Source of the DNA: Sulfitobacter noctilucae
GTDB taxonomy: Bacteria > Pseudomonadota > Alphaproteobacteria > Rhodobacterales > Rhodobacteraceae
Direction: 5' to 3'
Assembly (NCBI RefSeq): GCF_000622365.1
Contig: NZ_JASC01000003.1
Span: 62,001 to 126,000, forward strand
Length of the DNA: 64,000 nucleotides
A program made the position numbers and the translations under genes. Below are positions 1 through 64,000 of the stretch, one piece after another. The number at the start of each line of letters is the position of its first letter. The stretch's first letter is position 1. Under the pieces are notes generated by a model, which saw only the letters and a program-made list of their open reading frames with translations, ran no database searches and was not told the origin of the DNA.

Positions 1-1076
1 AAAGCGTTCTTCCCTCCGGTGCTGCCGGGATCCTGGGACCAATCGTTTCTGCTGCGCCGGACACCTCCGTGCCGGTTGCGTCACTCGTTGGCGGGATCGA
101 CGTCGATCTGGGCCTGACAGCGGCCGAATTCGCCTCCGAAATTGAAATCTCGCCCGTGGATGTCTTGCGCTCGCTCTTGGGTGCCAATCCTGTCAATCAT
201 GGTCTGAACCTTGGTCTTGCTGTTCAAGTGCCCGGCGTTCTGGACACCTCTGTGCAACTTTCCGTAGGAGAGCCTCCGGCGCAGTCAGGCTGGATCGCAC
301 TCGGTGAAGAAGGCGTGCAGTTGCATCGCGCTGCGGTACGCCTGCATTCCAACACAGAGCTTTCTGTCAGTCTTTTAGGTGATCTGGGTCTGGGTGTGAC
401 AGCCACGGCCCTGCATCTGCCAATCTATCTCGAAGCTGCAGGTGCCACGGCCACGCTCGAGCAGATGACCTGTGCTGGAACAGACCCTGCCGACGTGGTC
501 GCGCGCTTTCGGACAGGGCCAACACCGCTGCACCCGCTGAACGGCACTTCTGTAGCAGCGCTTTATCTGGGTGAATTGCCGGGCAATCAAATGGCAGGTG
601 GGGCGATTGACCCGTCCACGCTGGATTTTGCTGACTTTCTGAACCTTTCGATCCGGGTCAACTTGCTCTTGGTCAATATCGAAATTGACGGACTTACCTT
701 ACAGGCGCGTTCGCATGTGGCGTTGGGGCAGTCACAAGAGCAAACCGTGGACTACACCCGCGATGACATTGCGAATGGTCGCATGACACGGCACTTCGCA
801 TCGGGTGACCTGCTTAGCACAGGGGTGCAAAGCCTGCTTTCACCCCAGAATACAGAGCTGCGGGTCAAGCCCGGTCAGCAGGGTCTGCTTGGTGAAGTGG
901 TAGGGCCGTTGATCGCGAATGTGCTGGCAATCCTGCCTGAACGTTTGCTGGCATCGGTTGCTGGTCCATTGGATTCAGTGCTGAACGGCACGCTGAATGC
1001 AGCCGGTCTGCGATTGGGAGAAGGTGAGCTGACCTTGACCGGACATCACTGCGAACGGGTGCAGCTTGTCCGGTAA
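1..1076 (+). CDS. TadG-like pilus-assembly membrane protein, C-terminal part (5' end outside window)
   Basis: The reading frame is open from the first base, so the start and N-terminal region lie outside the window; about 358 residues are visible. The visible part is rich in Gly, Leu and Val. It ends with a pattern (repeated LLG/VLN stretches, then RLGE, LTLTG and a lone Cys near the C-terminus) that I associate with the TadG/DUF2134 proteins of roseobacters. These are anchored by an N-terminal helix and expose the remainder to the periplasm. The family call rests on composition and C-terminal style only. It ends 13 bases before the converging regulator gene. Confidence 0.55.
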   Translation, partial: SVLPSGAAGILGPIVSAAPDTSVPVASLVGGIDVDLGLTAAEFASEIEISPVDVLRSLLGANPVNHGLNLGLAVQVPGVLDTSVQLSVGEPPAQSGWIALGEEGVQLHRAAVRLHSNTELSVSLLGDLGLGVTATALHLPIYLEAAGATATLEQMTCAGTDPADVVARFRTGPTPLHPLNGTSVAALYLGELPGNQMAGGAIDPSTLDFADFLNLSIRVNLLLVNIEIDGLTLQARSHVALGQSQEQTVDYTRDDIANGRMTRHFASGDLLSTGVQSLLSPQNTELRVKPGQQGLLGEVVGPLIANVLAILPERLLASVAGPLDSVLNGTLNAAGLRLGEGELTLTGHHCERVQLVR

Positions 1077-1089
1077 AGCAAGGATCAGC

Positions 1090-1710
1090 TTAATGGGAAG
1101 CGCGGACCAGATGCGCAGAATGGGCAGCCGCCGCAGCATTCGGCGCGCGACGCGCGGAACGTCCGACCAAAGGAAGAATCGAACGGGTCAGGATCGGAGT
1201 CGGAGCGGCGGCGTCCTCAACCGAAGCACCGGTTTCCTTTGCCATCGCGCAGACTTCGTCGGTGACAAAAGCAATCAGCTGATAACGGGATTCGAGGCCG
1301 GATTTGTTATAAATGCTGCCCAACTGCGATTTCACAGTGGCAATCGCACAGCCACGCATTTCCGCGACTTCGCTGTTGGAGAACCCTTTCGCAACAAAAA
1401 TCGCGACATCCGCTTCTGCCTGCGACAAGCCCCAAACGGGCGCATGACGCGCGATGACAGTCTCTTTTGCGATAGGTTCCTGTGCGCCGGGGGCAAGGCG
1501 CATCTTGCGTTGCCCGGTAGTGTAGGACCGCAACCCGATGAAGGAGAGGTAGGCCACACCGGTGGTCAGCACAAAAAACAAGGTAAACAAGGCGACGATA
1601 CCCGCGAGGTCGACCTGTACTGGGTTCATCACGAAACGTGCAATCAGTAGTGTTTTCATCGCCGCGATAACTGAAATCGTTCCGATGCCCAGTATCAAAT
1701 AACGTGTCAT
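1090..1710 (-). CDS. Membrane-anchored LuxR-type HTH transcriptional regulator
   Basis: A 206-residue protein. Two hydrophobic helices (about residues 4-26 and 34-60) precede a C-terminal LuxR/GerE helix-turn-helix (about 93-156). The HTH shows the usual LSQAEADVA entry, a GFSNSEVAE turn and an ATVKSQLGSIYNKSG recognition region. There is no receiver or ligand domain, so any signal would have to come through the membrane part. ATG at 1710 is preferred over GTG at 1716 because a GAGAG-type ribosome site sits better for it. It is divergent from the ABC transporter operon across a 365-base gap, so it may regulate that operon or itself (inference). Confidence 0.8.
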   Translation of the reverse strand: MTRYLILGIGTISVIAAMKTLLIARFVMNPVQVDLAGIVALFTLFFVLTTGVAYLSFIGLRSYTTGQRKMRLAPGAQEPIAKETVIARHAPVWGLSQAEADVAIFVAKGFSNSEVAEMRGCAIATVKSQLGSIYNKSGLESRYQLIAFVTDEVCAMAKETGASVEDAAAPTPILTRSILPLVGRSARRAPNAAAAAHSAHLVRASH

Positions 1711-1832
1711 TTTCACTCTCTCTCATTTGTTGGTTTGGTTCGCACATTTTCTTTAAACAATATGGCAAAATTAAGTTGAATGAGGCAGGGTAACCCTGGC
1801 GGGAAAGGCGTTTATTTCTAACGTTTTATGCG

Positions 1833-1867
1833 TGTGTTCGGCCTTGGTGTCGCTGTCAGTGAACACA
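1833..1867. promoter_or_regulatory. Inverted repeat TGTGTTC-N21-GAACACA
   Basis: Perfect 7-bp arms at 1833-1839 and 1861-1867 with a 21-base spacer, about midway between the two divergent genes. It could be a regulator site, but arms this short with a long spacer can arise by chance. Confidence 0.3.
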
Positions 1868-1989
1868 GCCAATCGGTCTTGATCGTTCGATTTTTGTTCT
1901 CACCGGTGCGCCGATAAATTAGGCAAATTTCGCCATTATCCTCAAGATATTAGAGGCCAGTACGCCCTCTGGAAATTTCGCGTTGTAGA

Positions 1990-2011
1990 ATCTTGGAGGG
2001 ACGTCCAAGAT
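1990..2011. promoter_or_regulatory. Perfect inverted repeat upstream of ABC transporter operon (operator candidate)
   Basis: ATCTTGGA-N6-TCCAAGAT, perfect 8-bp arms, centred about 75 bases upstream of the ATP-binding subunit start. Position and symmetry fit a dimeric regulator site. As RNA it would be a short leader hairpin. No uridine run follows, so a terminator is unlikely. Confidence 0.45.
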
Positions 2012-2075
2012 AGATTCCAATAAATAAACCGCTCCTGCCTCAAGGCAGCGTGGGGTAACAACGGGGAAAAACTTG

Positions 2076-3170
2076 ATGACTTCAACCGACGGGGCTTTTG
2101 TTGCCTTTGATCGTGTCCAAAAGAGCTATGACGGCGAAACGCTCGTGGTCAAAGATCTTAACCTGTCCATGCCGAAAGGCGAATTTCTGACAATGCTTGG
2201 GCCTTCGGGGTCCGGCAAAACAACCTGCCTCATGATGCTTGCCGGGTTTGAAACAGCGACCCACGGCGACATTCTGTTGGATGGGGTATCTATCAACAAT
2301 ATTCCGCCCCACAAGCGTGGCATCGGCATGGTTTTTCAGAACTACGCGTTGTTTCCGCACATGTCGGTTGCTGAAAACCTCTCTTTTCCTCTGGAAGTGC
2401 GCAAGATCGGCAAATCCGAGCGTGAAGAGAAGATAAAGCGCGCGCTGGATATGGTTCAAATGGGCGATTTTGCGGGCCGGCGGCCTGCGCAATTGTCAGG
2501 TGGTCAGCAACAGCGGATTGCGCTAGCGCGGGCCTTGGTGTTCGAACCCGAACTGGTCCTGATGGACGAGCCCTTGGGCGCCTTGGACAAACAGCTGCGC
2601 GAGACGTTGCAATTCGAGATTACCAATCTGGCGCACGAGCTGGGCATCACCACCGTCTACGTTACACACGACCAGACAGAAGCCTTGACGATGTCCGATA
2701 GGGTCGCCGTTTTCGACGATGGCCGCATTCAGCAACTCGCCCCGCCGGACGAGCTTTATGAGCTGCCAGAGAACAGTTTTGTCGCGCAATTTATTGGCGA
2801 AAACAACACCTTGGAAGGTGTCGTTCAAGAAATCAAAGGCGAGACCTGCGTGGTCAAGCTCGACAGTGGCGAGATCATCGACGCTGTACCTGTGAACGTC
2901 AGCAAAGTCGGCGAGCGTACCAAGGTGTCGATCCGCCCTGAGCGGGTAGAGATCGGGCGCGACCGTTTGGAAGCTGACGCCCATATGCTCAAGGCCGAGG
3001 TGCTGGAGTTCATCTATATGGGTGATATTTTCCGCACGCGGCTTCGGGTTGCGGGCATTGATAATTTCATCATCAAAACGCGTAATTCCCCCGACCAGAC
3101 ACGCCTCAAACCGGGTGAGATCGTTGAAATCGGGTGGATGCCTCGAGACTGTCGCGCGCTGGACGCCTAA
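2076..3170 (+). CDS. Polyamine-type ABC transporter ATP-binding protein (PotA-like)
   Basis: A 364-residue ATPase that would power uptake through the two permeases downstream. Visible motifs are Walker A GPSGSGKTT (42-50), Q-loop FQNYALFPHM, signature LSGGQQQR (140-147), Walker B VLMDEP (161-166) and the switch-histidine region TVYVTHDQTEA. A C-terminal TOBE-like region (about 280-364) has the IRPERVEIG pattern of the PotA/FbpC group. ATG at 2076 follows GGGGAA at good spacing; an in-frame TTG lies directly before it. It is the first gene of a four-gene operon in the order ATPase, binding protein, permease, permease. The substrate class (polyamine or related amine) comes from family likeness only. 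Confidence 0.93.
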   Translation: MTSTDGAFVAFDRVQKSYDGETLVVKDLNLSMPKGEFLTMLGPSGSGKTTCLMMLAGFETATHGDILLDGVSINNIPPHKRGIGMVFQNYALFPHMSVAENLSFPLEVRKIGKSEREEKIKRALDMVQMGDFAGRRPAQLSGGQQQRIALARALVFEPELVLMDEPLGALDKQLRETLQFEITNLAHELGITTVYVTHDQTEALTMSDRVAVFDDGRIQQLAPPDELYELPENSFVAQFIGENNTLEGVVQEIKGETCVVKLDSGEIIDAVPVNVSKVGERTKVSIRPERVEIGRDRLEADAHMLKAEVLEFIYMGDIFRTRLRVAGIDNFIIKTRNSPDQTRLKPGEIVEIGWMPRDCRALDA

Positions 3171-3262
3171 GCGGCGCTGCGTTCGACACGAGTTAGAGAG
3201 TGCGGCCGCCCGGGCTGCGGTCTTGAAAGAACTAACCGGGTAATAATAAACGGGAGATACCA

Positions 3263-4375
3263 ATGAAAACGACTATCACACTGATGGCCACAACATGCCT
3301 GACGCTGACGGCCGCAATGGCCAATGCCGACGGTCACATGGCGGGCGAAATGACCATCGTCAGCTGGGGCGGGGCCTATTCTTCGTCACAGCAGAATGCT
3401 TATCACGACCCCTATATGGAAAAGACGGGCATCAGCATCATCAACGATGAATCCTCGTCCGAAGCCGTGGCCAAGCTGCGTGCAATGAACGAAGCGGGTA
3501 ATGTTACCTGGGATCTGGTCGATGTAGAAGCCGCAGATGCGATCCGCCTGTGTGACGAAGGTCTCGCGGTCGAGATCGACGCCGATGAAGTGCTGGCAGC
3601 TGCGCCAGATGGAACCTCTGCATCCGATGATTTCGGCGACTCGCTGATCTCCGACTGCTTTATCCCGCAGATCGTCTTTTCGACCACCTTCGGCTATCGC
3701 ACAGACATGGTGCCAGAGGGCGTTGAACCGCCAAAGGGCGCATGTGACGTGTTCGATCTGGAAACATATCCAGGCAAGCGCGCTCTGAACCGCAACCCGA
3801 TTGCGAACATGGAATGGGCGCTGCTCTGTGACGGCGTTGCCTACGAAGATGTCTACGACACGCTTGAGACCGAAGAGGGTCAGGCAAAGGCATTCGCCAA
3901 GCTCGACACCATCAAGGACCAGACCATCTGGTGGACTGCCGGAGCGGAAACACCACAGCTGCTGGCCGATGGCGAGATCTTCATGGGTTCCACATATAAT
4001 GGTCGTTTGTTCAGCGTGATTGCAGAACAGGACCAGCCTGTTGGTATGGCGTGGGATTGGCAGATGTTCGATCTGGACGGTTGGGTGATCCCGACTGGCC
4101 TGTCCGACGAGCGTATGGCCCGCGTAATGGACTACCTCGAGTTCGCGACAGACACGCAGCGCCTTGCCGATCAGGCCAAGTACATCTCCTACGGTCCCGC
4201 CCGTGCGTCTTCCGCGCCGCTGGTCGGTGATCACGCGACACTGGGTATTCCAATGGCCGAGCATATGCCAACGGACCCGGCAAATGCGACCAACACCTTC
4301 TACAACAACTACCTGTGGTGGGCAGATTACCGCGATGATCTGGATGCAAAATTCCAGGCATGGTTGTCACAGTAA
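3263..4375 (+). CDS. Extracellular solute-binding protein of polyamine-type ABC transporter (PotD-like)
   Basis: A 370-residue periplasmic binding protein. A signal peptide (about 1-22, ending ANA) precedes a family-1 binding fold that opens with VSWGGAYSSSQQ. It delivers substrate to the permeases encoded next. The ribosome site GGGAGA precedes the ATG. A strong stem-loop follows the stop and separates it from the permease genes, an arrangement that often keeps binding-protein mRNA more abundant. Similar proteins bind putrescine, spermidine or other amines. The true ligand cannot be read from sequence, although the amine-like catabolic operon 4 kb downstream hints at one. Confidence 0.9.
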   Translation: MKTTITLMATTCLTLTAAMANADGHMAGEMTIVSWGGAYSSSQQNAYHDPYMEKTGISIINDESSSEAVAKLRAMNEAGNVTWDLVDVEAADAIRLCDEGLAVEIDADEVLAAAPDGTSASDDFGDSLISDCFIPQIVFSTTFGYRTDMVPEGVEPPKGACDVFDLETYPGKRALNRNPIANMEWALLCDGVAYEDVYDTLETEEGQAKAFAKLDTIKDQTIWWTAGAETPQLLADGEIFMGSTYNGRLFSVIAEQDQPVGMAWDWQMFDLDGWVIPTGLSDERMARVMDYLEFATDTQRLADQAKYISYGPARASSAPLVGDHATLGIPMAEHMPTDPANATNTFYNNYLWWADYRDDLDAKFQAWLSQ

Positions 4376-4386
4376 GCTATTGATTT

Positions 4387-4416
4387 GTCAGGGCGCAGCA
4401 TCGGCTGCGCCCTGAC
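4387..4416 (+). terminator. Strong stem-loop between binding-protein and permease genes (attenuator or mRNA stabiliser)
   Basis: A perfect 12-bp stem (4387-4398 with 4405-4416) and 6-base loop starting 11 bases after the binding-protein stop. There is no T-run behind it, so it is more likely a 3'-end stabiliser or partial terminator than a full stop of the operon. Confidence 0.7.
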
Positions 4417-4500
4417 CTTCCGTTCCGGAAAACTTACAGACGATACGACAAAACAACGCCGATCCAATCGGCGGACCAGAACCCAACAGGGGACATCTCC

Positions 4501-6018
4501 ATGGCAGAAGACATGCTGGCCGCCGATGGCCGCCCGCTCAAGGCATCTTTGAACCGCGCACTGCGCCGCCAGAAGCTGCGTGCGCTGATGCTGATCGCGC
4601 CTCTGTTACTCTTTATCATGGTGTCATTTGTGATGCCGATTTTCGACATGCTGTTCCGCTCTGTCGAGAACCAGATCGTGAGCGAGACCTTGCCGCGTAC
4701 AACGCTGGCATTGCAGGATTGGGACGCAACCGCCGCACAACTGCCCGATGATCCGGTGTTCGAGGCGATGTATACCGACCTTGTACTGGCCGCTGAATAC
4801 AAGTCGCACACCCGTCTGGGCAGCCGCCTGAACTATGAAATGACAGGTATTTCATCCCTGTTTCGCAAATCAGGCCGCGCCGTCGGGCGTTTTGATACCG
4901 ACCGCTACACCGATGCTTTTCAGGAAGCTGACCCCGCTTATGCCGATCCGGCGCAATGGGCAGAATGGATGGCGGATGATGAAATTCGGGCTGAACTGCC
5001 GCGCACGGCAGATGCTTATGATGGCTGGGCAAAGATGCTCGTCTCCGTCGAAGACGAACTGCCTGTAGAAGAAGAGCCATGGGATTTCGTTTATACTGCT
5101 CTCTATGCAGATGCGCAGGCGGGGGCGGATTTGCCGATCTCTGTCGATCTGTCCGGCGTTGAACCTGTATCTCTGCAGGCGCAATTCGAAGACATAGACG
5201 AAGATTGGCTGGATCCGGATGTCTGGCTGACGATCAAACGCTATTCGCCGGATTACACCAGCGGCTATTTCCTGAACTCCGTCGACCTGACAAAAGGTGC
5301 TGACGGGATCGAGGCCCGCCCCGAGAATGAACAAATCTACATCACGCTTTTCATCCGTACGATGATCATGTCGATGTCGATTATGGGCATGTGCGTCTTG
5401 CTGGGGTATCCGATTGCGTGGCTTCTGGCCAACCTGACGGATCGCACAGCTAACATGTTGATGATACTCGTCCTTTTGCCCTTCTGGACTTCACTACTGG
5501 TCCGTACTTCGGCCTGGAAAGTTCTGTTGCAGCAAGAGGGGGTGATCAATGACATCCTCGTTTGGATCGGCCTAGTAGCCGACAATGACCGACTGCAGAT
5601 GATCAACAACCAGACGGGTACGATCATTGCGATGACGCATATCTTGCTGCCCTTTATGATCCTGCCGCTTTATTCGGTGATGAAGACGATCCCGCCCAGC
5701 TATCTGCGCGCGGCCAAATCGCTGGGGGCAACCAACTGGACCGCCTTCTGGCGTGTCTATTTCCCGCAGTCGGTGCCGGGCATCGGGGCGGGGTGTATCC
5801 TCGTCTTCATTCTCGCCATTGGCTATTACATCACGCCGGAACTGGTGGGCGGCACCAAGGGGGTCTTCATCTCCAACCGGATCGCCTACCACATTTCCAG
5901 CTCGCTGAACTGGGGGCTCGCGGCGGCGCTTGGGACAATCCTGCTGGTGGTCGTGATGCTGCTCTATTGGGTGTACGACAAGATCGTCGGCATCGATAAC
6001 GTGAAACTGGGGGGCTAA
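4501..6018 (+). CDS. ABC transporter permease (PotB-like) with large periplasmic insertion
   Basis: A 505-residue inner-membrane permease, nearly twice the usual length of about 280 for PotB. One helix (about 28-50) is followed by about 230 hydrophilic, acidic residues (51-279). Five more helices then follow, with the cytoplasmic coupling loop RAAKSLGATNWTAFWRVYFP characteristic of binding-protein-dependent permeases. By topology the insert between helices 1 and 2 should be periplasmic and could touch the binding protein. ATG at 4501 is preceded by GGGGACATCTCC. The next permease gene starts three bases after the stop. Confidence 0.9.
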   Translation: MAEDMLAADGRPLKASLNRALRRQKLRALMLIAPLLLFIMVSFVMPIFDMLFRSVENQIVSETLPRTTLALQDWDATAAQLPDDPVFEAMYTDLVLAAEYKSHTRLGSRLNYEMTGISSLFRKSGRAVGRFDTDRYTDAFQEADPAYADPAQWAEWMADDEIRAELPRTADAYDGWAKMLVSVEDELPVEEEPWDFVYTALYADAQAGADLPISVDLSGVEPVSLQAQFEDIDEDWLDPDVWLTIKRYSPDYTSGYFLNSVDLTKGADGIEARPENEQIYITLFIRTMIMSMSIMGMCVLLGYPIAWLLANLTDRTANMLMILVLLPFWTSLLVRTSAWKVLLQQEGVINDILVWIGLVADNDRLQMINNQTGTIIAMTHILLPFMILPLYSVMKTIPPSYLRAAKSLGATNWTAFWRVYFPQSVPGIGAGCILVFILAIGYYITPELVGGTKGVFISNRIAYHISSSLNWGLAAALGTILLVVVMLLYWVYDKIVGIDNVKLGG

Positions 6019-6021
6019 TCC

Positions 6022-6915
6022 ATGTCAGGCGTGCCAATATATGCAACCACCGGGCAACGGATCTGGTACTACGGTTTCCGCGTAATCTGCGGGTTGATCT
6101 TTTTCTTCCTGATCGCACCCATTCTGGTCATCATCCCGCTCAGCTTCAATGCGCAGGATTTCTTTACATTCACCCCCGAAATGCTGGCTTTCGATCCCGA
6201 AGGCTACTCGACCAAGCATTACGAAGACTTTTTCTCCAATTCGGATTGGCAACTCGCGCTCAGAAACTCCCTTAAAATCGCGCCGGTTGCGACGTTGATT
6301 TCGGTTTCGCTGGGCACATTGGCGGCTATCGGGCTGAGCCAAAGTCATGTGCCGTTCCGCCGGGGGATCATGGCCATTCTGATTTCACCGATGATCGTAC
6401 CGCTGATTATCTCGGCTACGGGGATGTATTTTTTCTATTCCAACCCCTATATCCCGACGCCTTTTGGCAAAATCGAACTGCCGTTTACCCTGACCGGGAC
6501 GTACATTGGTGTGGTGCTTGCGCACGCGGCGCTGGGCATTCCTTTTGTGATCATCACCGTGACGGCGACGCTTGTCGGCTTTGACCGATCCTTGACGCGT
6601 GCAGCGGCGAACATGGGGGCCGGGCCGGTAACGACCTTCTTCAAAGTGCAGATGCCATTGATCCTGCCTGGTGTGGTCTCGGGCGGCTTGTTCGCCTTCA
6701 TCACATCGTTCGATGAAGTTGTCGTGGTTTTGTTTGTTGGTTCCGCAGGGCAAAAAACGCTGCCTTGGCAGATGTTTACCGGTTTGCGCGAACAGATCAG
6801 CCCTACCATTCTGGCGGTGGCGACGATATTGATCGCTGTCTCTGTCGTGCTGCTTTTCGTTGTTGAGTTGTTGCGGCGTCGTTCTGAACGTTTGCGGGGT
6901 ATCACGCCGAGCTAA
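6022..6915 (+). CDS. ABC transporter permease (PotC-like)
   Basis: A 297-residue inner-membrane permease with about six helices and the coupling loop RAAANMGAGPVTTFFKVQMP. It is of normal length for PotC and forms the heterodimeric channel with the preceding 505-residue subunit. It is the last gene of the operon; only a weak 5-bp hairpin (6935-6950) follows. Confidence 0.92.
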   Translation: MSGVPIYATTGQRIWYYGFRVICGLIFFFLIAPILVIIPLSFNAQDFFTFTPEMLAFDPEGYSTKHYEDFFSNSDWQLALRNSLKIAPVATLISVSLGTLAAIGLSQSHVPFRRGIMAILISPMIVPLIISATGMYFFYSNPYIPTPFGKIELPFTLTGTYIGVVLAHAALGIPFVIITVTATLVGFDRSLTRAAANMGAGPVTTFFKVQMPLILPGVVSGGLFAFITSFDEVVVVLFVGSAGQKTLPWQMFTGLREQISPTILAVATILIAVSVVLLFVVELLRRRSERLRGITPS

Positions 6916-7255
6916 AGCGCGTGAAATGTGGCGGGGGACAAACCCGTCCCAAGCCGCACCTAGGGCTTTGCAGCTGCCCAAGCCCATTCGTTCAGGTTCA
7001 TCTTTCAAAAGCACTTACGCCACACCGGCGCGCCTGGCCAAGCTTGGAGGCACAACAAGCACCGTCTTCTCAGCTGCGGGACAGCGATGTCAAAGCGCAG
7101 CAGGCCAGTGTGCATCACTGCTCGACCACGATATGTCTGTCCGATAGTCGACAACAGATTGGTCCAAACCTAGCAACGGAAAGAGGCATCTCATTCTTTC
7201 CTGCTAGCATGCGGTCTCATCGGCCTAGACTAATTGCGTCATGACCGGCACAGGT
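6916..7255. other. 340-base intergenic stretch without a convincing gene
   Basis: It separates the end of the ABC operon from the end of the leftward receiver gene, two convergent units. Short open frames exist on the plus strand but lack a plausible ribosome site and family-like sequence. The only structure seen is a weak hairpin, GGGAC-N6-GTCCC at 6935-6950, possibly the operon terminator. Confidence 0.5.
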
Positions 7256-7678
7256 TTAGTCAGCTTTCTCCGCGACAAGCGCAGCAAGCTCTATCAGTTG
7301 CTCTTGCGTCAGCGGCTTGTTGAGGAAGTCATGCACGATCTTGTAACTTCTCGCGCGTTGCTCATCCTTGGGATAGAGCGACGTTGTCAGCATTACGACG
7401 ATCGGACAAAGGTTGACGCCAAAGCGCTTGGTCGCCTCTTCCAAAAACTCGAAGCCGTCCATTTTCGGCATGTTTATATCAAGAAGGATCAGATCGGGAT
7501 TGGGCGTTTCCGGATCGGAGAGATAGGCCAGCGCCTCTGTCGCGTCGACATATTGTAATAAATTGCGCACTAGGCCGGATTTTTGTGCGATGCGTTTATA
7601 GATCATCTGATCGAAACTGCTGTCGTCGATCAGCATCAGAGTCTGAAGGGGAAAGTGTTCGCTTTTGGTGTCTTTCAT
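7256..7678 (-). CDS. Stand-alone response-regulator receiver protein (Rcp1/CheY-like)
   Basis: A 140-residue single receiver domain without an output domain. It has the acidic pair D18-D19, phospho-acceptor D67 in LILLDINMPKMDG, a conserved Thr in the MLTTSLYP segment, and Lys in the FLNKPL motif. The sequence style matches Rcp1-like receivers that pair with PAS or phytochrome kinases. Its start overlaps the stop of the kinase gene (ATGA), so the two are translationally coupled and should be partners. Output is likely through protein contact or phosphorelay; the target is unknown. Confidence 0.92.
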   Translation of the reverse strand: MKDTKSEHFPLQTLMLIDDSSFDQMIYKRIAQKSGLVRNLLQYVDATEALAYLSDPETPNPDLILLDINMPKMDGFEFLEEATKRFGVNLCPIVVMLTTSLYPKDEQRARSYKIVHDFLNKPLTQEQLIELAALVAEKAD

Positions 7679-8835
7679 ACTTGCGTTAACCTTATTGTAA
7701 AGGATGTTCCCTGCGCAGGTCCGGAGGCTACGGCAATATGACTGTCATGGTTCGCCGCAATTCGTTGGCATATGGCCAACCCCAATCCCCGGCCGGAGTA
7801 TTCAGTCTCCATGTTCAAGCGCTTGAATATGGTAAATATCTCTTCGTGTTTGTTGGGTTCAATGCCGATGCCGTGGTCCCTGATAGTGAGCGCAATCCTG
7901 TTGGTGTCCGGCTCTGGAACAGCGGAAATCGACACATCGGGTGCGGAGCCAGTACGGTAAAACTTCAGCGCGTTGTCGATCAGCTGGTTCAATAGCGTAT
8001 GCAACTGGGCTCTATCCCCAAGAACCGTCGGCATGTCAGACACGGCAATACGTGCGGCACTTGCGCGAATGCGATCCGCGTTCGTGTCGAGGATACTGTG
8101 CACAATGTCACCAAGCGCCACAGGTTCGGGGACAACGTCATCATCGACGACCTGCGTATACTTAAGCAGGCTATCCACCAGATCACCCATTTGACCCAGC
8201 GTGATATGCGCCATCCTCAGCAGTTCCATCGCATCTTCATCCAGGGACGGTCCATGCGACGCGGTCAGCTCGCTCAGCAGGAGGTTCAGTGTGTTTGATG
8301 GTGTTTTCATGTCGTGGGACATTGAATAGGAAAAGGCACGCAGCTCTTTGTTGATGGTAACCGCACGCTGATGCTCAAACCGTGCGCTTTCTTCTGCGGT
8401 CTTCTGCAAGGTGATGTCTGTAGCGACACCGATATGGCGGATGACTTGCCCTCTTCGATCACGCTCGAACACCGCATCGTTGGACAAAAGCCAGACCCAA
8501 CTGCCCTGCTTATGCTTAACTCGGTATTCCAGTTGCAGCACCTCACCATCGTGGAGGCTTTGCAAATGGCCGAAATGCGCAAAAACCCTTTCAAGGTCAT
8601 CGGGATGACAGAGCATTGGCATCATATCAGCACCCATTGCCTGAACTTCACCAGTGGAATAGCCAAGGGCAGCGCCAATGGAATGGTTCGAATATTCGTT
8701 CGACTGGGTTTGATGGTTATAGACGTAGACAATGTTGGGCAGAATATCAGTGACCTTTTGCAGGAAGGGCGCCGCATCCCAAGCGTATATTCCGGCCTGG
8801 GCTACTTCTTGCAACATGTGAATATTGTTCGGCAT
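7675..8835 (-). CDS. PAS-domain sensor histidine kinase
   Basis: A 386-residue soluble kinase. The N-terminal PAS domain (about 25-145) ends in the IGVATDIT motif. The dimerisation/phospho-acceptor domain has H174 in SMSHDMKTPSN. The ATPase domain has the N-box NQLIDNALKFY, G1 DHGIGIE and G2 GRGLGLAIC. No transmembrane helix was seen, so the signal is cytoplasmic. I chose ATG at 8835 (AGGGAA upstream) over a GTG at 8901, which would intrude on the divergent promoter. It is coupled to the receiver gene downstream. Confidence 0.9.
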   Translation of the reverse strand: MPNNIHMLQEVAQAGIYAWDAAPFLQKVTDILPNIVYVYNHQTQSNEYSNHSIGAALGYSTGEVQAMGADMMPMLCHPDDLERVFAHFGHLQSLHDGEVLQLEYRVKHKQGSWVWLLSNDAVFERDRRGQVIRHIGVATDITLQKTAEESARFEHQRAVTINKELRAFSYSMSHDMKTPSNTLNLLLSELTASHGPSLDEDAMELLRMAHITLGQMGDLVDSLLKYTQVVDDDVVPEPVALGDIVHSILDTNADRIRASAARIAVSDMPTVLGDRAQLHTLLNQLIDNALKFYRTGSAPDVSISAVPEPDTNRIALTIRDHGIGIEPNKHEEIFTIFKRLNMETEYSGRGLGLAICQRIAANHDSHIAVASGPAQGTSFTIRLTQV

Positions 8836-8969
8836 CGCGGTTTTCCCTACAGATTTATTCACATCTAGGCAGATCCTATTAACGCAAAGTGAATGCGACA
8901 CGGTCTGCGTTCAGATTGTTTAGAAAACCCATTAACATGCTGAATACACGGTTATCGAGGACGCGACCT

Positions 8970-9848
8970 ATGGATGAGAAACTGCGAAACAGCTTGGCTT
9001 TGGCGAAAGAAGAACTGGATTTCCAGCTGTCGCCCAGCAAGTCGGCCAAGGATGCCATCGGCGTGCTGAACTGGATGGTCGATCAGACCAGTCTCGCCCT
9101 GCAGGACGCGGCGATCCTTGTGCAGAAGGATGCTCCCTACGGCGCTGCAGCACGTCAAAAGCTGGATGTGTTTGCGCCGCACGGTGGCGGCGCGGCACCT
9201 TGTTTTGTCTTTTTGCATGGCGGGTTCTGGCAGGAAGGGGACACTTCTGTTTCCGGCTTTGCTGCGGCTAACTTCCTGCAGATGGGGTGGTCCTATGTTT
9301 CGGTCGGCTACACATTAACCCCTGAAGCGCGGCTCACTGATATCGTGCAAGAGGTACATGATGCGCTGTCGTATCTGCACACGCACGCGGCCGCTTTGGG
9401 CATCGACAAGGCCCGCATCATTTTGGCAGGGCATTCGGCGGGCGGGCATCTGGCTGCTGCAGTGCTGGCCGATGTGCTTGGTCTTGGCGCACATCGTCAT
9501 CTGGCCGGAGCGGTCGTTATCAGCGGGGTGTTCGAACTTGCCCCGATCGCGCGCTCTTATGTCAATGATTTGGCGCAGATCACGGCAGAGGAAGTCGAGG
9601 CGCTGTCGCCAGTCCGATTTGCACCCGCGGCTTCAATCCCGGTGCATATAGAGGTAGGCGCGGATGAACCCGAAGCGTTCCGTTTGCAATCGCAAGTACT
9701 GATCGAGACTTGGGCCGCTTATTTGCCGCGTCTGACACATAGCGTTGCAACAGGCCGCGATCACTTTGATGTTTTGATGCCGCTCGCTGATCCCCAATCG
9801 GCGCTTGTTCATCGCATTAAATCTATGGTTGTGCCGCCAAATGATTGA
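8970..9848 (+). CDS. Alpha/beta hydrolase, arylformamidase/HSL-like
   Basis: A 292-residue serine hydrolase with oxyanion-hole motif HGGFW (83-87), nucleophile S156 in GHSAGG and a late DHF segment that should supply the catalytic His. The pattern is close to bacterial kynurenine-formamidase-like and hormone-sensitive-lipase-like enzymes, which cleave amides or esters. ATG at 8970 follows GAGG at proper spacing; upstream in-frame codons are not preferred. It is the first gene of an operon with a Rieske oxygenase, a GS-like ligase and a dehydrogenase, so an amide or ester intermediate of that route is the likely substrate (inference). Confidence 0.85.
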   Translation: MDEKLRNSLALAKEELDFQLSPSKSAKDAIGVLNWMVDQTSLALQDAAILVQKDAPYGAAARQKLDVFAPHGGGAAPCFVFLHGGFWQEGDTSVSGFAAANFLQMGWSYVSVGYTLTPEARLTDIVQEVHDALSYLHTHAAALGIDKARIILAGHSAGGHLAAAVLADVLGLGAHRHLAGAVVISGVFELAPIARSYVNDLAQITAEEVEALSPVRFAPAASIPVHIEVGADEPEAFRLQSQVLIETWAAYLPRLTHSVATGRDHFDVLMPLADPQSALVHRIKSMVVPPND

Positions 9849-9911
9849 TTGATTTCAACCGTGTGGCTGCGCAGGATGCCGGACATCAAAGTTAGATGCG
9901 GCAGGGACGAC

Positions 9912-11234
9912 ATGATCAGTCAAGAGTTGAACGATACCATCACGCGAACAGGGCCGGGCAGCGATGCGGGTGCGGTCTTGCGCCGTTACTGGCAACCCGC
10001 CGCACTTCTGGATGAATTGCAGGGCGAGCGCCCTTTGGTACCTGTCACGCTACTGGGCGAAAGGCTGGTTCTGTTTCGCGATAATGAGGGGAAGCTGGGC
10101 CTAATCGACCGTCATTGCCCCCATCGGGGCGCTGATCTGTGCCACGGTCGGCTGGAAGACAACGGGCTTCGCTGTCCGTTCCACGGATGGCACTTTGACC
10201 GCAGCGGCCAGTGCCTGGAACAACCCGGAGAGCCAGAGGGCAGCCGGATGCACGAAAGCATCCGCACTACGTCTTATCCAGTGGAGGAACGTAACGGCAT
10301 CATCTTCGCCTACCTAGGACCGGGTGATCCGCCGCCTTTTCCCAACTTCGACTGCTTTCGGGCACCTGACACCCATGTTTTTGCGTTCAAGGGCCTTTGG
10401 GAATGTAACTGGCTTCAGGCGATGGAGGTCGGGATCGATCCGGCGCACGCATCGTTTCTGCACCGCTTTCTCAAGGATGAAGATACCGCCGACAGCTATG
10501 GCAAGCAATTCCGCGATGCAGCCACTGCCGACACCAACATCCCGATGACCCGGCTTCTGCGCGAGTATACCAATCCCGAAATTACGGTAGAAGAAACCGA
10601 TTATGGCCTGCGCCTGATTGCCCTACGCCATCTGGACGACACACAAAGCCATATCCGCATCACCAACCAGATCTTTCCGCAGGCGATCTCCATTCCGATG
10701 AGTCGCGAGATGATCATTACCCAGTGGCACGTGCCGGTCGATGATGAGCATTGCTATTGGTATTCGATGTTCACCAGCTTTACCGCGCCGGTGGACAAAG
10801 AAAAGATGCGGGCCCAGCGGCTGAAGGAACACCGCCTGCCGGATTACGCACCGCTTAAGAACAAGCGCAACAATTACGGGTTCAATCCGGAAGAACAGCG
10901 CACGGAAACCTATACGGGCATGGGTATGGACATCAACGTCCATGACCAGTGGGCGGTGGAAAGCCCCGGGCCGATTTTTGACCGCACCAAAGAGCATCTG
11001 GGCAAGACCGATGTGGCGATCATCAAATACCGGCGCATGTTGCGTGCGGCGATTGCTGCGGTGAAGGACGGCAAGGAGGACGCTTTGCCGATGCGCGGGG
11101 CGGTGGACCCAACCACGATCCAGGGACCAATTTCCAATGATACGATCGGAGATAAGGCGCAGTGGCGCGACGTCTCTTCCCAAAGTGACACCTCGCGGCG
11201 GGCAGCTTGTAGCGATTGGGACGCTACCCTGTGA
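9912..11234 (+). CDS. Rieske [2Fe-2S] non-heme iron oxygenase, catalytic (alpha) subunit
   Basis: A 440-residue oxygenase. The Rieske cluster ligands are C69-x-H71 and C88-x2-H91 (CPHRG and CPFHGWHF). The mononuclear iron site is D176, H179 and H184 in the GIDPAHASFLH segment. The style is that of phthalate-dioxygenase-type single-component alpha subunits, which receive electrons from a separate reductase; none is encoded in this window. ATG at 9912 follows AGGGA; the frame before it only begins with a TTG. The stop overlaps the GTG start of the GS-like gene. The substrate is unknown; an aromatic or N-alkyl compound is typical of the family. Confidence 0.93.
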   Translation: MISQELNDTITRTGPGSDAGAVLRRYWQPAALLDELQGERPLVPVTLLGERLVLFRDNEGKLGLIDRHCPHRGADLCHGRLEDNGLRCPFHGWHFDRSGQCLEQPGEPEGSRMHESIRTTSYPVEERNGIIFAYLGPGDPPPFPNFDCFRAPDTHVFAFKGLWECNWLQAMEVGIDPAHASFLHRFLKDEDTADSYGKQFRDAATADTNIPMTRLLREYTNPEITVEETDYGLRLIALRHLDDTQSHIRITNQIFPQAISIPMSREMIITQWHVPVDDEHCYWYSMFTSFTAPVDKEKMRAQRLKEHRLPDYAPLKNKRNNYGFNPEEQRTETYTGMGMDINVHDQWAVESPGPIFDRTKEHLGKTDVAIIKYRRMLRAAIAAVKDGKEDALPMRGAVDPTTIQGPISNDTIGDKAQWRDVSSQSDTSRRAACSDWDATL

Positions 11235-12688
11235 CGGACGGGGTCAAGGACCGCATCGCGGGTGGCGCAATCGCCCGTGCAGGGTTGCTCGATAGCGCGG
11301 ACATTGACCGTTCTGCGGCGTTGGTTGCAGAGGCGGAAGCAGCGGGGCTAGAAACCATCCGTGTGCTTTTTACCGACCAAAACGGCATCCTGCGCGGCAA
11401 AACCGTTGTCGCCTCTGCTTTGACCTCGGTCTTGGCTGACGGCCTCGCCGCTCCCTCAACACTTTTGCTGAAGGACACCTCGCACCGAACCGTCTTTCCC
11501 GTCTGGCAGGCGGATGGCGATGTGGCTGGGGGCATGCGTGGTGCAGGCGATGTGCTGATGGTGCCGGACCCTGCGACGTTTCGCGTTCTTCCTTGGGCAC
11601 CGCATTCCGCGTGGCTTCTGTGTGATCTGCGCTACCGCGATGGGGCAGAGATGCCGATGTGCACTCGCGGTATCCTGCGCAACGCGACGGCGCGTTTGGC
11701 AGATCAGGCCAAAGCGCTGGTCGTGGGTCTGGAGGTCGAGTTTCACGTCTTTCGCGTCCTTGATCCCCGGTTGGAGCATACCGATGCGACCATGCCGGCC
11801 CAACCGCCCATCACCCAGAACATCGCACAGGGCTATCAGTTTCTGACCGAACAAAACTACGATGCGTTGGAGCCGGTGATGGACAGCCTGCGCCGCGCTT
11901 TGCAAGGCCTAGGACTACCGATCAGGTCGATGGAGGTCGAGATGGGGCCAAGTCAGATCGAGTTTACCTTCGATCCGGCAGATCCGATGACCCACGCCGA
12001 TAACATGGTGATGCTGCGCACGGCCGTCAAAGAGATATGCCAGCGGCAGGGCCTTCATGCGACGTTCATGTGCAAACCGGCGCTTCCGAATGCAGCGGCG
12101 AGCGGATGGCATCTGCATCAGTCGTTGGTGGACGTGGCCACAGGTGCCAATCTGTTTATGCCTGAGGGACAGGGCATCACAAATACGGCTTCAGCCTGGA
12201 TCGCTGGGCTTTTAGCGCATGCAGCGGCGGGCTGTCTGCTCAGCACACCTACGGTCAACGGCTACAAACGGTATCAGCCGCATCAGCTTGCGCCGAACCG
12301 CATTGTATGGGGGCGCGACAATCGGGGTGCCATGATCCGTGGGCTGATGTCACAGGGTGATCTCGCAAGCAGGATCGAGAACCGGGTCGCCGAACCCACA
12401 GCCAACCCCTATTTGCTCTTCGCCAGCCAGATCATCGCCGGTATGGATGGTTTGGCACAAGGTATGCAGGCACCGATGGCGGTCGAAGACCCCTATGATG
12501 CGGCGGCGACCGCTTTGCCGGAAAGCCTGTTGGCGGCGATTGAGGCCTTCGGTGCATCGGCTTTGTATCGACAGGCTTTGGGCGGCGATTTTGTCGAGTA
12601 CCTGTGCCGCATTCGTCGCGCGGAGTGGGACCGCTATCATCTGACGGTCTCGGCCTGGGAGCAGCAAGAGTATTTCAGCCTGTACTGA
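11231..12688 (+). CDS. Glutamine synthetase-like ligase (gamma-glutamyl-amine synthetase type)
   Basis: A 485-residue GS-fold enzyme. Recognisable elements are GLEVEF, the QIEF strand, the SGWHLHQSL substrate loop, YKRYQPHQLAP with WGRDNR, and RIENRVAEPTANPYL near the C-terminus. It is not housekeeping GlnA. Its closest logic is with PuuA, IpuC and AtdA1, which couple glutamate to amines. The GTG start at 11231 overlaps the oxygenase stop (GTGA), so the two are co-translated. It probably activates an amine substrate for, or after, the Rieske step (inference). Confidence 0.88.
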   Translation: MTDGVKDRIAGGAIARAGLLDSADIDRSAALVAEAEAAGLETIRVLFTDQNGILRGKTVVASALTSVLADGLAAPSTLLLKDTSHRTVFPVWQADGDVAGGMRGAGDVLMVPDPATFRVLPWAPHSAWLLCDLRYRDGAEMPMCTRGILRNATARLADQAKALVVGLEVEFHVFRVLDPRLEHTDATMPAQPPITQNIAQGYQFLTEQNYDALEPVMDSLRRALQGLGLPIRSMEVEMGPSQIEFTFDPADPMTHADNMVMLRTAVKEICQRQGLHATFMCKPALPNAAASGWHLHQSLVDVATGANLFMPEGQGITNTASAWIAGLLAHAAAGCLLSTPTVNGYKRYQPHQLAPNRIVWGRDNRGAMIRGLMSQGDLASRIENRVAEPTANPYLLFASQIIAGMDGLAQGMQAPMAVEDPYDAAATALPESLLAAIEAFGASALYRQALGGDFVEYLCRIRRAEWDRYHLTVSAWEQQEYFSLY

Positions 12689-12774
12689 CATCCGCCGTGT
12701 TTGCGCCACTGCTTGCGCAGGCTTGGCGTTCATAGTCTAACTCGCATCAGATTTTTGAGAACGGGAGAAACGGG

Positions 12775-13542
12775 ATGGAAATGTGGGCAGGTAGTGTGGC
12801 TGTGGTCACAGGCGGGTCGTCTGGCCTCGGGGCTGCAAGTGCCGAAGCTTTGGCGCAGGCAGGGTTCAAGGTGGCGCTGTTCGATCTGAATGAAGAGGCG
12901 GGCAAAGCCAAGGCCGCAGAGTTGAGTGGTGGCTTTTACAGCGTCGATGTATCGGATGCCGCCAGCGTCAAAGCCGCGATGGATAAGGTTGTGAGTGACA
13001 TGGGCATGCCGCGTGTCCTGGTGAATTGTGCGGGCATCGGCCCTGCTGCCAAAACCGTATCGCGTGGAGAACCGCACGATCCGGCGATGTTCGCCAAGGT
13101 CATCGGGATCAATCTCGTAGGCTCTTTCATTTGCGGATCAGAGGCGGCAGCGCGCATGGTTGGTGCCGATCCGATGGCCCCTGATGGCGCGCGCGGTGTG
13201 ATCATCAACACCGCATCCGTGGCCGCATATGAGGGACAAGTGGGTCAGGTGGCCTATGCCGCATCAAAGGGCGGGATTGTCGGTATGACACTACCGATGG
13301 CCCGTGACCTTGCAGACAAAGGCGTGCGCGTCTGTACCATCGCACCGGGGTTATTCTTGACACCTTTGTTGCAGGGCCTACCGGAGGATGTGCAAACATC
13401 GTTGGGCGCTCAGGTGCCGTTCCCATCGCGGTTGGGCGATCCGGCGGAGTACGGCAAACTTGTTTGCCATATCGTGGACAATCCGATGCTGAACGGAGAG
13501 GTGATCCGCCTTGACGGGGCCATCCGCATGGCACCCCGGTAA
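12775..13542 (+). CDS. Short-chain dehydrogenase/reductase (3-hydroxyacyl-CoA dehydrogenase type 2-like)
   Basis: A 255-residue classical SDR. It has cofactor motif TGGSSGLG (12-19), an acidic D37 after strand 2 favouring NAD, NCAG (84-87), and catalytic S148, Y161 and K165. The segment with [18 protein letters not shown] resembles HSD10-type 3-hydroxyacyl-CoA dehydrogenases. The start follows GGGAGAAACGGG. It is the last gene of the catabolic operon and lies 86 bases after the GS-like gene. A strong hairpin follows directly. It may oxidise an alcohol formed by the oxygenase or hydrolase. Confidence 0.88.
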
Positions 13543-13551
13543 ATCAATCGT

Positions 13552-13573
13552 GGCGCAGGATTATTCCTGCGCC
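13552..13573 (+). terminator. Rho-independent-type terminator shared with the end of mnhG
   Basis: A 9-bp perfect stem GGCGCAGGA / TCCTGCGCC with a TTAT loop, then TTGGTTT on the plus strand. It ends the dehydrogenase operon. Its loop and right arm are the stop and last codons of the converging mnhG gene. Confidence 0.7.
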
Positions 13574-13950
13574 TTGGTTTCCAGCGCACGATCGGCGAGG
13601 GGGACATTCAACGTTGACCATGTATCGTCACGCGGTGGCATTGGAGGCGTGTCACACGAACGTTTGTGGATGTTCACCTTGGCAATGAAATTTGCAGATA
13701 TGGGTGCCGTCACAAACAGGAACCCCATGATAAGCAACTCGTGAAACGAGCCTTCCGAGAAGACATAGGAATGGATCATCGAGGCCAGCAAGAATGACCC
13801 GATCCCGATGGTGCCGACTTTGGTTGGGGCGTGCAGGCGGGTCATAGAGTCATTGAACTTGAGCAAACCGATGGTGCCCACAAGCGCAAACCCTGCACCC
13901 AGCAGCAGGCATACCGCCACTGCATATGTTCCGATAATTTGCATACTCAT
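13561..13950 (-). CDS. mnhG: Na+/H+ antiporter subunit G (MnhG/PhaG)
   Basis: A 129-residue membrane subunit of the Mrp-type antiporter with three hydrophobic helices and the GTIGLLKFNDSMTRLHAPTK motif typical of MnhG. A hydrophilic C-terminal tail of about 35 residues follows. It is the last gene of the operon. Its start overlaps the stop of mnhF (ATGA). The final codons form one arm of a terminator hairpin serving the opposite strand. Confidence 0.93.
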   Translation of the reverse strand: MSMQIIGTYAVAVCLLLGAGFALVGTIGLLKFNDSMTRLHAPTKVGTIGIGSFLLASMIHSYVFSEGSFHELLIMGFLFVTAPISANFIAKVNIHKRSCDTPPMPPRDDTWSTLNVPLADRALETKAQE

Positions 13951-14234
13951 TCGATGATATCCCCCCGCAGTACAAACCGCGCATAGGCAACGGTCGATAC
14001 AAAACCGAGCATCGCGATGATTAGTGTTACTTCAAAATAGATGCGGCTGCCTTGGGCGATGCCAAGCAAAACGATGAGCCCTATGGCATTCACCACCATC
14101 GTATCCAGTGCCAGAATTCGGTCGCCAACACTCGGTCCGATGACCAGACGGATCATTGACATGATCTGTGCTGCGGCCGCCGCGACAAAGGCAATGATAA
14201 ACGTAATGTTCATGAACTCGGTTGCGGCGCTCAT
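13947..14234 (-). CDS. mnhF: Na+/H+ antiporter subunit F (MnhF/PhaF)
   Basis: A 95-residue membrane protein with three helices and the GPSVGDRILALDTMVVNAIG motif characteristic of MnhF. It overlaps mnhE upstream and mnhG downstream by four bases each, as expected for stoichiometric co-translation of the Mrp complex in the inner membrane. Confidence 0.93.
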   Translation of the reverse strand: MSAATEFMNITFIIAFVAAAAAQIMSMIRLVIGPSVGDRILALDTMVVNAIGLIVLLGIAQGSRIYFEVTLIIAMLGFVSTVAYARFVLRGDIIE

Positions 14235-14731
14235 ACGAAAATCTCCTTCAGGCGGCGCTCGTAGCGGTGTTTGATATCATCGCGCACCGCATCCGGATCG
14301 TCGGTGTGCAGCACATGCACCAAAAGGCTATGGCCTTCGTCCGACAGATCGGCCGATACCGTGCCGGGTGTCAGGGTGATGGTACCCGCCAGCACGGTGA
14401 TCGCTTCGGGCTGCACCAGATCAAGCGGCACGACAATCCATGCGGGCCGCAGTTTGCTGTTGGGTTTGGTCAGCACGATCCACGCAACTTCGACATTGGC
14501 AACCATAATGTCCCAAAGCACGATCAGACAGTAGACCACCATGCGGCCGACCCGGATATTGCCCGGACGTTCGGGCCACCAAACCGCCGTGGTTTTGGTG
14601 ATCACGATACCAAGAATGATACCGAAAACCACCATTCCGGCGGAAAGCTCGTTTTGCAGCAGCATCCAGATGACAGCCAGCAGCACGGTCAAAAGGGGGT
14701 GGGGGAAAAGCCAGCGGAAGGCGCGGGTCAT
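14231..14731 (-). CDS. mnhE: Na+/H+ antiporter subunit E (MnhE/PhaE)
   Basis: A 166-residue subunit. The N-terminal hydrophobic part is followed by a cytoplasmic domain with VPLDL, the AGTITLTPGTVSADL strand and the LLVHVLHTDD segment typical of MnhE. I chose ATG at 14731 (MTRAFRW), one base after the mnhD stop, over a start nine codons further upstream that would overlap mnhD. Confidence 0.92.
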   Translation of the reverse strand: MTRAFRWLFPHPLLTVLLAVIWMLLQNELSAGMVVFGIILGIVITKTTAVWWPERPGNIRVGRMVVYCLIVLWDIMVANVEVAWIVLTKPNSKLRPAWIVVPLDLVQPEAITVLAGTITLTPGTVSADLSDEGHSLLVHVLHTDDPDAVRDDIKHRYERRLKEIFV

Positions 14732-14732
14732 A

Positions 14733-16289
14733 TCAGTGCTCCTCCTCTTTGGTGGCATCGCTCAGTTTGCCGGGGGTGGTCAGCACCTTTTCATCGTAAG
14801 GCGCGGGGTCGAACAGATCCGCAGAGGTGCGCTCCATATAGCTGTAGGCCGGACCAGCAAAGATCGTATGCGCGACGAGCAGACATAGCAATCCGCCAAC
14901 GGCCACATAGGACAGCGCTGCCGGTGCGGGGTCAGCGGGTGCATCGGGTGCATCAGGATCAACGGGAATGCTTTTTGCCTTCCAGAACAGGGTCGATCCG
15001 GCACGGGCAAAACCCACAATGCTGATCAGGCTGGAACACAGGACAACAGCCCAGATCCACGTGGCATTCGGCGTCTCAAATCCGGCATCCAGAACCATCA
15101 GTTTACCCAGGAAACCCGATAGCGGCGGCAAACCTGTCATCGCAATGGCCGCGACGAAGAACAGTGCCGAAGTAAGCGCCGCCCCGGCGACCGGAGGCAT
15201 CGCGACAAGGCTCAAGTCTGCCCGGCCAGAACGGACCAGATCGGCAATCAGGAACAGTGCAGCAGCAGCCAGAGTCGAGTGAATAATATAGTAAAGAGCC
15301 GCAGTAATCCCCGCCGGGGTGAACATGGCGATGGCCACCATAACCATGCCCATTGATCCGATGACTGAAAAGGCAACCAGCCGGTCCAGTTTGCGGGCGG
15401 CCAGCACGCCGATCATGCCAACAGCTAGCGAGGCGAGTGCGGCGGGCATGAGCCAGGTGGTGTGCAGGCCCGAAGTGACGGCGAGGTCTGGTGGAAAGAT
15501 CATCGTGTAGACCCGGATGATCGCATAGGCACCGACCTTGGTCATGATGGCGAAAAGGGCTGCAACCGGCGCAGGCGCTTCTGCATAGCTGGAGGGCAGC
15601 CAGAAGTGCAGTGGCACAATAGCCGCCTTGATTGCAAAGACCAGCAAAAGGAGCACTGCGGCCAGGCGGATGCCCACGGTATCGCCGGCATCAATCAACG
15701 CAACCCGTGCCGCCAGGTCAGCCATATTCAGTGTACCTGTCTGGGCATAGATTGCACCCAGCGCGAACAGAAAGAGCGTAGAGCCGATCAGGTTGAACAG
15801 CACATACTGCACGCCCGCCCGCAGCCGCACGTCCCCGCCCGAATGGATCATCAAGCCATAGGAGGCGATCAGTAGGACTTCGAAGAACACGAAAAGGTTG
15901 AAGAGGTCGCCGGTCAGAAAGGCCCCCATGATCCCCATCAGCTGGAACTGGAACAGCGCGTGGAAATGCCAGCCGCGTTCGTCCCATTTTGATCCGATGG
16001 CATAGAGCAAGACAAAGAAAGCCAGAACCGCCGTCAGCAGGACCATAATCGTAGACAGTCTGTCGCCAACCAGAACGATTCCGAAGGGGGCTGCCCAATC
16101 GCTCAATTGATAAAGCATGATGGTGCCGTCAGATGTTTCCCACGCCAGTCCGGCGGCGACAGCGATCATAGCCAGAACACCGACAACGGAGAAAGCGCGT
16201 TGAATCACGATATGATGGCGCGCGGCCAACACGATAAAGGGGGCCAGCAGGGCGGGCAGAATAATGGGCGCGATGAGCCAGTGGGTCAT
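14733..16289 (-). CDS. mnhD: Na+/H+ antiporter subunit D (MnhD/PhaD)
   Basis: A 518-residue, roughly 14-helix protein of the proton-translocating quinone-oxidoreductase/Mrp family, related to NuoN and NuoL. Conserved charged helices include VFAIKAAIVPLHFWLPSSYAEAPAPV, a segment that matches the MrpD signature. It has an Ala/Pro-rich cytoplasmic stretch near residue 450. The start overlaps the mnhC stop. Confidence 0.94.
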   Translation of the reverse strand: MTHWLIAPIILPALLAPFIVLAARHHIVIQRAFSVVGVLAMIAVAAGLAWETSDGTIMLYQLSDWAAPFGIVLVGDRLSTIMVLLTAVLAFFVLLYAIGSKWDERGWHFHALFQFQLMGIMGAFLTGDLFNLFVFFEVLLIASYGLMIHSGGDVRLRAGVQYVLFNLIGSTLFLFALGAIYAQTGTLNMADLAARVALIDAGDTVGIRLAAVLLLLVFAIKAAIVPLHFWLPSSYAEAPAPVAALFAIMTKVGAYAIIRVYTMIFPPDLAVTSGLHTTWLMPAALASLAVGMIGVLAARKLDRLVAFSVIGSMGMVMVAIAMFTPAGITAALYYIIHSTLAAAALFLIADLVRSGRADLSLVAMPPVAGAALTSALFFVAAIAMTGLPPLSGFLGKLMVLDAGFETPNATWIWAVVLCSSLISIVGFARAGSTLFWKAKSIPVDPDAPDAPADPAPAALSYVAVGGLLCLLVAHTIFAGPAYSYMERTSADLFDPAPYDEKVLTTPGKLSDATKEEEH

Positions 16290-16645
16290 ATGCTGCGCTC
16301 CGTCGTGTCTTCATCGTTTATTTCTGGGTCATTCACCCGGTCTTCACCAGCACCAAGATAGGCTCCAAGCGCTATCATCACGACCACCGCTGTCATGCCA
16401 AAGGAGATCACAATCGCCGTTAGTACCAACGCTTGCGGCAGGGGATCGGTATATGTCGCCGCATCGGTCAGGATCGGGGGTGCCCCCACGGTCAGGCGAC
16501 CCGATGCAAAGAGAAACACATTCACCGCATAGGTCAGCAGGGAAATCCCCATGATCACCGGAAACGTGCGCAACCGAAGCGTCAGGTACATGCCCGCTGC
16601 GGTCAGGATGCCGATGGCAGAGGCGACAAGCAGTTCAAGTCCCAT
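16286..16645 (-). CDS. mnhC: Na+/H+ antiporter subunit C (MnhC/PhaC, NuoK-like)
   Basis: A 119-residue NuoK-like subunit with three helices and motif DPLPQALVLTAIVISFGMTA. I chose ATG at 16645, immediately after the mnhAB stop. A longer in-frame extension would run through the mnhAB gene and looks non-native. Confidence 0.93.
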   Translation of the reverse strand: MGLELLVASAIGILTAAGMYLTLRLRTFPVIMGISLLTYAVNVFLFASGRLTVGAPPILTDAATYTDPLPQALVLTAIVISFGMTAVVVMIALGAYLGAGEDRVNDPEINDEDTTERSI

Positions 16646-16646
16646 C

Positions 16647-19529
16647 TTATGCGCCCTCCATTCTTGGGTTGCTGGGGTCGGCGGGATCCACCTCGTCACG
16701 GGACGGGTCGATGTCCATCGGGTGTTCGCTGTCCTTGACATGGGCACGCCGCGCCAACCGCGAGAAGCTTTCGAGGGACAGCATGACTGCGCCAACAACG
16801 GCAAGGAAAACCCCGAGGTCAAAGAGCGCAGCAGTGGCCAGCTCGAATTTCTCGAACGGCGGAATGCGGACATAGGTGAAATCGGATGTGAGGAACGGTT
16901 TGCCTGCAAACCACGATCCGATGCCCGTCAGACCCGCGATCAACACACCTGCGCCAATAATCCCGTGGTAGGGATACCGCAGCCGCGCAGAGGTCCAGCT
17001 GAAACCGCTGGCCATATATTGCATGACCACACCGATTGAGACGACAAGACCTGCAATAAACCCGCCGCCCGGTTCGTTGTGGCCGCGCAGGAAGATATAG
17101 AAACCGACCAGCAGAACCACAGGCATGATCACGCGTGTCAGCACGACCATCATCATCGGGTGCCTGTCACCGGCCCGTGGCTGGTCAGGCTTGCGGTTCA
17201 GCAACCGCGCACGCACGGGTCCATCTAACAACGACTCTGTCAGCGCATAGATCAGCAGGGCGGCGATGCCGAGCACGATGATCTCGCCAAAGGTGTCAAA
17301 GCCGCGGAAGTCGACGAGGATCACATTGACCACATTGGTACCGCCGCCGCCTTTGTAGGAATTGGCCAAGTGGAATTCGGAGATTGGGTTCGCTACCGCG
17401 TCCCGCAGCAGAAAGTGATAGGCCATTGCAAAAGTCGCCAGTCCTGCGCCAACCGCGAGCACGCCGTCGCGGGCCCGTTTGAGGACGGAGCTTTCGATTG
17501 GTGTCCGGTTCGGCAAGAAGTTCAGGGCGAGCAGCAGGAGGATGATCGTCACCACCTCGACGGTGATTTGTGTCATGGCGAGGTCAGGGGCGCTGAAGAA
17601 CACAAAACCGACCGAAACCATCAGGCCGACGATGCCGATCAGGATTAGTGACAGCAAGCGGTTGCGATGCAAGAATACCAACCCAGCGGTGGCGGCGACC
17701 AGCATGACCCAGCCTGCGATCTCTACCGGCCCTGCGGGTTGAAGGGCGCGGGTCGGGGCACCGCTGATACCTGTAACCCAAGCGTAGTAGCCTGCGACTG
17801 TGATCGTGACCGCAGCAATCCCCGCATAGCGAGAGAATGCGCCCGTGTGGATGCCGTGAATAGCCTTTTGTGCCACTGCCACGACCGAGGCGATCAGCGC
17901 ATCAAAGATCGTCTTGGCTTCGGGGCGCGGTGTGGCGTCCCATAGGCGGAGCAGCGGGTTGAAAAGCGCAACCACGATCAGGCCGCCAACTACCGCCGCA
18001 ATGGACATGTAAAGCGCGGGCACCAGCCCGTGCCAGATCTTGATGTATTTCACTTCAAGTTCGGCCGTGCCGCCGATCACCGCGTCCGCCACGAGGAAGA
18101 CGAAGTTCTGCACCAGAAAGGGCGCACAGCCGATCACGACAACGGGCACGATCAGCAAGGCTGGGGGCAACCACATGCCCGCACCGGGATCATGCGGTTT
18201 GGCGGGGTAGTCATCGCGCTTGGGGCCAAGAAAGGTATGGCCGATCAACCGGAAGCAGTAGGCCGCAGAAAAGAGGGACCCCAGAACAGCCAGCGCAGGC
18301 ACCAGCCATGTGGGGCCAAAGAGGGTGGTGTGATACACTTCCTCGAGCATCATTTCTTTGGAAAGAAAACCGTTCAGGAAGGGAATACCCGCCATCGACA
18401 GCGCGGCAAGGGTCACAATGCCGAAGGTGATCGGCATCAGATGCCGCAGCCCGCCGAGGCGGCGAATGTCTCGGGTATGCGTCTCGTGATCCACGATGCC
18501 CGCCGACATGAAAAGCGCGGCTTTGAACGTCGCGTGGTTGAGGATGTGGAACACTGCCGCCATCGCGCCAAAGGCAGTGCCCGTGCCCAAGAGCATGGTG
18601 ATCAGGCCCAGATGGCTGACAGTAGAGAAAGCCAGCAAGGCCTTGAGATCATGTTTAAACAGCGCAATCACCGCGCCAAGGACCATGGTGATCAGCCCGG
18701 CGGTGGTAACGATGTAGAACCATTCTGACGTCCCCGACAGGACCGGCCAAAGCCGCGCCATCAAGAATATGCCTGCCTTCACCATCGTGGCAGAGTGCAG
18801 GTAGGCCGACACCGGCGTGGGCGCGGCCATCGCGTGCGGCAACCAGAAGTGGAAAGGGAACTGTGCGGATTTGGTGAAACAACCCAGCAGGATCAGGATG
18901 AGAGCGGGCAGATACAGCGGGCTTTCCTGAATGATATCGCGGTTTTGCAAGATGACGCTCAGATCATAGCTGCCCGCGATATTACCCAAAATCAGCATGC
19001 CACCGATTAGGGCAAGGCCGCCCATGCCTGTCACTGCCAACGCCATCCGCGCCCCTTGGCGGCCTTCGGGCAGGTGTTTCCAATAGCCGATCAGCAGGAA
19101 GGACGACAGCGAGGTAAGCTCCCAGAAGATGAGCAAAAGCAGGATGTTGTCGGACAGAACGATACCAACCATCGCGCCCTGAAACAGCAGCAGGTAGGTA
19201 AAGAATTCGCCCATGTTGTCTTCACGTGACAGATAAAAACGCGCGTAAGTGATGATCAGCAAGCCAATCCCGAGGATCAGCAGAGCAAAGAAAAACCCAA
19301 GCGGGTCCAGCATCAGATTGACGTTCAGACCAATCGCGGGAAGCCAGGAAACCCCGGTTTGCACGACCTCTCCGGCCAGAATAGCAGGCAGGTTGGTCAA
19401 TAGACCAACAAATGCGGCCAACGTGATGGTGAACGTCACACCCGCACAAGCTTGTCTGCCTGCGTTGTTCATCAAACCGGGCAGTAATGCGCCCAGGAAG
19501 GGCAGGGCGACGATAAGGAAGAGGGACAC
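16647..19529 (-). CDS. mnhA: Fused Na+/H+ antiporter subunits A and B (MnhA-MnhB, PhaAB type)
   Basis: A 960-residue membrane protein that exchanges Na+ (or K+) for H+ together with subunits C to G. Residues 1 to about 780 correspond to MrpA (NuoL-like core plus extension, with FWLPHAMAAPTPVSAYLHSATMVKAG). The last approximately 150 residues, from LTRVIMPVVLLVGFYIFLRGHNEPGG, correspond to MrpB. The A-B fusion makes this a six-gene operon, as in rhizobial pha loci. The GTG start at 19529 is supported by AGGAG upstream. It is the first gene of the operon; the promoter should lie in 19530-19710. Confidence 0.94.
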   Translation of the reverse strand: MSLFLIVALPFLGALLPGLMNNAGRQACAGVTFTITLAAFVGLLTNLPAILAGEVVQTGVSWLPAIGLNVNLMLDPLGFFFALLILGIGLLIITYARFYLSREDNMGEFFTYLLLFQGAMVGIVLSDNILLLLIFWELTSLSSFLLIGYWKHLPEGRQGARMALAVTGMGGLALIGGMLILGNIAGSYDLSVILQNRDIIQESPLYLPALILILLGCFTKSAQFPFHFWLPHAMAAPTPVSAYLHSATMVKAGIFLMARLWPVLSGTSEWFYIVTTAGLITMVLGAVIALFKHDLKALLAFSTVSHLGLITMLLGTGTAFGAMAAVFHILNHATFKAALFMSAGIVDHETHTRDIRRLGGLRHLMPITFGIVTLAALSMAGIPFLNGFLSKEMMLEEVYHTTLFGPTWLVPALAVLGSLFSAAYCFRLIGHTFLGPKRDDYPAKPHDPGAGMWLPPALLIVPVVVIGCAPFLVQNFVFLVADAVIGGTAELEVKYIKIWHGLVPALYMSIAAVVGGLIVVALFNPLLRLWDATPRPEAKTIFDALIASVVAVAQKAIHGIHTGAFSRYAGIAAVTITVAGYYAWVTGISGAPTRALQPAGPVEIAGWVMLVAATAGLVFLHRNRLLSLILIGIVGLMVSVGFVFFSAPDLAMTQITVEVVTIILLLLALNFLPNRTPIESSVLKRARDGVLAVGAGLATFAMAYHFLLRDAVANPISEFHLANSYKGGGGTNVVNVILVDFRGFDTFGEIIVLGIAALLIYALTESLLDGPVRARLLNRKPDQPRAGDRHPMMMVVLTRVIMPVVLLVGFYIFLRGHNEPGGGFIAGLVVSIGVVMQYMASGFSWTSARLRYPYHGIIGAGVLIAGLTGIGSWFAGKPFLTSDFTYVRIPPFEKFELATAALFDLGVFLAVVGAVMLSLESFSRLARRAHVKDSEHPMDIDPSRDEVDPADPSNPRMEGA

Positions 19530-19710
19530 GCGAACTCCTGATCTGGGGCCTGAGAGGTTCGGGTATATCTGGGTTACTTGTTGAGGTTTCTCAAGCAAAA
19601 CCGGACGCAAAACCGAAATTATCGTATTCGCCGGGCTGTCTGGTCAGAATTTACGGGCGAAAGCTCGCAATTTTCCGGCGCTTCAAATCGACCATTGCGC
19701 GAAATACGCT

Positions 19711-19887
19711 CTACTTTTTATCCCGTGCTGCTTTTTCTTCGCGGGTCAGCTTGTTGTTCCATTGATTGTTGCTGAGACCCAGCTCGGCTTTGGGTGGTTT
19801 GGTCTTGCCAACGCTTACCTTGCCGCCCTTTTTCAGAAATTCTTCGATCAGGGCTTCATCGGTGGTGGGCTTGGGAACATGTTTCAT
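19711..19887 (-). CDS. Small basic conserved-looking protein, 58 residues
   Basis: Function not recognised. The protein is hydrophilic and lysine-rich, with an acidic N-terminal helix (TTDEALIEEFLKKGG) and a basic C-terminus. No membrane segment or cysteine was seen. ATG at 19887 is used; the frame also allows a TTG two codons earlier. It lies between the mnh promoter region and the terminator of the htrA gene and is read in the same direction as both. Codon use looks like that of its neighbours. It could be a small nucleic-acid-binding protein, but this is a guess from charge alone. Confidence 0.6.
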   Translation of the reverse strand: MKHVPKPTTDEALIEEFLKKGGKVSVGKTKPPKAELGLSNNQWNNKLTREEKAARDKK

Positions 19888-19948
19888 GACCAAAGCCTAG
19901 CGGATGGTCCTCAGGGTGGCAACCAAAGCTGCTGCTTAGAAACAAAAA

Positions 19949-19976
19949 GACCCCGCGCAAGGCGCTGCGCGGGGTC
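19949..19976 (-). terminator. Rho-independent terminator of the htrA-type protease gene
   Basis: A perfect 10-bp GC-rich stem (19949-19958 with 19967-19976) and 8-base loop. Read on the minus strand it is followed by TCTTTTTGTTT. It sits 42 bases after the protease stop. Confidence 0.88.
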
Positions 19977-20018
19977 GAACCCTAGACCGGGGGGGACCGG
20001 CGGGTGGGGTCGGCGGTG

Positions 20019-21131
20019 CTAGGCCGCCTCAGGGGCACGGGTGCCAACTGTTACGTCGACCGTGATCTGCTTGCCTTTTCGGAGCAGCGTAAAGGTCGCA
20101 TCGGTGTCCGGTGCCATCATGGCAACACTGCGGGTCAGATCGCGCAGATCCTCGACAGCTGTCTCGCCCACAGACAAAATGATATCGCCTTTTTTCAATC
20201 CCGCTTTGGCGGCGGGGCTGTCTTCGCTCACAGCCTCGACCACGGCCCCACGGGGCGCGTCATAGCCCAGCACAGTTGCGACTTCTTCGGTCATCGGGCG
20301 GATATTCACACCTAGCCAGCCGCGTGCAATCACGCCGTCATCGACCAAATCGGCGACGACCGTTTGCACCAGATCCGACGGCACGGCAAAACCGATACCG
20401 ACCGACCCGCCGCCGGGCGACAGGATCGCGGTGTTCACGCCGACAACAGCGCCGTCATTGTCAAACAACGGTCCGCCCGAGTTACCTCGGTTGATGGCTG
20501 CATCGGTCTGGATGAAATCATCAAACGGGCCCGAGCGGATGTCGCGTGACAGGGCCGAGACGATTCCCGAGGTTACTGTGCCACCCAAGCCAAATGGATT
20601 GCCAACAGCGACGACTTCGTCACCGACGCGCAGGTCGCCCGAGGTGCCAAAGGCAACGGTCGGCAGGTCAACGTCAGCGGTGATTTTCAGCACGGCAATA
20701 TCGGTCATCGGATCGCTGCCCAACACTTCGGCGTCAAAACTGCGTCCGTCGGCCAGCTTGACCTTGACCGTTTCGGCACCGTTCACCACATGATGGTTTG
20801 TCACGATCTGGCCGTCAGCCGAGATGATAAATCCCGAACCAAGACCCTGCGCCGGTGCGTTCTGGCCGGGGGCGTCGGGGATCATGTTTTTGAACCGTTC
20901 GCGCAGCTGCGGCGGCAGATTGTCTGGCAGGGTTGCGTTTGCTGGTGTGGCCTTGCCGGTCACTTCGATGAACACCACGGCTGGTGACACCTGCTCGACC
21001 AGATCGGCATAGCCGCCTGCGGGGACTGCGCCTGCGGTGGAAGGCAGGGCGGTGAGGGTGGCACCTGACAACAGTACAGCTGTGAGGGCGGCGGTTGCGG
21101 TGCGCGAGGTGGAGGAAAGAAAGGATTGCAT
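20019..21131 (-). CDS. Periplasmic serine protease of the HtrA/Deg family with one PDZ domain
   Basis: A 370-residue protease. A signal peptide (about 1-35) precedes a trypsin-like domain with catalytic H114 (TNHHVV), D144 (DIAVLK) and S218 (GNSGGP). One PDZ domain follows (about 265-360, with the GDIILSVGE strand). DegP has two PDZ domains, so this is a single-PDZ form like DegS or short HtrA. It probably degrades misfolded envelope proteins. It is divergent from an OmpR-type two-component pair across 150 bases that contain a palindrome, which suggests stress control by that pair. A clear terminator follows. Confidence 0.92.
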   Translation of the reverse strand: MQSFLSSTSRTATAALTAVLLSGATLTALPSTAGAVPAGGYADLVEQVSPAVVFIEVTGKATPANATLPDNLPPQLRERFKNMIPDAPGQNAPAQGLGSGFIISADGQIVTNHHVVNGAETVKVKLADGRSFDAEVLGSDPMTDIAVLKITADVDLPTVAFGTSGDLRVGDEVVAVGNPFGLGGTVTSGIVSALSRDIRSGPFDDFIQTDAAINRGNSGGPLFDNDGAVVGVNTAILSPGGGSVGIGFAVPSDLVQTVVADLVDDGVIARGWLGVNIRPMTEEVATVLGYDAPRGAVVEAVSEDSPAAKAGLKKGDIILSVGETAVEDLRDLTRSVAMMAPDTDATFTLLRKGKQITVDVTVGTRAPEAA

Positions 21132-21178
21132 GAAGGATGCCTCTTTTGGTTTGTGACCCCACGCATATGGACGCTCCG

Positions 21179-21218
21179 CGTTACAGAGGTCTGGGATGTC
21201 TTATACAATTTTGTAACG
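21179..21218. promoter_or_regulatory. Dyad with internal palindrome between htrA-type gene and response regulator
   Basis: CGTTACA at 21179-21185 and TGTAACG at 21212-21218 form a 7-bp inverted repeat. Inside its right part is TACAA-TT-TTGTA (21204-21215). It lies in the divergent promoter region and is a candidate binding site for the adjacent OmpR-type regulator. Confidence 0.4.
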
Positions 21219-21281
21219 GGGGCTCCTGCTGCGACCGCGAAGTCTATATAGCTTGAACGAAGCAAGAGAACGGCGGCGGCC

Positions 21282-21953
21282 ATGAAGCTATTGGTGATCG
21301 AAGACGATGAGACCACAGGATCCTACATCGCGCGGGGTTTGCGCGAGGAGGGGCATGTGGTTGATCTGATCGCTGATGGCAAAGAGGGGCTGATCGCGGC
21401 GACCTCTGGTACATATGATGTGCTGGTGCTGGACCGCATGCTGCCTGTGGTCGACGGTCTGACGGTCCTGAAAACCTTGCGGGGTGCAGGCAACCGCGTG
21501 CCTGTCTTGTTGCTGACCGCACTTGGCGATGTGGAGGATCGGATCGAAGGGCTCCAATCCGGCGCGGATGATTACCTGTCCAAACCCTTCGCCTTTGGCG
21601 AGTTGTCCGCGCGCGTGAATGCTCTGGCGCGGCGCCCGCAAGCGCTTGAGGCTGAAACTGTGCTGCGGGCGGGAGACCTTGAGATGAACCTGATCACCCG
21701 TAAGGTCACGCGCGGGGATACCGTGATTGATCTGCTGCCCCGCGAATTTGCGCTGCTGGAACATTTGCTGCGGCGCAAGGGTCGGGTGCAGACCCGGACC
21801 ATGCTGCTGGAACACGTCTGGGACATCGGTTTTGATCCCGGAACAAATGTGGTGGAAACCCATGTCAGCCGCCTGCGGGCCAAGGTGGATAAACCCTTTG
21901 ACCGGGAGTTGATCGAAACCGTGCGCGGTGCGGGTTACAGGATCGCCACGTAA
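21282..21953 (+). CDS. Two-component response regulator, OmpR/PhoB family
   Basis: A 223-residue regulator. The receiver domain (1-115) has acidic E7, D8 and D9, phospho-acceptor D51 and the SKPF lysine. A winged-helix DNA-binding domain follows (about 128-222, with PREFALLEHLLRRKG and the TNVVETHVSRLRAKVDK recognition helix). The stop overlaps the kinase start (TAATG). Likely targets are its own operon and the divergent periplasmic protease. Confidence 0.94.
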   Translation: MKLLVIEDDETTGSYIARGLREEGHVVDLIADGKEGLIAATSGTYDVLVLDRMLPVVDGLTVLKTLRGAGNRVPVLLLTALGDVEDRIEGLQSGADDYLSKPFAFGELSARVNALARRPQALEAETVLRAGDLEMNLITRKVTRGDTVIDLLPREFALLEHLLRRKGRVQTRTMLLEHVWDIGFDPGTNVVETHVSRLRAKVDKPFDRELIETVRGAGYRIAT

Positions 21954-23299
21954 TGCCCCGTCTGGCGCAACTCTGGCGGTCGATGCCCCTGCGACTGGCT
22001 GTGCTGCTGGTGGCCTTGTTCGCCACGGTCAGCCTGCTGAGCCTTGCGGCGAGTTACGCGGTCACACAATCTTCGTTCGAGCAGAGCATCCGTGCGGATC
22101 TGCGGCAGGATCTGGCAGGCTTTCGCGCCGCCCCGAACGCCCGTGCCGTGGCCCTGCTGGTCGAAGCCGAGTCGCGTGAGGCAGATCCGAACCGCCTGAT
22201 CCTGAGCTATATCGCCCCGGGGGGGCGTATCTATGGCAACGGGGCGATTGCCCGCGACGACGCCGGCTTTCAGATATTGTCACTGGACCCCGAGCGTGCC
22301 GGTTTCGTCGGCGACTATCTGGCTTTGACGGATACGCTTTATGGCGGATTGATCACTGTCGCTCGCAGTCGGGCAGAAATCGTGGCGCTGCGGGCGGTAT
22401 TCGTGAATATCCTCTGGATCAGCCTGCTGCCCACGGTTCTGATTGCCTTGTCGGGCGGGCTGATCCTTGCACGGCGGTCAAAACGGCATGTGGAGGTGGT
22501 CAGTACGGCGCTGGACCGGATGACCAGCGGCGATTTGGCTGCACGGGTTCAGATCGGGCCGCGTTGGTCGGATGATCTGATGCATCTTGGCGGCAAGCTG
22601 AACCAGATGGCGGGCGCCCAGGAAGCGCAGATGAAGGCACTGCGCGGCGTTTCTTCGGATATTGCGCACGATCTTCGCACACCGTTGCAGCGGGTGGCGC
22701 TCTATCTGGAAGATCTGTCTGCTCAAGTGCCAAAAGACAGCGAAAGCGCGGATTTGACCGACAAGATCGCGACGGAGATCGACGGCATGACCCATGTGTT
22801 TCAGGCGCTGCTGCAACTGGCACAGCTTGAAGCCGGATCAGCACGCGGGCGGTTTGCACCCGTTGATCTCACGGCACTGTGCCACAAGGTTGCGGAGATG
22901 TTTGAAGCCAGCGCAGAGGCCGCAGACCACAGGATGGTGCTGGACGTGCCACGCGATAGCGTCACGGTACAGGGTGATGCGGCCCTTCTGGGACAGGTGC
23001 TGTCCAACCTCTTCGAAAATGCCCTGCGCCACACGCCTGCGGGCAGCTCCATCACTATTGCACTGACACAGGATGAGCAGGGGACAACCTTGAGCGTGAC
23101 CGATGACGGACCGGGCATACCTGAGAGTGAACGCGAAAAAGTGCTGCAACGGCTCTACCGGCTGGACCGCAGCCGCAGCACGCCGGGGCATGGTCTGGGC
23201 CTGAGTTTGGTCGAAGCGGTGGCCGCTTTGCATGACGCCGAATTTACCCTTGCTGACGCTGCTCCGGGGTTGCGGGCGACATTGCGCTTCGGAGCGTGA
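21953..23299 (+). CDS. Two-component sensor histidine kinase, inner membrane
   Basis: A 448-residue kinase. TM1 is at about 12-34, a periplasmic sensor loop at about 35-148 and TM2 at about 150-172. HAMP follows at about 172-225. H239 lies in SSDIAHDLRTPLQRV, N-box NLFENALRHTP follows, then G1 DDGPGIPE and G2 GHGLGLSLVEA. It is paired with the preceding regulator by a one-base TAATG overlap. Its position opposite a periplasmic protease fits an envelope-stress sensor (inference). Confidence 0.94.
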   Translation: MPRLAQLWRSMPLRLAVLLVALFATVSLLSLAASYAVTQSSFEQSIRADLRQDLAGFRAAPNARAVALLVEAESREADPNRLILSYIAPGGRIYGNGAIARDDAGFQILSLDPERAGFVGDYLALTDTLYGGLITVARSRAEIVALRAVFVNILWISLLPTVLIALSGGLILARRSKRHVEVVSTALDRMTSGDLAARVQIGPRWSDDLMHLGGKLNQMAGAQEAQMKALRGVSSDIAHDLRTPLQRVALYLEDLSAQVPKDSESADLTDKIATEIDGMTHVFQALLQLAQLEAGSARGRFAPVDLTALCHKVAEMFEASAEAADHRMVLDVPRDSVTVQGDAALLGQVLSNLFENALRHTPAGSSITIALTQDEQGTTLSVTDDGPGIPESEREKVLQRLYRLDRSRSTPGHGLGLSLVEAVAALHDAEFTLADAAPGLRATLRFGA

Positions 23300-23383
23300 C
23301 GCAGCGAAAACCGGCGGGCCCGACTTGTCATTCTCGCGGCACTCTGACCTTTTGGCGTCTAGCATCTGCCAAGGAGACCGCCA

Positions 23384-24346
23384 ATGCGTGCCATGCAAGT
23401 CACCGCTTATGACACCCCTATGATCCTGACCGATATTGACGTGCCGGTGCCTGGCGGGGGCGAGGTTCTGGTGCGGATTGACACCTGCGGTCTAAACTTT
23501 GGCGACACGCTGATGATCAAAGGCAGCTATCAGGAAAAACCGCCCTTGCCCTTCACCATCGGGATGGAATTGGCGGGTACGGTGGTGGGCCTTGGTGCAG
23601 ATGTTCAGGGAATGACAGAGGGTCAGCGCATCGCGGCCTATGCCGGCGCGGGCGGGCTGGCGGAATACGCGGTTCTGCCCGCGCAGGTCTGCGTGCCGAT
23701 CCCCAATGCGATGACATCGGTCGATGCGGCGGCCTTTCTGGTGGCCTACGGCACCAGCCATGTTGCGCTTGACTACAAGGCCCGCCTGCAACCGGGCGAG
23801 CGGTTGCTGGTGCTGGGTGCGGCGGGCGGTGTTGGGCTGACGGCAGTCGAGCTGGGCAAATTGATGGGGGCTGAGGTGATCGCCTGCGCACGCGGCAGTG
23901 ACAAGCTGGAGATTTGCCGCACGGCTGGCGCCGAACATCTGATCGATTCCGATACGCAGGACATCCGCGAAGTGGTCAAGGCGCTGGGCGGCGCGGATGT
24001 GGTCTATGACCCGATTGGCGGTGATCAGTTCAAAGCTGCATTCCGTGCCTGCAATCCCGAAGGACGGCTATTGCCGCTTGGTTTCGCGTCCGGTGACGTG
24101 CCGCAGATCCCGGCGAATATCTTGCTGGTCAAGAATATCTCGGTCATGGGGTTCTATCTTGGCGGCTTTGCCAAGCTGAAACCGGGCATTCTGACCGACA
24201 GTTTCAAGACGCTGGTAGAATGGTACGTCGCCGCCAAAATCAAACCGCACGTCAGTACGGTCATGCCGCTGGAACAGGCCAACGAGGCGCTTGATTTGTT
24301 GCGCAGTCGCAAAGCGACAGGCAAGGTTGTTGTGCAGGTGTCTTGA
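23384..24346 (+). CDS. Zinc-independent NADPH:quinone oxidoreductase family protein (MDR)
   Basis: A 320-residue medium-chain reductase. The N-terminal GroES-like domain is followed by a Rossmann domain with VLGAAGGVGLTAVELGK and a basic position after strand 2, consistent with NADPH. Zinc-binding cysteines of alcohol dehydrogenases are absent, as in the QOR group. It probably reduces quinones or alpha,beta-unsaturated carbonyls in the cytoplasm. The start follows AAGGAG. A small hairpin separates it from the CoxG-like gene. Confidence 0.9.
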   Translation: MRAMQVTAYDTPMILTDIDVPVPGGGEVLVRIDTCGLNFGDTLMIKGSYQEKPPLPFTIGMELAGTVVGLGADVQGMTEGQRIAAYAGAGGLAEYAVLPAQVCVPIPNAMTSVDAAAFLVAYGTSHVALDYKARLQPGERLLVLGAAGGVGLTAVELGKLMGAEVIACARGSDKLEICRTAGAEHLIDSDTQDIREVVKALGGADVVYDPIGGDQFKAAFRACNPEGRLLPLGFASGDVPQIPANILLVKNISVMGFYLGGFAKLKPGILTDSFKTLVEWYVAAKIKPHVSTVMPLEQANEALDLLRSRKATGKVVVQVS

Positions 24347-24360
24347 TAGACCGCTTGCCG

Positions 24361-24376
24361 CTGCCTTGATTGGCAG
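24361..24376 (+). terminator. Weak hairpin after the quinone oxidoreductase gene
   Basis: CTGCC-N6-GGCAG followed by GTTAATTAG. The 5-bp stem is short and the tail only partly T-rich, so it may be a weak terminator or chance. Confidence 0.3.
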
Positions 24377-24412
24377 GTTAATTAGCCCAATCCAACCGAC
24401 AGGAGTAATCCC

Positions 24413-24925
24413 ATGCAGATGTCCGATACCCGCCAGATCAACGTCCCGCCCGCGCAAGTTTATGCAGCGCTGCTTGATCCCGGGATGTTGCAGCAATGTG
24501 TGCCCGGCGCGCAGGACGTTACCGGATCGGTCGAGGATGGGTTCGAGGCAACAGTTGTACAAAAGGTCGGCCCTGTGAAAGCGACCTTCAAGGGCGAGGT
24601 GACGATCTCTGATCTGGTTGAAAACAGCTCGCTCAAGATCGACGGTTCCGGCAAAGGCGGCGCTGCGGGCTTTGCCAAGGGCGGTGCCGAGGTGCGGCTG
24701 GTGGAGAAAGACGGCGGCACCGAGCTGAGCTATGACGTTGAAGCAAAGGTGGGCGGCAAGCTGGCGCAGCTGGGCAGCCGGATCATCGACGGATTTGCCA
24801 AAAAGATGGCCGATCAGTTTTTCCAGAACCTCCAGACCTTGCTTGAAGGCCCTGCCGATGAGGCGGAGCCGGACGCGGACGAATCAGCAGCCAAGAAAGG
24901 GTGGTTCGGGCGCTCTAAATCCTGA
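24413..24925 (+). CDS. CoxG-like SRPBCC family protein
   Basis: A 170-residue protein. A START/SRPBCC fold covers about residues 1-150 with the CoxG pattern (PPAQVYAALLDPGMLQQCVPGAQ, then GPVKATFKGEVTISD). A charged tail carries a Lys/Arg-rich end (KKGWFGRSKS). CoxG proteins recruit or mature CO dehydrogenase-type molybdenum hydroxylases in some bacteria, but many family members stand alone. No coxMSL genes are in this window, so the role is open. The start follows AGGAG. Confidence 0.85.
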   Translation: MQMSDTRQINVPPAQVYAALLDPGMLQQCVPGAQDVTGSVEDGFEATVVQKVGPVKATFKGEVTISDLVENSSLKIDGSGKGGAAGFAKGGAEVRLVEKDGGTELSYDVEAKVGGKLAQLGSRIIDGFAKKMADQFFQNLQTLLEGPADEAEPDADESAAKKGWFGRSKS

Positions 24926-24984
24926 ACCGCTTCGGGCTCATGCGCCGGACCGGATGTTCTTAACCTGCGCTAAAGAGGGCCAGT

Positions 24985-25938
24985 ATGACTACTATCGTCG
25001 ATATTCAAGACCTGCGGAAGTCCTATAAGGACGGGTTTCAGGCGCTCAAAGGCGTAAGCCTCGAAATTCGCGAGGGCGAAATCCTTGCGCTGCTGGGCCC
25101 CAATGGCGCGGGCAAGACCACGCTGATTTCGACCGTCTGCGGGATCACCACGGCGAGCTCTGGCACTGTGACCGTGGGCGGGCACGACATCATCACCGAC
25201 TACCGTGCAGCGCGTTCGATGATCGGGTTGGTGCCGCAGGAAATCAACCTCGAACCCTTCGAGCGGGTGATCAATGTCGTGCGCTTTTCACGGGGGTTGT
25301 TTGGCAAGCGCAGTGATGATGCGATGATCGAAAAGGTTTTGAAGCAACTGTCGCTTTGGGACAAGAAAGACAATCAAATCAGGGAACTATCTGGCGGAAT
25401 GAAGCGCCGCGTTCTGATCGCGAAAGCGCTCGCCCATGATCCGCGTGTGTTGTTCTTGGATGAGCCCACCGCCGGGGTCGACGTCGAATTGCGCAAAGAG
25501 ATGTGGGAGGTGGTTGCGGGCCTGAAGGCCGATGGTGTGACCATCATCCTGACCACCCACTATATCGAAGAGGCCGAGGCCATTGCCGATCGTGTGGGCG
25601 TGATCGCCAAGGGCGAATTGATGCTGGTGGAAGACAAAGACAAGCTGATGGCGCGCATGGGCCAGAAAGAGCTGGAGGTGCAATTGACCGCGCCCCTGTC
25701 TGAAATCCCCGCCGCGCTGGATCCCCACGCGCTGCGCCTGTCGGACAGCGGCGATGCGCTGATCTATACCTATGACACCCGCGCCGAGCGGACCGGCATC
25801 ACCAAGCTATTGTCCGACGTGGCCCAAGCGGGGCTGACGCTGCGTGACCTGGTCACCCGACAGTCGAGTCTTGAGGAGATATTCGTCACCCTTGTCCACG
25901 AGGATAGTGACACAGCCGCCAAAGGAGAGCGCGCATGA
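24985..25938 (+). CDS. ABC-2 type exporter, ATP-binding subunit
   Basis: A 317-residue ATPase with Walker [10 protein letters not shown], signature LSGGMKRR and Walker [13 protein letters not shown]. An approximately 80-residue C-terminal extension ends in the [18 protein letters not shown] segment typical of DrrA/YadG-like exporters. It overlaps the permease start by four bases (ATGA). YadG/YadH-like pairs export unidentified compounds, and the substrate here is unknown. Confidence 0.92.
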
Positions 25939-26696
25939 ACTGGACCGCCATCCGCGCCATCTTTACCTTCGAGATGTTTCGGTTTTTCCGAACCATCGCG
26001 CAGAGTTTTCTGGCACCTGTTATCTCGACTTCACTCTATTTCGTGGTCTTCGGTGCCGCCATCGGCAGCCGGATCCAGGAGGTTGAAGGCGTCAGCTATG
26101 GCGCGTTCATCGTGCCGGGACTGGTCATGTTGACAGTCATCACACAGTCGATCTCGAATGCGTCCTTTGGTATCTATTTTCCGAAATTCATCGGCACGTT
26201 CTCGGAACTGCTGGCAGCACCCATCAGCTTTCTCGAGATTGTTCTCGGCTACGTGGGGGCGGCGGCGACCAAAGCCTTGATCATCGGGATCATCATCCTG
26301 CTGACGGCGTTTTTCTTTGTGGATTTCACCATCCAGCACCCGCTGGCGATGCTGGCGTTTTTGCTGCTGACCACCATCAGCTTTGCGCTTTTCGGTTTTA
26401 TCATCGGCATTTGGGCCGGCAATTTCGAGCAGTTGCAGATTGTACCGTTGCTGATCGTCACGCCCCTGGTGTTCCTCGGTGGGTCGTTCTATTCCATTTC
26501 GATGCTGCCGCCGGTCTGGCAAACGATTTCCATGTTTAATCCGGTGGTCTATCTGATCTCGGGTTTTCGCTGGGCCTTCTTTGGTACTGCGGATGTGCCA
26601 ATCATCACCAGCCTGTTGGCGATCGGGGTGTTCACGGCACTGGCTCTTGGCGTGATCTGGTGGATCTTCCGCACCGGATGGCGCATCCGCGAATAA
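25935..26696 (+). CDS. ABC-2 type exporter, permease subunit
   Basis: A 253-residue inner-membrane protein with six predicted helices and the ABC-2 signature region ([20 protein letters not shown], then [17 protein letters not shown]). It partners with the preceding ATPase, probably as a dimer. It is YadH-like in length and motif. Confidence 0.92.
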
Positions 26697-26745
26697 TGCC
26701 GGCTGCGCCTTGTTTGCTGCGAACCTGCACTCTACATGTGATTTC

Positions 26746-27543
26746 ATGAGAAACTGGCTGCCCTTCATTAAATCCAATCCGACCGTTGCCGTGATCCGCC
26801 TGTCCGGTGCGATCGGTGGGCAGGGGCGTGCGACGCTGAATGACGCCGCCCTTGGACCGGTACTGGAAAAGGCTTTCGCCAAGGGCAAGCCCGCGGCGGT
26901 GGCGCTTGAGATCAACTCGCCCGGCGGAAGCCCCGTGCAGTCTTCTTTGATCGGGTCGCGCATCCGGCGTTTGGCAGAAGAAAAAGACATACCTGTCATC
27001 GCCTTTGTCGAAGACGTTGCGGCATCGGGCGGCTATTGGCTGGCAGCAGCAGCAGACGAAATCTATGCAGACCCGTCATCGGTTGTAGGGTCCATCGGCG
27101 TGATCTCGGCGTCTTTCGGTCTGGACGAGTTTATCAATTCCTACGGGATCAAACGCCGCGTCTATACGGCGGGCCAAAGCAAAAGCATGCTCGACCCCTT
27201 CCAACCTGAAAAGGAAGAGGACGTCGCACGGTTGAAGACCTTGCTCGAAGACATTCACAGTAATTTCAAGGATCACATCACCGCGCGGCGTGGTGATCGG
27301 CTGGAGAAAGACATCGACTTTTTCACAGGCGAGATCTGGCTGGCCAAACGCGCGGCGGAGCTGGGCCTAATCGATGGTATCGGGCATCTGCGCCCGATGA
27401 TGAAAGAGCGGTTTGGCGACAAGGTGCAATTCCGGCGCTACGGCGTGCGGCGCGGGTTCCTGTCTCGATTTGGTGCGCAGGTGGTGGAAGACGCCGCTGC
27501 CGGCATTGAGGAACGCGCTGCTTTCGCGCGGTTTGGCCTCTGA
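26746..27543 (+). CDS. S49 family serine peptidase (SppA/SohB-like)
   Basis: A 265-residue peptidase with one S49 domain. The putative catalytic Ser is S94 in VAASGGYWLA and the Lys partner K146 in GQSKSM. Their spacing of 52 residues equals that of Bacillus SppA (S147/K199). The N-terminus is only moderately hydrophobic and lacks the clear transmembrane anchor of SppA. It should cleave signal-peptide remnants or other membrane-near peptides. ATG at 26746 fits the family start. A small zinc-ribbon gene begins three bases after the stop. Confidence 0.88.
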   Translation: MRNWLPFIKSNPTVAVIRLSGAIGGQGRATLNDAALGPVLEKAFAKGKPAAVALEINSPGGSPVQSSLIGSRIRRLAEEKDIPVIAFVEDVAASGGYWLAAAADEIYADPSSVVGSIGVISASFGLDEFINSYGIKRRVYTAGQSKSMLDPFQPEKEEDVARLKTLLEDIHSNFKDHITARRGDRLEKDIDFFTGEIWLAKRAAELGLIDGIGHLRPMMKERFGDKVQFRRYGVRRGFLSRFGAQVVEDAAAGIEERAAFARFGL

Positions 27544-27546
27544 TTC

Positions 27547-27711
27547 ATGGTCGCCAAGATTGTCCTTCTGTTTCTGGTCTTTATGGGTCTGCTTGCTTGG
27601 TTTGGCAAAATGCACTGGCTGGGAACAGACAAACTAAGACAGACAAAATGCAGCAGTTGCGGGCGCTACCGGATCGGTAAGGGCCCCTGCAGCTGCGGGA
27701 GTAAAAGTTGA
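27547..27711 (+). CDS. Small membrane-anchored zinc-ribbon-like protein, 54 residues
   Basis: N-terminal hydrophobic helix (about 4-20), then a basic linker and four cysteines: C35-x2-C38 and C48-x-C50. The pattern suggests a metal-binding knuckle on the cytoplasmic side. It starts three bases after the peptidase stop, and its TGA overlaps the ATG of the Ca2+/Na+ antiporter gene (TGATG), so it lies in one transcript with both. Function not recognised. Confidence 0.7.
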   Translation: MVAKIVLLFLVFMGLLAWFGKMHWLGTDKLRQTKCSSCGRYRIGKGPCSCGSKS

Positions 27712-28655
27712 TGGTTATGCCGTGGATTCTGTCGGGCCTTGGTCTGGTGATCCTGCTTTTGGCGGGGGATGCGCTGGTCAAAGGCGCAGTCAACCTGTCA
27801 CTACGCCTGGGAATCCCGGCCCTGATCGTCAGCTTGACCATTGTGGCCTTTGGTACATCTGCACCTGAATTGCTGATCTCTGTCAAAGCTGTGGTGGACG
27901 GTGTCCCCGGGCTGGCTTTGGGTAATGTGGTGGGGTCAAACACCGCCAATATTCTGCTGGTGCTGGGTATTCCGGCGCTGCTGGCAACGATGCACACATC
28001 CGAATGCGACACGCGCAAAACCTTTGCATTTATGATCGCAGCCTCGGTTCTATTCATCGCCCTGGCATTCCGTGGTGTGTTCGATTGGATCGCGGCCGTC
28101 GTGCTGTTGGGCGCACTGGCTTTGATGCTGGGCGATCAGTTGCGCGACGCGCGCAATCACCGCAGGTGCGAAGCCTCCGAAGAGGAACCCGAGGGGGCCG
28201 ATCCTGACATGCCGAAGTGGCAGATTGCGGTATTCCTGTTCTTGGGGTTGATCGGTTTGCCTGTGGGGGCCAGTCTGTTGGTCGACAATGCCACCGTGAT
28301 CGCCAAGGCTTATGGCGTGAGCGATACGGTGATCGGCCTGACACTTGTGGCCATTGGTACATCACTGCCCGAATTGGCTACCACCGTGATGGCCGCGCTG
28401 CGCCGTCAGGCGGACGTGGCGCTTGGCAATGTCATCGGTTCGAACATGTTCAACCTGCTGGCCATCATCGGCATTGCAAGCCTGGTCGGGCCGATACGGG
28501 TCGATCCTGAATTCCTGCGCTTTGATCTGTGGGTCATGCTGGCCGCCTCCCTTTTGTTGATCCCCTTCGTCTATATGCACAAAGATATTACGCGTGTCTG
28601 GGGGATCGTGCTGAGCGCCCTATATGCTGCCTATCTGATAGTTGTGCTGATCTAA
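27711..28655 (+). CDS. Calcium/sodium antiporter (YrbG-like, CaCA family)
   Basis: A 314-residue inner-membrane exchanger with two inverted alpha-repeats. Repeat 1 is marked by FGTSAPELLISVKA with GNVVGSNTANI, repeat 2 by GTSLPELATTVMAALR with GNVIGSNMFNL. About ten helices are separated by an acidic cytoplasmic loop (RRCEASEEEPEGADPDMP). It exports Ca2+ in exchange for Na+ or H+. ATG at 27711 overlaps the small upstream gene. An SDR gene follows after ten bases, probably in the same operon. Confidence 0.92.
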   Translation: MVMPWILSGLGLVILLLAGDALVKGAVNLSLRLGIPALIVSLTIVAFGTSAPELLISVKAVVDGVPGLALGNVVGSNTANILLVLGIPALLATMHTSECDTRKTFAFMIAASVLFIALAFRGVFDWIAAVVLLGALALMLGDQLRDARNHRRCEASEEEPEGADPDMPKWQIAVFLFLGLIGLPVGASLLVDNATVIAKAYGVSDTVIGLTLVAIGTSLPELATTVMAALRRQADVALGNVIGSNMFNLLAIIGIASLVGPIRVDPEFLRFDLWVMLAASLLLIPFVYMHKDITRVWGIVLSALYAAYLIVVLI

Positions 28656-28665
28656 GGAGACACCG

Positions 28666-29445
28666 ATGGGGCGTGCATTGATAACCGGGGCGGGGCGACG
28701 TCTTGGTGCCGAAATGGCGGTGTATCTGGCGCGGCGTGGGCATGACATCGCTGTGCACTACGCAAGTTCAGATGATGGGGCGGAACAGACCGCAGCCAAA
28801 GTTCGCGCACTGGGACGACAAGCCGCCACGCTGCAAGCTGATTTGTTGGACGAAGCCGAAGCGCAGGCGCTCTTTGGCCGGGCCGTTCAGGCCCTCGGCG
28901 GGCCGATTACCTGCCTTATCAATAACGCCTCGGTTTTCGAACATGACACGATTCAGACCGCGACCCGCGAAAGTTGGGACAGGCACATGGGCAGTAATCT
29001 GCGCGCGCCGTTTGTGTTGACACAGGCCATGGCTGCGCAAAAGCTGCCAGCCGCGATCGATGAACAGGGTGAGCCGATGGCGCAGGGACTGATCGTCAAT
29101 ATGATTGACCAGCGCGTGCGGAAACTGACACCGGAATTTATGACCTACACGCTCGCCAAAATGGGTCTTTGGGCGCTGACCCAAACCAGCGCACAGGCCC
29201 TTGCGCCCGCAATCCGGGTGAATGCCATCGGGCCGGGGCCAACCCTGCAGGGCGCGCGTCAATCGGATGCGCATTTTGCCGATCAACGTGCCAACACGGT
29301 TTTGCAGCGCGGGGCGAACCCCAGCGATATTACCGCAGCCTTAGGCTATTTTCTGGATGCACCGGGCGTCACCGGGCAATTGCTTTGTGTTGACGGTGGA
29401 CAGCATTTGGCATGGGAAACGCCGGACGTTCTGGGTGTCGAGTAG
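28666..29445 (+). CDS. SDR family reductase, pteridine/dihydromonapterin reductase-like (FolM type)
   Basis: A 259-residue SDR. The cofactor motif is TGAGRRLG, i.e. the TGxxxRxG variant typical of NADPH-dependent pteridine reductases, with NNAS later. The catalytic set is Asp in the NMIDQ segment plus YTLAK, matching the Asp-Tyr-Lys arrangement of PTR1 rather than the usual Ser-Tyr-Lys. It probably reduces dihydropterins or dihydrofolate. The start follows AAGGAG. Confidence 0.82.
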   Translation: MGRALITGAGRRLGAEMAVYLARRGHDIAVHYASSDDGAEQTAAKVRALGRQAATLQADLLDEAEAQALFGRAVQALGGPITCLINNASVFEHDTIQTATRESWDRHMGSNLRAPFVLTQAMAAQKLPAAIDEQGEPMAQGLIVNMIDQRVRKLTPEFMTYTLAKMGLWALTQTSAQALAPAIRVNAIGPGPTLQGARQSDAHFADQRANTVLQRGANPSDITAALGYFLDAPGVTGQLLCVDGGQHLAWETPDVLGVE

Positions 29446-29508
29446 GTAAGTCCGCAAGGAGTTTTGCACGCCGTCGTAAAGGTGTTACATTTCTTCAGCG
29501 GTTTCCCT

Positions 29509-29514
29509 TATAAT
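29509..29514 (+). promoter_or_regulatory. Possible -10 element (TATAAT) upstream of uvrC
   Basis: A perfect TATAAT 219 bases before the uvrC start, inside a 287-base non-coding gap. The best -35-like partner is TTACAT 18 bases upstream (29485-29490), a poor match. It could also serve an unrecognised leader transcript. Confidence 0.3.
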
Positions 29515-29650
29515 TCAGGGGCTTGGCAGCTTTCGTAAAAATTTCTTCACCGAAAACAATTGGTTACGTAAGTGCCTAAAAAATAGGCAGTTCAGGGAAG
29601 TCAGCCGAATGAAACGGTTTTTCGCCTACCACTCAAACTTACCCGCAGAG

Positions 29651-29659
29651 TTATCCACA
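29651..29659 (+). promoter_or_regulatory. Consensus DnaA box TTATCCACA upstream of uvrC
   Basis: Exact match to the high-affinity DnaA 9-mer, 74 bases before the uvrC start. Only one perfect box was noticed in the gap, so this is not an origin. It may link uvrC expression to DnaA, or be chance. A 6-bp inverted repeat, TGCCTA-N4-TAGGCA, lies at 29574-29589. Confidence 0.45.
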
Positions 29660-29732
29660 GCTTTCGTGGACAGGTTAACACTTGTTACTGAAGGCGGCAT
29701 AGTGCAGCAAAACCACAGAATCAGGCCGCTAC

Positions 29733-31598
29733 ATGAGCGATGACAGACCACAACAGCCTCTTGGGCATCAGGTAATCCAGAGCTACCTCAAGACGATCGC
29801 CACCTCACCTGGCGTCTACCGGATGCTAGATGCCGAAAGCCGTGTTCTGTATGTGGGGAAGGCGCGAAATCTCCGGGCGCGGGTCAGCAATTACGCACGG
29901 CGCTCCGGTCACAGTGCGCGGATTTCGCGGATGATCGCGAATACGGCGTCGATGATGTTCCTGACCACCAAGACCGAGACTGAAGCACTGCTTTTGGAGC
30001 AGAATCTGATCAAGCAGTTGAAGCCGAAGTTCAACGTGCTTTTGCGCGACGACAAGAGCTTTCCCAACATCCTTGTGACGGCCGATCATGACTATCCCCA
30101 GATCAAAAACCATCGGGGCGCGAAGAAGGAGAAGGGGGCGTATTATGGCCCCTTCGCCAGCGCCGGCGCGGTGAACCGCACCCTTAACCAGTTGCAACGG
30201 GTATTCCTGCTGCGCGATTGTTCGAACGCCATGTTTGAAAGTCGCACCCGACCCTGTTTGCAACACCAGATCAAACGCTGTTCGGCCCCTTGTGTGGGCA
30301 AGATCAGCTCCGAAGACTATCGTCAGACGGTCAAAGACGCAGAGCGGTTCCTGTGTGGCAAGACGACCGACATTCAATCCCGCTTGGCGGGCGAGATGGA
30401 CGCGGCATCAGAGGCGATGGAGTTTGAACGCGCCGCTGCACTGCGCGACCGGATCAAAGCGTTGACACAGGTGCAGACCGCGCAGGGCATTAACCCCAAG
30501 GGGGTGGCCGAGGCCGACATCATCGCGCTGCATCTCGAAGACGGGCAAGCCTGCGTGCAAGTGTTCTTTATCCGCGCCAACCAGAATTGGGGAAACCGCG
30601 ATTATTATCCGCGCGTGGGTGCTGATGTGGATGCGGCCGAGGTTCTGGAAGCCTTTATCGGCCAGTTCTACGATCAACGCGATCCCCCGCGCCAGTTGAT
30701 TCTGAGCCATGAGATCGAGAACCCCGACCTTATGGCTGAAGCGTTGACCGGCAAGCTGGGGCGCAAGGTTGAATTGCTGGTGCCACAACGGGGTGAGAAG
30801 GCCGAACTGGTCGACGGCGCGTTGCGCAACGCCCGCGAGAGCCTTGCCCGCAAGATGGCGGAAACGGCAACGCAGACCAAACTCTTGAAAGGTTTGGCAG
30901 AAGCGTTCGACCTGCCGGCGCCGCCGGGCCGGATCGAAGTTTATGACAACAGTCATATCCAAGGCACCAATGCCGTGGGCGCGATGATCGTTGCAGGCGC
31001 GGACGGGTTGATGAAGAACCAGTACCGCAAATTCAATATCCGGGGCGAAGAGCTGACCCCCGGTGACGACTTTGGCATGATGAAAGAGGTACTGACGCGC
31101 CGTTTCAAGCGGTTGCTGAAGGAAGACCCCGACCGCAAGGAAGGCCATTGGCCGGATCTGTTGTTGATCGACGGTGGCGCGGGTCAGGTTTCAGCGGTGC
31201 GCGAGATCATGCGCGACTATGGGGTCGAAGACATTCCGATGGTGGGGGTGGCCAAGGGGCTGGACCGAGACGCCGGTAAGGAAGAATTCCATCGCACTGG
31301 CAAACGCCCGATGGCCCTGCGGCACAATGATCCGGTGCTCTATTTCGTGCAGCGCTTGCGCGATGAGGCGCACCGGTTTGCCATCGGCACCCACCGCGCC
31401 AAGCGTGCGAAAGCCGTGGGTGCAACGCCACTTGACGATGTGCCGGGCGTTGGCGCGGGCCGCAAGCGGGCGCTTTTGGCACATTTCGGGTCGGCCAAGG
31501 CGGTGGCACGGGCTAATTTGAGCGATCTAAAGGCCGTGGACGGCATTTCGGATTCGCTGGCAGAAACGATTTATGCCTTTTTTCATGAACGCGGCTAG
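29733..31598 (+). CDS. uvrC: UvrABC excinuclease subunit C
   Basis: A 621-residue nuclease that makes both incisions in nucleotide-excision repair. The GIY-YIG domain (about 25-105) contains SPGVYRML and LYVGKARNLRARVSNY. A zinc-free Cys cluster region follows, then a UVR motif near 215-245. The RNase H-like endonuclease has YDNSHIQGT and the KNQYRKFNI segment. Tandem helix-hairpin-helix motifs close the C-terminus. Length is normal. It is followed at 116 bases by pgsA, the conserved alphaproteobacterial order. Confidence 0.96.
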   Translation: MSDDRPQQPLGHQVIQSYLKTIATSPGVYRMLDAESRVLYVGKARNLRARVSNYARRSGHSARISRMIANTASMMFLTTKTETEALLLEQNLIKQLKPKFNVLLRDDKSFPNILVTADHDYPQIKNHRGAKKEKGAYYGPFASAGAVNRTLNQLQRVFLLRDCSNAMFESRTRPCLQHQIKRCSAPCVGKISSEDYRQTVKDAERFLCGKTTDIQSRLAGEMDAASEAMEFERAAALRDRIKALTQVQTAQGINPKGVAEADIIALHLEDGQACVQVFFIRANQNWGNRDYYPRVGADVDAAEVLEAFIGQFYDQRDPPRQLILSHEIENPDLMAEALTGKLGRKVELLVPQRGEKAELVDGALRNARESLARKMAETATQTKLLKGLAEAFDLPAPPGRIEVYDNSHIQGTNAVGAMIVAGADGLMKNQYRKFNIRGEELTPGDDFGMMKEVLTRRFKRLLKEDPDRKEGHWPDLLLIDGGAGQVSAVREIMRDYGVEDIPMVGVAKGLDRDAGKEEFHRTGKRPMALRHNDPVLYFVQRLRDEAHRFAIGTHRAKRAKAVGATPLDDVPGVGAGRKRALLAHFGSAKAVARANLSDLKAVDGISDSLAETIYAFFHERG

Positions 31599-31714
31599 GT
31601 GCGGTCACGACATGCGGGCGAGGGGCGCAGGATGAGAGTGCGGACGGTATATAAGGCCAAAAAGAGAAAGGGTTGGTGCTTTTACACCAGCGAGGCGCAC
31701 TGTAGGGTGGCGCT

Positions 31715-32380
31715 ATGAAGTGGAACCTGCCCAATATCCTTACGCTGTTGCGTCTGATCGCAGCCCCGATGGTGGCAGTCATGTTTCTCTATTTTACGCG
31801 GCCTTATGCGGATTGGTTTGCCTTACTGTTGTTCGTCTCTGCCGCTGTGACCGATTGGTTTGATGGCTATCTGGCGCGGGCCTGGAAGCAGGAAACCAAG
31901 CTGGGGGCCATGTTGGATCCGATTGCGGACAAAGCCATGGTGGTGATTGCGCTGATGGTGATCATCGGCTTTTCCAGCTGGTCGCCCTGGTTGGTCCTGC
32001 CCGCGACTGTCATCCTGTTTCGCGAGGTTTTCGTTTCAGGGCTGCGCGAATTTCTAGGCGATGTGGCAGGCACGTTGAAAGTGACAGCTTTGGCCAAGTG
32101 GAAGACCACCTTCCAGATGACGGCAATTGCCGTCTTGTTCAGTCACGGGGTGTTCGAGCATTATCTGGGTATGTCAGTATTTGGAATGGACGAAGAGTTG
32201 ATCGGCGCGATCCTGAGCGGGGCGGAGGAGGATGTTCTCGGTCTGGGGTGGAAGCTGACGGGCATGGAATGGGCCGGACGTATCGGGCTTGCGCTGTTGT
32301 GGATTGCAGCGGCTTTGACTGCGATCACCGGTCTGGATTACTGGTTCAAGGCATTGCCGCATGTGCGGGAGGGGCGTTGA
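31715..32380 (+). CDS. pgsA: CDP-diacylglycerol--glycerol-3-phosphate 3-phosphatidyltransferase
   Basis: A 221-residue inner-membrane enzyme making phosphatidylglycerol phosphate. The CDP-alcohol phosphotransferase motif DGYLAR-x8-G-x3-D-x3-D is intact (DWFDGYLARAWKQ then GAMLDPIAD). It has about five helices. A loop of about 40 residues before the last helix makes it slightly longer than E. coli PgsA. The stop overlaps the moaD start (TGATG). Confidence 0.95.
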   Translation: MKWNLPNILTLLRLIAAPMVAVMFLYFTRPYADWFALLLFVSAAVTDWFDGYLARAWKQETKLGAMLDPIADKAMVVIALMVIIGFSSWSPWLVLPATVILFREVFVSGLREFLGDVAGTLKVTALAKWKTTFQMTAIAVLFSHGVFEHYLGMSVFGMDEELIGAILSGAEEDVLGLGWKLTGMEWAGRIGLALLWIAAALTAITGLDYWFKALPHVREGR

Positions 32381-32625
32381 TGGATATTCTTTATTTCGCA
32401 TGGGTACGGGAACGCATCGGCCTGCCGCGCGAAACGGTTGAAACGCAGGCCGGAACCGTTGCTGATCTGGTGGCGGAATTACGGAAACGGGAAGATCGTT
32501 ATGATCTGGCGTTCTCCGATCTGAGCGCCCTGCGCGTGGCGGTCGATCAAAAGCTCACCGATTTCGATGCGTCCTTGGCCGGTGCGCGCGAGGTGGCGTT
32601 CTTTCCACCGATGACAGGCGGATAG
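32380..32625 (+). CDS. moaD: Molybdopterin synthase small subunit MoaD
   Basis: An 81-residue ubiquitin-like sulfur carrier ending in the required Gly-Gly (PPMTGG). In its thiocarboxylate form it feeds sulfur to MoaE. The start overlaps the pgsA stop by one base, and moaE begins four bases after the stop. Confidence 0.94.
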   Translation: MDILYFAWVRERIGLPRETVETQAGTVADLVAELRKREDRYDLAFSDLSALRVAVDQKLTDFDASLAGAREVAFFPPMTGG

Positions 32626-32629
32626 GTTC

Positions 32630-33073
32630 TTGCGGATCTCGGTTCAGGAGAGCCCCTTTGATTTGGGCAAGGAAACCGCGGGTTTCTCTGCCGGGCGTAA
32701 GGATATGGGTGCCTTGGTGACCTTTACGGGCGTTGTGCGGGATTTGCCCGGCGACCCCTTGCAGGCGTTGGAAATCGAACATTACCCCGGCATGACCGAA
32801 GCCGCCCTGACCGAGATCGCCGAACAGGCGATGGCACGTTTCTCGCTGGGGGATGCATTGGTTATTCATCGCTACGGGCGGTTGGTACCGGGCGAGATGA
32901 TCATGATGGTTGCCACAGCGGCCCCCCATCGCAACGATGCTTTTGACGGCGCGGAATTCCTGATGGACTACCTGAAATCACGCGCACCATTCTGGAAGCG
33001 CGAAATTACGGCGACGGGAGCAGATTGGGTTGCCTCGAAAGCCGAAGACGAAGCCGCGTTGGACCGCTGGTAG
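32630..33073 (+). CDS. moaE: Molybdopterin synthase catalytic subunit MoaE
   Basis: A 147-residue subunit that converts cyclic pyranopterin monophosphate to molybdopterin together with MoaD. Seen are GALVTFTGVVRD, the LEIEHYPGMTE strand, HRYGRLVPGE, and the catalytic region KSRAPFWKRE. The start is TTG, chosen because the family N-terminus (RISVQ-x-PFD) begins exactly there. It ends only three bases from the converging gene. A Ser/Pro-free compact form, normal length. Confidence 0.94.
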   Translation: MRISVQESPFDLGKETAGFSAGRKDMGALVTFTGVVRDLPGDPLQALEIEHYPGMTEAALTEIAEQAMARFSLGDALVIHRYGRLVPGEMIMMVATAAPHRNDAFDGAEFLMDYLKSRAPFWKREITATGADWVASKAEDEAALDRW

Positions 33074-33076
33074 CGC

Positions 33077-33439
33077 TCAGCGTTTGCTTGAGAACGCTTC
33101 GCCCGCGGGGGCTGAGGTGTTTGACATGCTCTCGATATAGGCGCGCATTTCTTCGGCCTCGTGGCGCGCATCGCGCAGGCCTTCCATGGCGGCACCCAAT
33201 TCGGCTTCGGTCTGGGACAGCTGATTGGTCAACTCTGCTTCGCGTTGCTGCAAATAGGTGATCGCCTGATCGCGGGTCTCTTCGGCCTCGTGCAATTCCT
33301 GGCTCATCCGGTCCAGTTGGGCCACATCATCCGCAGCCACGCGGGTGAACCTGTGCAAAAGCCAGTTCGCGAACCATCCCAGACAGAAAGCCACAAACAG
33401 GATGATCGCTGTAGCGAGGACGAATTCAGTTCTGCTCAT
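33077..33439 (-). CDS. Membrane-anchored coiled-coil protein, 120 residues
   Basis: Function not recognised. One N-terminal transmembrane helix (about 5-27) is followed by a long heptad-rich helix (about 35-105, rich in Glu, Gln and Leu) and a short tail. It starts inside the 3' end of the upstream OmpA-family gene (14-base overlap), so the two are co-translated and may act together in the envelope. ATG at 33439 has AGAAGG upstream; an alternative GTG lies three codons before. Confidence 0.75.
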   Translation of the reverse strand: MSRTEFVLATAIILFVAFCLGWFANWLLHRFTRVAADDVAQLDRMSQELHEAEETRDQAITYLQQREAELTNQLSQTEAELGAAMEGLRDARHEAEEMRAYIESMSNTSAPAGEAFSSKR

Positions 33440-35333
33440 CTGACGCACCTTCTTGGGTCGATTCTTCCGTGGTATCGCTGGTTTGCGTCACCGATTCCAG
33501 CGTTGTTTGCCCCGGTTCCGATACGGTATCTGGCCGGATCAGGCGAAATTCGATGCGGCGGTTGGCTTCGCGCCCGGCTTCGGTATCGTTGCTGGCAATC
33601 GGGTTGTCTTCGCCATAGCCCTGGGCGGTAAATGTGCCGGTCAGAACCCGGCGGGCGCGTAGCTCGTTCAGGACCGATTCCGCACGGCTTTGGCTGAGGG
33701 CGAGGTTCATTGTTTCGCGGCCCTGGCTGTCGGTATAGCCTTGGATTTCCAAAGGAAGATCGCCGCAGCGTTTCAGGATTTCCGCGATATCATCCATAAT
33801 CGAAAGTGCAGAAGAATCTATGGTCGCAGACCCCGGTTCAAAGTTGATCTTGCCTGTGGTCAGGATCGCGCCGATTTCTGCCTCGCATTCGTCAGGCGTG
33901 GGCAGGCCGAGCACGGGATCAAGCTTTTCAAGATAGCTGACGTCGATATTATAATCCGCACCGTCGCCCAGTTTGCCGGCCAGAAGGGCCGCAATTTCAG
34001 TGCCTGCGTTGGGGTTGCCGGTGTTCCCTGTCACTGACATCGTGTCGGGGGTCATTCGAACGGTCCCATTGCTCAGCGCAGAGAGGGCCTCGAGCCCTGC
34101 AAGCACGCGGCCTGCCCAATCCGAAGGCAGCCCTTCGGCGATCCGGGCGGCGGTATAGACATTGTCCGAGCCAAAGCGCGCCTTGGCGTAGCTGCTGGCC
34201 AATTCCCGCAGGCCCACGTCGCTGACGCGGCCACGCAATTGCACCTGTCCTTCGGGGCTGAGGGTCGCGGTGAATTCCGGCGGCCCTTCGTTCGGATCCT
34301 GAACCTTGGGCAAGGTGGAGCGTAGGGCGAAGACATCCGGCAGCGCGTTTTCAAGTTCGCCCACAACGCGGTCGAACAGCGCCTGGTCCGTGCCCGGCAT
34401 GGCAGTGAGTGAAATGTCAGCATCGGCAAAGCTGACAGAGCCGCCCTCCAGATCCTTAATCGCAGTGATGGCTTGGGCGACAGCCTCTGACCATGTGGGG
34501 CTCGGGACACCCATGCCGACCACGCAGGGCGGCGTGCCCGTGACACCTGCACGAGTTGCTGCGGCGAGAATACGCACACGGGCCTCTTCGGTATCAGCAG
34601 AACAGGCATCAAAGCGCGCGCCCTCGTCGTCGATCTCGAAGCGCAGGGTGAAAGGTGTAATGACGGGGCGCGGTGCGGCGATGTCCAGAACCAGTGAGAC
34701 GGTTGGCGGTGTCGCCCTATTCAGCTTGCGCTCCATCTCGGCCTTTTCTTCGGCACTGTCGGCGTTGGCGGTGATCGACACGCGGCCCGCTTCAACGGAA
34801 GCTTTGGCGCTGGGTAGCTGCGCCATCGCGGAAATGGCAAAGGCCAGCGCCTCTTCCCAGCCGTCAGGGGCGGGATAATCGGCTTTCTCCAAGAGATCGG
34901 CTACGTTTGTTTCACCCGCCATCTGAGAGAACCGTTCAATCGCTTTCTCGCGGTCGGTGCTGGTGGGGATCAGGCCGATGATAGAAATACCGCTGGCATT
35001 GCGCAAAATCTCTGCGGAAAAACGGGGCGGGGCGATGGCGGCTTGCGCTTCGACATCCATTTCATCAATCACACGCGCCGCGTCGACGATAGAGCCTGCG
35101 GTGGTCAGCGCCTTAAAGCGGACAGCTTCGGTCGGAGCGATCCCTGCGAGGGTGACTTGGAGGCCGTCGGCTTCGACTTCGGCCCATGTCATGCCTTCCT
35201 CGTCAAGCGCATCGCGGACGCCAATTTCGGATGTTTCCTCAATCAGTTGCACGCTGAAGTTCGCGGCCACCAAAGAAACAACGGCGGCGGCAAAGAACGT
35301 CATGGCGATGATCAGCAAGGAAGACAGACGCAT
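33426..35333 (-). CDS. OmpA-family outer-membrane/peptidoglycan-binding protein with three internal repeats
   Basis: A 635-residue protein. The N-terminal signal or anchor helix spans 1-25. A BON-like segment (about 45-100) follows. Three repeats of about 120 residues (about 104-220, 228-345 and 353-470) each have a central W-x-E/G-A/R helix (W159, W281, W406). The C-terminal OmpA domain (about 488-602) contains the ITEFRL-type end NRRIEFRL and the LEIQGYTDSQG loop that binds peptidoglycan. An acidic Ser/Thr-rich tail closes it. The repeat style is BON-like, as in ArfA-type proteins. It probably tethers envelope layers. Confidence 0.88.
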   Translation of the reverse strand: MRLSSLLIIAMTFFAAAVVSLVAANFSVQLIEETSEIGVRDALDEEGMTWAEVEADGLQVTLAGIAPTEAVRFKALTTAGSIVDAARVIDEMDVEAQAAIAPPRFSAEILRNASGISIIGLIPTSTDREKAIERFSQMAGETNVADLLEKADYPAPDGWEEALAFAISAMAQLPSAKASVEAGRVSITANADSAEEKAEMERKLNRATPPTVSLVLDIAAPRPVITPFTLRFEIDDEGARFDACSADTEEARVRILAAATRAGVTGTPPCVVGMGVPSPTWSEAVAQAITAIKDLEGGSVSFADADISLTAMPGTDQALFDRVVGELENALPDVFALRSTLPKVQDPNEGPPEFTATLSPEGQVQLRGRVSDVGLRELASSYAKARFGSDNVYTAARIAEGLPSDWAGRVLAGLEALSALSNGTVRMTPDTMSVTGNTGNPNAGTEIAALLAGKLGDGADYNIDVSYLEKLDPVLGLPTPDECEAEIGAILTTGKINFEPGSATIDSSALSIMDDIAEILKRCGDLPLEIQGYTDSQGRETMNLALSQSRAESVLNELRARRVLTGTFTAQGYGEDNPIASNDTEAGREANRRIEFRLIRPDTVSEPGQTTLESVTQTSDTTEESTQEGASDEQN

Positions 35334-35392
35334 GAGCGATTAAGATCCTGTTTAGTTTTGTCGTTGATACGCTCCACCGGACCTCGGTGCAA

Positions 35393-36355
35393 TCACGCCA
35401 GCAAGGCTGCGGCGAAAAACAACAGCGGTATCATGCCGGTATCACGGTTAACCCGGAACAATTGCAGCATTTTTGCGGGATTGTTGACGTCGATCCCCCG
35501 TAGTTGCCACGCCATATGCCAACCCATTGCCCAGGGGCCGCCGAGTGCGAGGACCAGCGCGAGGATAGAGGCATTTGGCATCGCGCTAAAGATTACAGCA
35601 AGGCCCATCAGGCTGACAGTCGCCACCAAGAACCAGCGCAACCATTGCGGAGAGTTGTCTCCAAAAAGTCGGGCGGTGGATTTGACCCCGATCAGGGCAT
35701 CGTCTTCGGTATCTTGGTGGGCATAGATTGTATCGTAGTAGAGCGTCCATGCGATGCCCGCAGCATAAAGGAACACTGCAGGGAAATTCAACGCGCCGGT
35801 ATGGGCGGTCCAAACCAGCAAGGCACCCCAGTTGAAGGCGAGGCCGAGAAAGACCTGGGGCCACCATGTGAAGCGCTTGGCAAACGGATAGATCGTAACA
35901 AGCAAAAGCGACAACACTCCAAGGCCAACCGCCGCCCAATTGAAAGTGAATAGAATCGCCGCGGCCAGTAGACACTGGATGACCATCCATGCGATTGCTC
36001 TCACTATGGAAACCTGACCGGAGGGGATCGGCCGCGAACGGGTACGGGCCACTTGCGCGTCAATGTGGCGGTCAGTGATGTCATTCCAGGTACACCCCGC
36101 GCCACGCATCAAAAAAGCGCCGATGCCGCAGCCGGCAAAAATCCACAAGTCTTCCCAACGCGGGCTTTGGTCATAGAGGATCGCTAATGCCAGCCCCCAC
36201 CAGCATGGCAACAACAAAAGCCATGTGCCAATGGGCCTGTCAGCCCGGCTAAGCCGCAGATAGGGGCGGAAGGAGGCCGGCGCATAGCGGTCCACCCAAT
36301 TGTCCGATGGAGCATCCGCGACCGGGGCATCTGGTGATGGGGGCGTGACTTGCAT
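35393..36355 (-). CDS. ubiA: 4-hydroxybenzoate polyprenyltransferase
   Basis: A 320-residue membrane prenyltransferase of ubiquinone synthesis. The first aspartate-rich motif NDITDRHID and the second region YDTIYAHQDTEDD are both present, with about eight helices. The N-terminal 20 residues are Pro/Asp-rich and may be over-called. The ATG lies only 11 bases from the divergent rsmE start, so its promoter must overlap coding sequence, unless a GTG a few codons inside is used. Confidence 0.94.
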   Translation of the reverse strand: MQVTPPSPDAPVADAPSDNWVDRYAPASFRPYLRLSRADRPIGTWLLLLPCWWGLALAILYDQSPRWEDLWIFAGCGIGAFLMRGAGCTWNDITDRHIDAQVARTRSRPIPSGQVSIVRAIAWMVIQCLLAAAILFTFNWAAVGLGVLSLLLVTIYPFAKRFTWWPQVFLGLAFNWGALLVWTAHTGALNFPAVFLYAAGIAWTLYYDTIYAHQDTEDDALIGVKSTARLFGDNSPQWLRWFLVATVSLMGLAVIFSAMPNASILALVLALGGPWAMGWHMAWQLRGIDVNNPAKMLQLFRVNRDTGMIPLLFFAAALLA

Positions 36356-36366
36356 ATATCGGTCCC

Positions 36367-37086
36367 ATGAATGCGAAAATCAGACTTTATGTAGAGCACC
36401 CTTTGGGTGCGGGGCAATCGGTTCCTTTGGGCAAGGGACAGGCGCATTACCTTTTTGGGGTCATGCGGCAGACGGTCGGCGGTGCGGTCTTGCTGTTCAA
36501 CGGGCAAGACGGTGAATGGCGTGCCGAGATTGCGGAGGCGGGCAAGCGCGGTGGCGTGTTGGCCTGCACCGAGCGAACGCGCCCGCTGCAGATGCCGCCC
36601 GATCTGTGGTTGATGTTCGCGCCGATCAAAAAGGCGCGTACGGACTTTATCGTCGAAAAGGCGGCGGAAATGGGTGCGGCGCGGATCGTGCCGGTGATGA
36701 CGGAGTTCACCAATGCAGGCCGCGTGCAGCGCGACCGTTTGCAGGCCCATGCCGTGGAGGCAGCAGAGCAATGCGGTGGCACCTATGTGCCCGAAGTCGC
36801 CGAACCAGTGAAATTTCGCGCCCTGCTGGATCGCTGGCAAGCACCGCGTCAGATTATGTTTTGCGACGAGGCACTCGCGGGTGACTCCGCCATCCTGCCG
36901 GATGTTATCGGACCCTGGGCGGTGCTGATCGGGCCCGAGGGTGGGTTTTCGGAAGCGGAGCGCACACGACTGCATCGGTTCGACCATGCTCATCCCGTAA
37001 CCCTTGGCCCAAGAATTTTGCGAGCGGACACCGCGGCAGTGGCGGCGCTGACGGTCTGGCAGCAGCGGTTGGGGGATTGGACATGA
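36367..37086 (+). CDS. rsmE: 16S rRNA (uracil(1498)-N(3))-methyltransferase
   Basis: A 239-residue SPOUT-class methyltransferase. The N-terminal PUA-like domain begins IRLYVEHPLGAG. The C-terminal trefoil knot has the SAM-binding segments LIGPEGGFSEAE and LGPRILRADTAAVAALT, both diagnostic for RsmE. It modifies U1498 in the decoding site. The stop overlaps the start of a 24-codon frame that bridges to the next gene. Confidence 0.95.
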   Translation: MNAKIRLYVEHPLGAGQSVPLGKGQAHYLFGVMRQTVGGAVLLFNGQDGEWRAEIAEAGKRGGVLACTERTRPLQMPPDLWLMFAPIKKARTDFIVEKAAEMGAARIVPVMTEFTNAGRVQRDRLQAHAVEAAEQCGGTYVPEVAEPVKFRALLDRWQAPRQIMFCDEALAGDSAILPDVIGPWAVLIGPEGGFSEAERTRLHRFDHAHPVTLGPRILRADTAAVAALTVWQQRLGDWT

Positions 37087-37157
37087 GTGGCGTGCGTGTT
37101 TTTCAGGCGGTGTCGGGTATTTTCAAAAGGGTGAAGCAGGGGGGCGGCGCATCATGA
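37083..37157 (+). CDS. Possible 24-residue bridging mini-ORF
   Basis: Its ATG overlaps the rsmE stop (ATGA) and its TGA overlaps the ATG of the following 176-residue gene (ATGA), filling the 67-base gap exactly. The product would be basic and short with no recognised family. It may be a real tiny gene, a translational-coupling device, or coincidence. Confidence 0.3.
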   Translation: MSGVRVFQAVSGIFKRVKQGGGAS

Positions 37158-37684
37158 CCTTCTTCTGTCCTGAGGCGCAGGCCGCTGTCTGGCGCTGGCG
37201 CGAGGCGATTGCCGGTGGTGTGCTGGCACTATTGGGGTTCTGGCTGGTGTCGGGGCCGGGGTTTTTGCTGGCCGTGCCGGGCTATGCGGCGCTGGGCTGT
37301 GGCGTGATGCTGGGCTGGCTGGGCGTGCAGCGCGGGCGGTTTCGCGGTGCAGATGGGGGCGTGGGTGCCGTACAGGTGGACGAAGGACAAGTGAGTTATT
37401 TCGGTCCGTTGACAGGCGGCACTGTGGCTTTGCGCGAGCTGGAGAGTCTGACGCTTGATGGTAGGATGTTTCCTGCGCACTGGCGGCTGGTGCAGCGCGG
37501 GGGGGACGCGCCGCTGTTGATCCCTGTAAATGCGGCCGGTGCAGAGGCGCTGTTCGATGCTTTCGCCACCCTGCCGGGACTGCGCACCGAACGGATGTTG
37601 ACCACTCTCAAAGCCGATCCACAAAGTGCTGTCGTTATCTGGCAACGGGATCCGACGCAAAGTTCGCATGCTTTGCTGCATTGA
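37154..37684 (+). CDS. Uncharacterised membrane protein, 176 residues
   Basis: Function not recognised. Two closely spaced hydrophobic helices (about 17-35 and 38-57) are followed by a cytoplasmic beta-rich part (about 60-150, with VDEGQVSYFGPLTGG and LRELESLTLDG) that resembles PH-like small domains of membrane-anchored proteins. It lies between rsmE and gshA on the same strand, possibly linked to rsmE by a bridging mini-ORF. Only its membrane topology is supported. Confidence 0.75.
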   Translation: MTFFCPEAQAAVWRWREAIAGGVLALLGFWLVSGPGFLLAVPGYAALGCGVMLGWLGVQRGRFRGADGGVGAVQVDEGQVSYFGPLTGGTVALRELESLTLDGRMFPAHWRLVQRGGDAPLLIPVNAAGAEALFDAFATLPGLRTERMLTTLKADPQSAVVIWQRDPTQSSHALLH

Positions 37685-37744
37685 CACCTTCACGAATTCC
37701 GCCCATCCCTGAGCGTTCAATTCCAAGCTTTCGAGGTCACCTTT

Positions 37745-39115
37745 ATGTCTATTCCTCAATCCGGCGGTGGCCCCATTGAACGCCGCGAGCAACTTGCTGA
37801 ATTCCTCGCCGAGGGATGCAAGCCGCGCGAAGACTGGCGGATCGGGACCGAGCACGAGAAGTTCGGCTATTGCAAAGATACGTTCAAGCCGCTGCCCTAT
37901 GAAGGTGAGCGCTCGATCCGGGTGATGCTGGAAGGATTGCGGGACAAACACGGCTGGAGCCCTGTCGAAGAGGGCGGCAAGCTGATCGGATTGGAAAAGG
38001 GCGGGGCTAACGTCTCGCTCGAGCCCGGGGGCCAACTGGAATTGTCAGGCGCTCCGCTGGAGACCATCCACGAGACCTGCGATGAGGTGAACGCGCATCT
38101 GCGCGAGGTCAAGGATGTGGCCGATGGCATTGGCGCGGGCTTTATCGGCTTGGGGGCTGCGCCCGAATGGACCCATGACCAAATGGATCTGATGCCCAAG
38201 GGCCGCTACAAATTGATGAACGACTATATGGGCCGCGTGGGTACCATGGGCCGCGTAATGATGCGCCGGACCTGTACTGTGCAGGTCAATCTTGATTTCG
38301 GGTCCGAGGCAGACATGGTGCAAAAGATGCGCGTGTCCTTGGCGTTGCAGCCTGTTGCCACAGCCCTGTTTGCCAATTCACCGTTTTTCGAGGGTAAGCC
38401 AAACGGCTATAAATCACTGCGCTCCATGGTCTGGCGCAATCTGGATGCGGCGCGCACAGGCATGCTGCCGTTCGTTTTTGACGAAGGGTTCGGGTTCGAA
38501 GCCTGGGTCGAATATGCACTCGATGTGCCGATGTACTTTGTCTACCGCGACGGGAAATATGTAAACGCGCTGGGCATGTCGTTCCATGATTTTCTGGACG
38601 GCAAACTGCCCGCGCTACCCGGCGAGACACCGACGCTGAGCGATTGGGCCGACCACCTGACCACCGCTTTCCCGGAAGCGCGTATGAAGAAATACATCGA
38701 GATGCGCGGCGCGGATGGCGGGCCGTGGCGCCGGCTGTGCGCCCTGCCTGCATTCTGGGTTGGTCTGATGTACGATCAGACCGCGCTTGATGGGGCGTGG
38801 GATCTGGTCAAGAACTGGACGCCTGCGCAGCATGACGCATTGCGCGTTGCCGCTTCGGTCGATGGGCTGCAGGCACAGGTCACCGGCATCAACATGCACG
38901 AGATCGCGCGCGAGGCGCTGGCGCTGTCAGAAGCCGGGCTGAAGGCGCGCGCCAAGACGGGCGCGGGGGGCATGGTGCCGGATGAGACACATTTCCTGAA
39001 CACGCTCAAGGAAAGCGTCGAGAGTGGCAAAGTGCCTGCCGATGAAATGCTCGAAGACTATCATGGCAAATGGCAGGGCGAACTAAGCCGGATCTACGGC
39101 GATTACAGCTATTGA
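37745..39115 (+). CDS. gshA: Glutamate--cysteine ligase (plant/alphaproteobacterial type)
   Basis: A 456-residue enzyme catalysing the first step of glutathione synthesis. The sequence matches the GCS2/plant-like class: RIGTEHEKFGY near the N-terminus, SLEPGGQLELSGAP, then MGRVMMRRTCTVQVNLDF, an active-site stretch of this class. Length is as expected. The start follows GAGGT. It is monocistronic in appearance, with only a weak 5-bp hairpin (39154-39171) behind it. Confidence 0.95.
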   Translation: MSIPQSGGGPIERREQLAEFLAEGCKPREDWRIGTEHEKFGYCKDTFKPLPYEGERSIRVMLEGLRDKHGWSPVEEGGKLIGLEKGGANVSLEPGGQLELSGAPLETIHETCDEVNAHLREVKDVADGIGAGFIGLGAAPEWTHDQMDLMPKGRYKLMNDYMGRVGTMGRVMMRRTCTVQVNLDFGSEADMVQKMRVSLALQPVATALFANSPFFEGKPNGYKSLRSMVWRNLDAARTGMLPFVFDEGFGFEAWVEYALDVPMYFVYRDGKYVNALGMSFHDFLDGKLPALPGETPTLSDWADHLTTAFPEARMKKYIEMRGADGGPWRRLCALPAFWVGLMYDQTALDGAWDLVKNWTPAQHDALRVAASVDGLQAQVTGINMHEIAREALALSEAGLKARAKTGAGGMVPDETHFLNTLKESVESGKVPADEMLEDYHGKWQGELSRIYGDYSY

Positions 39116-39176
39116 CGCTAGCCGCTTGCCGGTTGGTAGGGCTGCTATAGTCCGCACCAGTGATTGGGTGCAGAGC

Positions 39177-40073
39177 TTAGGGGTTCTGCCCCAGAACACG
39201 CTGGCGGTATAGGGCTTTGACCTCTTCCGCGCCCGCCTCTCTGCGCCGGGTCTGTTCCTCTGCCGTCTCTTCGAACAGATGCGCATAGCCGGCAAAGGGG
39301 TTGTTCTTGTTGTCTTTCTTCTTTTTGTACTGAAGCGCAGACACTACGGCAGGGCCATAGATGTTATCCTGGGTATAGGACGGCAGGATGTTGATGAGCG
39401 TGTGCAGGGCCGCTGTCAGGAAAGGCGTGATCACGAGCGTACCGGCCACGAAGACAAAGCCGAAGGTATGACCGCTTTCGCCCTCGATCTCGGTTGTGAC
39501 ACTGCGGACCTCGCGGCGCACATCGACGGCACCGCTATGGGCATAAATTTCGGCCAGCAGACTCGAGACTGCTTCGCTGCCCATGGTTTGAAAGGCCTGC
39601 GCAATGGCGAACATTTCCTGCCAGAAAGCTTCGGGTGCGAAAAGGAACAGCATGACGGGATGGATGATATTGCCGATCTCATCGGGGCCATCGCTGATGC
39701 CTGTCAGGCTCGATTGCATCATCGCGCCCAGCAAGCCGCACATCAGAACCAGCCCGGAAATCATTGAAATGGCGGGCAAGAGCACCAGAAAGCCTGTTTT
39801 GTTCCGGTCATGCAGGCGGCGCATGTTCAGCGAAAGGCGCGGGATCAGCGTGATCAGAAAAATGATGGCGGATTCGTAATAGAGCGGGCTCAGCGGCGGG
39901 ATGGTTCGGTTGACGAGAAACCCGTAGACCTCCTGCACGTCGCCTTTGAGAGTGATAAAGATGAAAAACCAGATGACTGGTACGACCGCCCAATATTCAA
40001 ACAGCGTTGCCCGCGACTGGAATTTGAACGCGCGAAACGCAAAGTTCTCATAGTTGGAGAAAAACTCTTTCAT
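39177..40073 (-). CDS. DUF805 family membrane protein, 298 residues
   Basis: The N-terminal part has the DUF805 pattern FAFRAFKFQSRATLFEYWA followed by helices and the LSLNMRRLHDRNKTGF motif that ends the DUF805 core. A further approximately 140 residues with hydrophobic stretches and a charged C-terminal tail follow, making it longer than usual members. Function is unknown for the family. ATG at 40073 (MKEFF) is chosen because it gives the family's normal N-terminus; the frame extends upstream without a good start. Confidence 0.82.
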   Translation of the reverse strand: MKEFFSNYENFAFRAFKFQSRATLFEYWAVVPVIWFFIFITLKGDVQEVYGFLVNRTIPPLSPLYYESAIIFLITLIPRLSLNMRRLHDRNKTGFLVLLPAISMISGLVLMCGLLGAMMQSSLTGISDGPDEIGNIIHPVMLFLFAPEAFWQEMFAIAQAFQTMGSEAVSSLLAEIYAHSGAVDVRREVRSVTTEIEGESGHTFGFVFVAGTLVITPFLTAALHTLINILPSYTQDNIYGPAVVSALQYKKKKDNKNNPFAGYAHLFEETAEEQTRRREAGAEEVKALYRQRVLGQNP

Positions 40074-40199
40074 CAAAATAGCCCCGTATATGCCAATCTG
40101 ATTTGAGGGGTAGATCGGGTTCAAGACCTTATTGAGGCAGACGTGTGGTTTTTTCAGTCACTCCCGTTCTGATTGCGCTCGGCAATTCTCTGAACCGAG

Positions 40200-40472
40200 T
40201 CACGCAGACTTTTGGGGTACAAATGCGCGGACGAAAGCAACCACCTTTGCGCTGGGCATTTCGCAGGGGTACAGCTGCGCGCCTTTCGACAGCTCGTACA
40301 GGTTCAGGCTGATATAATCACTGCCGCCCAGTTCTTCCGCGACCAGTTTTGTCGCCCGACCCGCGCTGAACAGGCTTTTCGTTGCGATGTAGCGTTTGCC
40401 GGATGCCGTGCCGATTGTTGACCCTTCGCGCCATGACGCCAGACGGGCCACCACATCTGCGGGGGGTGTCAC
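40200..40472 (-). CDS. Small hypothetical protein coupled to plsY, 90 residues
   Basis: The GTG start at 40472 overlaps the plsY stop (GTGA), a classical coupling arrangement, so the gene is probably real although the frame continues upstream through plsY. The protein looks like a soluble alpha/beta domain (SGKRYIATKSLFSAGRA, then YISLNLYELSKGAQLYPCEMP) with one Cys and an exposed basic N-terminus. No family recognised and no membrane helix. Confidence 0.68.
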   Translation of the reverse strand: MTPPADVVARLASWREGSTIGTASGKRYIATKSLFSAGRATKLVAEELGGSDYISLNLYELSKGAQLYPCEMPSAKVVAFVRAFVPQKSA

Positions 40473-41077
40473 CCCTTTTGGCCGATCTTCGGCTCGATGC
40501 CTGCCTTGATGCGTTCGATGTTTGCGCGGTGCCGGACATAGAGCAGTACAGTCAGGGCGATGCCAAGGATCAGCATATAGCCATAGCCGGTCAGGACCAT
40601 CAGGATCGTAGACAGCGAGGCCGCCGCAAGCGCACCCATGGAGGACACGCGTGTCACGGCCACTGCAACCAGCCAGCACAGGCAGCATCCGATGCCAACA
40701 GGCCAGGCCAAGGCCAGCATGATGCCGAGGAAAGTGGCGACACCTTTGCCGCCATTGAACTTGAGCCAGATCGGAAAGCAATGGCCCAGCATAGCGGTCA
40801 GTGCGGCCAGTTGCGCCGCGTCTTCGCCCGCCATTGCGCGGGCCAGCAGCACGATCACCGCCCCCTTCGCGCCATCCAGTACAAGCGTCAGTGCGGCAGC
40901 GGCTTTGCTTCCGGTGCGCAGCACATTGGTGGCCCCTATGTTGCCAGACCCGATTTCGCGCAGGTTGCCCAGCCCCATGAAGCGGGTCAAAATCATGCCA
41001 AAGGGGATCGAGCCGGCAAGGTAGCCCAAGACCGCCCAAAGGATCAGAACGGTCAGAGAAGATTCAATCGGTGGCAT
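40469..41077 (-). CDS. plsY: Acyl-phosphate glycerol-3-phosphate acyltransferase
   Basis: A 202-residue, approximately five-helix inner-membrane acyltransferase that starts phospholipid synthesis from acyl-phosphate. Conserved loops are GSGNIGATNVLRTG, KGAVIVLLA and FNGGKGVATFLG. ATG at 41077 overlaps the stop of the dihydroorotase-like gene (TGATG); a GTG lies one codon before. Length is normal for the family. Confidence 0.95.
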   Translation of the reverse strand: MPPIESSLTVLILWAVLGYLAGSIPFGMILTRFMGLGNLREIGSGNIGATNVLRTGSKAAAALTLVLDGAKGAVIVLLARAMAGEDAAQLAALTAMLGHCFPIWLKFNGGKGVATFLGIMLALAWPVGIGCCLCWLVAVAVTRVSSMGALAAASLSTILMVLTGYGYMLILGIALTVLLYVRHRANIERIKAGIEPKIGQKG

Positions 41078-42357
41078 CACTCGACCTCAAATACAGAACG
41101 CCCTGCGACGTAGGTTGACAGCACCTTACCCTGCATGCGTGTCCCGTCAAAAGGGGTGTTGCGCGATTTTGAGCGGAGTGTTGCACGGTCCATGACAAAG
41201 GGCGCATTGGCATCGAAAAGCACCAGATCAGCCGGGGCCCCTGCGCTGAGCCGCCCGCCGGGCAGGCCCAGACGGCGGGCAGGATTGAACGAAAGCGCAC
41301 GCCAGAGTGTGGCGAGATCCATCAGGTCGGCATGGACCAGACGTAGGGCGGCAGGCAGCAGAGTTTCAAGCCCCACGGCTCCGGATGCCGCTTCCTCGAA
41401 GGGCAGGCGTTTGGATTCCTCGTCTTGCGGTGTGTGCATCGAACAGATGATGTCGATCAGGCCGCTGGCGACGGCTTCGGCCACTGCAAGGCGGTCTTCC
41501 TCGTCACGCAGGGGGGGCTTGAGCTTGAAGAACGTGCGGTAGTCCGCCACGTCCAGTGCGTTCAACGTAAGGTGATGGATGCCAACACCAGCGGTGATAT
41601 CCAGCCCGTTGGCTTTGGCGCGCGCCAGCGCAGGAAGGGCGCGGGCGGTGGTGATCTGGTCGGCGTGGTACTTGGCACCGGTCATCTCGATCAGCGCGAT
41701 ATCACGGTCGAGGCCCATACGCTCGGCCATGGGCGACACGGCAGGCAACCCGCGCAGCGAGGCGAACTTGCCAGACGTCGCCGCGGCCCCCTTGCTCAGC
41801 GTCGGTTCCTGCGGGTGCGCGATGACCAGTGCACCCAGACTTCGGGCATAGGTCAGGGCACGGGCGAAGACCTTGGTATTGCTGATAACATGATCGCAAT
41901 CGGTAAAGGCCGCGGCCCCTGCATCCATCAGGAAACCGATTTCGGTCATCTCATGGCCCGCGCGCCCCTTGGTCAGGGCGGCCATCGGGATGACATTGAC
42001 CGGAGCGGCCTCATTGGCGCGGCGGGTCACAAATTCGAGCACTTCGGGGCTGTCGATGGGGGGATCTGTATCGGGCCGCGTGATCATTGTGGTGATTCCG
42101 CCAGCCGCCGCCGCCATGCCGGCACTGCGGTAGCTTTCCTTGTGCCGCTCCCCCGGTTCGCAAACCTTCACGCCCAGATCAACGATACCCGGTGCGAGGT
42201 ATTTTCCCTGACAGTCGATGATTTCGGCGTTATCGGGCAGAACTTCCAGACCCTGCGAAACATCCGTGATCCGGCCGTCCTGAACGCTGAGCGCCCCGTC
42301 AAATACATTGCCTGCTTCGGGGTCGATCAACTTGGCATTGATGAAATGCAACGTCAT
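41077..42357 (-). CDS. pyrX: Dihydroorotase-like protein lacking catalytic residues (PyrC'/PyrX type)
   Basis: A 426-residue amidohydrolase-fold protein of class I dihydroorotase size. The metal motif DxHxH of true enzymes reads D60-L-G62-V-K64, the substrate arginine before EPG is C66, and the TDHAPH aspartate position is M307 (SMHTPQ). These losses argue strongly against catalysis. In Pseudomonas a similar inactive homologue, PyrC', is a structural partner of aspartate carbamoyltransferase. Here it is about 1.2 kb downstream of pyrB on the same strand, which fits that role. An active PyrC is expected elsewhere. Confidence 0.88.
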   Translation of the reverse strand: MTLHFINAKLIDPEAGNVFDGALSVQDGRITDVSQGLEVLPDNAEIIDCQGKYLAPGIVDLGVKVCEPGERHKESYRSAGMAAAAGGITTMITRPDTDPPIDSPEVLEFVTRRANEAAPVNVIPMAALTKGRAGHEMTEIGFLMDAGAAAFTDCDHVISNTKVFARALTYARSLGALVIAHPQEPTLSKGAAATSGKFASLRGLPAVSPMAERMGLDRDIALIEMTGAKYHADQITTARALPALARAKANGLDITAGVGIHHLTLNALDVADYRTFFKLKPPLRDEEDRLAVAEAVASGLIDIICSMHTPQDEESKRLPFEEAASGAVGLETLLPAALRLVHADLMDLATLWRALSFNPARRLGLPGGRLSAGAPADLVLFDANAPFVMDRATLRSKSRNTPFDGTRMQGKVLSTYVAGRSVFEVE

Positions 42358-42429
42358 GGCATGCCTTCGGGTTATATCGGTTCGCGCTGTCTTGCCTTAA
42401 ATGGCGCAGCAAACCAAGAGGGTTTCGTG

Positions 42430-42870
42430 CTAATGAGGGTCAGGCATCCGGGCCGCGTCAATTTGGGCAGCAGCCTCTGCCGGATAGGCGAGATCGCGCA
42501 TCACCATGCGCTGACCTGACTGTAGTTTGATGATCACATGGCTGCCAAAGTGCAGACGCACATCAGCCACCTCGGACAAAGAGATCTGCGCACGCCCGTC
42601 GATGCTATCATGGATCAGATAGCCTTGGGCGACCTGCCACATATCGGTCCGCATCTGCCGCCAGCGCGTCACGTCTTCCAGAAAAAAACCAGCGGTCAGC
42701 ACCAGTGCGACCAGGATTCCCCAACTACGGGGCAAATCGAACCAGATCGAAAACGCCAAAGCGACCGCGAGCAGGGCGGCAAAGGTCAGGCCTGCATTGA
42801 GCATCACGCGGCGCAAGAACCTTTGCCGCGAGGGAACCCAGCTGAGACCATCAGGGGCTAGGCGATCCAA
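42430..42870 (-). CDS. Uncharacterised two-helix membrane protein, 146 residues
   Basis: Function not recognised. Two hydrophobic helices (about 22-42 and 46-64) are followed by a hydrophilic domain with the pattern GYLIHDSIDGRAQISLSEVADVRLHFGSHVIIKLQSG, a small PH-like beta-rich part. The start appears to be TTG at 42870, overlapping the preceding 33-codon gene; the next Met is 22 codons in, inside helix 1. It lies in the pyrB to pyrX gene row and is probably co-transcribed. Confidence 0.7.
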   Translation of the reverse strand: MDRLAPDGLSWVPSRQRFLRRVMLNAGLTFAALLAVALAFSIWFDLPRSWGILVALVLTAGFFLEDVTRWRQMRTDMWQVAQGYLIHDSIDGRAQISLSEVADVRLHFGSHVIIKLQSGQRMVMRDLAYPAEAAAQIDAARMPDPH

Positions 42871-42959
42871 TACATCATTCCAGCAATGCCAAAGGCAACC
42901 AGCAGAGCGATCATGGCGATCCGACCGGACATTTTGGGATCAGGCTTGGGTTCTTGCAT
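42858..42959 (-). CDS. Very small single-helix membrane protein, 33 residues
   Basis: A polar, Pro/Lys-containing N-terminus (MQEPKPDPKMSGR) precedes one hydrophobic helix ending in MMYWIA. It sits 26 bases after the 177-residue gene and overlaps the next gene by 13 bases. Composition and location support a real small membrane protein, but there is no family evidence. Confidence 0.5.
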   Translation of the reverse strand: MQEPKPDPKMSGRIAMIALLVAFGIAGMMYWIA

Positions 42960-42985
42960 CAGGGTTCCTTTGGTTTCAGAAGCGA

Positions 42986-43519
42986 TTAGGCCAGCGCCCA
43001 CCACAGAACGAGCAGCACCAGCAGGATCAGCGCCCCTACGATCAGCGATCCGCCCCGGCTTCGGTCGGACGTTTTGGCGGGCATCACTCTTGCCTTCCCT
43101 GTATAGGGTTGCGCGGCGTCTGCTTCCAGCGCGATAGGGGGCGTATCGTCTGCTTCCTGGGCGTAAGTTCCGATCAGCGTGAGAGGGGCCGCAGGTGTCA
43201 GGGTCGTAGCATTGCCGCCGAAGGACAGCGAATGGACCAGCATGACCCAGCCATCCAAAGCAGCAAGTCTGCTACTGTCGCGCTGCAGGTCCGCATCGGG
43301 TGCGTCGGTGCCTTCACGCAGGTATCCGGCCAACCCCAAATCGCCCAAGTCGCTTACGGCAAAGACTTCGATGCCAGCGGGGTTCAACCCTTTGGCGCCC
43401 AGCAACGCCATCTGCGCATCCGGGTCCTTGCTCAGCTTGCGTGCTTCCGAAGCTGGCATCGACAGCGAAAAGACACGGGTGGTGCCCAGTTCGCCTGATT
43501 TTACGGGAATGGCTGCCAT
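42986..43519 (-). CDS. Uncharacterised tail-anchored protein, 177 residues
   Basis: Function not recognised. A soluble domain (about 1-130, with TTRVFSLSMPASEAR and LDGWVMLVHSLSFGG) is followed by a basic linker and a C-terminal transmembrane helix (about 157-175, VGALILLVLLVLWWA). ATG at 43519 lies directly after the pyrB stop (TGACATG), so it is translated right behind pyrB. The topology suggests a cytoplasmic domain held at the inner membrane. Confidence 0.78.
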   Translation of the reverse strand: MAAIPVKSGELGTTRVFSLSMPASEARKLSKDPDAQMALLGAKGLNPAGIEVFAVSDLGDLGLAGYLREGTDAPDADLQRDSSRLAALDGWVMLVHSLSFGGNATTLTPAAPLTLIGTYAQEADDTPPIALEADAAQPYTGKARVMPAKTSDRSRGGSLIVGALILLVLLVLWWALA

Positions 43520-43520
43520 G

Positions 43521-44474
43521 TCAGACTTCCTCCAATGCGGGTCGGTTGCTGCGCAGGTTTGCCGCCAGCAAGTCCATCGCAGCCATTCGAACGGCCACAC
43601 CCATTTCGACCTGATCCTGAATAACGCTGCGGTTGATGTCGTCGGCCAGCGTGCCGTCAATCTCGACGCCGCGGTTCATCGGGCCGGGGTGCATCACAAT
43701 GGCGTCGGGTTTGGCGTGGGCGAGCTTTTCGGCGTCCAACCCGTAGCGGTGATAATATTCCCGCTCGGAGGGGATGAACCCGCCGTCCATACGTTCCTTC
43801 TGGAGGCGCAGCATCATCACCACATCCACATCGCGCAGCCCTTCGGCCATATCGTCAAAGACTTCGACACCGAAGTCCGCGATTCCCGAGGGCATCAGCG
43901 TGGGCGGGCCGATCAGGCGGATGCGGTTCTCCATCTTGCCCAGCAGCATGATGTTGGAGCGGGCGACGCGACTGTGCGCAATATCGCCGCAAATGGCGAT
44001 GGACAGCCGGTGCAGACGCCCCTTGGCCCGCCGGATTGTCAGCGCATCCAGCAGCGCCTGTGTTGGATGTTCGTGCCGCCCGTCGCCTGCGTTCAGCACG
44101 GCGCAGTTCACCTTTTGCGCCAGCAAATCCACCGCGCCTGACTGCGGGTGGCGCACCACCAGCAAATCGGGGTGCATCGCATTCAGCGTCATGGCGGTGT
44201 CAATCAGCGTTTCGCCCTTTTTGATGGACGACGCCTGCATCGCCATGTTCATCACGTCCGCGCCAAGGCGTTTGCCCGCGATCTCGAAACTGGCTTGCGT
44301 GCGGGTGGAGTTTTCAAAGAACATGTTGATCTGCGTGAGCCCGGCCAGCGCGTCGCTGTGTTTGGCAGGTTGTCGATTCAACTCGGCATAGCTGTCGGCC
44401 AGATCGAGGATGGTGATGATGTCGGTCTGTGACAGATGTTCGATGCCAAGCAGATGACGGTGGGGATAGGACAT
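43521..44474 (-). CDS. pyrB: Aspartate carbamoyltransferase catalytic subunit
   Basis: A 317-residue transcarbamoylase of pyrimidine synthesis. Carbamoyl-phosphate motif [13 protein letters not shown], and [16 protein letters not shown] for the active site, are intact. Loop residues MMLRLQKER and the HPGPMNRG region complete the aspartate side. No pyrI gene is nearby; instead a degenerate dihydroorotase lies downstream, which suggests a PyrB-PyrC' complex. It is the first gene of the row and is divergent from the uracil-DNA glycosylase gene. Confidence 0.95.
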
Positions 44475-44608
44475 ATGCGCGCTGACCTCTGGCTGCTGTT
44501 GCCTGTCTTATAGAGGGCGCGGCGTCCCGGCGGCAAGGCATGCGCTTGCAATCGGCGGGCCTTGTCTTTGTCATTTAGGTTGCTCCGTTCTCGCGATAAG
44601 CTGGGTGC

Positions 44609-45379
44609 ATGGAATCAAGCAGCTTTCAACACGACCGCGCTTTGCTGGACTGGCAGATCGAACTTGGTGCGACCGAGGCGATCTGCGATGCGCCGGTGAA
44701 CCGCTACGAAGTGCCCGCCGCTGTACCAAAGCCTGCTGCTCCTCAAGCGCCCACAAGCCCTATGGTGCGAACCGCCGCCGCCGATCCAGTAGCGGTGGCC
44801 GAAAGCATGGCGGCAGCCGCGCAATCTTTGGCCGATTTGCGCGATGCTCTGGCTGCCTTTGACCATTGCGCCCTGAAAAAAGGCGCGCGCAATCTGGTGT
44901 TTTCTGACGGTGTGCCGGGGGCCAAGGTGATGCTGGTGGGCGAAGCACCGGGACGCGATGAAGACCGCGAGGGTCGTCCATTTGTAGGCCGCGCGGGCCA
45001 GTTGCTCGACCGGATGCTGGGTGCCATCGACATGGGTCGCACCGACGCGAAAGCGCCGGTCTATATTACCAATGTCCTGCCGTGGCGCCCGCCACAGAAC
45101 CGCGATCCCAAGCCCGATGAAATCGCCATGATGAAGCCATTCCTCATGCGTCATATCGAGCTTGCTGCCCCGCAGGTGCTGGTGATCGTGGGCAATTGGT
45201 CCTGTCAAGCACTTTTGGGCAAGAAAGGCATCACCCGCCTTCGCGGGGAGTGGACGCAAGCCGCAGGACTGCCTGCGCTGCCGATGTTCCACCCTGCATA
45301 TCTGCTGCGCTCGCCCGAATTCAAACGCGAGGCTTGGGCCGATCTGCTGAGCCTCAAGGCGCGGCTCAGGGATGGTTGA
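44609..45379 (+). CDS. Uracil-DNA glycosylase, family 4-like, without the Fe-S ligand set
   Basis: A 256-residue enzyme. The catalytic motif GEAPGRDEDREGRPFVGRAGQ (111-131) and the late FHPAYLLR motif (228-234) are clear. The N-terminal 80 residues are Ala/Pro-rich and likely flexible. Family-4 enzymes bind a 4Fe-4S cluster through four cysteines. Here only C87 lies at a ligand position. The other sites read F84, W159 (LPWRPPQNR instead of KCRPP) and Met near 174-175. It should excise uracil from DNA but probably without a cluster. The stop overlaps the LysE gene by eight bases. Confidence 0.85.
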   Translation: MESSSFQHDRALLDWQIELGATEAICDAPVNRYEVPAAVPKPAAPQAPTSPMVRTAAADPVAVAESMAAAAQSLADLRDALAAFDHCALKKGARNLVFSDGVPGAKVMLVGEAPGRDEDREGRPFVGRAGQLLDRMLGAIDMGRTDAKAPVYITNVLPWRPPQNRDPKPDEIAMMKPFLMRHIELAAPQVLVIVGNWSCQALLGKKGITRLRGEWTQAAGLPALPMFHPAYLLRSPEFKREAWADLLSLKARLRDG

Positions 45380-45986
45380 TCCGCTCACCCTTGCGGCCTT
45401 TGTGCCCGCCGCGCTGATCATGAACCTGACGCCGGGGGCCGATATGATGTTCTGTCTGGGGCAGGGGCTGCGCTCTGGTCCCAAGGCCGCCGTTATGGCC
45501 AGTGCGGGTATCTCTGCGGGCGCATTTGTGCATGTGACGCTTGCGGGGTTGGGCCTTGGCGCGGTGATCGCGGCGCACCCCTGGACCTTTGATGTGATCC
45601 GCTGGCTCGGTGTGGCCTATCTGCTTTGGCTCGCGGTGCAGGCCTTACGCAATACCGGCCAAGCGCGCGCATCGGGGCCGGGGCTGTCTGTTTGGCGGGC
45701 CTTTGGAACCGGTTTGATGGTTAACCTCACCAACCCCAAAATTATCTTTTTCGTGCTTGCCTTTATCCCGCAGTTTGTCGTGCCGGAAGCAGGCAGCGTG
45801 GTAGGGCAATTTTTATTGTTCGGGGCGGTGCTGGCCTTGGGTGGTTTCGTGATCAATGCTATCGTCGGAGCTTTCGCCGCGCGGATCGGCCAGACGCCGG
45901 GTCGCTTTGCCGCTGCCTTCTCTTGGGTATCCGCTGGAATTTTCGTAACACTTGCCGCCCGACTTGCAGTATTGGAACGCGCATGA
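45372..45986 (+). CDS. LysE/RhtB-family amino-acid exporter
   Basis: A 204-residue inner-membrane exporter with about six helices. Typical LysE-family elements are the MNLTPGADMMFCLGQGLRSGPKAA start, the GVAYLLWLAVQAL helix and FGTGLMVNLTNPKIIFF. It would export an amino acid or homoserine-lactone-like compound. It overlaps the upstream glycosylase by eight bases and moaB downstream by four (ATGA), so all three are probably one transcript. Confidence 0.92.
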   Translation: MVDPLTLAAFVPAALIMNLTPGADMMFCLGQGLRSGPKAAVMASAGISAGAFVHVTLAGLGLGAVIAAHPWTFDVIRWLGVAYLLWLAVQALRNTGQARASGPGLSVWRAFGTGLMVNLTNPKIIFFVLAFIPQFVVPEAGSVVGQFLLFGAVLALGGFVINAIVGAFAARIGQTPGRFAAAFSWVSAGIFVTLAARLAVLERA

Positions 45987-46525
45987 GCCGTATTGACGAG
46001 ACCGCCGAATTTATTCCCGTCCGCATTGCCGTGCTGACCGTGTCTGATACCCGCGATCTATCGCAGGACCGCTCGGGCGAAGTGCTGGTCCAGCGTATCG
46101 CAGAGGCGGGGCACGAATTGGCAGAGCGGCATATCCTGCCCGACGAGCGCGACCAGATCGCCGACCAACTGCGCCTGTGGTGTGCGGATGATGCCATTGA
46201 TGTGGTGATCAGCGCTGGCGGCACGGGGTTAACGGGCCGCGATGTCACGGTCGAGGCACACCGCGATGTTTATGAAAAAGAGATCGACGCCTTCGGTACA
46301 GTGTTCACCATCGTGTCGATGCGAAAGATTGGCACCTCTGCGGTACAAAGCCGCGCCACGGGCGGGGTGTGCAACGGAACCTACCTCTTTGCGCTGCCCG
46401 GATCGCCCGGCGCGTGCAAGGATGCCTGGGACGAAATCCTGCTGAAACAACTGGATTACCGCCATAAGCCCTGCAATTTTGTGGAAATCCTGCCACGGCT
46501 GGACGAACATCACCGTCGAAAATAG
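45983..46525 (+). CDS. moaB: Molybdenum cofactor biosynthesis protein B
   Basis: A 180-residue MogA/MoaB-fold protein with VLTVSDTRDLSQDRSG and the SAGGTGLTGRDVTVEA binding loop. The FALPGSPGACKDAWD segment is also typical. It is expected to bind molybdopterin and, as in MogA/MoaB proteins of Moco synthesis, to support adenylylation; the precise step in this organism is not readable. ATG at 45983 overlaps the LysE stop; the frame is open further upstream but would invade lysE. Confidence 0.92.
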   Translation: MSRIDETAEFIPVRIAVLTVSDTRDLSQDRSGEVLVQRIAEAGHELAERHILPDERDQIADQLRLWCADDAIDVVISAGGTGLTGRDVTVEAHRDVYEKEIDAFGTVFTIVSMRKIGTSAVQSRATGGVCNGTYLFALPGSPGACKDAWDEILLKQLDYRHKPCNFVEILPRLDEHHRRK

Positions 46526-46584
46526 AGCCTCGCGATTTTGTGCGACGGAAATTTGCCGCGCCTGCGTATAACAGTTGTCGCTTG

Positions 46585-46610
46585 GTATTTAATGCCAACC
46601 GATTAAATAC
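46585..46610. promoter_or_regulatory. Perfect 9-bp inverted repeat upstream of RND efflux operon (operator candidate)
   Basis: GTATTTAAT-N8-ATTAAATAC, 30 bases before the adaptor start. The AT-rich perfect symmetry and promoter-proximal position fit a TetR- or MarR-type repressor site. No such repressor gene is in the window. Confidence 0.6.
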
Positions 46611-46640
46611 TTGTGTGACAAAGTCTTGGGACGGATAGAA

Positions 46641-48098
46641 ATGCGGTTCTTGCGGCAAAGCATGATTGGCCTTTTCCTTGCGGCGGCAACGCTGGGACTG
46701 CTGGTGTTCTCCGTGAGTTTGATCAGCGGCGCGGTGCAGGAACGCATGGCCGAAGAACCCAAGGCACCGCCCGCACGCGAGCGGGTATTCACAGTCAACG
46801 TTGTTACGGCGCAGGCAGAGACAGTGGTGCCGGTCCTCGAAAGCTTTGGCGAAGTGCAAAGTCGGCGGTTACTGGAACTGAGGGCCGCTGACGGAGGTCG
46901 CGTCGTCGAACTGGCCGAGGGGTTCGAGGATGGTGGCAAGGTGCGCAAGGGGCAGGTGCTGGTTCGCCTTGATCCCGCAGATGCGCAATCAGCGGTCGAC
47001 CGTGCGCAAAGCGATGTGGCTGATGCCCTGGCCGAAGGGCGCGATGCAGCGCGGTCGCTGACGCTGGCACAAGCTGAGTTGGACGCCACGCAAGACCAGG
47101 CGGTTTTGCGTGAACGCGCGTTCGAGCGGCAGCGGGGTTTAGCAGATCGCGGCGTGGGCACGGCTGCTTTGACCGAAACCGCCGAACTTGCGGCTTCTGC
47201 CGCGCGGCAGGCGGTTGTCTCGCGCAGGCAGGCCGTGGCGCAGGCGGAGGCGCGGTTGGACCAAACCGAAACCCTTCTGGCGCGTGCCCGCATTGCACTG
47301 GCAGAGGCGGAACGGCGCTTGAAAGATACAACCCTGACTGCGCCGTTTGACGGTACTTTGTCAGCGACAGATGTGGTCGAAGGGCGGCTGGTTTCAGCCA
47401 ACGAGCGTTTGGCTGAGTTGATTGATCCTCAGGATCTTGAAGTATCGTTTCGCCTGTCCACCGCGCAATATGCGCGGCTGCTGGATGACACGGGCGCGTT
47501 GATCCGCGCTGATGTAAGCGCGACGCTTGATGTGGCCGGTGTCGATCTGGAGGCCAAGGGCCGTATCAGCCGTGCCAGCGCAGCGGCGGGCGAAGGTGCG
47601 TCAGGGCGTCTGATCTTTGCAGCCCTTAGCGATGCAGTAGGCTTCAAGCCTGGCGATTTTGTGACCGGGCAGGTGCAGGAACCTGCGTTGGACAATGTCG
47701 TGCGCCTGATGGCTTCGGCAGTTGATGCGAGCGGCGAGGTTCTGGTGTTAGATAACGAGAACCGACTGGAAGCAGTCGCCGTGTCGGTACTGCGGCGGAT
47801 CGGTGATGAAGTCCTGGTGCGTGGCCCGATACTCGGTCGGCAGGTGGTCGAGGCGCGTTCGCCGCTGTTAGGCGCGGGCATTTCGGTGAAACCTATCCAA
47901 CGCGACGCCGCGGACACCGCCCCCACCGAGCCTGAGATGCTGGAACTTACAGAAGAGCGGCGTGCCCGCCTTGTGGCCTTTGTCGAAGGCAACAACCGCA
48001 TGCCCGACGAAGCGAAAGCCCGCGTACTGGCGCGTTTGGCAGAGCCGCGGGTCCCCGCCAACATGGTTGCGCGGATCGAAAGCCGGATGGGGGGCTAA
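46641..48098 (+). CDS. RND efflux periplasmic adaptor (HlyD/AcrA family)
   Basis: A 485-residue adaptor anchored by an N-terminal helix (about 8-30). Barrel-sandwich halves (LRAADGGRVVELAEGFEDGGKVRKGQVLVRLD near 80-112 and the AEAERRLKDTTLTAPFDG return strand) flank a long alpha-helical hairpin (about 115-230) rich in Ala and Gln. A beta-barrel and membrane-proximal part follow, then an extra C-terminal helical region (about 440-485). ATG at 46641 is chosen; an upstream TTG is unlikely. It works with the RND pump encoded three bases downstream. Confidence 0.9.
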   Translation: MRFLRQSMIGLFLAAATLGLLVFSVSLISGAVQERMAEEPKAPPARERVFTVNVVTAQAETVVPVLESFGEVQSRRLLELRAADGGRVVELAEGFEDGGKVRKGQVLVRLDPADAQSAVDRAQSDVADALAEGRDAARSLTLAQAELDATQDQAVLRERAFERQRGLADRGVGTAALTETAELAASAARQAVVSRRQAVAQAEARLDQTETLLARARIALAEAERRLKDTTLTAPFDGTLSATDVVEGRLVSANERLAELIDPQDLEVSFRLSTAQYARLLDDTGALIRADVSATLDVAGVDLEAKGRISRASAAAGEGASGRLIFAALSDAVGFKPGDFVTGQVQEPALDNVVRLMASAVDASGEVLVLDNENRLEAVAVSVLRRIGDEVLVRGPILGRQVVEARSPLLGAGISVKPIQRDAADTAPTEPEMLELTEERRARLVAFVEGNNRMPDEAKARVLARLAEPRVPANMVARIESRMGG

Positions 48099-48101
48099 GG
48101 G

Positions 48102-51100
48102 ATGGCACGTGCGATGCCCAAGGCGGCAGGGGGTATCCTGTCCTATTTTGTCCGGCACCGCACAGCGGCCAATCTATTACTGGTCCTGCTGCTGGTTTCC
48201 GGCATCGTGGCGACGCCCAACATGCGTGCGCAGTTTTTTCCCGACGTGATCGTTGATAACGTGACCGTCACGACCATCTGGGACGGCGCTGGCGCTGATG
48301 ATGTAGACACTGCCATTGTACAAGTGCTGGAACCCGCGCTTCTGGCGCTTGAGGGGGTTGAGGGCTCTAACAGTACATCACGCGAAGGCCGTGCTACGGT
48401 CAGTCTGGACTTCGAACCGGACTGGGACATGTCCCGCGCCGCAGCGGATGTGCAGACTGCCGTGGATGCCATCACCACCCTACCGGAAGAGGCCGAAGAA
48501 CCGACTGTGCGGCGCGGTGCCTGGCGCGACAGGGTAACGGATGTGGTGATCACCGGCCCTGTCGCACCCGAGCAATTGGGCCGTTTCGCTGATGAATTTG
48601 TAACCCGGCTTTTTGCCGCCGGAGTGACGCGTACCACGATACAAGGGGTCGCCGCGCCACAGACCTTGGTCGAGGTGCCGTCGTCGAAACTGATCGCCTA
48701 TGATGTAACGATGGGCCAGATCGCCGCTGCGATTGCGGCCGAAGTCGATGCAGACCCGGCAGGCGATGTGACGGGCGCGAATGCCCGTGTACGCACAGGC
48801 ACCGCCAAACGAAGCGCGCAGGAAATATCAGGCATTGTGCTGCGCTCGAACCCTGATGGGTCCAAACTGACAGTAGGCGATGTGGCGATTGTCCGCTCCG
48901 AAGGGGTGGACCGCAATCAGAAGTTCTTTGTCGGGCCGAACCCCGCAATGTCGGTGCGCGTGGACCGTTCTGACAAGGGTGATGCCATCGGCATTCAGGA
49001 ATCGGTCGAAGAGGTCGCGGCTCAGTTGCAAGCCAGCTTGCCCGCGTCGGTTACGCTTGAACTGATCCGTACCCGATCAGAGGCGATCACCGGGCGTTTG
49101 AACCTTCTGATCGACAATGGATTGATGGGGCTCGCCCTTGTTGTTGGGCTGTTGTTCTTGTTTCTCAATGCCCGCACGGCATTCTGGGTTGCTGCAGGTA
49201 TTCCCGTCGCGATGGGGGCCGCGATTGCCCTAATGTATTTGGGCGGGATCACGCTGAATATGATCTCACTGTTCGGTCTGATCATAACGCTGGGGATCGT
49301 GGTCGACGATGCCATTGTGGTGGGCGAACACGCAGATCACAGGTACCGGCAATATGGCGAAAGTCCGATGGAAGCCGCCGAAAATGCAGCGGCGCGTATG
49401 GCGATGCCGGTCTTTGCGGCGACGCTGACCACGGTGATTGCCTTTTTCGGGCTGGTCGTCGTGGGCGGGCGCTTTGGTGATCTGATCCGCGACATTCCTT
49501 TTACCGTGATTGCGGTGCTGACCGCCTCGCTGGTGGAGTGTTTCCTGATCCTGCCCAATCACATGGCCCATGCAATTGCTTCGGCAAACAAGGACCATTG
49601 GTACGATCTGCCCAGCCGTGTGGTGAACAGTGGCTTTGTCTGGATGCGCGAGACCCTGTTTCGGCCCTTGATGGCCGGGGTGATCCGGGCGCGGTATGTG
49701 GTGCTGGCTGGCGTGCTTGCGGTGCTGGCCTCACAGGTTGCCCTGTTTATCTCGGGCGATGTGCAGTGGCGCTTTTTCAATGCGCCGGAGCGGGGATCAG
49801 TCACCGGCAACTTCATGATGACCGAAGGAGCGACCCGCGAAGACACGCTTGAGATGATGCGCGAAATGCAGCGGGCGACCGAAGAGCTTGGTGCTGAATA
49901 CGCCGAGCGCTATGGTGCCAATCCGCTGGATTATGTGATCGCGCAGATCGGCGGCAACACCGGCTATGGTCTGGCCGGGGCGGATGCCAAAGACGCCGAT
50001 CTACTGGGCGGCATTTCGATCGAGCTCATTGACGCTGATCTGCGCCCCTATTCCAGCTTTGCCTTTGTGGGCGAGTTGCAGGATCGTGTGGTCAATCACC
50101 CGATGGCCGAAACTGTCAGCTTTCGCGGCTGGCGCTCTGGCCCCGGCGGTGATGCGTTAGACGTGCAGTTTTACGGTGCGGATACAGATACGCTCAAGGC
50201 CGCGTCAGAAGACCTACAAGATGCGTTGCGCCAATTCCCCGAAGTCAGCGCTGTGCAGGACAATTTGGCCTATGACAAGGAAGAGTTGATCCTTGATCTG
50301 ACCCCTCAAGGGCAGGCGCTTGGCTTTACCATCGACGCGCTGGGCACGACCCTGCGGCACCGCTTGGGCGGGATCGAGGCGGCGACCTATCCCGACGGGC
50401 CGCGTTCTGCCACGATACGCGTTGAACTGCCCGAGGGCGAGTTGACGGCAGACTTCCTGGACCGCACGCAGATGCGCACGCCTGAGGGGCAATATGTGCC
50501 GCTGGCCGATATCGTCAGTGTCGAGCGGCGCACCGGTTTTTCGACGGTCCGGCGCGAGAATGGCATCCGGCTGATCTCGGTCACGGGCGACATATCAGAG
50601 GATGATCCCGCCCGCGCCACCGCGATCGGGGAAGCGCTGGAAGGCGATATACTGCCGCGCATCGCTTCCGAGCGGCAGGTTGAGTTTCGCATCGCAGGCC
50701 TGAGCGAACAGGAGGATGAATTCCTCAGCGATGCGCTGACGGGTCTGATCCTGTGTCTGACGGGCATCTATCTGGTACTGGCGTGGATATTTGGCAGTTG
50801 GTCACGGCCCACGGTCGTCATGGCAATCATTCCCTTCGGATTGGTCGGGACAATCTATGGCCATCATCTATGGGATGTACCGCTGAGCATGTTTACAGTG
50901 GTGGGTCTGCTGGGCATGACCGGGATCATCATCAACGATTCTATCGTGCTTGTCCGAACCATTGACGAATATGCCGAAACCCGGGGCCTTGTGCCGTCAA
51001 TCATTGACGGGGCAGCGGACCGTTTGCGGCCCGTACTTCTGACCACGCTGACCACCGTATTAGGTATGGCACCGCTGCTTTATGAACAAAGCCAGCAAGC

Positions 51101-51500
51101 ACAGTTTCTGAAGCCTACCGTGATCACGCTCGTTTACGGACTGGGCTTTGGCATGCTGTTGGTCCTGCTCGTAGTGCCCGCATTGATCGCGGCGCAGCAT
51201 GATGTGGCGCGCCAGATCGGGGCGATGCGCCGGGGGTTGCGCGCGCCTGTGCGCTCGATGCGGATAGGGTTACTGGCGCTATGGGCGGTGTTGTTGGGAT
51301 GGGGCGCACTGACGCTGGGCTGGGCCGCTTGGTTCGGAACATTACATCCTTGGGCAGCGCAGACCTTCCCGATGTTTGGCACCATGTCACCAGTCGTCGC
51401 CGGACTCTTGCTCTTTGTTCTGGGTGCGGCTGTGGTGGCTTTTCTGGGCTACGGGGTCGCGGGCATCACCTTTGCGGCGCGCCGGAAACGGGCCGCCTGA
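48102..51500 (+). CDS. RND efflux transporter permease (AcrB/MexB family) with extended C-terminus
   Basis: A 1132-residue proton-driven pump. It has the usual duplicated architecture: TM1 near the start, a large periplasmic porter domain, then helices 2-6 with the paired aspartates of helix 4 (GIVVDDAIVVGEHADHR). The second porter domain and helices 7-12 follow. After helix 12 about 110 more residues carry two further hydrophobic segments, so 14 helices are predicted instead of 12. It exports toxic compounds via an unlinked outer-membrane channel; no TolC gene is nearby. The gene ends 13 bases from the converging DsbD-like gene. Confidence 0.93.
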   Translation: MARAMPKAAGGILSYFVRHRTAANLLLVLLLVSGIVATPNMRAQFFPDVIVDNVTVTTIWDGAGADDVDTAIVQVLEPALLALEGVEGSNSTSREGRATVSLDFEPDWDMSRAAADVQTAVDAITTLPEEAEEPTVRRGAWRDRVTDVVITGPVAPEQLGRFADEFVTRLFAAGVTRTTIQGVAAPQTLVEVPSSKLIAYDVTMGQIAAAIAAEVDADPAGDVTGANARVRTGTAKRSAQEISGIVLRSNPDGSKLTVGDVAIVRSEGVDRNQKFFVGPNPAMSVRVDRSDKGDAIGIQESVEEVAAQLQASLPASVTLELIRTRSEAITGRLNLLIDNGLMGLALVVGLLFLFLNARTAFWVAAGIPVAMGAAIALMYLGGITLNMISLFGLIITLGIVVDDAIVVGEHADHRYRQYGESPMEAAENAAARMAMPVFAATLTTVIAFFGLVVVGGRFGDLIRDIPFTVIAVLTASLVECFLILPNHMAHAIASANKDHWYDLPSRVVNSGFVWMRETLFRPLMAGVIRARYVVLAGVLAVLASQVALFISGDVQWRFFNAPERGSVTGNFMMTEGATREDTLEMMREMQRATEELGAEYAERYGANPLDYVIAQIGGNTGYGLAGADAKDADLLGGISIELIDADLRPYSSFAFVGELQDRVVNHPMAETVSFRGWRSGPGGDALDVQFYGADTDTLKAASEDLQDALRQFPEVSAVQDNLAYDKEELILDLTPQGQALGFTIDALGTTLRHRLGGIEAATYPDGPRSATIRVELPEGELTADFLDRTQMRTPEGQYVPLADIVSVERRTGFSTVRRENGIRLISVTGDISEDDPARATAIGEALEGDILPRIASERQVEFRIAGLSEQEDEFLSDALTGLILCLTGIYLVLAWIFGSWSRPTVVMAIIPFGLVGTIYGHHLWDVPLSMFTVVGLLGMTGIIINDSIVLVRTIDEYAETRGLVPSIIDGAADRLRPVLLTTLTTVLGMAPLLYEQSQQAQFLKPTVITLVYGLGFGMLLVLLVVPALIAAQHDVARQIGAMRRGLRAPVRSMRIGLLALWAVLLGWGALTLGWAAWFGTLHPWAAQTFPMFGTMSPVVAGLLLFVLGAAVVAFLGYGVAGITFAARRKRAA

Positions 51501-51513
51501 GAACCGCGTAGCT

Positions 51514-52323
51514 TCAGCCTGCTGTGCAGCCCTTGATATCGACTGCATGTTTTGACCCAAGTACTGTGAATCGGATCGCCGAACGGTCAAGCGCCATCGT
51601 CGTACCTGCGCCGGGGATCATTTCCCCGACGGCGATCAGACTGTTGCCGTTGCGGGTCACATCTGTTTCGCTCATCCACATGCCCGATTGGCCGGGCTCA
51701 ATGATCACGACTTCGCCGCGCCCAGCAGAGGACATATCCAACCGCGCCGTAATCTCGAAGCCTGCTTCAGTCGGGCGCAGACTGCAGGTCGCACCACGTA
51801 CACCGGCCTCCTTCGCGCTCAGCGGTCGGGAGGCAAGCGCACCGGCGATAGCGGCGGTCGGTTTGCCATTTGTGCTGCGCAACTCAAGGTTCAGCTGCAT
51901 CTGATGCGGCACGCAGATGTCACTGCAAACACCCAGTTCAAGATCAAGTGCAAGGGTCATCGGTGCGCCCGCTGTGTGGGGCGCAAGTGCGAGTGGAAGC
52001 ACGACCTGATCGGAATAGCCAATCGTGCGCATGCCGGCGGTGGCAAAGACCTCGGGCCGGGGCCAGGTGATACCCACAGCACGCAGGTTGTCAGAGCCGG
52101 ACCAGTCGAATGACGGCGGGATACCAGCATCACCGGGTGCACGCCAATAGGTTTTCCACCCCGGTGCCAGCGTCAGCTTGATCGCGGCAACCCGCGTGCC
52201 GTCAGGTTGTTGCCAACCTTCAAGGATCTGGCCTGTGATCGGCACAGTAAATGTGTCGCTGGCTTGAAGCGGCAAAGCGCTTGCACAAGCGAGGGTGAGG
52301 GCAGTGGCGAGCATTTTCATCAT
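51514..52323 (-). CDS. Periplasmic DsbD N-terminal-domain-like protein (stand-alone)
   Basis: A 269-residue exported protein with a signal peptide (about 1-21, ending LQAS). The remainder matches the thiol:disulfide interchange DsbD N-terminal family (GWKTYWRAPGDAGIPPSFDWSGSDNL, and the cysteine pair C138/C142-like segment LGVCSDICVPHQ). The membrane and C-terminal thioredoxin domains of DsbD are absent, so it must receive electrons from another protein such as CcdA. ATG at 52323 replaces an upstream TTG. A hairpin directly precedes the start. Confidence 0.85.
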   Translation of the reverse strand: MMKMLATALTLACASALPLQASDTFTVPITGQILEGWQQPDGTRVAAIKLTLAPGWKTYWRAPGDAGIPPSFDWSGSDNLRAVGITWPRPEVFATAGMRTIGYSDQVVLPLALAPHTAGAPMTLALDLELGVCSDICVPHQMQLNLELRSTNGKPTAAIAGALASRPLSAKEAGVRGATCSLRPTEAGFEITARLDMSSAGRGEVVIIEPGQSGMWMSETDVTRNGNSLIAVGEMIPGAGTTMALDRSAIRFTVLGSKHAVDIKGCTAG

Positions 52324-52325
52324 CG

Positions 52326-52345
52326 CGCTTTGATGCGTCAAAGCG
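52326..52345 (-). promoter_or_regulatory. Inverted repeat immediately before the DsbD-like start codon
   Basis: CGCTTTG-N6-CAAAGCG (7-bp perfect arms), ending two bases before the ATG. As RNA it would occlude the ribosome site; as DNA it could be an operator. No good Shine-Dalgarno is visible outside it. Confidence 0.4.
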
Positions 52346-52476
52346 AGACCGGTGCCAAGTCACGAATGCTTTAACGATGTTTCGTCGCAAAGGCGATTTC
52401 CCTTCGACGCGCCCTTGTCAGTCCTGCGTTGCCCATGCATCCTTTAGGTCACATCTAACCCGGAGACTGTCTTTCT

Positions 52477-53046
52477 ATGACCTCACCCGCACTTGATCTG
52501 ACTGGTAAATTACTGATCGCGATGCCGGGCATGGGGGATCCGCGCTTTGCGCATACGGTCATCTTCATGACGTCCCATACCAAAGAGGGCGCGATGGGGT
52601 TGGTGATAAATAGACCTGCCGACGGGATGCGGTTCAAAGACGTGATGGATCAGCTTTCATCCGATGTTGGTCCGTCGACCCCTGCAATGGCGGTGCATCT
52701 GGGCGGTCCGGTCGAAACCGGGCGCGGCTTTGTGCTGCATTCGGATGACTATCTTTCGGCGCTGAATACCCTCGGGGTCAGGGGCGGTTTCGCGCTGACG
52801 GCGACGCTGGATATTCTGGAGGACATCGCGCAGGGCAACGGACCAAAGAAAGCCATCCTTGCCATGGGCTATTCCGGCTGGGGGGTAGAGCAGTTGGAGG
52901 GTGAATTGGCGCAGAACGGCTGGCTGACGGCGGATGCCACGCCGGAACTGGTGTTCGATTTACCGGATACAGAGAAATGGTCCGGCGCGCTGCAGTCACT
53001 CGGGGTGGACCCTCTTTTGCTGTCTGCGGATGCGGGGCGGGCCTAG
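52477..53046 (+). CDS. YqgE/AlgH family protein
   Basis: A 189-residue UPF0301 protein. Family segments are the [23 protein letters not shown] start, [29 protein letters not shown] and [20 protein letters not shown]. The family's molecular function is unsettled; the AlgH name comes from alginate regulation in Pseudomonas. Its stop overlaps that of the converging TsaC-type gene in the tetramer CTAG. Confidence 0.93.
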
Positions 53047-53984
53047 CGCGGGGCGGCAGCTCGTGCCAGCCGATCATTGATCGCGCGGCCAAGTCCTTGC
53101 ATTGGGATCGGAGCAACAGCAATCGGGAGCGCCCGCGCATCGAGTTGGTGGAGGTGATCGAACAGGTTGGCAGCCGCCTCAACCAGATCACCCGTAGGTG
53201 AGAGGTTTAAGGCACCATTGACATCACCGAACCCCAACATGAGTTCGCCAGGTTGAGCCTCCAAGGCGTTCAGGCGTACGGTAGCAGCAGGCGCATAGTG
53301 CGATGTCATCTGACCGGGCGCTGTGATCGCGTCGCTATCCGCAGAAGAGGCTAAAGTCCGGCCCAAAATCTGCTCGATCGCTTCATGGGCCAATCCGCCG
53401 GCCCGAAAGAGGGTAGGGCCTTCTGTAAGACCGATGATGGTGCTTTCCATCCCGACCGCACAGGCGCCGCCGTCTACCACGGCGGAGATACGTCCCGACA
53501 GGCCGCTGATCACATGCTGTGCTGTTGTCGGGCTGATCCGGCCTGAAGGATTTGCGGACGGGGCCGCGATTGGCCCGCCGAAGGCTTGTAACAAGGCTTG
53601 CGCCGTGGGGTCGGCAGGCACGCGCAGGGCTACGCTGTCCAGTCCAGCGGTCACGAGCGAGGACAGCCCATGATTTGTTGCAAGCGGCAGGACCATTGTC
53701 AAAGGGCCGGGCCAAAAGGCATCGGCCAATGCCTGCGCCGTATCCGACCAAAGCACAAAGTCCTGCGCTTGCGAAACCCTTGCCACATGCACAATCAGCG
53801 GATTGAAACTTGGCCTGCCTTTTGCCTCGTAAACCCGTGCAACGGCCTCTCCGTTGCGCGCGTCTGCACCAAGCCCGTAAACAGTCTCTGTGGGGAACGA
53901 CACCAGCGCACCCTCGCGCAGCAGGTCAGCAGCGCGGACAATGCCTGTGGCATCGGGAAGCAGTGTTTCGGTCTGGATTGTCAT
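53043..53984 (-). CDS. L-threonylcarbamoyladenylate synthase (Sua5/TsaC long form)
   Basis: A 313-residue enzyme making threonylcarbamoyl-AMP for the t6A modification of tRNAs. The YrdC domain (about 10-200) has [29 protein letters not shown] and the SAVVDGG/ESTIIGL strands. The C-terminal Sua5 domain (about 215-313) makes it the long Sua5 form rather than short TsaC. It is monocistronic; divergent from the acyl-CoA dehydrogenase gene. Confidence 0.94.
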
Positions 53985-54026
53985 ATGGTCGACTTGGGCC
54001 CCGTGACGCGGCGTTTGGATTGCTTG

Positions 54027-54042
54027 AAGGGGCTTGCCCCTT
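54027..54042. promoter_or_regulatory. Short perfect inverted repeat between divergent genes
   Basis: AAGGGG-CTTG-CCCCTT, 77 bases before the acyl-CoA dehydrogenase start. It could be a small operator for that gene; no regulator is adjacent. Confidence 0.3.
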
Positions 54043-54118
54043 ATGGTTTGAATGACGAGCCATTAACAGGGCTGCGTCCGGCGTGCCAGCCGCGACCGCC
54101 CTTTGGAGGAGACAATAT

Positions 54119-55831
54119 ATGACCTACCGGGCTGCCGTAAATGACTACCGCTTCTTGATTGATCATCTGCTGGACGCCGATGCGCTGCGCCAGACCGAGC
54201 TTTTCTCAGAAGCGACGGAAGACGTAACTGCCGCGATCCTGTCAGAAGCGGGCAAGATGTGTGACGAGGTATTGGCCCCGCTGCAACGCCCCGGTGATCT
54301 GCATCCCGCGCGGCTGGAAAACGGCGTGGTTCGGACGTCGCCCGGGTTTAACGAAGGGTTCAGAGCGATTGCAGATGGCGGTTGGATCGGAATGTCGGCA
54401 GATCCCGAATATGGCGGCATGGGGCTGCCGATGATCCTGACCAGTGCGGTTAACGAGATGATGAGCGGTGCCTGCCTGTCGCTGCAACTGGCCCCGATGC
54501 TGACCCAAGGCCAGATCGAGGCGCTGGAGCATCACGCTTCGGACGCGCTGAAGGCGATGTATCTGCCAAAGCTGACGTCTGGCGAATGGACCGGCACGAT
54601 GAACCTGACAGAACCGCAGGCGGGGTCGGATGTGGGCGCGTTGAAGTCCAAGGCCGTGGACAATGGGGATGGCACCTATGCTGTGACGGGGCAAAAGATC
54701 TATATCACCTGGGGCGATCATGATGTGGCCGAGAATATCTGCCATCTGGTGCTGGCGCGGATACCCGGCGCGCCCGAAGGCACGAAGGGCATCAGCCTGT
54801 TTCTGGTGCCCAAGTTCATTCCCAACGAGGATGGTACGGTTGGCCCCCGCAACGGTGTGAGCACCGTCAGCCTCGAGCATAAGCTGGGTCTACACGGATC
54901 CCCCACCGCCGTGATGCAATATGACGATGCAACCGGATGGCTGGTCGGGCCGGAGCAGGGCGGCATGGCTGCGATGTTCTCGATGATGAATAACGCGCGG
55001 CTGGGCGTCGGGACGCAAGGCATCGGCGTGGCCGAGGCGGCGTTCCAGCACGCGCTCAGCTATGCGCTGGACCGCAAGCAGGGGCGTACTCCGAATGAAC
55101 CGTCTGGCAGCATCATCGGCCATGCGGATGTGCGCCGGATGCTGTCGACGATGAAAGCTGAAATCTTTGCGGCGCGGGCCATTGCGATCAATTGTGCCTA
55201 TGCCATCGACCGCGCAAACGCCGAAAAGGATGCGGCGTGGTCGGCCCGTGCCGCGCTGCTGACCCCCATTGCCAAGGCCTTTGGCACGGATGTCGGTATC
55301 AAAATGGCCGATATGGGCGTGCAGGTGCATGGCGGCATGGGCTTTGTCGAAGAAACCGGTGCCGCGCAATTCTTGCGTGATGTGCGCGTGACCTCGATCT
55401 ACGAAGGCACCAACGGCATTCAGGCGATGGACCTTGTAGCCCGTAAAATGATGGACGGGGGTGAGGCGGCGATGGCCCTATTTGACGAAATGGAAGAGGA
55501 AGTCGAGGCCGCCCGCGCGCGTTTTCCCCGCATGTCGGAGGCGGTCTGGCAATCTATCGAGAGCATGCGCGAGGCGACCGAATGGCTGGTGGCGCAAAGC
55601 GATATGAACGACCGTTTTGCTGGCGCGGTGCCCTACCTGATGGGCTTTGCCCGCGTGCTGGGCGGTCAATTGCATCTCAAGGCGGCGATGGCTGACCCCG
55701 ATGGGCCGCGGGCCCATCTCGCGCGGTTCTATATCCACTGGCTGCTGCCTGAACATGAAGGCATGTTGGTACAAGCTCAAACCGGTGATGAGACTCTATA
55801 TGCCATCACACCAGAGGCATTGTCCGCCTGA
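54119..55831 (+). CDS. Acyl-CoA dehydrogenase, large DmdC/FadE-like type
   Basis: A 570-residue flavoprotein, longer than short-chain dehydrogenases of about 390 because of N- and C-terminal extensions. FAD/substrate motifs are MNLTEPQAGSDVGALKS and KIYITWGDHD. The catalytic glutamate lies in SIYEGTNGIQAMDL. The overall layout (MTYRA start, LAPLQRPGD, EHKLGLHGSPT) is that of DmdC, the methylmercaptopropionyl-CoA dehydrogenase of DMSP demethylation, and its paralogues for medium-chain acyl-CoA. No dmdA, dmdB or dmdD is in the window, so the substrate stays open. The start follows GGAGGA. Confidence 0.92.
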   Translation: MTYRAAVNDYRFLIDHLLDADALRQTELFSEATEDVTAAILSEAGKMCDEVLAPLQRPGDLHPARLENGVVRTSPGFNEGFRAIADGGWIGMSADPEYGGMGLPMILTSAVNEMMSGACLSLQLAPMLTQGQIEALEHHASDALKAMYLPKLTSGEWTGTMNLTEPQAGSDVGALKSKAVDNGDGTYAVTGQKIYITWGDHDVAENICHLVLARIPGAPEGTKGISLFLVPKFIPNEDGTVGPRNGVSTVSLEHKLGLHGSPTAVMQYDDATGWLVGPEQGGMAAMFSMMNNARLGVGTQGIGVAEAAFQHALSYALDRKQGRTPNEPSGSIIGHADVRRMLSTMKAEIFAARAIAINCAYAIDRANAEKDAAWSARAALLTPIAKAFGTDVGIKMADMGVQVHGGMGFVEETGAAQFLRDVRVTSIYEGTNGIQAMDLVARKMMDGGEAAMALFDEMEEEVEAARARFPRMSEAVWQSIESMREATEWLVAQSDMNDRFAGAVPYLMGFARVLGGQLHLKAAMADPDGPRAHLARFYIHWLLPEHEGMLVQAQTGDETLYAITPEALSA

Positions 55832-56883
55832 TGCCTGATATTGCCCCCGCCGGTCTGCGCTATCCCTGGGATACTCCGCCTGCGCATGGAACCGAAGCCA
55901 TCGAAGTCGCTCCCGGTGTGCTCTGGCTGCGGATGCCGCTGCCAATGAAGCTCGATCACGTCAATATCTATGCCTTTGACGAGGGCGACCACTGGACGGT
56001 GATCGACACCGGCTTTGCGTCGAAGACGTCCAAAGGGATTTGGGCGCAAGCGATGGCCGGCCCCTTGGGCGGCAAGCCTGTGGGCCGGGTTGTGGTCACC
56101 CACCACCATCCCGATCATATCGGGCTGGCAGGCTGGTTTCAGACCGAACACGGGGCCGAACTGGTGACCACCCGCACCGCATGGCTGACGGCACGGATGC
56201 TGACCCTGGATGAACAGACAGTCGCCCCTGTCGAAACGCTCGATTTCTACCGGTTGTCCGGCATGGCTCGGGAAATGCTTGATAAACGCGCCACGGACCG
56301 GCCTTTCAACTTTTCCGATATTGTGGCTCCTCTGCCGTTGGGTTTCACCCGGATCAAACAAGATGACACCATTCGTATCGGCGGGCGTACATTTGACGTG
56401 CATATGGGCAATGGCCACGCCCCCGAACACGCAACGTTCTGGAGCCAGGACGACAACCTTGTGATCGCCGGAGATCAAATTCTGTCCTCGATCAGTCCTA
56501 ATGTGGGCGTCTATTCAACCGAGCCTATGGCTGACCCGATCGGGGAGTGGTTGGAAGCCTGCGAACGGCTTGCGCCCCTGGCGCGTGCAGATCATCTTGT
56601 GCTGGGTGGGCACAAACTGCCCTTTACCGGGTTGCCCAAACGCATGGAGCAGTTGATCGAGAATCACCACAGCGCATTGCGCCGGTTGCTCGACTCGATC
56701 GCCGAGCCGAAAGCGGCATCCGAATGTTTCGGCACGCTGTTCAAGCGCAAGATCGGTGAGCCGGAATATGGGTTGGCGCTGGTTGAATCGGTGGCGCATC
56801 TAAGCCACCTTCACCAGACAGGCCTTGCCACCCGCAGCCTGCGGGACGCAGATGGTGCATGGGTCTATCAGCGCAAGGGATGA
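55831..56883 (+). CDS. Metallo-beta-lactamase fold hydrolase
   Basis: A 350-residue MBL-fold protein with the metal motif HHHPDH (VVTHHHPDHIGLAGW), a later NGHAPEH histidine and the AGDQIL aspartate strand. The C-terminal approximately 100 residues are helical and include a winged-helix-like part seen in LACTB2/glyoxalase-II-like hydrolases. The start overlaps the acyl-CoA dehydrogenase stop (TGATG), so it may hydrolyse a thioester or lactone formed in that pathway (inference). Confidence 0.9.
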   Translation: MPDIAPAGLRYPWDTPPAHGTEAIEVAPGVLWLRMPLPMKLDHVNIYAFDEGDHWTVIDTGFASKTSKGIWAQAMAGPLGGKPVGRVVVTHHHPDHIGLAGWFQTEHGAELVTTRTAWLTARMLTLDEQTVAPVETLDFYRLSGMAREMLDKRATDRPFNFSDIVAPLPLGFTRIKQDDTIRIGGRTFDVHMGNGHAPEHATFWSQDDNLVIAGDQILSSISPNVGVYSTEPMADPIGEWLEACERLAPLARADHLVLGGHKLPFTGLPKRMEQLIENHHSALRRLLDSIAEPKAASECFGTLFKRKIGEPEYGLALVESVAHLSHLHQTGLATRSLRDADGAWVYQRKG

Positions 56884-56889
56884 TGCGGC

Positions 56890-57363
56890 ATGGATGATCA
56901 GATCAAGACAGCGGCCGAAGCGGCAGAGGCCGATGCATTGCCGCGTTTGTATGAAACCCATACCGACCCGGACCAGCGGTGTGCCAGCACCGACCAGATG
57001 CCGAAGAGTGTTAAAGACAAGCCGGTGAGCCAGAAAAGCCCGGCGCAATGGGCTTACGAGCGTACGGTGCTCTACCTCAAGAACTTCGAGGAACAGCTTG
57101 ATAACGAACACGAAGTTGCAATGGGTTTTACCGGAGGCAATGCAGGTGTGCTGCGGATCGAGGGCATGGGATATTTCGACCCCGACATCGTAACTTTTTA
57201 TGGTAGTGATCCTGCGGGCGGACGTACCCAGCTTGTGCAGCATGTCAGCCAGCTGAATGTGTTGTTACGTGCACTTCCCAAAGCGGTTGAGGGGAAGGCC
57301 CCGAACCGGATCGGTTTTCGACTGGTTCAGGATCTGGAAGACGCGTCCAAGCCAACAACCTGA
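56890..57363 (+). CDS. DUF6173 family protein
   Basis: A 157-residue soluble protein. The conserved part (about 50-150) runs from PAQWAYERTVLYLKNFEEQL through MGFTGGNAGVLRIEGMGYFDPDIVTFYG to the helical C-terminus; I recognise this as the small family of unknown function DUF6173. The N-terminus is polar and probably flexible. It starts six bases after the hydrolase stop and is likely part of the same transcript. Confidence 0.8.
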   Translation: MDDQIKTAAEAAEADALPRLYETHTDPDQRCASTDQMPKSVKDKPVSQKSPAQWAYERTVLYLKNFEEQLDNEHEVAMGFTGGNAGVLRIEGMGYFDPDIVTFYGSDPAGGRTQLVQHVSQLNVLLRALPKAVEGKAPNRIGFRLVQDLEDASKPTT

Positions 57364-57452
57364 TTCCATGAAAATGGGACGTTTTGACAGCGTGACAGGG
57401 GCCACAAAGTAGGGTACTCAGCACGAAATTCGATAGCGTAAGGGACAAGACT

Positions 57453-57587
57453 ATGGCCGATCACGAACATGGCAGCATGGACACCAAAGTGCAGGAAAAG
57501 ACGTTTGATGACTTCATGTCATTCGTTACCAAAACCACCATTGTCATCGTGGCCTTGCTGGTTCTGATGGCGTTGTTCATCCGCTAA
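57453..57587 (+). CDS. aa3-type cytochrome c oxidase subunit IV (44 residues)
   Basis: A tiny single-helix protein: a hydrophilic N-terminus (MADHEHGSMDTKVQEKTF) and one helix (about 27-43) ending in LFIR. This is the exact design of the small bacterial CoxIV subunit, which packs against the catalytic subunit in Paracoccus and Rhodobacter oxidases. It is remote from other cox genes here. The ribosome site AAGGGA precedes it, and TTGACA at 57384-57389 may mark a promoter. Confidence 0.88.
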   Translation: MADHEHGSMDTKVQEKTFDDFMSFVTKTTIVIVALLVLMALFIR

Positions 57588-57590
57588 TCC

Positions 57591-58205
57591 ATGTCCATTG
57601 CAAAAGGGATCGCCGCCGGACTGGCGGCGTTGCTTCTGTTGGGGGCATGCGGGGCGGATAATAATCCCGACAGCCCGCCACAAGAGGTCGCTGCGGCGGC
57701 TTTCCGCAGTGCAGCACCCCCATCATTGACCATCTTTACAATGGTGAACAACCGCACCGGCGATGGCGGGCATACGTCCCTTTTGATCAATGGCTCGCAG
57801 CAGGTCATCTTTGATCCGGCAGGCTCGTTCCGCGATGATCGCCTTGCCGAGCGGGGGGACGTGCTTTTCGGTATGACGCCCGGCTGGGTGCAGGCCTATA
57901 AGTCAGCCCATGCGCGCGCCGCGTTTCATGTGGTCGAACAGAAGATCCCGGTCACCGGAGCACAGGCCGAACAGGCCCTGCAACTGGCGCTTGCGAACGG
58001 GTCTGTTCCAGGCGGATTCTGCGCCAGCTCGATCGGCAGGATCCTGCGGCAAATTGATGGCTTCCAAAGCATCGACAGCACGTTTTTCCCCGTGCGTCTG
58101 ATGGAACAGATCGAAACCCTGCCCAATGTCACCACCACTCGGCTTTATGAGAACGACAGTGGTCAGGTGATCGACGCGTTGCGCGCGTCACAGCTAGCCC
58201 AGTAA
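57591..58205 (+). CDS. Lipoprotein with possible circularly permuted NlpC/P60-like fold
   Basis: A 204-residue protein with lipobox LLGAC (Cys20). After a linker come H61 in DGGHTSLLING and C144 in GGFCASSIGR. In permuted papain-like enzymes (LRAT, YaeF/YiiX) His precedes Cys, as here, so a peptidase, amidase or lipid-modifying activity in the periplasm is possible. This is fold-pattern inference, not a confirmed hit. The 3' end overlaps the converging azlD gene by 12 bases. Confidence 0.7.
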   Translation: MSIAKGIAAGLAALLLLGACGADNNPDSPPQEVAAAAFRSAAPPSLTIFTMVNNRTGDGGHTSLLINGSQQVIFDPAGSFRDDRLAERGDVLFGMTPGWVQAYKSAHARAAFHVVEQKIPVTGAQAEQALQLALANGSVPGGFCASSIGRILRQIDGFQSIDSTFFPVRLMEQIETLPNVTTTRLYENDSGQVIDALRASQLAQ

Positions 58206-58520
58206 ATACAGCATCGCGTACAGGGTCAGCCCGCCCGAGATCATTGCGCCGAGCACGTTCTTGGTGATGAGCCCTACTGCCAGCGCGACCGCAGCAGCGG
58301 CAAGGCGGGCGGGGTCAGGTTCACCACCCGTGGCGCTTGGCCAGAGCACCTGAGGTGCGATCAAGGCCGGCAACACAGCCACCGCCGTATAGCGCAGATG
58401 TCGCAACAGCCAGGGCGGCATGGCGCGTTCTCCGACCATGCCGGTAAAGACAAAGCGGAGCATAAAGCTGCCCAAGCCCAGCCCGATGATCACGATCCAA
58501 AGTGTTGTCTTGTCGATCAT
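58194..58520 (-). CDS. azlD: Branched-chain amino acid exporter small subunit AzlD
   Basis: A 108-residue membrane protein with three to four helices. The LRFVFTGMVGERAMPPWLLRHLRYTAVAVLPALIAP segment is typical of AzlD (YgaH). With AzlC it forms the export complex for branched-chain amino acids or analogues. ATG at 58520 overlaps the azlC stop (ATGA). Confidence 0.92.
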   Translation of the reverse strand: MIDKTTLWIVIIGLGLGSFMLRFVFTGMVGERAMPPWLLRHLRYTAVAVLPALIAPQVLWPSATGGEPDPARLAAAAVALAVGLITKNVLGAMISGGLTLYAMLYLLG

Positions 58521-59236
58521 GGTGCTGTTTGTCCTTTGGTTTCCAAGCGCTTTTCCAAACGCGCTCCGGCGATCATTCCCGCCAGCCCCGCGATGATGAT
58601 ACCCAGTGAATAGGGCACGCTTGCGCACAACAGGCTGACCACAACCGCGACAAAAGCCGCGACTACATGGGGCAGGGTTCGGAACATCGGTGCAATCATC
58701 GCCAGAAATGTGATCGGAATGGCAAAATCCAGCGCCCAGCTGTCTGGTACCTGCGCCCCCAGCAGCGCACCGACGCCTGTGAATATATACCAAAGTGGCA
58801 CCACAGGTGTGACCGCGCCCAAGAAATAGCCAACCCGCTCTGGCACTGTCATTTGCGGCTCTTTCTCGAATTTGGCAATGCCTACGATATAGGATTGGTC
58901 AACCGTGAGATATGCGGCCAACGCCCGCTGCCAGATAGGGGCCGCGCCGATGTAAGGGGTCAGCGATGCCGAATACATCGCCATGCGCAGGTTCACCGCC
59001 AGCGCAGAGGCCAGCACAACAATGGTCGGCGCGTTTTCCTGCATCAGTTGAAGGGCGGTGAATTGCGCGGCCCCTGCGATGACGACGATGGAAAAGGCCA
59101 GGGTCTCGAACACGGACAACCCCGCTTCGACAGCCAGCAAGCCAAAGAGCGTGGCGAAGGGGATGATCACCAGAATGAATGGTGAGCCGTCGATTACGCC
59201 CCTGACATAGGCTGATTTTGCTGTGGTGGTGCGCAT
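58517..59236 (-). CDS. azlC: Branched-chain amino acid exporter large subunit AzlC
   Basis: A 239-residue inner-membrane protein with about seven helices and the AzlC signature region (FSIVVIAGAAQFTALQLM, then LAVNLRMAMYSASLTPYIG). It is translationally coupled to azlD and divergent from fdhD across 53 bases. Confidence 0.93.
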   Translation of the reverse strand: MRTTTAKSAYVRGVIDGSPFILVIIPFATLFGLLAVEAGLSVFETLAFSIVVIAGAAQFTALQLMQENAPTIVVLASALAVNLRMAMYSASLTPYIGAAPIWQRALAAYLTVDQSYIVGIAKFEKEPQMTVPERVGYFLGAVTPVVPLWYIFTGVGALLGAQVPDSWALDFAIPITFLAMIAPMFRTLPHVVAAFVAVVVSLLCASVPYSLGIIIAGLAGMIAGARLEKRLETKGQTAP

Positions 59237-59289
59237 ATGAAAACCCTAGATTGCTCCCATGTCGTAGCGGCTAGCCAAGGGGGTTACAA

Positions 59290-60171
59290 TTGGCACAAGA
59301 TCCCGATGTGAGCGATTTTCTCATTGCACCCGACCCGCAGGCGCCCCGGTTGACCCGGGCGGTAAGCGGGCAGGACGAGAATGGCAATGAAACGCAACTG
59401 CGCGTGGTCGAAGAACGGCCGCTGACCATCTTCCTCAACAGTCAGGAAATTGTCACCGCAATGACCATTGGGGACTATCCGGCCTATCTGGCGCTTGGCT
59501 TTCTGCGCAATCAGGGGATGTTGCGCGCGGATGATGATGTAACAGGCGTGGACTACGATGAAGAGCTTAAGACAGTTGTGGTGCGCACTGCCCGCGCCAC
59601 CGACTATGAAGACAAGATGAAGCGCAAGACGCGGACCTCCGGCTGTGCGGTCGGGACGGTCTTTGGCGATATGATGGAGGGGTTGGAAGGGCTGACCCTC
59701 CCGAATACGCCGGTGCACAGTTCTTGGCTTTATGCGCTGTCCGCGCGGATCAACCGCACGCCCTCTCTCTATCTAGAAGCAGGGGCCATTCATGGGACCA
59801 TTCTGTGCCAAGGCGACCGTGCTCTGGTCTATATGGAGGACGTAGGACGCCACAATGCAGTTGATAAAATCGCGGGCTGGCTGCTTTCCGAGGGTGTCTC
59901 GGCTGATGATAAAATTCTCTATACCACGGGCCGACTGACCTCTGAGATGGTGATCAAAACGGCAATGATGGGCATCCCCGTGTTGGCGTCACGCTCGGGG
60001 TTCACGGCATGGGGCGTCGAAATAGCCCAGCAAGTGGGTCTGACGCTGATCGGGCGAATGAAGGGCAAACGCTTTGTCTGTTTGAGCGGTGAGCAACGGT
60101 TGGTCCGCGATGCCGATCCCACACAGGTCGCGGATGAACCACGTCGCGCCGGGCGCAAGGGGGCGGTCTGA
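59290..60171 (+). CDS. fdhD: Formate dehydrogenase accessory sulfurtransferase FdhD with altered CxxC
   Basis: A 293-residue protein that passes sulfur from IscS to the Mo-bisPGD cofactor. Family segments are EERPLTIFLN, YMEDVGRHNAVDKIAGW and TTGRLTSEMV. E. coli FdhD carries a C121-x-x-C124 pair; here the site reads C119-A-V-G122, so the second Cys is missing. The start is TTG, supported by AAGGGGG eight bases before. The stop overlaps the mobA start (TGATG). Confidence 0.9.
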   Translation: MAQDPDVSDFLIAPDPQAPRLTRAVSGQDENGNETQLRVVEERPLTIFLNSQEIVTAMTIGDYPAYLALGFLRNQGMLRADDDVTGVDYDEELKTVVVRTARATDYEDKMKRKTRTSGCAVGTVFGDMMEGLEGLTLPNTPVHSSWLYALSARINRTPSLYLEAGAIHGTILCQGDRALVYMEDVGRHNAVDKIAGWLLSEGVSADDKILYTTGRLTSEMVIKTAMMGIPVLASRSGFTAWGVEIAQQVGLTLIGRMKGKRFVCLSGEQRLVRDADPTQVADEPRRAGRKGAV

Positions 60172-60773
60172 TGCAGCAGCCTTTAGGCGTCATTCTGGCC
60201 GGAGGGCAGGCCACGCGCATGGGCGGCGGCGACAAGGGGCTGTTGCAGCTTGGCGGCGAAACCCTGCTGCACCGCGTGATTGACCGGCTTGAACCGCAGG
60301 TGGCCGGGCTGGCCCTGAACGCCAATGGCGATGCGGCACGGTTCGAAGATTTTGGTCTGCCCGTGCTGCCAGATTCGATTGAGGGGTTTGCCGGACCGTT
60401 GGCAGGGGTATTGGCGGGGCTTGATTGGGCCGCGTCTCAAGGGGCCGAGAGTATTGTCACTGCGGCGGCGGACACCCCGTTTTTCCCTTGCGATCTGGTG
60501 CCGCAACTGCTGCTTGCAGGCGAAGTCATGACGCACCCGCTGGTCCTTGCCGCCACACCAGACACGGTGAGTGGCACAGCGCGGCACCCGACATTCGGAC
60601 TGTGGCCGGTGGCACTGCGTGATGATCTGCGCGAAGCATTGCAGCACGGTTTGCGCAAGGTGGTGATGTGGACGCAACAGCACGGCGGGCGCGAAGCCTT
60701 GTTTCCGCAAGAAGCAGCGTTTTTCAATGTGAACACCCCAGATGATCTGGCGCAAGCCGAGGGGATGTTATGA
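60171..60773 (+). CDS. mobA: Molybdenum cofactor guanylyltransferase MobA
   Basis: A 200-residue nucleotidyltransferase attaching GMP to molybdopterin. The N-terminal GTP-binding motif LAGGQATRMGGGDKGLLQLGG is canonical; TAAADTPFFP supplies the metal aspartate, and HPTFGLWP and NVNTPDDL complete the fold. It overlaps fdhD and mobB on either side, consistent with bis-MGD production for formate dehydrogenase or similar enzymes. Confidence 0.95.
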   Translation: MQQPLGVILAGGQATRMGGGDKGLLQLGGETLLHRVIDRLEPQVAGLALNANGDAARFEDFGLPVLPDSIEGFAGPLAGVLAGLDWAASQGAESIVTAAADTPFFPCDLVPQLLLAGEVMTHPLVLAATPDTVSGTARHPTFGLWPVALRDDLREALQHGLRKVVMWTQQHGGREALFPQEAAFFNVNTPDDLAQAEGML

Positions 60774-61261
60774 AGATTTACGGTGTCGTAGGCTGGAAGA
60801 ATGCCGGGAAAACAGGCTTGATGGAGCGTTTGGTGACAGAGATCACCGGTCGTGGCATCACCGTGTCGACGATCAAACATGCGCATCACACCTTTGATGT
60901 GGATCAGCCCGGCAAAGACAGCTTTCGCCACCGTACTGCCGGTGCGACCGAGGTTCTGCTGGCTTCCAAAACCCGCTTTGCCCTGATGCACGAACTGCGG
61001 GACGAGGAAGAGCCAGCGCTTGCTGATCTGTTGCAAAGGTTATCTCCCGTCGATCTGGTGCTGATTGAAGGTTATAAACGCGATGCGCATCCCAAGATCG
61101 AAGCGCATCGTGCGGTGACCGGCAATCCGCTGCTGGCCCCGGATGATCCATCGGTGCGGGCGGTGGCCAGTGATGTGCCGCTTGATTTGGACCGTCCGGT
61201 CTTGGATTTGAACAACACAGAACAAGTGGCTGGTTTCATTCTATCCGAGGTCGGGCTGTGA
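60770..61261 (+). CDS. mobB: Molybdopterin-guanine dinucleotide biosynthesis adapter MobB
   Basis: A 163-residue P-loop GTPase with Walker A GWKNAGKTGLMERL, then TIKHAHHTFDVDQPGKDSFRH and the VLIEGYKRDAHPKIE segment typical of MobB. It enhances MobA activity. Its TGA overlaps the GTG start of the moeA fusion. Confidence 0.94.
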   Translation: MKIYGVVGWKNAGKTGLMERLVTEITGRGITVSTIKHAHHTFDVDQPGKDSFRHRTAGATEVLLASKTRFALMHELRDEEEPALADLLQRLSPVDLVLIEGYKRDAHPKIEAHRAVTGNPLLAPDDPSVRAVASDVPLDLDRPVLDLNNTEQVAGFILSEVGL

Positions 61262-63318
61262 GGGGCTTTGACACCATCGTTATGGTTGATTGGTCAAGCG
61301 GCAATGATACCGGTCCGCGTCCGCGGAAAGATGCGATCTGGGCCGCAGTAAACCGCAACGGCGCCGCGGAGGCACCGGTGTATCTGCGCAATCGATTGAT
61401 GGCAGAGGAATGGCTGACCGCGCTTTTTGACCAGGAACGCGCGGCGGGACGGCGGGTGCTGGCGGGTTTCGATTTTCCTTTTGGATATCCCAAAGGATTT
61501 GCCGCTGCGCTGACCGGATCAGCGGACCCGCTGACTGTTTGGGACTGGTTTGAAGCGCGGGTGGAAGACACGCCCAAACACAACAACCGGTTTGATTTGG
61601 CTGGACAGGTCAATCTGGCGCTGGGAGGAGGCAAAGGCCCCTTTTGGTTCAATGGTTTGCAGCGCGATATAAACGGGCTGGCGCGGCGCAAGGACGAATA
61701 TAGCAACCCTTTCCCAGACAAACGACAAAGTGAGCAGCGTACCAAAGGCGCGTTTACCTGTTGGCAGATGGGGGGCGCGGGTGCCGTTGGGGGGCAGGTC
61801 TTTACAGGTTTGCCGATTTTAGCCCGGCTTCGGCGCAAATATGACGCGGCGGTTTGGCCATTCATGGCTTTGGACAAAGACATCGCGCTGGTGGAAATAT
61901 GGCCATCACTGACGGTGGGGCCGGCACCGGACGATCAAATCAAGGACGCCTGGCAGGTGCAGGAAGTTGCGCGACAAATTGCAGCTCTTCCTGAGGACCG
62001 GCTGGCTGAAATGCTCACGGTGGACGCCCCGGAAGAAGGCTGGATTTTCGGCTTGGGCTATGAGGCAGAACTGAAAGCACCCGTCTTGCAGAACGATTGT
62101 TTCGCCCTGCCGCCCGGTGTGCATTGGACCCCGGTAGATGAAGCATTGGCGCTTTTGCAGGGTCGTCTGGCGCCGGTTTGCGGGGTAGAGACTTTGCCGC
62201 TTGGTCAGGCTGCTGGCCGTCTTCTGGCCGAAGACGTGGAGGCGCAGCGCGCCAATCCGCCGCTGCCCAATACGGCAGTGGATGGCTACGGCTTTGCCGG
62301 TGGGCGGGGCGCGGGTGCGCATGATCTCCCACTGGTCAAAGGCCGTGCTGCAGCCGGGGATGCGCCTGTCGTGGTGCCGTCGGACCATGCCATCCGCGTC
62401 CTGACGGGGGCTGCTCTGCCCGAGGGAGTGGACACCGTCATCTTGCAAGAAGATGTGAAGGTCGACGCTGATCGTTTGCTATTTACGGGCCCGATCAAGC
62501 AGGGGGCCAACACGCGCAAGGCTGGTGAGGATGTCGATGCGGGGGAGGTCTTGTTGCATGCGGGGCGAAGGCTGACACCGGCGGATCTCGCCCTCGGTGC
62601 GGCCACGGGGAATGACCATATTAGTGTGCGCAAGCATCTGCGGGTTGGTGTGCTGTCAACAGGGGATGAGCTTGTTGATCCGGGGACGCCTGCCAAAGAT
62701 GGTCAGATTTACGATGCCAACCGCCCGATGCTGTTATCGTTGATTGCCCAGTTCGGTCATGCCCCTGTCGATCTGGGCCGTGTCCAAGATGACCGGTCCG
62801 CGCTGCGCGATGTATTGGATCAGGCTGTGCCACAAGCCGATGTCATCCTGACCAGTGGCGGCGCATCGGCGGGGGATGAAGATCACGTCTCGGCCTTGCT
62901 GCAAGAGGCAGGAGCAATGGACTTATGGCGGATTGCGGTCAAACCGGGGCGGCCTTTGGCGCTTGGGATGTGGCAGGGAAAGCCGGTCTTCGGGCTGCCG
63001 GGTAACCCTGTTGCCGCGCTCGTATGCGCTTTGATCTTTGCGCGACCGGCGCTTGAGGTGCTGGCGGGAGGGCACTGGCGCGCGCCGCAAGCGTTCAATG
63101 TACCAGCGGCATTCACCAAGTCCAAGAAGGCCGGGCGGCGCGAATATCTGCGCGCAAGGATGAAAGACGGCGCGGCAGAAGTGTTCGGCTCTGAAGGGTC
63201 GGGCAGGATCAGCGGGCTATCCTGGGCCGAAGGGCTGGTCGAATTGCCCGAACCGGCCATGCAGGTTGCACCCGGCGATCCGGTCCGGTTCATTCCTTAC
63301 GCGAGCTTCGGACTTTAG
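61258..63318 (+). CDS. moeA: Molybdopterin molybdotransferase MoeA fused to an N-terminal RNase H-like domain
   Basis: A 686-residue protein. Residues about 291-686 are a full MoeA/Glp: NTAVDGYGF, LTGAALPEGVDTVI, GVLSTGDELV, LTSGGASAGDEDHV and the KPGRPLALG loop, which inserts molybdate into adenylylated molybdopterin. Residues 1-290 are extra. They start IVMVDWSSG with D11, have a second acidic strand GFDFPFGYPKG (D72) and further aromatic-rich loops, a layout like RNase H-fold DUF429-type domains. The GTG start overlaps mobB. The extra domain's function is unknown. It may be a regulatory or nuclease-like module acquired by fusion. Confidence 0.9.
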   Translation: MRGFDTIVMVDWSSGNDTGPRPRKDAIWAAVNRNGAAEAPVYLRNRLMAEEWLTALFDQERAAGRRVLAGFDFPFGYPKGFAAALTGSADPLTVWDWFEARVEDTPKHNNRFDLAGQVNLALGGGKGPFWFNGLQRDINGLARRKDEYSNPFPDKRQSEQRTKGAFTCWQMGGAGAVGGQVFTGLPILARLRRKYDAAVWPFMALDKDIALVEIWPSLTVGPAPDDQIKDAWQVQEVARQIAALPEDRLAEMLTVDAPEEGWIFGLGYEAELKAPVLQNDCFALPPGVHWTPVDEALALLQGRLAPVCGVETLPLGQAAGRLLAEDVEAQRANPPLPNTAVDGYGFAGGRGAGAHDLPLVKGRAAAGDAPVVVPSDHAIRVLTGAALPEGVDTVILQEDVKVDADRLLFTGPIKQGANTRKAGEDVDAGEVLLHAGRRLTPADLALGAATGNDHISVRKHLRVGVLSTGDELVDPGTPAKDGQIYDANRPMLLSLIAQFGHAPVDLGRVQDDRSALRDVLDQAVPQADVILTSGGASAGDEDHVSALLQEAGAMDLWRIAVKPGRPLALGMWQGKPVFGLPGNPVAALVCALIFARPALEVLAGGHWRAPQAFNVPAAFTKSKKAGRREYLRARMKDGAAEVFGSEGSGRISGLSWAEGLVELPEPAMQVAPGDPVRFIPYASFGL

Positions 63319-64000
63319 TCGAAGGTACCAGCGCAGCGGCCAAGTAGCATGAAAGCGCGGGCGGTCCTTGTGTCCGCCATTGCTGAAATCTCGCTGTCTG
63401 ATGCGTTCTGTTCAAATTCCGCAAAGGTCTTGTCAAACCGGCGCAGGAAATGATGTGCGGCGTCGCGGAAAATTGGGTCTTGCTTCATACGGGCGTTTGT
63501 CAGCGCCAACGATGATCGGTCGCGGATGCCGCCCAAGGGCGCAATTGCGCGCCCCCGAGCGCCCTGTGCGAAGTGGCGCCAAATCTCGGGGCGGGCGCGG
63601 TCGGGGCGCAGGTCGTCCATATAGATGCCGTCTTGGCTCATCAGCGTCAGGATATCCTGTGCGGCCTGTACCAGTTGCGAGGTCAGCCGGTCCTTGAGCG
63701 CTCGACGCAGGGCAGTGAAACCCTCTGTGTCATCGGCGGTTTCTGGGAAGTTCAGGGCACGGATGAAATCGTCATTCGACAGGATCGGGGCCATGTCGAT
63801 GGCTTGTGTGCCCAATTCCAGCGCGGGTTGATCGTCTGTAAGGCTTTGCGTCGGGGCCGGCTTCGCGCGCGCTGGCTCGTCGCGGCGCGACTGGAAGGTT
63901 GCGAGCGCGGTTTCGGTTTTGCGAGCGGCGGCGGCGATCTCGTCGAGCTTGCGCGAGACGGAGGGTTCCGAGCGCAGGTGATTGCCCTGTTGCTGGCTCA
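63315..64000 (-). CDS. Hypothetical protein, 5' end at or beyond the window edge
   Basis: The frame is open from 64000 down to the stop at 63315, about 228 residues. The first visible codons read SQQQGNHLRSEPSVSRKLDE, and the two last window bases fit an ATG whose third base would lie at 64001, so nearly the whole gene is probably present. The N-terminal 65 residues are polar and low-complexity. The rest is helical with many Arg/Asp residues (RRALKDRLTSQLVQAAQDIL, then HHFLRRFDKTFAEFE). No family recognised. Its stop overlaps that of the converging moeA fusion by four bases. Confidence 0.72.
   Translation of the reverse strand, partial: SQQQGNHLRSEPSVSRKLDEIAAAARKTETALATFQSRRDEPARAKPAPTQSLTDDQPALELGTQAIDMAPILSNDDFIRALNFPETADDTEGFTALRRALKDRLTSQLVQAAQDILTLMSQDGIYMDDLRPDRARPEIWRHFAQGARGRAIAPLGGIRDRSSLALTNARMKQDPIFRDAAHHFLRRFDKTFAEFEQNASDSEISAMADTRTARAFMLLGRCAGTFD

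Follow-up and report, generated by a model that had tools for sequence, protein, structure and literature searches.

What is the segment of about 290 residues that precedes a complete MoeA in Sulfitobacter noctilucae, and is it tied to molybdenum cofactor (Moco) synthesis alone? The window, by which we mean the whole stretch of 64,000 nucleotides that was analysed, contains a single uninterrupted open reading frame on the forward strand (61258-63318, +; 686 amino acids), which starts with a GTG at 61258 and whose stop ends at 63318. This frame is the last gene of an fdhD-mobA-mobB operon. The first gene, fdhD (59290..60171, +), encodes the sulfurtransferase for formate dehydrogenase and exceeds the cut-off of Pfam FdhD-NarQ (1.1e-73), with a score of 137.8 that falls just under the cut-off of 140.9 of the NCBIfam equivalog TIGR00129. 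It is followed by mobA, the molybdenum cofactor guanylyltransferase gene (60171..60773, +; TIGR02665 197.5 bits, cut-off 151.85), and by mobB (60770..61261, +; Pfam MobB 3.7e-50), the 3' end of which shares 4 bases with the GTG start of the fusion frame.

The fusion protein begins with a domain of about 272 residues, continues with a flexible linker and ends with a complete MoeA. A preliminary description had spoken of some 290 residues ahead of a complete MoeA, and this is what the frame contains: MoeA_N, MoCF_biosynth and MoeA_C are found in this order at residues 292-680, all over their Pfam cut-offs, and the motifs quoted at the time, VMVDWSSG and GFDFPFGYP, lie at residues 8-15 and 70-78. 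The fused extra segment thus stands, but the extent given to it (61258-62127) was too generous, as about 18 of its residues belong to the linker. The domain proper covers residues 1-272 (61258..62073, +), as supported by AF2 pLDDT, the match to NF011066/PRK14495 (E=1.7e-57) and a 71-row alignment, and stand-alone copies match the profile only to positions 271-279, which places the boundary near residue 272 (base 62073). The linker (residues 273-291; 62074..62130, +) is conserved around NDCFALPPGVHW and predicted to be flexible (pLDDT about 55); its columns C281, F282, A283, P285, G287 and W290 are invariant among 37 fusions, and it lies partly inside the stretch matched by NF011060, the model of MobB/MoeA fusions (residues 277-683). 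A structural model of the fusion, built from 37 of the 45 fusion loci described below, likewise gives a pLDDT of about 55 at residues 271-290, with a pTM of 0.60, a low value of which the modelling of MoeA as a monomer is a possible cause. The MoeA half, complete with domains I-IV and of the MobB-linked type by its sequence, occupies 62131..63318 (+).

The domain-MoeA fusion is a real gene arrangement. The domain was found in 92 of the 149 sampled genomes of the family (Rhodobacteraceae), and its locus was fetched for 90 of them (the fragmentary G028 and G102 were omitted); because the joint frame recurs in 45 of these 90 family loci (with a broken MoeA part in L116), a frameshift or an annotation artefact is ruled out.

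The AF2 model of residues 1-289, obtained with the 71-sequence alignment, has a mean pLDDT of 95.5 and a pTM of 0.92. It places three strands at residues 6-11, 27-33 and 41-43, a helix at 46-62 and a fourth strand at 67-71; a long, largely helical insert separates this strand from the next core helix (177-195), which is followed by a fifth strand (209-213) and a C-terminal helix (229-242). In the model, this order (b1-b2-b3-aA-b4-aB-b5-aC) is that of the RNase H-like superfamily. A Foldseek search of the domain model against the PDB returned no match with E <0.001; among viral structures, too, no relative was found below this threshold. When the 1000 best Foldseek chains were re-aligned, 63 of 999 reached Z >=5, with a top Z of 7.0, and values of 5-7 are middling, within the range about which the tool itself warns. 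Among the 50 structural matches listed, nearly all are what we take to be RNase H-like proteins (RuvC, Tex, Spt6, Cas9, Cas12, terminase nuclease, YqgF, MutS domain II), with one presumed exception, a GspL. Since Z is only middling, the fold call leans jointly on the strand order, the positions of the acidic residues and the consistency of this list; taken together, they support an RNase H-like fold for the modelled domain, as the preliminary description had anticipated.

The family that it had proposed, DUF429 (PF04250), has to be abandoned. With E allowed up to 10, residues 1-289 give no hit to any Pfam family, and an hhalign comparison with 13 DUF429 sequences yields a probability of 4.7 and a pairwise E of 0.0086 over 44 columns; the DUF429 profile does not match 10 members of the distant group of relatives described below either. 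Majorek 2014 (PMC3985635) puts DUF429 in clade D of the RNase H-like superfamily. The two have the general fold class in common and, on visual comparison, resemble each other in an ExxP[ES]L strand and in an acidic last helix, but the domain studied here is longer and has the helical insert. It corresponds to the second half of NF011066/PRK14495, a "putative MobB/unknown domain fusion protein", whose positions 166-448 match residues 3-273 with 195.4 bits (E=1.7e-57). This is below the whole-protein cut-off of 596 bits, and in the window MobB is encoded by its own gene and the domain is joined to MoeA instead; the MobB-domain arrangement itself is present at 3 of the 90 family loci. Sequence searches for solved relatives gave none that is credible for the N-terminal domain and none for DUF429, and literature searches limited to open-licence full texts found no published work on the domain.

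In the alignment used for AF2, which took 71 of 91 domain pieces, D11, W12, S13, D72, P78, R156, Q180, E213, D230 and E260 are invariant, among others. Four of these invariant columns may hold metal ligands: D11, at the end of strand 1 (6-11; 61288..61290, +), D72, just after strand 4 (67-71; 61471..61473, +), E213, at the end of strand 5 (209-213; 61894..61896, +), and D230, at the start of the C-terminal helix (229-242; 61945..61947, +). In the model, they sit at strand ends and at a helix start, where the RNase H active site forms. A wider conservation count, which like the domain tree used 147 of 150 loci (L281, L287 and L293 were too partial, and the conservation count put L286 and L291 with the distant group), finds the four of them in 129 of 129 close rows, gaps aside. 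Whether the row comes from a molybdenum context (75 rows), a cobalamin context (21) or another one (33), D72, E213, D230, R156 and Q180 are kept throughout, and D11 has as its only exceptions in these 129 rows two that are gapped there; R46 is replaced once by Ile and gapped once, E260 replaced once by Ala and gapped once. Because these residues are kept across all three sets of rows, the acidic site is unchanged whatever the partner. The domain of the fusion protein is also acidic as a whole (pI 4.97, net charge -7), which, judged from composition, would be unlike a typical binder of long nucleic acids. Over 88 of the 91 pieces, the pI ranges from 4.9 to 9.1 (5th to 95th percentile) with a median of 5.8, and some members are basic.

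The MoeA half can be placed more precisely. PMC13197769 reports that Methylorubrum extorquens MoeA1 has Arg291 where other MoeAs have Lys and Ala312 where they have Ser, that the tungsten formate dehydrogenase depends on moeA1, mobB and fdhD and the molybdenum enzymes on moeA2, and that MobB and MoeA1 are in contact according to two-hybrid assays and modelling. Compared via this published description, the fusion protein has the same Arg/Ala pair in its oxyanion-pocket stretch (Arg565 to Ala586, 21 residues apart; 62950..63015, +), and it resembles the M. extorquens platform in being an extra, MobB-linked MoeA; in the Sulfitobacter locus, fdhD and mobA share the operon. Neither "unknown domain" nor "RNase H" occurs in the main text of that paper. 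Within the family, the Arg/Ala pocket is found in all 53 MoeAs at domain loci and in all 18 MobB-linked MoeAs fetched from loci without the domain (71 of 71 MobB-linked MoeAs in total). Conversely, the pocket is Lys/Ser in all 29 separate MoeAs examined (29 of 30 fetched loci, the fragment L374 being omitted). These counts leave aside more distant MoeA-like matches, such as those of G003, G017, G019 and G030, and a third MoeA paralogue with another pocket may exist in the family. The genome studied here follows the same division, with a second MoeA (L123, 7188-8360; MoeA_N 135.5 bits) that has the Lys/Ser pocket and stands directly behind an open reading frame that we take to be moaC; one more MoeA_N match, the third, does not reach the cut-off, and a formate dehydrogenase alpha subunit is present above the family cut-off.

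By its residues and its neighbours, then, the attached MoeA is a second insertase of the MobB-linked type. The best NCBIfam score for this half comes from PRK14491/NF011060, the MobB-MoeA fusion (403.8 bits, below the whole-protein cut-off of 532), whereas the gephyrin-like Glp model NF045515 gives 263.6 bits, under its cut-off of 475. Three of six plasmid records label the matching gene Glp in spite of an NF045515 score below the cut-off. The PRK14491/NF011060 proteins differ from the fusion studied here in having no RNase H-like domain between MobB and MoeA, and such proteins are present in family genomes: 12 of the 18 MobB regions at loci without the domain hold a direct MobB-MoeA fusion, a proportion that is not a rate because 11 of these 12 were picked for a long MobB frame (12 of the 18 regions were chosen in this way, and most of the others were taken because their genome has the domain at another place). 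The fusion is therefore best read, from sequence, as the insertase of the MobB branch that has one domain more, placed between MobB and MoeA. Its MoeA possibly prefers tungsten, as an extrapolation from one study would have it.

The distribution of the domain extends beyond this branch. Profile searches covered the sampled genomes of the family, the class (Alphaproteobacteria) and the phylum, and detected it in 83 of 385 genomes in the class search, the distant group included, and in 31 of 299 in the phylum search, 2 of which lie outside the class (E about 1e-21). Other phyla were covered by one pattern scan of contigs, which named the 80 best-scoring relatives out of at least 554; these loci are biased to close relatives for that very reason, and 66 of the 80 carry the domain-MoeA fusion, those of Sulfitobacter litoralis DSM 17584 and Ruegeria denitrificans CECT 5091 (L157 and L168) among them. 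A second full-length copy was found in none of the 149 family genomes searched, the extra matches in G005 and G105 overlapping or adjoining the first one; among the class genomes, G344 carries a distant copy (L281) as well as its first, and G208 has an additional match that is partial. As to the distant group, 21 of the weak class matches, a part of all, were fetched, and 17 of these loci lie in a DegQ-RarA-CrcB-RluC gene cluster. This group is homologous to the domain by profile (E=4.3e-37, probability 99.9) and keeps D11, D72, E213, R46 and R156 in 18 of 18 rows, but its neighbourhood is another one, and D230 is aligned in 8 of the 18 rows and Q180 in none, two counts that depend on the alignment.

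The neighbourhoods of the closer relatives answer the second part of our question. In addition to the 45 MoeA fusions, the 90 family loci comprise 7 with separate domain and moeA genes within one mob cluster, 6 with mobA-mobB-domain and 14 with mobA-domain, so that stand-alone copies are clustered with mobA, mobB or moeA at 27 of 90 loci, and the domain occurs there as a gene of its own next to Moco genes. Besides the 3 MobB fusions already mentioned, 7 loci have the domain fused to CobH, 1 lies in a cob cluster beside cobH, and 7 have none of the gene panel, which leaves 83 of 90 family loci where the domain shares a cluster or a reading frame with Moco or cobalamin genes. The 39 strong loci outside the family include 5 CobH fusions, 5 cob clusters with a separate cobH, 2 copies right after cobU and 1 after a CobB/CobQ-type gene, that is, 13 in cobalamin clusters; 1 is a fusion to HyuA (L235), and no match to mobA, mobB or moeA was found near any of the 39. 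The remaining 25 have none of the panel, and one of them (L272) has an fdhD match on the opposite strand. Overall, 32 of the 129 strong loci (7 of 90 in the family and 25 of 39 outside, the HyuA fusion being counted apart) show no Moco or cobalamin panel gene; among the neighbours tested at these loci are MutY, amidohydrolases, glutamine synthetase and alcohol dehydrogenases. All neighbour calls rest on 16 query proteins and on 20 Pfam-scanned neighbours of selected loci, and a locus with none of the panel may still have a cofactor gene. Of the 12 CobH fusions in all, 6 are confirmed by Pfam CbiC at E 3.5e-63 or better and the others were called by blastp.

With 13 of 39 outside-family loci in cobalamin clusters and none with mobA, mobB or moeA, the new link in Moco synthesis that the preliminary description had suggested keeps its Moco side and loses its specificity: it is too narrow, and a Moco-only function is ruled out because the domain is also fused to CobH. 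The N-terminal domain works for, or moves together with, the genes of Moco and of B12. In the tree of the domain, two label changes suffice for the 96 tips labelled as molybdenum or cobalamin, and 18 for all four labels, as compared with 64 on average, and never fewer than 57, when the labels were shuffled 200 times; the tree was built with FastTree, and several of its nodes are weakly supported, including some at the changes between the two pathways. We read this as a link to cobalamin that would extend over the class and one to Moco that would be peculiar to the family, with at least one change back. Across the 149 genomes, presence of the domain is not associated with CobH (p=0.47) and is weakly associated with MobB (p=0.037), so a strict co-occurrence with either was not found. 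Six of the eight family genomes whose domain lies in a cobalamin cluster have MobB elsewhere, and the mobB regions fetched from these six (L338-L343) hold an Arg/Ala MoeA; the family search showed no second copy of the domain. In eight loci and in the window, no Rfam element, cobalamin and Moco riboswitches included, reached its gathering threshold, and a riboswitch link was set aside on these grounds.

What could such a domain do? Computation places an RNase H-like domain on a second, MobB-linked MoeA in an fdhD-mobA-mobB operon, and the explanation that we favour, tentatively and with the whole of it rather less probable than its failure in some part, is that of a metal-dependent hydrolase domain tethered to the insertase of the formate-dehydrogenase branch. 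By analogy with M. extorquens, this MoeA would work with MobB, MobA and FdhD in a late pathway reserved for a bis-MGD formate dehydrogenase, with tungsten possibly favoured, and the other MoeA would perform general molybdenum insertion. The domain itself would be a Mg/Mn-dependent hydrolase of a phosphoester or phosphoanhydride bond, held near the insertase by the flexible linker, and its substrate would be a small molecule of nucleotide type shared by the late steps of Moco and cobalamin synthesis; candidates are intermediates carrying an adenylate or guanylate group, dinucleotide cofactors that were wrongly made, and by-products of nucleotidyl transfer. Both pathways contain nucleotidyl-transfer steps. 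To our knowledge CobH itself uses no nucleotide, and the idea of a shared nucleotide therefore rests on pathway membership. The domain would be accessory, because related genomes have MobB and MoeA, even directly fused, without it at that locus. Since the site is constant, the linker flexible, and mobB with an Arg/Ala MoeA found elsewhere in the genomes with cobalamin clusters, an accessory role useful to both pathways fits better than a Moco-specific regulator. The assignment to the formate-dehydrogenase branch draws support from the Arg/Ala versus Lys/Ser division, the M. extorquens findings and the alpha subunit in the genome. The hydrolase proposal draws it from the fold with its strand order, the constant acidic residues, the low pI of the domain in the window, the fusions to CobH and MobB, the CobU and CobB-type neighbours, the flexible linker and the one full-length copy per family genome; the 32 of 129 panel-negative loci, the weak tracking of MobB and the absent tracking of CobH, the wide pI range and a Z of at most 7.0 stand against it. 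Its most far-reaching form, in which one RNase H-fold enzyme acts on a shared small substrate for both the Mo/W cofactor and B12 and was separately fused to the insertase, to MobB and to CobH, so that it would represent a new class of cofactor-assembly enzyme, seems to us rather unlikely.

Ranking close behind the hydrolase reading as a serious rival, and itself less likely than not, is the idea that the domain mainly docks MobB and MoeA (or CobH and its neighbours) and that its acidic site is structural. Its place between MobB and MoeA in the operon, with fusions to either, is what one would expect of an adaptor, as are the contact between MobB and MoeA1 in M. extorquens (PMC13197769) and the direct MobB-MoeA fusions at 12 of the 18 domain-free MobB regions, bearing in mind that 11 of the 12 were chosen by long frame. 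An adaptor with changing partners has, however, no need of an acidic pattern that is kept whatever the partner, the linker is flexible, and stand-alone copies exist without an insertase found nearby. The domain could also come from a housekeeping gene with an unrelated function, one that passes from operon to operon, becomes fused on the way and has no tie to the cofactors, which we consider improbable. The contexts are several and unrelated, mostly outside the family, there is one full-length copy per family genome, co-occurrence with pathway genes is weak, and this reading stays alive because roughly two in three strong loci beyond the family have no recognised cofactor gene and varied neighbours. 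Against it, 83 of 90 family loci and, outside the family, 13 of 39 strong ones show a Moco or cobalamin cluster or fusion, and the domain is joined to three different enzymes that belong to two cofactor pathways.

Less probable still, and in our judgement quite unlikely, is a nuclease or a regulator at the RNA level that would cut nucleic acids such as the transcripts of cofactor genes. The RNase H-like fold, structural matches such as RuvC, Tex, Spt6, Cas9 and Cas12, and basic members with a pI of up to about 9 are compatible with it, but the domain of the fusion and the median member are acidic, the long, largely helical insert follows strand 4, no Rfam element reaches the gathering thresholds in the window and the eight loci, and the repeated fusions are to biosynthetic enzymes.

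The pocket residues have a use that is independent of the function of the domain: Arg/Ala versus Lys/Ser offers a simple sequence test for the MobB-branch MoeA paralogue in the family, probably that of formate dehydrogenase, which may be useful for engineering tungsten or molybdenum formate dehydrogenases. As to the domain, if it is an enzyme, the RNase H fold would be used outside nucleic acids, in an unrecognised step common to two highly elaborate cofactor pathways.

The moaD-like open reading frame (C-terminal end FFPPMTGG) and the moaE-like one at 32380-33073 of the window are preceded by uvrC-like and pgsA-like genes, and all four names are ones that we presume from the sequence. Therefore, additional Moco genes are probably present within the same window.

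In the 12 direct MobB-MoeA fusions of Rhodobacteraceae genomes, most of which were picked for a long MobB frame, the MoeA oxyanion pocket is always of the Arg/Ala type. The protein of the window, whose C-terminal half is a MoeA, scores 263.6 bits against the gephyrin-like Glp model (NF045515), which is below its cut-off of 475. On three plasmid records with a match (H4-H6), the gene beneath it is nonetheless annotated as gephyrin-like Glp. Additional, more distant MoeA-like matches, for example in the genomes G003, G017, G019 and G030, suggest a third paralogue in some members of the family. At one fusion locus (L116, contig C3 of genome G009), the MoeA part is broken across two frames and so is the adjoining fdhD, which reflects either sequencing errors or decay.

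A conserved DegQ-RarA-CrcB-RluC cluster houses the distant homologous group in 17 of its 21 fetched loci, and a Pfam scan of 10 of the group's proteins returned no family. As for the neighbours of the RNase H-like domain in Rhodobacteraceae, a GNAT acetyltransferase match lies 3' of it in 14 of 23 loci, pooling the mobA-domain (for example L061), mobA-mobB-domain and MobB-fusion types. Finally, a single open frame at locus L235 (3240-6674) joins the domain to a complete HyuA (hydantoinase/oxoprolinase A), which is another kind of partner for the domain, known from this single case.
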